18,221 bases of DNA from Clostridia bacterium (lineage in GTDB: Bacteria; Bacillota_A; Clostridia; UBA1212; UBA1255). Of the stretch, positions 1 to 18,221 are shown piece after piece. Position 1 is the stretch's first letter; every line of letters starts with the position of its first letter. The stretch spans positions 1-18,221 of the forward strand of contig JAFWZH010000326.1 in the NCBI GenBank assembly GCA_017522515.1, read 5' to 3'. The notes beneath the pieces were generated by a model, which saw only the letters and a program-made list of their open reading frames with translations, ran no database searches and had not been told where the DNA came from. Made by a program: the position numbers and the translations under genes.

Positions 1-222
1 GTTGGCATCTGTCGTCGTAACAGAAACATATTCATTTTTATATGTATATGTTATTTTTGTTGACGATGTGTCAATGATAAGATTTTTATTTCCTTCTGCA
101 AAAGATGTTACTCCCGTGTATGAACTCAGTTCTGCTGCCAATAGCGCATTAACCGAAGGCAACATACCGAATACCATCACAAAAACAAGTAACAAAGATA
201 GAAATTTCTTTATTCGTTCCAT
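1..222 (-). CDS. N-terminus of a second large secreted protein, paralogue of the upstream 1560-aa protein (partial)
   Basis: Translation on the minus strand from the ATG at 222 stays open for 74 codons to the window edge, so only the start of the gene is present. Residues 1-30 form a Sec signal peptide: charged MERIKK, a hydrophobic LSLLLVFVMVF core, and a probable cleavage site after ALLAA. Aligned by eye with the first 74 residues of the neighbouring 1560-aa protein it differs at 16 positions (about 78% identity), and the DNA includes a 60-base perfect match. A ribosome site (AAAGGAGC) lies 7-10 bases before the ATG. Only 16 bases separate this start from the upstream stop codon, so the two genes are probably co-transcribed. 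The function is unknown. The N-terminal part resembles the start of a beta-sandwich or carbohydrate-binding type domain, but too little is visible to say more. Confidence 0.85.
   Translation of the reverse strand, partial: MERIKKFLSLLLVFVMVFGMLPSVNALLAAELSSYTGVTSFAEGNKNLIIDTSSTKITYTYKNEYVSVTTTDAN
65..124 (-). repeat. Direct repeat copy A (60 bases, perfect)
   Basis: These 60 bases are identical to 4764-4823. They are the core of a longer, imperfect repeat (61-222 versus 4760-4921) covering the signal peptide and first mature residues of two tandem paralogous genes. Perfect DNA identity over 20 codons suggests recent duplication or gene conversion. Confidence 0.9.
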
Positions 223-238
223 AAAAGCTCCTTTAAAT

Positions 239-3200
239 TTAATAAATGCCGCCTTTGACAGCTATGTTTGTAACAGTTGTATTTGACAAATGAGTGAACA
301 TTGAGAAATAACCGTAATCATTAAAATTTCCATTAAGATAAGCAACGATATTATTATTTTTGTCCCAAATTGTCAAGCAATCTGCCTCTGCATCTACTGT
401 TACACTAAATACAAGATATTTCACTCCATCTACTATTATAAAGTATTTAATAAATTCTCCGTCATCAGTAACAACAATCTTTTGAGGATTAGAAATACTC
501 AGCGGTAATGAAACACTCGCAGAACGATTCGGCCAGCTCTCTGATCCCACATAAATACTTGCAGTAGTACCTGTAAACGCAGCCCATATTCCGCCTTTAT
601 CAGCATTTGGAGAATAATTTGCACCGGGAAGTCTTGCTCCGATAAAACATGCATTCCAATAGTTAGTGTCTGATGATGAAGGAGCTGTTGTTACAGTTGC
701 ATGGAATTCATATTGATTAAATCCAATGCCCGGCTGATATTTATACGGAACCGTATATAATTCTGCACCGCCTTGCCATGAGGTATTAGGTTTTGTATAT
801 AAAGTTTGTGCTCCTTCTACGGGAAGTGCATCTGTAGCTTCGGGTTTAGTATATACCTTAGTATTTGTCTGAGGCAATTTACTTGCATTAGGTCTGTAAG
901 CATACATAAAGCCGCTTATTCCCTCACGGAACGGTTGTTTGCCTGCTGTAACCTCTGTGCCTGTAGTACCTGTAATTCGGGCATTACTTCCGGCATCATA
1001 TCTTAAATACCTACCACTTGAATCTCTGCTACTTGCACAAAGGAATACATGCTTTGCATAGCCTGCAGAATCAGGATTTACAAATACAATATCGCCTGCT
1101 TTTAACGAAGAAACAGAAGTAATTTTTGCAAAATTATGTTCTTGACACCAAGGTACTAATGATCTTACTGTCATACCCTGAGTATAAATTTGGTCTGTAA
1201 AACCAACTCTATAAAGAACCCAGTCAACAAATCTGTCACAACTTACTATTTTTTCTGAGGGATTAATTGCTAAAGAAGGATCCAAAGCTCCCCAATTATA
1301 TGCAGGATTGATTTTTGCATCTCCATAAATAAATCTGTTTTTTCTCATATAATCAGAAACAACTTGTGCTTGCTCCATAATCATGTTGATAAGTTGGCTG
1401 TCTGTAATTGTATTTTCTTTAGGAGTTTCTGCAATATTAACAGCTGAAGTTCTTTCTGCAACAAAAAAGCGTTGATTTTCTGCTCCACTGTTTGTAAACA
1501 GCTGAATATTTGTTCCTTTATTATAATCCGCCATATAAACATCCATTACTAAGTTATCACAATGAGCCGGTCGGAATGTAAATGTTGTACCTTCATCATA
1601 CAGGAACCACTGCTGGGACAAATCGTCACTTATTGTTCCTGTAGAAACATTAGTTTCATCTACTTTGCCTGCGCCTTCTGCTAATAAAGCCTTTCCGGTA
1701 CTGCTATTAATAATCTTGTATGCACCATTTTCAATTCTGACAAATTTCCATATTTGTGAAGCAACAGTTGAGCTTGGTATGTCGAGTACCACGTTTGCAT
1801 TAGAAAGAGCCAGTGCCTTACCGCCAACTGTGATTTTGGCATAAAAGTTACTACCTATATCTGCAGGGGTCTTTGTACCAAATGTTGTCTTTTGGCTATT
1901 TATATAGTTTGCTGCAGCATCACCATATTTAATTATTGCTTTACTGAGATTTGCTAAATTCTCATCACTGTTATCTTTAGCTGTATATATATATGACTCA
2001 ATGCTGTATATATATGTACCGCTAATTGCCTTCCCTGCATCATCATACACAGTCATTTTAACAACTTCGCTCATTTGAGATACACCGAGGCCATCATATA
2101 CAAAGGAATATCTCTTAGAGTTTCCGGATGTTGATACAATTGTAAATTTATCAGATGTTATTGTGCCCAACAAAGAACCACTGTTATTTGTTACCCTTAC
2201 ACTAAATCCACTTGTTAATTCTGTGTCAAAGTATCCACGAATTGCAACCTTATTATCTAATAAAAGTCCCATACCTACCCATTTTGCCTTGTCATTTGCA
2301 TTTGCTGTAGGCGCTGATTTAACAGTTTTTAACTCTCTTAAAGAATCTGTTCCATTTTTCTTTTGTTCTGTTGTCAATTTGGCATTTACAAGCTCATTAG
2401 TCTTATAACCTCTGTAAATTTGTGAAGCAGATCCATAATTAAGCATGTCGACAAGCAATTTTCTAAAAGAGGGATCTGTAGTTGTAATTTTGTTGTAGAT
2501 ATATGTAGCAACACTGTATTCCTTTGTTCTACCGGAGCATAGCTCTCCGTCTTTAGTTGCTTTTAAAGTTGCATATATGGTATCATTCATCATTTGCGGT
2601 GTAACTTCTTCAAAGGCGAATGTATAATATGCCGCTCCGCTTATTGTAGTTGTACCTGCCTCAATTTTTCTTGTTTTACTGCCAAATGTTGCCTCAACAT
2701 AAGGATTTTTATATCCGGCATTATCCAAAATATCTTTATTTACCATATATTTAACAGTAATATCACTCGATAAGGAAAGAGATATACCGTCAAACTTAAG
2801 TGTAGAATCTTTAACCTTTACTTGTCCCGGAGCTGTAATTACTTTGCTCGTAACATCATTGCTGCCTGACAATGCACTACTAACATAAACGTTTACTGTA
2901 TTGTCACCAAGTTTTGCCTCAGGTTTAACTTGAAGCTCTACATACGCAATTATTCCCTTTGCGGTTGTATTTGTTGTGCCTGACCATGACAAAGTATAAG
3001 AAGATGAATTTTTAACCGCATTAAAGGCGGCACTTCCCATAACAATACCGTTTATTGCATTAACAGGAGCAAAAGATTTTGAATCCCAGCTAACATTTAC
3101 CGAAAGGCTCTTTAATCCTGCATTATTATTTAATACTACAGGTATCTTGATTGTTTTACCTATAACTGTCTCTGTATCATCGATATATATATGTGCAGTT

Positions 3201-4921
3201 TTTGCTGCATCTGTTACTGTAAAAGCAACCTCATTTCCACTAAACCTATTACCATCCATTATTATAGCAAAATAATCACCTGCGGAAAGTTTAGGGAATT
3301 TAACAGAATTTTGCTTATTTAAACTTATCTTATACATAGGCTCAACTTTACCTATACCGAAACCATATGAATCGCCCTTGTTATATATTGCAATAGATAA
3401 GTCTTTACTGTAAATTCTATCTCCGTAATTAATATTTGCAGTAATAATATCATTTTCGGTTACGGTATTAGAGCTTAAAGAAAATGAAGGATCAGCTGAA
3501 CCCACATTACTTATATAAATATTGTCTAAACAAATTGCTCTGTATCTTGAACCAATTGCCATAGACTTGACATAGGAAATCATTGCTTTATCTGTGCTGA
3601 CTCTTTCTATACCTTCTCCGTCAAAAATTGTTGCGTTTCTGTAATAACGCTCATTATAATCTATTACAGATGCAGACAATTGACGTGGGTTAGAATACTC
3701 AATATAAGCAAATACTTCTCCGTCAATCATAAATCTCATGCGGCCGTTAGCGTCATCAACAACCTTAAATTTATGAAATGCATCGCCAATGTTTTTTTCT
3801 AATGTATGTGTATACTTTATTTGAGAAAGTTTTCTGCTGATTTCATCATAAGTCATCACACATAACTCAATCTGCGTAGGATAAATATTTACACTCACAC
3901 CACTGTTACCAACAGAATTTTCGCCATCAAGTCCATTAGTCTCATAGAATTTATTTAAAGTAAAGTCGTGTTCATATCCGTAGTTAAATATAAATCCGGC
4001 AAAATGACCGGCTGTTTCATCCGGTTTAACATCTGCTGAGAAAGAAAATGCCGCATTATTATAAAAGTGTTTGTTTACTTGAATACTGTCATATTTAAGC
4101 CTCAGGTACTTATTTGAACCTTCTACAACAAATTTTGATTCTCCCGTGCCGCGACCAACTAAAATCTCTGAATTTAGATTTGTATTACTACCCACAAGTG
4201 AAAGGCCGTTTGTTACAGCAGCTTCTTGAAAATCATAAGAAATTACAGGTACAAAATGTAAACCGTGAGGAATAATATCTATTCTGCTTGGAGCAACATC
4301 ATTATATACACTGCAAAAAAGTGCATCATACTCTTTTGCTTGTGCAATACTATCAAAAAATCCGATATATGCAATGCTTATTGTTTTATTTAATGTAGCG
4401 TTTGCACCAACTCTCATAGAAGTAATTGTTGCATTACGTTGTGTTGACGTACCAACAGAAGTGTGATTAGCTCCCATTAATTCGTCAGATACAGTGTATG
4501 TTGTAAGATTCCACAAACCATCACATACCATTTTTGACGAAGAAAATAATCCCGCTGCCGATGGACCCCATCCACCTGCAGTCGAATCCGGATATAACCA
4601 CGCATTTGCAATTGATGTACCTGCAGTACCCTTGTATTTAATAGCCATAACCTTGTCCTTCATACTTGCATCAACAAGATTAACGGTAAAATACGGATCA
4701 GAAGCATTGGTAGTTGTTATCGTTACATATTCTTTATTATAAGTATATGTAATACCCGATGAGGATGTGTCAATGATAAGATTTTTATTTCCTTCTGCAA
4801 AAGATGTTACTCCCGTGTATGAATTCAGTTCTGCCGCCAGTAACACATTAGTCGAAGGCAACATACTAAATACCATCACAAAAACAAGTAACAACGAAAG
4901 AAATTTCGTTCCTTGTTTCAT
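239..4921 (-). CDS. 1560-aa secreted mosaic protein: beta-sandwich, cohesin-like, ricin-B-like and Cys/His hydrolase-like domains
   Basis: This is a secreted protein with a signal peptide (residues 1-30, cleavage near LLAA-EL). From N to C terminus I see: an unassigned beta-rich region (31-210); a concanavalin/LamG-like stretch (about 225-470, ending ICLDNIYIS); an Ig-like stretch (475-572); a cohesin-like domain (575-705, with GKTIKIPVVLNN, SWDSKSF and GIIAYVELQV); a Clostridia surface-protein domain (about 710-1007, with EYSVATYIYN and LLVDMLNYGSASQIY); a ricin-B-like lectin domain (1025-1155, with SQIWKF, SQQWFLY and NQRFFV as QxW-type repeats); a papain-like domain (1175-1345, candidate Cys1228, His1291, then Asp1309 or Asn1313); and a C-terminal beta-sandwich-like domain (1355-1560). 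No LPXTG motif, SLH domain or dockerin is visible, so surface attachment is unclear; sugar binding is possible. The start is fixed by AAAGGAGT upstream and by the signal peptide. It has its own predicted promoter. The catalytic reading is inferred from motif spacing only. Confidence 0.9.
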   Translation of the reverse strand: MKQGTKFLSLLLVFVMVFSMLPSTNVLLAAELNSYTGVTSFAEGNKNLIIDTSSSGITYTYNKEYVTITTTNASDPYFTVNLVDASMKDKVMAIKYKGTAGTSIANAWLYPDSTAGGWGPSAAGLFSSSKMVCDGLWNLTTYTVSDELMGANHTSVGTSTQRNATITSMRVGANATLNKTISIAYIGFFDSIAQAKEYDALFCSVYNDVAPSRIDIIPHGLHFVPVISYDFQEAAVTNGLSLVGSNTNLNSEILVGRGTGESKFVVEGSNKYLRLKYDSIQVNKHFYNNAAFSFSADVKPDETAGHFAGFIFNYGYEHDFTLNKFYETNGLDGENSVGNSGVSVNIYPTQIELCVMTYDEISRKLSQIKYTHTLEKNIGDAFHKFKVVDDANGRMRFMIDGEVFAYIEYSNPRQLSASVIDYNERYYRNATIFDGEGIERVSTDKAMISYVKSMAIGSRYRAICLDNIYISNVGSADPSFSLSSNTVTENDIITANINYGDRIYSKDLSIAIYNKGDSYGFGIGKVEPMYKISLNKQNSVKFPKLSAGDYFAIIMDGNRFSGNEVAFTVTDAAKTAHIYIDDTETVIGKTIKIPVVLNNNAGLKSLSVNVSWDSKSFAPVNAINGIVMGSAAFNAVKNSSSYTLSWSGTTNTTAKGIIAYVELQVKPEAKLGDNTVNVYVSSALSGSNDVTSKVITAPGQVKVKDSTLKFDGISLSLSSDITVKYMVNKDILDNAGYKNPYVEATFGSKTRKIEAGTTTISGAAYYTFAFEEVTPQMMNDTIYATLKATKDGELCSGRTKEYSVATYIYNKITTTDPSFRKLLVDMLNYGSASQIYRGYKTNELVNAKLTTEQKKNGTDSLRELKTVKSAPTANANDKAKWVGMGLLLDNKVAIRGYFDTELTSGFSVRVTNNSGSLLGTITSDKFTIVSTSGNSKRYSFVYDGLGVSQMSEVVKMTVYDDAGKAISGTYIYSIESYIYTAKDNSDENLANLSKAIIKYGDAAANYINSQKTTFGTKTPADIGSNFYAKITVGGKALALSNANVVLDIPSSTVASQIWKFVRIENGAYKIINSSTGKALLAEGAGKVDETNVSTGTISDDLSQQWFLYDEGTTFTFRPAHCDNLVMDVYMADYNKGTNIQLFTNSGAENQRFFVAERTSAVNIAETPKENTITDSQLINMIMEQAQVVSDYMRKNRFIYGDAKINPAYNWGALDPSLAINPSEKIVSCDRFVDWVLYRVGFTDQIYTQGMTVRSLVPWCQEHNFAKITSVSSLKAGDIVFVNPDSAGYAKHVFLCASSRDSSGRYLRYDAGSNARITGTTGTEVTAGKQPFREGISGFMYAYRPNASKLPQTNTKVYTKPEATDALPVEGAQTLYTKPNTSWQGGAELYTVPYKYQPGIGFNQYEFHATVTTAPSSSDTNYWNACFIGARLPGANYSPNADKGGIWAAFTGTTASIYVGSESWPNRSASVSLPLSISNPQKIVVTDDGEFIKYFIIVDGVKYLVFSVTVDAEADCLTIWDKNNNIVAYLNGNFNDYGYFSMFTHLSNTTVTNIAVKGGIY
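242..1411 (-). repeat. C-terminal Cys/His plus beta-sandwich module, copy 1 (coding repeat)
   Basis: This stretch encodes residues 1171-1560 of the mosaic protein and is paralogous to 5083-6252 in the lipoprotein gene. In the best-conserved 154 residues (from YMRKNRF to MYAYRP) I count 34 differences, about 78% identity. Some DNA runs are nearly identical, such as the coding for VLYRVGFTDQ. The rest of both proteins is unrelated, so a whole module has been duplicated or shuffled. Confidence 0.85.
1901..2533 (-). repeat. Clostridia surface-protein domain, internal copy matching the right-edge gene
   Basis: This encodes residues 797-1007 of the mosaic protein. It aligns over its whole length with the partial protein at 17577-18221: both have EYSVATYIY, LVDML-YGSA-Q-Y, AKWVGM, KVAIRGYFD, YDGL, QMS, TVYSIESY-like and a closing FGDA or YGDA motif. 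It is a protein-level repeat and divergent at the DNA level. Confidence 0.8.
4764..4823 (-). repeat. Direct repeat copy B (60 bases, perfect)
   Basis: Identical to 65-124. It lies at codons 33-53 of the 1560-aa gene, just after the signal-peptide region. Confidence 0.9.
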
Positions 4922-4984
4922 AAAAAAGACTCCTTTTTTTAAATTTCAGCTTAGATTTATTAAAAAAGCATTATAATTAAAGCA

Positions 4985-5013
4985 ATTTTATATCATATTC
5001 ACCTATAAGTCAA
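4985..5013 (-). promoter_or_regulatory. Predicted sigma-A-type promoter of the mosaic protein gene
   Basis: On the minus strand TTGACT (5013-5008) and TAAAAT (4990-4985) are separated by 17 bases, with a TG-containing spacer. The leader would be about 55-60 bases and ends in AAAGGAGT. A TATAAT at 4975-4970 is a possible second -10 element but has no good -35. The -35 sits inside the end of the preceding terminator's T-tract. Confidence 0.6.
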
Positions 5014-5055
5014 CAAAAAAACTCTGAGACTCATATCATCATGAATCTCAGAGTT
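5012..5055 (-). terminator. Intrinsic terminator of the lipoprotein gene
   Basis: Read on the minus strand, arms AACTCTGAGA and TCTCAGAGTT pair perfectly over 10 bases. They extend by one mismatch and four more pairs (TCAT/ATGA) to a 6-base loop, and seven or more T follow. The hairpin lies about 25 bases after the lipoprotein stop codon. Confidence 0.9.
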
Positions 5056-5079
5056 CTCAGACTATTATTATTCTAAAAA

Positions 5080-7008
5080 TCAATTTGCGCCTTTTATTGA
5101 TATGTTAGAAATTGTAGAATTGGCAATGTGGTTCCATGTTGAGAAATATCCTGATGTATTAAATGAACCCACACCAATATATGCAACAGTATTATTTCCA
5201 TCCCAAACAACTACCTTATCGTTCACCGAATCCACTGTCACCGTTAAAATCAATTTTCTGGTGTTGCTTGATGAAACATGATAATACTTAATCATATCGC
5301 CATTATCAACAACAATGATTTTCTGTGCAGTAGAAACATCAGCCGGTAACGAAACACTGGTATCGCTTATATTCCAAGGACTACCCGTTCCAAAATAAAC
5401 AGTAGCCTTTGTTCCGGTAAACGCAACCCATACACCGCCTTTACTTGTCGGATCAGAGCTCATATTGGGAATTCTTGCTCCAACATAACATGAGTTCCAA
5501 TAGCTTTTATCGCTCGTAGGAGGAGCAGACTGCAAAGTCAAATGTAATTCATATTGATTGTAACCTTTACCGGGCTCATACTTGTAATTAAATCCATACA
5601 AGGATACGCCGCCATCCCATGTCTTGCCTGAATTATTAAATACTTCTGTTGCGCCGGATTTAGGAACTGCTGCCGTAGTAGAAGGCTTATTGTAAATAGA
5701 AGCATTTGTTGTAGGCATTTTGTCTACGCAAGGCCTGTATGCATACATAAACTGGCTGATGCCCTCTCTAAAAGGCTGTTTGCCGCGTGTAACCTCTGTA
5801 CCTGTTGTACCCGTTATTCTGGCATCGCTGCCGGCATCATATCTAAGCCACTTACCATCAGAACCTTTACTGCTTGCACACATAAATACATGTCTTGCCC
5901 AACCGCCCGGATGAGGATTAACAAATACAATATCACCTGCCTGAAGGGAATTAACATTTGTAATCTTCTTGAAACCATATTCTTCGCACCACTCGTCAAG
6001 GTTACCAACCGTCATACCCTGTTTATACATCTGGTCAGTAAAACCAACTCTATAAAGAACCCAGTCAATAAGTCTATCACAGCTTACAATTTTCTCAGAA
6101 GGATTAATTGCCTTTGATGCATCCAATGCACCCCAATTATATGCAGGGTTAATTTTTGCATCGCCATATACAAATTTGTTAGCTCTCATATAGTCAGTAA
6201 CTTTTTGTGCCTCTGCCATGAGATTTTTAACAAGCTGTTCATTCTCTATAGTAGGCTTAGATGTCACTGCCGGCGTTGACACAGGCTTCGGAGTCTTAAT
6301 TGACGCACCGCTGTCAGATACTAAAGTAATGGCACTTATCGCAATATTATTGCCGGCATTATCCTTAGTAATAAAAAGCTCTCCACTGTATGAAGAATCA
6401 ATATAAAGCTCTATATCTCTAACGCCGTCGGCCCAAAAAGCACCATCGCTGTTTACAAGAAAGTCAGAAGAAATCGTTTTGCCGGACGCATCCTTAATAT
6501 GTATTTCATCATTACTGATGTTAGCATTCGGGTCAGCACCATACGAAATCACAATGCTTGAAACCTCGCTTAAATCGTAGCTGCCAATTGACACACCGGC
6601 TGAATTTGTTATTAACAACACATTGGCTGTATACTTAGCGGCTGAAAAATCAACTGCATCGGGAAGCGAAGAAACATCAAGCTCTGTTTTCTTTACTGTC
6701 GGCTTTGACGTAGGTTTTAAAGTATTTGTCGGCTTCGCAGTTGATGTAGGGTTAGCTGTATTATTATCTTTTTCAACTGTAGGCTCTGCTGTTTGCTCTA
6801 CAAAGGGCTCATCGGTAGCCTGCTCTGTCGCCTGCGCTGTCGCTACGGAAGTTGGTGATGAACTACCTTCTGCTGCGTCGCTAATATTTGCAACAGGTCC
6901 TTTTGTTTTTTTGCTTTCCTCTGTATCCTCAGATTTACATCCAAACATAGACAAGGCAACAATCAAACATATTAAAATGCATATTATGGATTTGATCTTA
7001 GAACTCAT
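5080..7008 (-). CDS. 642-aa lipoprotein with Thr/Pro-rich linker, CBM-like domain, Cys/His hydrolase-like domain and C-terminal beta-sandwich
   Basis: The start is the ATG at 7008, seven bases after a strong GGAGG; an in-frame GTG at 7035 lies upstream of that ribosome site and is rejected. The signal peptide ends in LSMFGC, an acceptable though non-ideal lipobox, so Cys24 is probably lipidated and membrane-anchored. A low-complexity linker rich in Thr, Ser, Pro and Glu (about 25-110) could span the cell wall. Residues 119-236 look like a CBM- or jelly-roll-type domain. A second short Pro/Thr linker follows. Residues 258-427 form a papain-like domain with candidate Cys310 (VSCDR), His373 (ARHVFMC) and Asp391 or Asp395, and residues 435-642 form a beta-sandwich-like domain. 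The last two domains are shared with the 1560-aa protein. The substrate is unknown; peptidoglycan or a surface glycoconjugate is a guess. It has its own promoter and terminator. Confidence 0.9.
   Translation of the reverse strand: MSSKIKSIICILICLIVALSMFGCKSEDTEESKKTKGPVANISDAAEGSSSPTSVATAQATEQATDEPFVEQTAEPTVEKDNNTANPTSTAKPTNTLKPTSKPTVKKTELDVSSLPDAVDFSAAKYTANVLLITNSAGVSIGSYDLSEVSSIVISYGADPNANISNDEIHIKDASGKTISSDFLVNSDGAFWADGVRDIELYIDSSYSGELFITKDNAGNNIAISAITLVSDSGASIKTPKPVSTPAVTSKPTIENEQLVKNLMAEAQKVTDYMRANKFVYGDAKINPAYNWGALDASKAINPSEKIVSCDRLIDWVLYRVGFTDQMYKQGMTVGNLDEWCEEYGFKKITNVNSLQAGDIVFVNPHPGGWARHVFMCASSKGSDGKWLRYDAGSDARITGTTGTEVTRGKQPFREGISQFMYAYRPCVDKMPTTNASIYNKPSTTAAVPKSGATEVFNNSGKTWDGGVSLYGFNYKYEPGKGYNQYELHLTLQSAPPTSDKSYWNSCYVGARIPNMSSDPTSKGGVWVAFTGTKATVYFGTGSPWNISDTSVSLPADVSTAQKIIVVDNGDMIKYYHVSSSNTRKLILTVTVDSVNDKVVVWDGNNTVAYIGVGSFNTSGYFSTWNHIANSTISNISIKGAN
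5083..6252 (-). repeat. C-terminal Cys/His plus beta-sandwich module, copy 2 (coding repeat)
   Basis: Paralogous to 242-1411. Every candidate catalytic residue and the spacing between motifs is kept in both copies: INPAYNWGALD, SCDR, GDIVFVNP, HVF(L/M)CASS and RYDAGS. Confidence 0.85.
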
Positions 7009-7046
7009 GGTTCTTCCTCCTTTTATTAAACTCACTAATTAACTTT

Positions 7047-7081
7047 AGAATATATTATAGTCATTTCGCTGTCAATCGCAA
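7047..7081 (-). promoter_or_regulatory. Predicted promoter of the lipoprotein gene
   Basis: Two overlapping readings exist on the minus strand: a perfect TTGACA (7075-7070) 17 bases before TATTCT (7052-7047), or TTGCGA (7081-7076) 16 bases before a perfect TATAAT (7059-7054). Either gives a leader of about 40 bases ending in GGAGG. The elements begin right at the end of the upstream hydrolase gene. No terminator is visible between them, so read-through from the operon is also possible. Confidence 0.55.
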
Positions 7082-7082
7082 G

Positions 7083-8354
7083 TCACATGTTTTTACATAA
7101 TGTTGACGAAATGGTAATATTTTTAACTTTATCTTTAATTCCCATATAAAAGCATGTGGCATTTTCAGGTATAGAAACAGTCACAATACGGCCGCTTCTG
7201 TCAATTCCCGCTCTTTTCTTCTTCCACTTGTGTGACGGATGTGACTCATGAATATTAAAAGGTATTGAATATTCATACTCATCTGTTAGATAATATAATG
7301 TAGCAGTCACATCACTTTTAACAATACCGCTAAAGCAGAGAGAAAACATTCCGTCTGCAGAAAGGCTAAATTCATTAATGCACGGGAAAGTCCCCTTGCC
7401 CGTTAAAGCGTCTGCAAAAGCATATATTTCAGCACAAGGATAATGTACCGCATCCCAACAACAAGAGTGACCATGAATCCATCCGTCTTTAATGCTTAAA
7501 GTAGTGCGCTTATTATTCTTTACTGTATCTTCATAAGATTTGCTGTTCGAATTAACGGAAAAACAACTGTCATTATTCATGCAAATCCACAATACAGGAA
7601 TTTTAACATTCTGAAATCTTTTCTCTGCCAACCACAAATCTTGTACTCGCGGCAACAAAAATTTATATCGCATAAAAGAAAGACTCTCATCAAGATAGCC
7701 TGAACCGTATACGGGAATTGCATATGCAAAGTTATTCTTATATCCAAGAGCAATTGAAAGAATTACGCTTCCCCAAGAAATTCCCACAACTCCTATTTGA
7801 CTTTTGTTAATATTATTGAAAGTCTCTAACACCTTGCCGGCTAAAAGCACTTGCGAGACAGCATGATACATCCACATTTCGTCAACCGACTGTGTGTCTC
7901 TAATTCTCATATCATCATTGTCAGGAGAAGCAGTATATCCGTTTTCTGCAAAACAACCTTCTAAAGAATTAGTCCAATCGACAGAAAGTGCACCTTCAAC
8001 ATCACCTGCATTAAGTCTTGTAGGAAACACACCAACAGTACTTATTGCAATTGCAGCGTATCCCCTGCTGTTCCATTCTTTTATCCAATCGAGAAATGGA
8101 TAACCGGCTCCGCCATGAACAAGCACCACTGCAGGCACATTTCCCTCGGAATCTTCCGGAAATCCTATGTATCCGAAATTCTTTGTTTTTAAATTATTAC
8201 GAGTAAATCCATCATACGTTATGGCTTTAATCCCCTCGTACTTATTTACAGGATGAAACTCTTGAATATATTTGATATTCAATTCATCATATTTTTTATA
8301 AAAAATACTATCAAAATCTCTCTGAATTTTATTCAAATCCATTTGGCAATCCAT
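7083..8354 (-). CDS. Cytoplasmic alpha/beta hydrolase (acetylxylan esterase / dienelactone hydrolase-like) with C-terminal beta domain
   Basis: This 423-aa enzyme has the alpha/beta-hydrolase core: VLVHGGAG (residues 77-84) as oxyanion strand and loop, nucleophile elbow GISWGS with Ser193, probable acid Asp262 (NND after a VLWIC strand), and His296 in WIHGHS. Residues 325-423 add a beta-rich tail. There is no signal peptide, so it should act in the cytoplasm, probably as an esterase or peptidase on a small imported compound. The start is the only in-frame choice: a TGA precedes the ATG three codons upstream. The ribosome site (AAAGGA) is about 14 bases away, rather far, which suggests translation partly coupled to the GH78 gene that ends 7 bases before. 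Family assignment is firm; the substrate is unknown. Confidence 0.85.
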   Translation of the reverse strand: MDCQMDLNKIQRDFDSIFYKKYDELNIKYIQEFHPVNKYEGIKAITYDGFTRNNLKTKNFGYIGFPEDSEGNVPAVVLVHGGAGYPFLDWIKEWNSRGYAAIAISTVGVFPTRLNAGDVEGALSVDWTNSLEGCFAENGYTASPDNDDMRIRDTQSVDEMWMYHAVSQVLLAGKVLETFNNINKSQIGVVGISWGSVILSIALGYKNNFAYAIPVYGSGYLDESLSFMRYKFLLPRVQDLWLAEKRFQNVKIPVLWICMNNDSCFSVNSNSKSYEDTVKNNKRTTLSIKDGWIHGHSCCWDAVHYPCAEIYAFADALTGKGTFPCINEFSLSADGMFSLCFSGIVKSDVTATLYYLTDEYEYSIPFNIHESHPSHKWKKKRAGIDRSGRIVTVSIPENATCFYMGIKDKVKNITISSTLCKNM

Positions 8355-8361
8355 AATATCA

Positions 8362-10455
8362 TCAAATATCCTTTAACATACCAAGTTTATCAAACCAATA
8401 GAGAACGTGAGAAGCAAAACCGTGATTGCAACTTGCATAATCGCTGTCATTTTCCCAAAGCGTACCTGTTTTTTCTGCCATATAGTAAAAATATCCTTCG
8501 ATATTACGAAGCAAGTCTTCTTTATCACCGTACATCGAAATTAAATCCAATCGGAGATAATTACCTATAAATGCATTTGCAAAATAAATCTCCGGCCATT
8601 TCCCCGTCTGTTTACGTTCGAAACCAAAATCATACAAAAGACAATTCCACAACTCCGGAAAAGTTTCAGGCGTTGCTACTCCTGTATGGAAAGCGTAATA
8701 CTGACAACTTTCTGTATACTCACCTGAGAGCTTAAGCTCCCCGTCAACTCTATATGCATTATCACAGAAAAAGCCCTTGCTTGTGTAAGACATTCTCCTT
8801 ATTGTTTCTTGCAGGCTCTCTGCCTCTTTGATTAATGATTCATCTCCGTAGAGCTTTGCTGTAATCAATTTGATTTTAGCATAAAGCATATTTGTGGGGA
8901 AACTCACATCCTGTACAAGGTCATTTGATTTGCTCCACTCTATAAATACCCATGATTTAAGCTTTTCCAAAAGGCCATGTTCATTCTCAAAACCCTTAAA
9001 ATAATTTATCAAACCATAAACACGACTTTTAGCCGCTTCAATAAGTTGCAAATCGCCTGTTCTCTCATAATACTCATTAAGCTCTACTATAAACCACATA
9101 GCCCAATTCGGAATGAACACACCGTCATAATGGTCAGCGGGATAACACATAGGAAGCATTCCGTCAGGGATACATTTAAAGGAATCAGGCAAAATATAAT
9201 TTTCAAGGAAATTACGTTCTATTTCAGATTTTCCTGTAAGCACACGCTCAACGCGAGAAGTGAAAAAGCTGTCGCAAAGCCATCCTGCTCTTTCTCTTGA
9301 CGGACAATCCATATAAATATCAAAAGTATTTTGTCTGTACGTTTCTACTGCCGCGTTGAATATAGCAACGAGCTTTTCGTTTACGGAAATGAGCTCTTTT
9401 TTTACGTTTGGTGCGCCTACTCGTCTTAAATGAACGTTTGATATCTTAGAATTTGCATTTTTAACATAAATCCTTATATATCTGTATGTGTAAGGCTCTG
9501 CAGAAAGAAAAGAAATTTTACCGGCATCAGCTTTAATGATTATAACATTCGCAGATGTTAATCTGACAAAATTGATTTCTTCTCCTTGCATAATTTCATC
9601 AAAAACAATAACGATTTCACCTGCTGTTTCAAGTTCTGCATCAAATCCTATAAGACCCGTAAGGTTTTTACCCATATCAAATGTTGCATAAGAATTTGAT
9701 TCCAGTAAAACAGAATTTGTTTTTTCGTTAATTTTCTCATAAGTAACAGGAGTTATTTTTTGAGCTTCAACAGTAGAAAAAACGTCTAATTCATTTTTTA
9801 AATAGCCTTTGAGCTGTGGTCCTATATTAGAAATAGATCTGTCATTATAATAGTTCTTTTTATCAGAAACAGTAAATTGTCCTTTTTGAATAAGCCCTTG
9901 AGGAATTTCCTTCTCGTAATCTCCGTAAAATATACCTCTGGGTAAAAAATTATAGTTTTGCATTACAGATAATTTTACTTCACTGTACTGCTCTACTGTA
10001 TAATCATATACCTCTGTAAATGGTCTTTGAAAAGAATATCGCTGTACCTTTTGAATCTTGCCAAGCCATTCTGCAGCAGAAAAAGTGCTGCCGTTTTCGT
10101 CTGTATGTGCAATAATACCGTTTTCTGTTTCTATTTCAGCACACAAAAATGAAGGCTGGTCTAAATGATAAAAGCTGTTGGCAGCATATCCGAAAACTAT
10201 AATTTTTATCTCGTTATTTGCTTTATCTAAGCAAATAGGAAGCTCATCTACACGGAAATATCCATGGGCAGCTCTGGCAGGTCCCACTGCCAAAAAATCG
10301 CCGTTAATATACACGTTGTAATAAGATGAACCCGTAATGCGCAAAACAGCCCTTGAAGCTTGCGGACATTCCGTCTTAAAAACTAATGTAACATTCATCT
10401 CATTTTCTCTGTTTTCTGCCCAAACGGGTTGTGCTTTTTTAAACAAGTTTTTCAT
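8362..10455 (-). CDS. GH78-family (alpha-L-rhamnosidase-like) glycoside hydrolase, cytoplasmic
   Basis: This 697-aa protein has an N-terminal beta region (1-350, with SYYNVYINGDFLAVGPARAAHGY typical of the rhamnosidase N domain) and then an (alpha/alpha)6-barrel catalytic domain. The GH78 signature DCPSRERAGWLCD is at residues 383-395. Its Asp383, Glu388, Trp392 and Asp395 have the same spacing as the active-site residues described for Bacillus BsRhaB. Glu668 (TLWEN) followed by NHGFAS matches the family's C-terminal WE...NHYAFG region. No signal peptide is present, so it should cleave intracellular glycosides, perhaps rhamnosides or related deoxy sugars. The start overlaps the upstream PLP-enzyme gene by 17 bases and has AGAGGA ten bases before it. 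GH78 contains distantly related subfamilies, so sugar specificity is not certain. Confidence 0.85.
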   Translation of the reverse strand: MKNLFKKAQPVWAENRENEMNVTLVFKTECPQASRAVLRITGSSYYNVYINGDFLAVGPARAAHGYFRVDELPICLDKANNEIKIIVFGYAANSFYHLDQPSFLCAEIETENGIIAHTDENGSTFSAAEWLGKIQKVQRYSFQRPFTEVYDYTVEQYSEVKLSVMQNYNFLPRGIFYGDYEKEIPQGLIQKGQFTVSDKKNYYNDRSISNIGPQLKGYLKNELDVFSTVEAQKITPVTYEKINEKTNSVLLESNSYATFDMGKNLTGLIGFDAELETAGEIVIVFDEIMQGEEINFVRLTSANVIIIKADAGKISFLSAEPYTYRYIRIYVKNANSKISNVHLRRVGAPNVKKELISVNEKLVAIFNAAVETYRQNTFDIYMDCPSRERAGWLCDSFFTSRVERVLTGKSEIERNFLENYILPDSFKCIPDGMLPMCYPADHYDGVFIPNWAMWFIVELNEYYERTGDLQLIEAAKSRVYGLINYFKGFENEHGLLEKLKSWVFIEWSKSNDLVQDVSFPTNMLYAKIKLITAKLYGDESLIKEAESLQETIRRMSYTSKGFFCDNAYRVDGELKLSGEYTESCQYYAFHTGVATPETFPELWNCLLYDFGFERKQTGKWPEIYFANAFIGNYLRLDLISMYGDKEDLLRNIEGYFYYMAEKTGTLWENDSDYASCNHGFASHVLYWFDKLGMLKDI

Positions 10456-11734
10456 GATTAATAAGTCCTCTGTTAATTAATGTTTGTAATGACATAAGAA
10501 TTCCAAGTTTAGCATTATGCCATGTAAGTCCCCCTTGAAAAAACACTGCATAAGGCTCTCTCATAGGGCCGTCTGCACTAAGTTCAATAGATGAACCTTG
10601 TATAAATGTTCCTGCTGCCATTATGACTTCTGAATCATACCCCGGCATCGCCCAAGGTTCAGGTGTGACATAGCTGTCTACAGGAGCTGCTGCTTGGATT
10701 CCTACGCAAAAGGCTTTCAATGCCTCCGGAGATTTTAACTCGATAGCCTGAATTATATCAGCTCTTGGTTCACTACTGTGAGGAACTGTACGAAAACCGA
10801 GTTTTTCATAGATATATGCGGCAAAAACAGCACCCTTTAAAGCACCTGCAACTACATTAGGTGCTAAGAAAAGTCCTTGATAAAATGACGTCATAACACC
10901 GAGATTAGCTCCTACTTCTTGTCCTAAACCGGGGGCACTTAATCTATAGGCGCATCTGTCGACGCATTCTTGTGTTCCGCATATATAACCACCGATTGGG
11001 GCCAAACCGCCTCCAGGATTTTTAATTAAGGAACCAACAGCCATATCTGCGCCAACGTGTGTGGGCTCTAAATATTCCGTAAATTCACCGTAGCAGTTAT
11101 CTACCATACAAATAATGTCAGGCTTAATTGATTTAATAAACCTTATAAGCTCACCGATTTGTTTTACAGAGAAACTGGGACGCGTCTTATAACCCTTTGA
11201 ACGTTGTATTTCGGCCATTTTCGTCTTTTCATTGATGGCTGCACGTATTGCATCGTAATCAAACGTACCATCTTCTTTAAGTTCAACTTGACGATAAGAT
11301 ACTCCGTATTCTTTTAAAGAACAGGGTGACGGACGGATTCCTATAACCTCTTCTAATGTGTCATATGGTCCGCCTGCAGGACATAATAATTCATCTCCCG
11401 GCAAAAGATTTGCAGACAACGCAACTGTAAGAGCGTGTGTTCCGCATGTAATTTGAGGACGAACCAAAGCAGCCTCCGTGCCAAAACATTCTGCGTAAAT
11501 TTTTTCTAATGTATCACGTCCGTAATCATTATATCCATATCCGGTAGTCGCCGCGAAACAAGTAGCATTTACCCTGTTATTATGCATAGCAAGAGTTACT
11601 TTTGCCTGATTAAATTCAGCAACTTCATCAATTTCTTTAAATCTTTGCTCTAAAGCTGCCTCTGCTTCCTTCGCAATTGAAAGTACTTTGGGACTGATTC
11701 CAAGTTGCCTATATATATCACATAAATTATTCAT
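10439..11734 (-). CDS. PLP-dependent methionine gamma-lyase-like protein (YnbB / 'aluminium resistance' family)
   Basis: This 431-aa protein is a fold-type I PLP enzyme of the family annotated as cystathionine beta-lyase-like or aluminium resistance protein (Pfam Met_gamma_lyase). The Schiff-base lysine is Lys238 in GSLIKNPGGG, and Asp212 in MVDNCYGEFTE would hold the PLP ring nitrogen. GYGYNDYGRDTLE (residues 65-77) and RPQITCGTHAL (92-102) are family hallmarks. Length is usual for the family and no key residue is missing. The physiological reaction is poorly known; carbon-sulfur lyase activity is expected. It follows the second permease gene by 17 bases and overlaps the GH78 gene, so it belongs to the transporter operon. 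In Bacillus the homologue lies in a different setting (near glnR), so this placement is unusual. Confidence 0.9.
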   Translation of the reverse strand: MNNLCDIYRQLGISPKVLSIAKEAEAALEQRFKEIDEVAEFNQAKVTLAMHNNRVNATCFAATTGYGYNDYGRDTLEKIYAECFGTEAALVRPQITCGTHALTVALSANLLPGDELLCPAGGPYDTLEEVIGIRPSPCSLKEYGVSYRQVELKEDGTFDYDAIRAAINEKTKMAEIQRSKGYKTRPSFSVKQIGELIRFIKSIKPDIICMVDNCYGEFTEYLEPTHVGADMAVGSLIKNPGGGLAPIGGYICGTQECVDRCAYRLSAPGLGQEVGANLGVMTSFYQGLFLAPNVVAGALKGAVFAAYIYEKLGFRTVPHSSEPRADIIQAIELKSPEALKAFCVGIQAAAPVDSYVTPEPWAMPGYDSEVIMAAGTFIQGSSIELSADGPMREPYAVFFQGGLTWHNAKLGILMSLQTLINRGLINHEKLV

Positions 11735-11751
11735 TATATCACCTGATAAAA

Positions 11752-12747
11752 TTATCTGTCTTCACGATAATAATTCATACCTACCGCAGCAGGTTTATTA
11801 TTTTTCTTCTTTGTGATAGAAGATACAACGAGCACAACTGCTGTAATTATAAAAGGAAGTGCTTGCATAAATTGAGGCGGGATTTTTGAAAGCCAACCTA
11901 AGAGTTTAGGGAACGCATTTGATAAAGAACCACCATACACTTGAAGTGTATTAAACAATCCAAACACCAATGTACCTACAATTGCTGCAACTGTATTCCA
12001 ATTCGCAAAAATAACGAGTGCTATTGAAATCCAACCATATCCGTTTATCCAACATTTACTTCCTTCAAAGCTACCGGAAAGATTAACTGCCATAAGCAAA
12101 CCGCCTATACCCATTATTCCGGAGCCAATCATAAGATGTATATATTTGTAAAGCGTAATGTTTACACCAACAGCATCTGCAGAAGCAGGATTTTCTCCTA
12201 TTGCACGTATTCTTAAACCGGGCTTTGTATATTTAAAATACCACCATACGAGAGCAGCAATAATTATTCCAAGATAAATAAGAATGCTATGTGAAAACAA
12301 AGCCGGTCCAATAACGGGAATCTTACTGAGAAGAGGTATGTTTAATGACTCTGTTCCTCTCTTAAAACCCTCTGTAGAAAGCATATCAGGCCATTTACCG
12401 GAAGCTTTAAAACCATTACCTATAAAAAAGTAAAGTCCCAATCCAAACGTTGTAATCGTAAGACCTGTAACATTTTGGTTTGCTTGCAACGTTACGGTTA
12501 AAAAGGCAAAAAGTAAACCGCATAATGCTGCACAAATAAAGGAAGCAAGTATTCCGACAAAAATATTGTCAAATGCACAACCCATAAGTAAGCCGCCTAT
12601 TCCGCCGATAGCCATGGTACCTTCAACACCGAGATTAAGGCTGCCTGACTTTTCCGTCACTATCTCGCCCACCGTACCGTAAAGGAGTGCCATGTTGTAC
12701 TTTATAACAGTAAATAAAAAAGTAGTTAATACTGCGATTGCGCTCAT
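11752..12747 (-). CDS. nupQ: Nucleoside ABC transporter permease, NupQ-like
   Basis: This 331-aa integral membrane protein has about eight to ten hydrophobic segments and the features of the BPD_transp_2 family: LNLGVEGTM at residues 37-45 and the cytoplasmic coupling loop GLRIRAIGENPASADAVGV at 177-195, which docks on the ATPase. It pairs with the larger permease encoded just upstream; the ATGA overlap of stop and start gives tight translational coupling and about 1:1 synthesis. The TGA of the neighbour lies inside the start region, and AAAAGGAGGAG is the ribosome site. By family and gene order it matches B. subtilis NupQ (YufQ) of the guanosine/nucleoside importer. The symbol is by similarity, and the solute could be another nucleoside-like compound. 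Confidence 0.85.
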   Translation of the reverse strand: MSAIAVLTTFLFTVIKYNMALLYGTVGEIVTEKSGSLNLGVEGTMAIGGIGGLLMGCAFDNIFVGILASFICAALCGLLFAFLTVTLQANQNVTGLTITTFGLGLYFFIGNGFKASGKWPDMLSTEGFKRGTESLNIPLLSKIPVIGPALFSHSILIYLGIIIAALVWWYFKYTKPGLRIRAIGENPASADAVGVNITLYKYIHLMIGSGIMGIGGLLMAVNLSGSFEGSKCWINGYGWISIALVIFANWNTVAAIVGTLVFGLFNTLQVYGGSLSNAFPKLLGWLSKIPPQFMQALPFIITAVVLVVSSITKKKNNKPAAVGMNYYREDR

Positions 12748-13898
12748 ACTGTCTCCTCCTTTTCAGATGTGTTTTTATTTGATTTATTGCTCTTGCGGAT
12801 TACAATTTTAAATCTGATGAAGAAGTCAGCGGCAAGTATTATGAATAAAATTATTCCTTGAAGAAGGTCTGCAAAGTGGCTGTCTACATTATTGGCACTT
12901 ACAGAAGCAGTAACGCAGCCGCACTGTAAAACAGTAATCAATGCAGTTACAATAACAATACCTATCGGATTAAGTTTTGCAAGCCAAGCTACAATAATAC
13001 CTGTCCAACCTACGTCGTTCGTTATCGATGTCGATAACGATTCTACACTTGAAACTCTTAAAGCACCGGCAGCACCTATTAAAGCTGCAGATAAAAACAT
13101 TGTCCTGCAAATAATTTTATTTACCTTCATACCTGAATATTTAGCCGTATTTATACTATCTCCAACGACTGCAATTTCATATCCGTGTTTTGTACGCGTT
13201 AAATAAACAAAAATAAATGCAACCAACAGTAATGTAAAAATAAGGGAAATTTCCAAAGAAAAATCACCTATTTGAATTTTAAACATTCTGCCGTTTTCGG
13301 GGATTTTAGCAAATTGCGGACGCTCAGAATCCGTTTTAAGGAATATATTCCATTTTGCCTTTGTTTCACCGAAAAACGTCATAATATAAAGAGCAATATA
13401 GTTTAGCATCAATGTAAATAATGTCTCATCCGTGCCGAATTTAACATTTAAAAGCGATGTAAGCAAACCAATTAATCCGCCAACAACGGCGCCTGCTAAA
13501 GTCATCAGTATAATTGTTACAAATTGATTAGTAGATGCAGGAACCATAAAAGCTACAGTTGCACCAGCGAGAGCACCTAACAAAAACTGGCCCTCACCAC
13601 CTATATTCCAAAACTTCATTTTGAATGCCAACGACAAAGCAAGAGAAGTAATTAGAAGAGGAACAAATTCTTTTATATAGTTTTCATATTGCAAATATGC
13701 AAACCTGTTGTTTATTGTGCCAAGTGTAAACATCTGTTTGTAATATTCTCCGGGATTTGCATCAAGAGAGAAAAGTAGTATGGCACCTACTCCAAGTGCT
13801 ATAACAACAGACGCTGCATAAAGCAAAGCAATATATCTTTTCTTTAAGCCTTCCCTTTTTACTATACGAATCAGAGGTTCTTTAGTGTTTTTACGCAT
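12744..13898 (-). CDS. nupP: Nucleoside ABC transporter permease, NupP-like
   Basis: This 384-aa permease has a basic N-terminus, the first membrane segment near residues 22-44 and the family mark NIGGEGQFLLGAL at 98-110. The coupling loop is at 239-257 (GYEIAVVGDSINTAKYSGM) and the C-terminal tail is charged (KSNKSNKNTSEKEETV). The start is the ATG at 13898 because AGAGGAGGAAG lies just before it. A longer in-frame reading from 13949 would run through the end of the ATPase gene and has no such site. The gene overlaps the ATPase stop by 8 bases. With NupQ-like and NupO-like neighbours it forms the importer core in the membrane. Confidence 0.87.
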   Translation of the reverse strand: MRKNTKEPLIRIVKREGLKKRYIALLYAASVVIALGVGAILLFSLDANPGEYYKQMFTLGTINNRFAYLQYENYIKEFVPLLITSLALSLAFKMKFWNIGGEGQFLLGALAGATVAFMVPASTNQFVTIILMTLAGAVVGGLIGLLTSLLNVKFGTDETLFTLMLNYIALYIMTFFGETKAKWNIFLKTDSERPQFAKIPENGRMFKIQIGDFSLEISLIFTLLLVAFIFVYLTRTKHGYEIAVVGDSINTAKYSGMKVNKIICRTMFLSAALIGAAGALRVSSVESLSTSITNDVGWTGIIVAWLAKLNPIGIVIVTALITVLQCGCVTASVSANNVDSHFADLLQGIILFIILAADFFIRFKIVIRKSNKSNKNTSEKEETV

Positions 13899-15483
13899 TG
13901 TCTTCCTCCTCTGCATTTTGTATTCTGCTGTCCTTTGCAATTCCGGCAATCTTACCGTTTACTTCGGAAATATTCTTTGCTCCTGTCATCATAAGGCCCA
14001 ATTCTTCTTTTGTTGTCTTGTGTGCGTGAACAACTCCCATAAGTTTGCCATGGCACAAAACCATAATCTTATCACACAAAGCAAGCATAACGTCCAAGTC
14101 TTCTCCAACAAACAGAATACCGACACCATTTTTCTTTTGTTCATTGAGTATATCATAAATGGCATAAGAAGAATTGATGTCAAGACCTCTTACAGGGTAT
14201 GCTGTAATAATAACATTTGGACCTGCGTCAATTTCACGTCCAACTAAAACTTTTTGAACATTACCACCGGAAAGACGTCTTACAGGAGTCTCTGTAGATG
14301 GTGTTACAATACCAAGTCTCTTTACAATTTCTTCTGCCTTAGCTTTAGCTGCATTTCTGTCAACAAAGGGAGATTTCTTATTGTCACGATATGTTTTTAA
14401 AATCATATTATCCGTGATAGAAAGTGACGGTGCCAAACCCATGCCCAACCGGTCCTCCGGTATAAAGCTCATGGATATACCCTTTTCTATAATAGCTTTG
14501 GGAGCAAGTCCTACAATATTTTCACCTTTATGATTAATTTGACCGCTTTCGATTTTTCTGAGGCCTGCAATTGCTTCGCAAAGCTCCTTTTGACCACATC
14601 CGGCAATACCGGCAACTCCGAGAATTTCGCCACCGCGAATGTAAAAATTTACATTTTCTATAGCGTCGGCTCCTTCGTCATTTTTTATTGTAAGATTTCT
14701 GATTTCAAGGAGTGGTCTGTCAAACTCGGTAACAGGTCTTTGAATATTAAGGTTGACCTTGCGGCCTACCATTAAATCAGTAAGCTCTTGCTCATTTGTT
14801 TCACTTGTGTTTACTGTATCTATATACTCGCCCTTACGTAATATCGTTACGCGGTCGCTGATTTCCATAACTTCGTTAAGCTTGTGTGTGATAATAATTA
14901 TCGAATGTCCTTCTTCCTTCATCTTTCTGAGTACGTCAAAAAGCTTTTGAATTTCTTGGACAGTAAGAACTGCTGTTGGTTCATCGAGAATTATAACCTT
15001 TGCCCCGTAATAAAGAACTCGTAATATTTCTAGTGTCTGTTTTTCACTGACAGACATATTCGAAACAAGTTTTTTAGGATTAAATTCGAAACCGAATTTG
15101 TCACTTATTTCTGAAATTTTGTTATATCTGTCTTTTTTTAATATAACGCCTGTGTTTTCTGTGCCCATCCAAATATTATCAGCTGCCGAAAACACTTCTA
15201 CAAGCTTAAAATGCTGATGTACCATTCCTATACCGAATTTCTTTGAATCCTCCGGTGAATGGATAGAAACCGGCACACCGTCTACCTTAATGGTACCACT
15301 GTCCGGTTTGTAAATGCCGGAAAGCATATTCATAAGAGTTGTCTTTCCGGAACCATTTTCGCCCAGCAGGGCGAGAATCTCGCCCTGCTTGACGTTAAGG
15401 TTTATGTTCTTGTTTGCGACAACACTACCAAATGTCTTGGTAATGTTCTCAAGTTCAATCGCATAAATATTTTGATCTTTCAT
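13891..15483 (-). CDS. nupO: Nucleoside ABC transporter double ATP-binding protein, NupO-like
   Basis: This 530-aa protein has two fused ABC domains, as in sugar and nucleoside importers. Domain 1 has a full Walker A (GENGSGKTT, 41-49), Q-loop Gln90, signature SNMSVSEKQ (141-149), Walker B VIILDE (Glu168) and switch His200. Domain 2 is degenerate: Walker A-like GIAGCGQK (292-299) lacks the usual Lys-Thr pair, the signature LSGGNVQ (404-410) is intact, and the Walker B acidic position is Tyr (ITAYPVRGLD), where relatives usually have Gln. This implies one hydrolytic site, formed by the domain 1 Walker motifs and the domain 2 signature. AAAGGATC precedes the ATG, 27 bases after the BMP gene. 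It should energise purine-nucleoside uptake. Confidence 0.92.
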   Translation of the reverse strand: MKDQNIYAIELENITKTFGSVVANKNINLNVKQGEILALLGENGSGKTTLMNMLSGIYKPDSGTIKVDGVPVSIHSPEDSKKFGIGMVHQHFKLVEVFSAADNIWMGTENTGVILKKDRYNKISEISDKFGFEFNPKKLVSNMSVSEKQTLEILRVLYYGAKVIILDEPTAVLTVQEIQKLFDVLRKMKEEGHSIIIITHKLNEVMEISDRVTILRKGEYIDTVNTSETNEQELTDLMVGRKVNLNIQRPVTEFDRPLLEIRNLTIKNDEGADAIENVNFYIRGGEILGVAGIAGCGQKELCEAIAGLRKIESGQINHKGENIVGLAPKAIIEKGISMSFIPEDRLGMGLAPSLSITDNMILKTYRDNKKSPFVDRNAAKAKAEEIVKRLGIVTPSTETPVRRLSGGNVQKVLVGREIDAGPNVIITAYPVRGLDINSSYAIYDILNEQKKNGVGILFVGEDLDVMLALCDKIMVLCHGKLMGVVHAHKTTKEELGLMMTGAKNISEVNGKIAGIAKDSRIQNAEEEDNA

Positions 15484-15510
15484 GTCTGATCCTTTATCAA
15501 ATACAAATAA

Positions 15511-16749
15511 TTAACCGTTAATTTCCTCTACACCTGCTACGTAGTAGTTCATAGAACCTTTAATTACGCCATCTTGTGCATCTTTGCCGCCTTCAACAGC
15601 GCTTGTTGCACCATCTTTGTATACGTAATATGTGTTACCATCAGCGGAAATTACTTCATTGCCTTTGTTATCGAGCATTGCGCCCTCGGTCTTTGTAATT
15701 TTTCCCTCAGCATCAATAGAAAGCTTAACGTTTGTAAATACATCCCACTCACCTTTAACCATCATATCTTTAACTGCTGCAACAACTTCTTTTGTTCCTT
15801 CTACGCAGTTATCTGTAAGAGGTGAAACATCTACAAAACCTTCTTTAAGTCCGCCGTAATAAATGCCAACTTTTGTCATAAATTCTTTAGGTGTTTTCAT
15901 AGCTGTTTCAATAGCAAGTTTGTAATAAACGTCCCAATTCCAAATAGGAGCTGTAAGATGTGCTTTTGATGCCTGTGCAGTCATATCAGAGTTGTATCCG
16001 CAACCGAAAACATTTTTCTCTTGTGCTGCAATCTGAGGTTGTGCACTGTCGCAGTGCTGAGCGATAACGCCGCATTCGTAGTTATCAATAAGATCTTCTG
16101 CAATTTGACGCTCTTTAGCTTCGTCTGCCCAGTTGTTAATTTTACTTACATATACTTTTGCATTAGGATTTACAGACTGAACTCCGAGTGCAAAACCGTT
16201 GATACCGCTACATGTCTCTGCATATTCAGTACCGTAAGCAGCAACATAACCAATGTTGTTGTTGCCAAGTGCAAGTGATTTCATTCCTGCTGCAATTCCT
16301 GCAAGGTAACGTGCCTGATAAATTCTGCCGAAGTAGTTGTTGAAGTTTGTATCATTTGCGAGATAACCTGTTGCATGGCTGAATATAATGTCTTTATATT
16401 GAGGTTTAGCAGCTGCATCATTCATTGCATTAATGTAACCAAAACTGATACCGATAATCAATTTGCATCCTTGAGAAGCAAGTGTATCAATTGCCTGTGT
16501 TACTGCTGCGTCATCCTCTGCAACATTGTCAACAATCTTGAGCTGAGACTTGTCCATTCCAAGTTGTTCCATTGCTTTTGTAATTCCTGTGTGGTGAGCA
16601 TAAGTATATCCGGCAGTATCATTCTGTCCGTTAATATAAATTGCTCCTACAAGGAACTTATCTTCTGTGCTGTCGTCTCCTGTGCCGCCGCAAGCAACCA
16701 GTGAAAAGCACAATGCCAAAGCAAGTACTAAAGATAATACTTTTTTCAT
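15511..16749 (-). CDS. nupN: BMP-family nucleoside-binding lipoprotein (PnrA/NupN-like)
   Basis: This 412-aa substrate-binding lipoprotein belongs to the Bmp/PnrA/TmpC family (Pfam Bmp). It has a clear signal peptide and the lipobox LVAC with Cys20, then a GGTGDDSTED linker. The binding fold starts at GAIYINGQNDTAGYTYAHH (about residue 35), and SFGYINAMNDAA and YFGRIYQARYLAGIAAG are typical ligand-cleft and core segments. It should capture purine nucleosides outside the membrane and hand them to the permease pair. The start is the ATG at 16749 with AGGAGG seven bases upstream; an in-frame TTG at 16776 covers that site and is rejected. It is the first transporter gene after xpt and probably the most highly translated. 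Confidence 0.92.
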   Translation of the reverse strand: MKKVLSLVLALALCFSLVACGGTGDDSTEDKFLVGAIYINGQNDTAGYTYAHHTGITKAMEQLGMDKSQLKIVDNVAEDDAAVTQAIDTLASQGCKLIIGISFGYINAMNDAAAKPQYKDIIFSHATGYLANDTNFNNYFGRIYQARYLAGIAAGMKSLALGNNNIGYVAAYGTEYAETCSGINGFALGVQSVNPNAKVYVSKINNWADEAKERQIAEDLIDNYECGVIAQHCDSAQPQIAAQEKNVFGCGYNSDMTAQASKAHLTAPIWNWDVYYKLAIETAMKTPKEFMTKVGIYYGGLKEGFVDVSPLTDNCVEGTKEVVAAVKDMMVKGEWDVFTNVKLSIDAEGKITKTEGAMLDNKGNEVISADGNTYYVYKDGATSAVEGGKDAQDGVIKGSMNYYVAGVEEING

Positions 16750-16763
16750 TTTAATAACCTCCT

Positions 16764-16806
16764 GCCTCTTAGGCAAAAAAATAGATTTATGTAAATAAAT
16801 TTACAT
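16764..16806 (-). promoter_or_regulatory. Hairpins between xpt and the BMP gene
   Basis: On the minus strand an 8-base inverted repeat (ATGTAAAT-TT-ATTTACAT, 16806-16789) is followed six to seven bases later by a T7 run (16781-16775). A small hairpin, GCCT-AAG-AGGC (16774-16764), then abuts the AGGAGG of the BMP gene. The first could be a weak terminator, an RNA-processing site or an operator; the second could affect ribosome access. I see no purine aptamer here. Confidence 0.35.
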
Positions 16807-16811
16807 CGAAG

Positions 16812-17387
16812 TTATTGTGGACGGAAAACAATATTCCCGTCATCCATGCTCTCTATAATGGCAAGAGACTCTACACGTACACCTTTTGAGCGTATTAAAT
16901 CGCCACCGCCTTGAAAGCCTTTTTCTATAACAATCCCGGCTCCTGCAAGTTCTGCTCCGGCCTCATCAATAATCTGAATCAATCCGTCCAAAGCTCCACC
17001 CATAGCAAGAAAATCGTCAATAATCAGTATCTTATCCTTTTGGCTTATGTATGATTTTTTAATATATATATCTGTGAAACACTGATGTGTAAATGAATAA
17101 ATCCGACCTTGATATACGTCACCGGTCAGATTTGAGGTTTTACTTTTCTTCGCAAATACAACAGGAACATTAAAATATTGTGCAGCTATACAGGCAATAC
17201 CTATTCCTGAAGCTTCAATTGTGACAATTTTAGTAATATTCTCATCTTTAAAAAGTCTGTAAAACTCTTTGCCTATTTCATTAAAAAGGCCAATATCCAT
17301 ACGATGATTAAGAAAGCTGTCTACCTTTAAAACCTTGCCGTCTCTAACTTCGCCATCTTTAATTATTCTTTCTTCAAGACTTTTCAT
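16812..17387 (-). CDS. xpt: Xanthine phosphoribosyltransferase
   Basis: This 191-aa enzyme (B. subtilis Xpt has 194) converts xanthine plus PRPP to XMP in purine salvage in the cytoplasm. It shows the PRPP loop ILIIDDFLAMGGAL (residues 120-133), KVDSFLNHRMD (21-31), IVTIEASGIG (54-63), VVFAKKSK (76-83) and IVIEKGFQGG (152-161), all close to Xpt. The start is the ATG at 17387 with GAGGTAATAAAC before it. A longer frame to 17543 runs through the terminator and promoter region and is not credible. Placing salvage beside a nucleoside importer fits a purine-supply operon. Regulation probably acts through the leader hairpin described separately; no guanine-riboswitch core was seen. Confidence 0.93.
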   Translation of the reverse strand: MKSLEERIIKDGEVRDGKVLKVDSFLNHRMDIGLFNEIGKEFYRLFKDENITKIVTIEASGIGIACIAAQYFNVPVVFAKKSKTSNLTGDVYQGRIYSFTHQCFTDIYIKKSYISQKDKILIIDDFLAMGGALDGLIQIIDEAGAELAGAGIVIEKGFQGGGDLIRSKGVRVESLAIIESMDDGNIVFRPQ

Positions 17388-17409
17388 GTTTATTACCTCT
17401 TGCAGTTGT

Positions 17410-17451
17410 AAAAAAAATAAAACCAAATATGAAAAATTTTCCCATATTTGG
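17410..17451 (-). terminator. Promoter-proximal intrinsic terminator / attenuator in the xpt leader
   Basis: On the minus strand CCAAATATG (17451-17443) pairs perfectly with CATATTTGG (17431-17423), with possible G-T and A-T extension inside, followed by TTTTATTTTTTTT. It lies between the predicted xpt promoter and the xpt start, beginning about four bases after the likely transcription start. The base composition fits a terminator. Alternatively it is a 5' stabilising hairpin. Confidence 0.7.
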
Positions 17452-17460
17452 CATGGATGT

Positions 17461-17489
17461 ATTATATATATTCTTGTCGAAAAAAGCAA
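17461..17489 (-). promoter_or_regulatory. Predicted sigma-A-type promoter of the xpt-transporter operon
   Basis: TTGCTT (17489-17484) and a perfect TATAAT (17466-17461) are separated by 17 bases on the minus strand, placing the start of transcription near 17454. It follows the upstream gene's terminator immediately, as expected for the head of an operon. No PurR-box sequence was recognised. Confidence 0.65.
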
Positions 17490-17508
17490 CACATATTTTG
17501 TATTTTTA

Positions 17509-17553
17509 AAATAAAAAATCGGGAAACCCTGTGTCATCCACAAAATTTCCCGA
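17509..17553 (-). terminator. Intrinsic terminator of the right-edge surface-protein gene
   Basis: Minus-strand arms TCGGGAAA and TTTCCCGA pair perfectly (17553-17546 with 17526-17519). An inner TGTG/CACA pairing gives a longer stem, and TTTTTTATTTT follows. It starts 24 bases after the stop codon of the partial gene. Confidence 0.92.
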
Positions 17554-17576
17554 CTTATCAGCTTTAATAGAAATTA

Positions 17577-18221
17577 TTAATTAGCATATGCGTTTGAAGC
17601 ATCACCAAAAACAATCATAGCCTTTACAAGATCAGCAAGTCCGCTAACCGTACTGCTTTGTGTTGAGTATACATAAGACTCTATACTGTATACTGCTGTA
17701 CCGCTTAACTTATTTCCGGCACTGTCACATACAGTTAATTTCACGGTTTTGCTCATTTGTGCAAAATTAAGACCATCATATATGAATGATACTACAGGAG
17801 TATTTTCAGGACCTGTTACCTCAGTGAAATCCTCTGCTGTAATTTTGTCATATACGTTACCGTTTTCGTCTGCAACTTCTACATATACGCCATCCTTTGA
17901 AGGAACATCAAAATATCCTCTGATTGCAACTTTGCTGTCAAGATAAAGTGACATTCCTACCCATTTTGCACTGTCAGAAGCTGTAGCTGACGGAATATTC
18001 TTTACTGTAGATAAATTTCGCATAGAAGCTGTTCCCCATGCTGCCTGCTCTGCTGTTAACTTTGAATCTACAAGGTTGCTTGTGTTGTATTTTGTATATA
18101 CTTGAGCTGCAGAACCGTAGCGAAGCATATCAACGAGCATTGTTCTGAATTCTGCATTTGTCGTAGAACCGAGCATTGAATAAATATATGTTGCAACACT
18201 GTATTCTACTGTTTCGCTAGA
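17577..18221 (-). CDS. C-terminal part of a large surface-protein-like gene (partial, start outside window)
   Basis: The frame is open from the window edge for 214 codons to TAA at 17577. An internal ATG at 18176 is not the start, because the homologous domain begins earlier (VEYSVATYIYS). The whole visible part matches residues 797-1007 of the 1560-aa mosaic protein, with conserved LVDMLRYGSAAQVY, AKWVGM, KVAIRGYFD, YDGLNFAQMS, YSIESYVYS and a closing MIVFGDASNAYA. This domain is common at the ends or middle of large secreted proteins of gut Clostridia, and its function is unknown. Here it ends the protein: no lectin, Cys/His module, dockerin or LPXTG follows. Secretion is inferred from the paralogue, because the N-terminus is not visible. 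Confidence 0.85.
   Translation of the reverse strand, partial: SSETVEYSVATYIYSMLGSTTNAEFRTMLVDMLRYGSAAQVYTKYNTSNLVDSKLTAEQAAWGTASMRNLSTVKNIPSATASDSAKWVGMSLYLDSKVAIRGYFDVPSKDGVYVEVADENGNVYDKITAEDFTEVTGPENTPVVSFIYDGLNFAQMSKTVKLTVCDSAGNKLSGTAVYSIESYVYSTQSSTVSGLADLVKAMIVFGDASNAYAN

Follow-up and report, generated by a model that had tools for sequence, protein, structure and literature searches.

Two minus-strand genes in the window (the whole 18,221-nucleotide stretch of gut Clostridia DNA that was analysed) encode proteins that end in the same two-part module: a head that modelling confidently predicts to be a papain-fold, enzyme-like domain of the NlpC/P60-CHAP group, and a beta-sandwich that is an optional partner of the head. 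Drawing on homology, predicted fold, an invariant triad, partner domains and crossed identities, we favor reading this module as a cysteine hydrolase, divergent within that group, that probably acts on peptidoglycan and has an exchangeable head.

According to the list of open reading frames and their translations, P0001 (239-4921, minus strand) is a secreted mosaic of 1,560 aa, and P0002 (5080-7008, minus strand), for which a model was also predicted, is a lipoprotein of 642 aa; a GTG start upstream of the P0002 start would make a 651-aa product possible. P0001 has a twin from elsewhere, P0175 (1,560 aa, 97% identical). When the pair was compared by BLASTP, 236 of 439 positions were identical (54%, E = 4e-162), far beyond chance likeness, which bears out the original prediction that both carry the same C-terminal module. 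Its count of 34 differences over the best 154 residues was exact, being the lowest of any P0001/P0002 segment of that length, and the motifs it named (SCDR(F/L)(V/I)DWVLYRVGF, AGDIVFVNP, KHVF/RHVF and YDAGS(N/D)ARI) were all found in the translations and alignment. The two proteins had rightly been called otherwise unrelated: beyond the module, the next BLASTP match had an E-value of 0.34. The shared stretch had been described as one module of about 390 residues, but it consists of two parts, a papain-fold head and a separable beta-sandwich. The heads (P0001 residues 1172-1345, 887..1408, minus strand; P0002 residues 258-430, 5719..6237, minus strand) are 74% identical (128/174), compared to 45% (95/213) for P0001 residues 1346-1560 (242..886, minus strand) and their P0002 counterpart. 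From N to C terminus, P0001 comprises a signal peptide (by eye), an unassigned N-terminal domain, a LamG-like stretch (called by eye, without Pfam support), a cohesin, an X region, a ricin-type lectin, the head and a concanavalin A (ConA)-like domain. P0002 has a lipobox Cys24 (by eye), a linker (residues 25-250) of low confidence in the predicted model, the head and a ConA-like domain.

We modelled and searched the head alone, since the lists obtained with the full P0002 model either fell on the beta-sandwich (the rows listed in a second fold search) or were mixed (viral structures, with some CHAP and NlpC/P60 entries). The head model (m6508093f7cc7, residues 250-434; pLDDT 96, pTM 0.92) has a predicted papain-like fold in which Cys61 (model numbering) begins a helix (61-71) and His124 lies within a core strand (122-128). 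All 50 structural neighbors listed by VIA-align fell, mostly by title, in the NlpC/P60-CHAP group, including a few that we take to belong there. Foldseek found no PDB match to the model at E ≤ 0.001, and its best match was CHAP. Structure prediction and structural comparison thus agree with the original view that the order Cys, His, polar residue fits papain-like enzymes of the NlpC/P60-CHAP type.

The head family contains 172 proteins at E ≤ 0.001 (clustered at 90% identity), and conservation was read from the best 120 of these, a set gathered through short words in common and through a profile built on pattern-detected loci. In these 120 homologues, Cys310, His373, Asp391 and Asp359 of P0002 were each invariant, as was the sequence S-C-D-R; Tyr281 was kept in 119, and Arg425, which ends the last strand of the model, in 118 with two gaps. 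No homologue among them lacked the Cys or His, whose absence would have spoken against the original prediction. The corresponding P0001 residues are Cys1228, His1291 and Asp1309. For the third residue, either Asp1309 or Asn1313 had been proposed; the former column is Asp in all 120 homologues, mostly 17-18 residues past the His, but the latter varies. Asp359, in a GD motif, and Arg425 fit the strand-1 GD and strand-5 Arg that mark the NlpC/P60-CHAP group. A redundant 128-row alignment (84 locus copies and 44 proteins, leaving out locus rows below 50 bits) gave the Cys motif as (S/A)C(D/N)R. RYDxGSxxR and xGDxxF were part of the patterns that located the loci behind this alignment, so the invariance of those motifs is partly built in; Cys310, His373, Tyr281 and Arg425 were in none of the search patterns.

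No Pfam, NCBIfam or PHROGs family matched the head above cut-off or with a convincing E-value, so a canonical assignment was rejected. NlpC/P60 (PF00877, cut-off 23 bits) gave 14.1 bits for P0001 and 17.0 for the P0002 head, with 19.8 the only other score shown and a best E-value of 0.0012 among 79 head copies (those of 84 kept after removal of near-duplicates). CHAP (PF05257, cut-off 26 bits) matched neither P0001 nor P0002 at E ≤ 0.1; among the 79 heads, only 5 gave a CHAP match at E < 1, the best of them with E = 0.0035. Aligned with hhalign, the head profile reached a probability of 95.1 against CHAP domains and 3.4 against 13 canonical local NlpC/P60 domains (score 20.9 versus a shuffle maximum of 17.6). 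DSHCT was considered and dismissed as an identity: 25 of the 79 heads matched at E < 1 (best 0.0047; 0.00083 in P0102), in a short segment around the GDIVF strand and below cut-off where shown. A search of the PDB by sequence found nothing significant, and the head profile gave three matches to PDB sequences at E ≤ 10. Calling the family undescribed, as the original prediction did, is therefore fair for the libraries used, with no well-known family strongly matched, and we found no description of it in the portions of the open-licence PMC literature that came up. The idea that it replaces canonical NlpC/P60 was rejected: NLPC_P60 occurred in 6 of the 30 genomes of one set, whereas 5 of the 6 in another set had it (all draft assemblies).

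The head is a new family within a known superfamily, with unusual architecture, and by its predicted structure is an unnamed branch of the NlpC/P60- and CHAP-type bacterial cell-wall-cutting enzymes, with a putative enzyme activity. Like NlpC/P60 (PF00877, MEROPS C40; CwlO, SagA, Cg1735, MepS), it combines the predicted fold with a helix-start Cys, a strand His, a Tyr and a GD motif. The canonical NlpC/P60 active-site motif is DCSG, whereas the head has (S/A)C(D/N)R, an Asp as third residue and the RYDxGSxxR motif. CHAP (LysGH15, LysK) is closest by profile and by Foldseek and adjoins the head in endolysin-like proteins, yet as a separate stretch.

The beta-sandwich of P0002 (residues 450-642, 5083..5661, minus strand; ~190 aa) was modelled with a fold matching concanavalin/CBM66-like structures. 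It was missing from 39 of 52 homologues, which matched 42-57% of the query region; the other 13 matched at least 98%. CBM6 (PF03422) stayed below its cut-off of 28.9 bits, scoring 15.0 and 18.5 bits for the C terminus of P0002. Since the ConA-like fold is common to many carbohydrate binders but also to SPRY domains, carbohydrate binding is a guess; what had been proposed as the module's own C-terminal binding domain is indeed a separate ConA-like domain, but an optional one.

The backbone of P0001 is a conserved chassis on which different heads occur. Scoring the 7,991 candidates that shared most words yielded 14 homologues, nine with this head and three with an SGNH-like head (by eye). The single cohesin, a domain expected of cellulosomal scaffoldins (residues ~580-702, 2816..3184, minus strand), reached 27.1 bits for PF00963 (cut-off 24.1, E = 5.5e-6) when the piece was scanned alone, while the full-length scan gave no match at E ≤ 0.1; the ricin-type beta-trefoil lectin (residues 1055-1141, 1499..1759, minus strand) reached 55.1 bits for PF14200 (cut-off 25.6). 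Two further mosaic proteins, both on the minus strand, are cut by the window edges: the first 74 residues of another chassis protein like P0001 (1..222; 81% over 53 aa to a chassis protein in locus L053) and a C-terminal end with the P0001 X region and no head (17577..18176; frame open at the edge), which matches mosaic proteins in L055, L053 and L009 at 44-51%. Backbone and head identities cross among chassis relatives and, with the head tree, suggest that heads have been exchanged between chassis and other proteins, presumably through recombination. The cohesin, the ricin lectin, the optional sandwich and the apparent head exchange go beyond what the sequence-only reading had foreseen.

Dockerin matches occurred in all six related genomes searched (2, 3, 4, 31, 1 and 45), with only two in the nearest relative, G001; no cohesin was found in G005, and a control, Methanosarcina acetivorans, had both families. 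Because of these observations the cohesin alone is no proof of a cellulosome, and its function in P0001 is putative. The same six genomes contained 3 to 12 head matches each, including two within one gene in the genome with 12 and all three of G006 within one protein.

In viral endolysin-like proteins the head sits beside CHAP and peptidoglycan-binding domains, one relative sits on a pilin-like protein, and others carry SH3, dockerin or ricin-lectin domains; these contexts favor a peptidoglycan endopeptidase or amidase activity, which is unproven. The viral heads are remote (34-35% identical, on a long branch of the head tree), and five viral members may supply all PG_binding matches (5/81 and 3/81), so wall-binding partners are few independent cases. 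Phage records gave no match to P0002, nor plasmid records to P0054. Neighboring genes in the window encode GH78-like, DLH, methionine gamma-lyase and ABC proteins, of which GH78, methionine gamma-lyase and both permeases adjoin a P0002 relative in three loci (L001, L003 and L004). The GH78-like and DLH products have no obvious signal peptide and look cytosolic by eye, so the neighborhood gives no pointer to the cell wall, and we drew no function from an operon role.

In the catalysis we infer, Cys310, at the start of its helix, would attack an amide bond, a peptidoglycan stem peptide being the likeliest target, with His373 activating Cys310, Asp391 orienting His373 and Tyr281 assisting the oxyanion hole. 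The following beta-sandwich may bind carbohydrate. P0002, as a lipoprotein, would present the head on the cell surface; P0001, a secreted chassis with cohesin and ricin lectin, could bring it into a cohesin-dockerin assembly, and recombination could move it between chassis and lipoproteins. An unlikely extension is an extracellular cellulosome-like device of these gut Clostridia, directed at bacterial instead of plant walls, in which cohesin-linked, lectin-bearing chassis with swappable hydrolase heads, this peptidoglycan-hydrolase family among them, attack the walls of other bacteria or remodel the cell's own surface.

The passages of PMC10318531 on the NlpC/P60-CHAP group place it in papain-like cluster II. 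A close parallel is the NlpC/P60_2 module of RflaF_05439 from the rumen bacterium Ruminococcus flavefaciens, also papain-fold, peptidase-like and tied to cohesin-dockerin, with a Cys/His/polar triad and a Tyr; in the sections of PMC3573020 describing it, its triad is Cys/His/Gln and it is on the dockerin side, whereas our head has Asp on a cohesin chassis. Tyr281 resembles its oxyanion Tyr71 by position only. Its structure (4EZY in PMC3573020, 4EYZ in PMC10318531, where the passage concerned assigns the module to DUF2272) was absent from the three PDB sequences matched by the head profile. The ScaO/ScaP scaffoldins of C. alkalicellulosi, A. cellulolyticus and B. cellulosolvens, like P0001, join cohesin and peptidase in one chain but, unlike it, also have a dockerin as well as further modules (PPC or Rhs, for instance). 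In the relevant parts of PMC6780208 and PMC5590126 the peptidase type is not specified, and neither a ricin lectin nor head exchange is mentioned.

These parallels lend some weight to a rather doubtful alternative, in which the papain-fold head is a cysteine peptidase or amidase of a cellulosome-like system whose substrates are plant cell-wall or feed proteins (or esters) instead of peptidoglycan. Peptidase-bearing scaffoldins are known (ScaO, ScaP), protease activity was undetectable for the dockerin-borne NlpC/P60-like module (both as far as the cited passages go), and the cohesin and lectin of P0001, the SGNH-esterase-like heads of three chassis relatives (by eye), the dockerins on relatives, a melibiase fusion and CBM9 on 13 of 46 relatives (E ≤ 0.1; these 46 were drawn from 54 proteins) would all fit. 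The viral endolysin-like, SH3 and pilin-type partners and the peptidoglycan-enzyme affiliation of the listed structural neighbors argue for a wall substrate instead. Still less probable is a substrate outside the wall, an amide or ester such as a lipid, a gamma-glutamyl compound or a modified protein, with the viral and pilin contexts as side branches. In a crude hydrophobicity test on 120 relatives, 46 had no N-terminal hydrophobic segment (some being fragments, counted as none); many of these end in a Cys-pair tail, and for that large, cytosolic-looking branch a peptidoglycan role is ill-suited. SCDR and RYDxGSxxR also depart from DCSG, and substrate recognition may differ. Against this, P0001 and P0002 are secreted or lipoprotein by eye, and the same test found a lipobox or hydrophobic N terminus in 74 of the 120. 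A non-catalytic binding role on a papain fold, with precedents in RipD (structure titles) and DUF1175 (a passage of PMC10318531), is very improbable given the invariant Cys, His and Asp.

With the divergent cysteine hydrolase that we favor, the peptidoglycan-hydrolase-like papain fold gains a sizeable family that has no curated model, and a head of this kind is placed on a chassis with a cohesin. Should the head prove active, this would point to the use of cohesin-dockerin display for cell-wall hydrolases and offer new endolysin-type catalytic domains to test.

The adjoining minus-strand genes for P0001, a 1560-aa secreted mosaic (239–4921), and P0002, a 642-aa lipoprotein (5080–7008), encode products that begin, as judged by eye, with a signal peptide and a lipoprotein signal, respectively. 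The two proteins align over 439 residues at 54% identity (E 4e-162 for the pair), with 128 of 174 residues (74%) identical in the catalytic parts and 95 of 213 (45%) in the C-terminal parts. Our recount reproduced the 34 differences originally reported over the best 154 residues, which is the minimum for any such stretch. For the catalytic-type domain, hereafter the head, structure prediction and conservation support a papain fold with a Cys-His-Asp triad. Among the best 120 of 172 homologues, Cys310, His373, Asp391 and the GD-motif Asp359 (P0002 numbering) were each conserved in 120, Tyr281 in 119 and Arg425 in 118, with gaps in the remaining two. The original prediction had proposed checking whether Cys1228, His1291 and either Asp1309 or Asn1313 of P0001 meet in one site; the first three columns are invariant in these 120 homologues, while that of Asn1313 varies. 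His and Asp lie 12 residues apart in 6 of 199 rows and 15–19 apart in the others; in MepS/Spr, the His is 12 from the third residue. The motifs SCDR and RYDxGSxxR are specific to the head family. In the wider group, strand 1 bears a characteristic GD motif whose Arg partner lies on strand 5 (PMC10318531, in excerpt), and an oxyanion Tyr is named for a Ruminococcus flavefaciens papain-fold module in a passage of PMC3573020.

P0001 also carries a ricin lectin and a cohesin, the latter above cut-off when that piece was scanned alone. A full-length P0001 search matched 25 proteins (scored among the 7991 candidates sharing most words), 14 of which (P0175–P0188) have the LamG-like, cohesin, X and ricin segments of this chassis, 13 of them with the N-domain too; precomputed annotation records the cohesin in 8 of the 14. 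A fifteenth, P0189, has the N, LamG-like and X segments, head and beta-sandwich, without cohesin or lectin. The head occurs on nine of the 14 chassis proteins, followed by the beta-sandwich in P0175 (97% identical to P0001) and P0176 and lacking it in seven, as in the protein of locus L053. Five have no papain-fold head: the C-termini of P0178, P0185 and P0186 look, by eye and from an IGNS motif, like an SGNH esterase (Pfam gave only a sub-threshold GDSL match on P0178, E 0.056, and none on the P0185 and P0186 ends), P0179 has a different C-terminus, and P0188 ends with the lectin.

Compared with P0001, the L053 protein is 47–74% identical in chassis segments and 41% in the head, P0177 has a near chassis (57–73%) and a distant head (36%), and P0183 has a more distant chassis (35–56%) and a nearer head (51%). 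In the tree, the P0001 head groups with those of P0002, L001, L002 and L003 (100/100), and the L053 head falls in another starred clade. These crossed identities fit head replacement better than uniform descent; unequal rates may also account for them. Separately, a P0002 relative in L001 (7971–9275), a water-buffalo rectum assembly, matches P0002 at 92–100% (60-base blocks) up to gene nucleotide ~960 and then P0001 at 90–98% until the locus ends, reflecting gene conversion or an assembly chimera. Genes flanking P0002 are 94–98% identical to that assembly, so the window organism is likely its close relative. Directly downstream of P0001 another P0001-like chassis gene begins (1–222, minus strand), so that chassis genes stand in tandem, and the C-terminal end of a further mosaic protein sharing the X region lies at 17577–18176 (minus strand). 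The genes at 8362–13949 (minus strand) for a GH78-like protein, a methionine gamma-lyase and two permeases also neighbour the P0002 relatives of L001, L003 and L004; we found no functional link.

The genome scan yielded 65 loci from metagenome-assembled genomes of Clostridia, Clostridiales or Oscillospiraceae type, most of whose titles name ruminant gut sites, and five viral loci; six related genomes hold 12, 11, 5, 10, 7 and 3 head matches. Among 81 full-length relatives, including P0001, P0002 and five viral proteins, partner domains at Pfam E ≤ 0.001 were ricin lectin (6), CHAP (6), PG_binding_1 (5), CBM9 (3), PG_binding_3 (3), dockerin (2), melibiase (1) and a LysM-like domain (1). Two viral proteins scanned singly carried CHAP and PG_binding_1 and matched endolysin PHROGs; the PG_binding counts could be viral throughout. 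SH3_3 (P0068), T4SS_pilin (P0165) and dockerin (P0087, P0126) also exceeded the Pfam cut-off. A CHAP-type protein from goat gut that has peptidoglycan-binding and SH3 domains as well is reported to hydrolyse cell walls (PMC5146660, in extract). A membrane segment precedes the head in P0165, P0083 and P0102, T4SS-pilin-like above cut-off in P0165 only; this type is possibly a conjugation-linked wall hydrolase. A ~310-aa branch without obvious signal peptide (P0129, P0135, P0136, P0150 and similar) keeps the triad invariant and has a C-terminal Cys-pair tail, zinc-ribbon-like by eye. Other arrangements include five tandem head genes (L005, 7842–16907), two of them (490 and 510 aa) with dockerin matches in a same-length open frame at the same place, a 1947-aa protein that bears the head three times along with eight ricin-lectin stretches (L051, 4506–10346), and a 1635-aa protein combining CHAP and head (L054, 5421–10325). 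Across 36 related draft assemblies, canonical NlpC/P60 occurred in 6/30 of one set and 5/6 of the other, and CHAP in 18/30 of the larger.

Our search of open-licence papers found no description of the head family or of a cohesin-ricin-papain chassis; peptidases on scaffoldins (PMC6780208, PMC5590126, PMC5301203, PMC12484212) and a dockerin-borne NlpC/P60-like module (PMC3573020) are already described in the portions available. Three points count against peptidoglycan: SGNH-type heads and a cellulosome-like setting, which would fit plant cell walls too; an R. flavefaciens NlpC/P60-like module that showed no protease activity (PMC3573020, in part); and one cytosolic-looking family branch. Peptidoglycan as substrate is suggested by partners of relatives and fold neighbours. 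Our confidence in the explanation favoured below is slightly lowered because the peptidoglycan-binding partners represent fewer independent cases than raw counts suggest. Docking of P0001 may be proposed from its one cohesin and from dockerin matches in 6/6 and cohesin matches in 5/6 related genomes; against this, dockerin matches number only 2 in the nearest genome, which has 5 for cohesin, and both families also occur in the control Methanosarcina acetivorans. On balance, the head is fairly likely to be a Cys-His-Asp hydrolase that would cleave peptidoglycan amides, tethered as a lipoprotein in P0002 and borne on a lectin-cohesin chassis in P0001.
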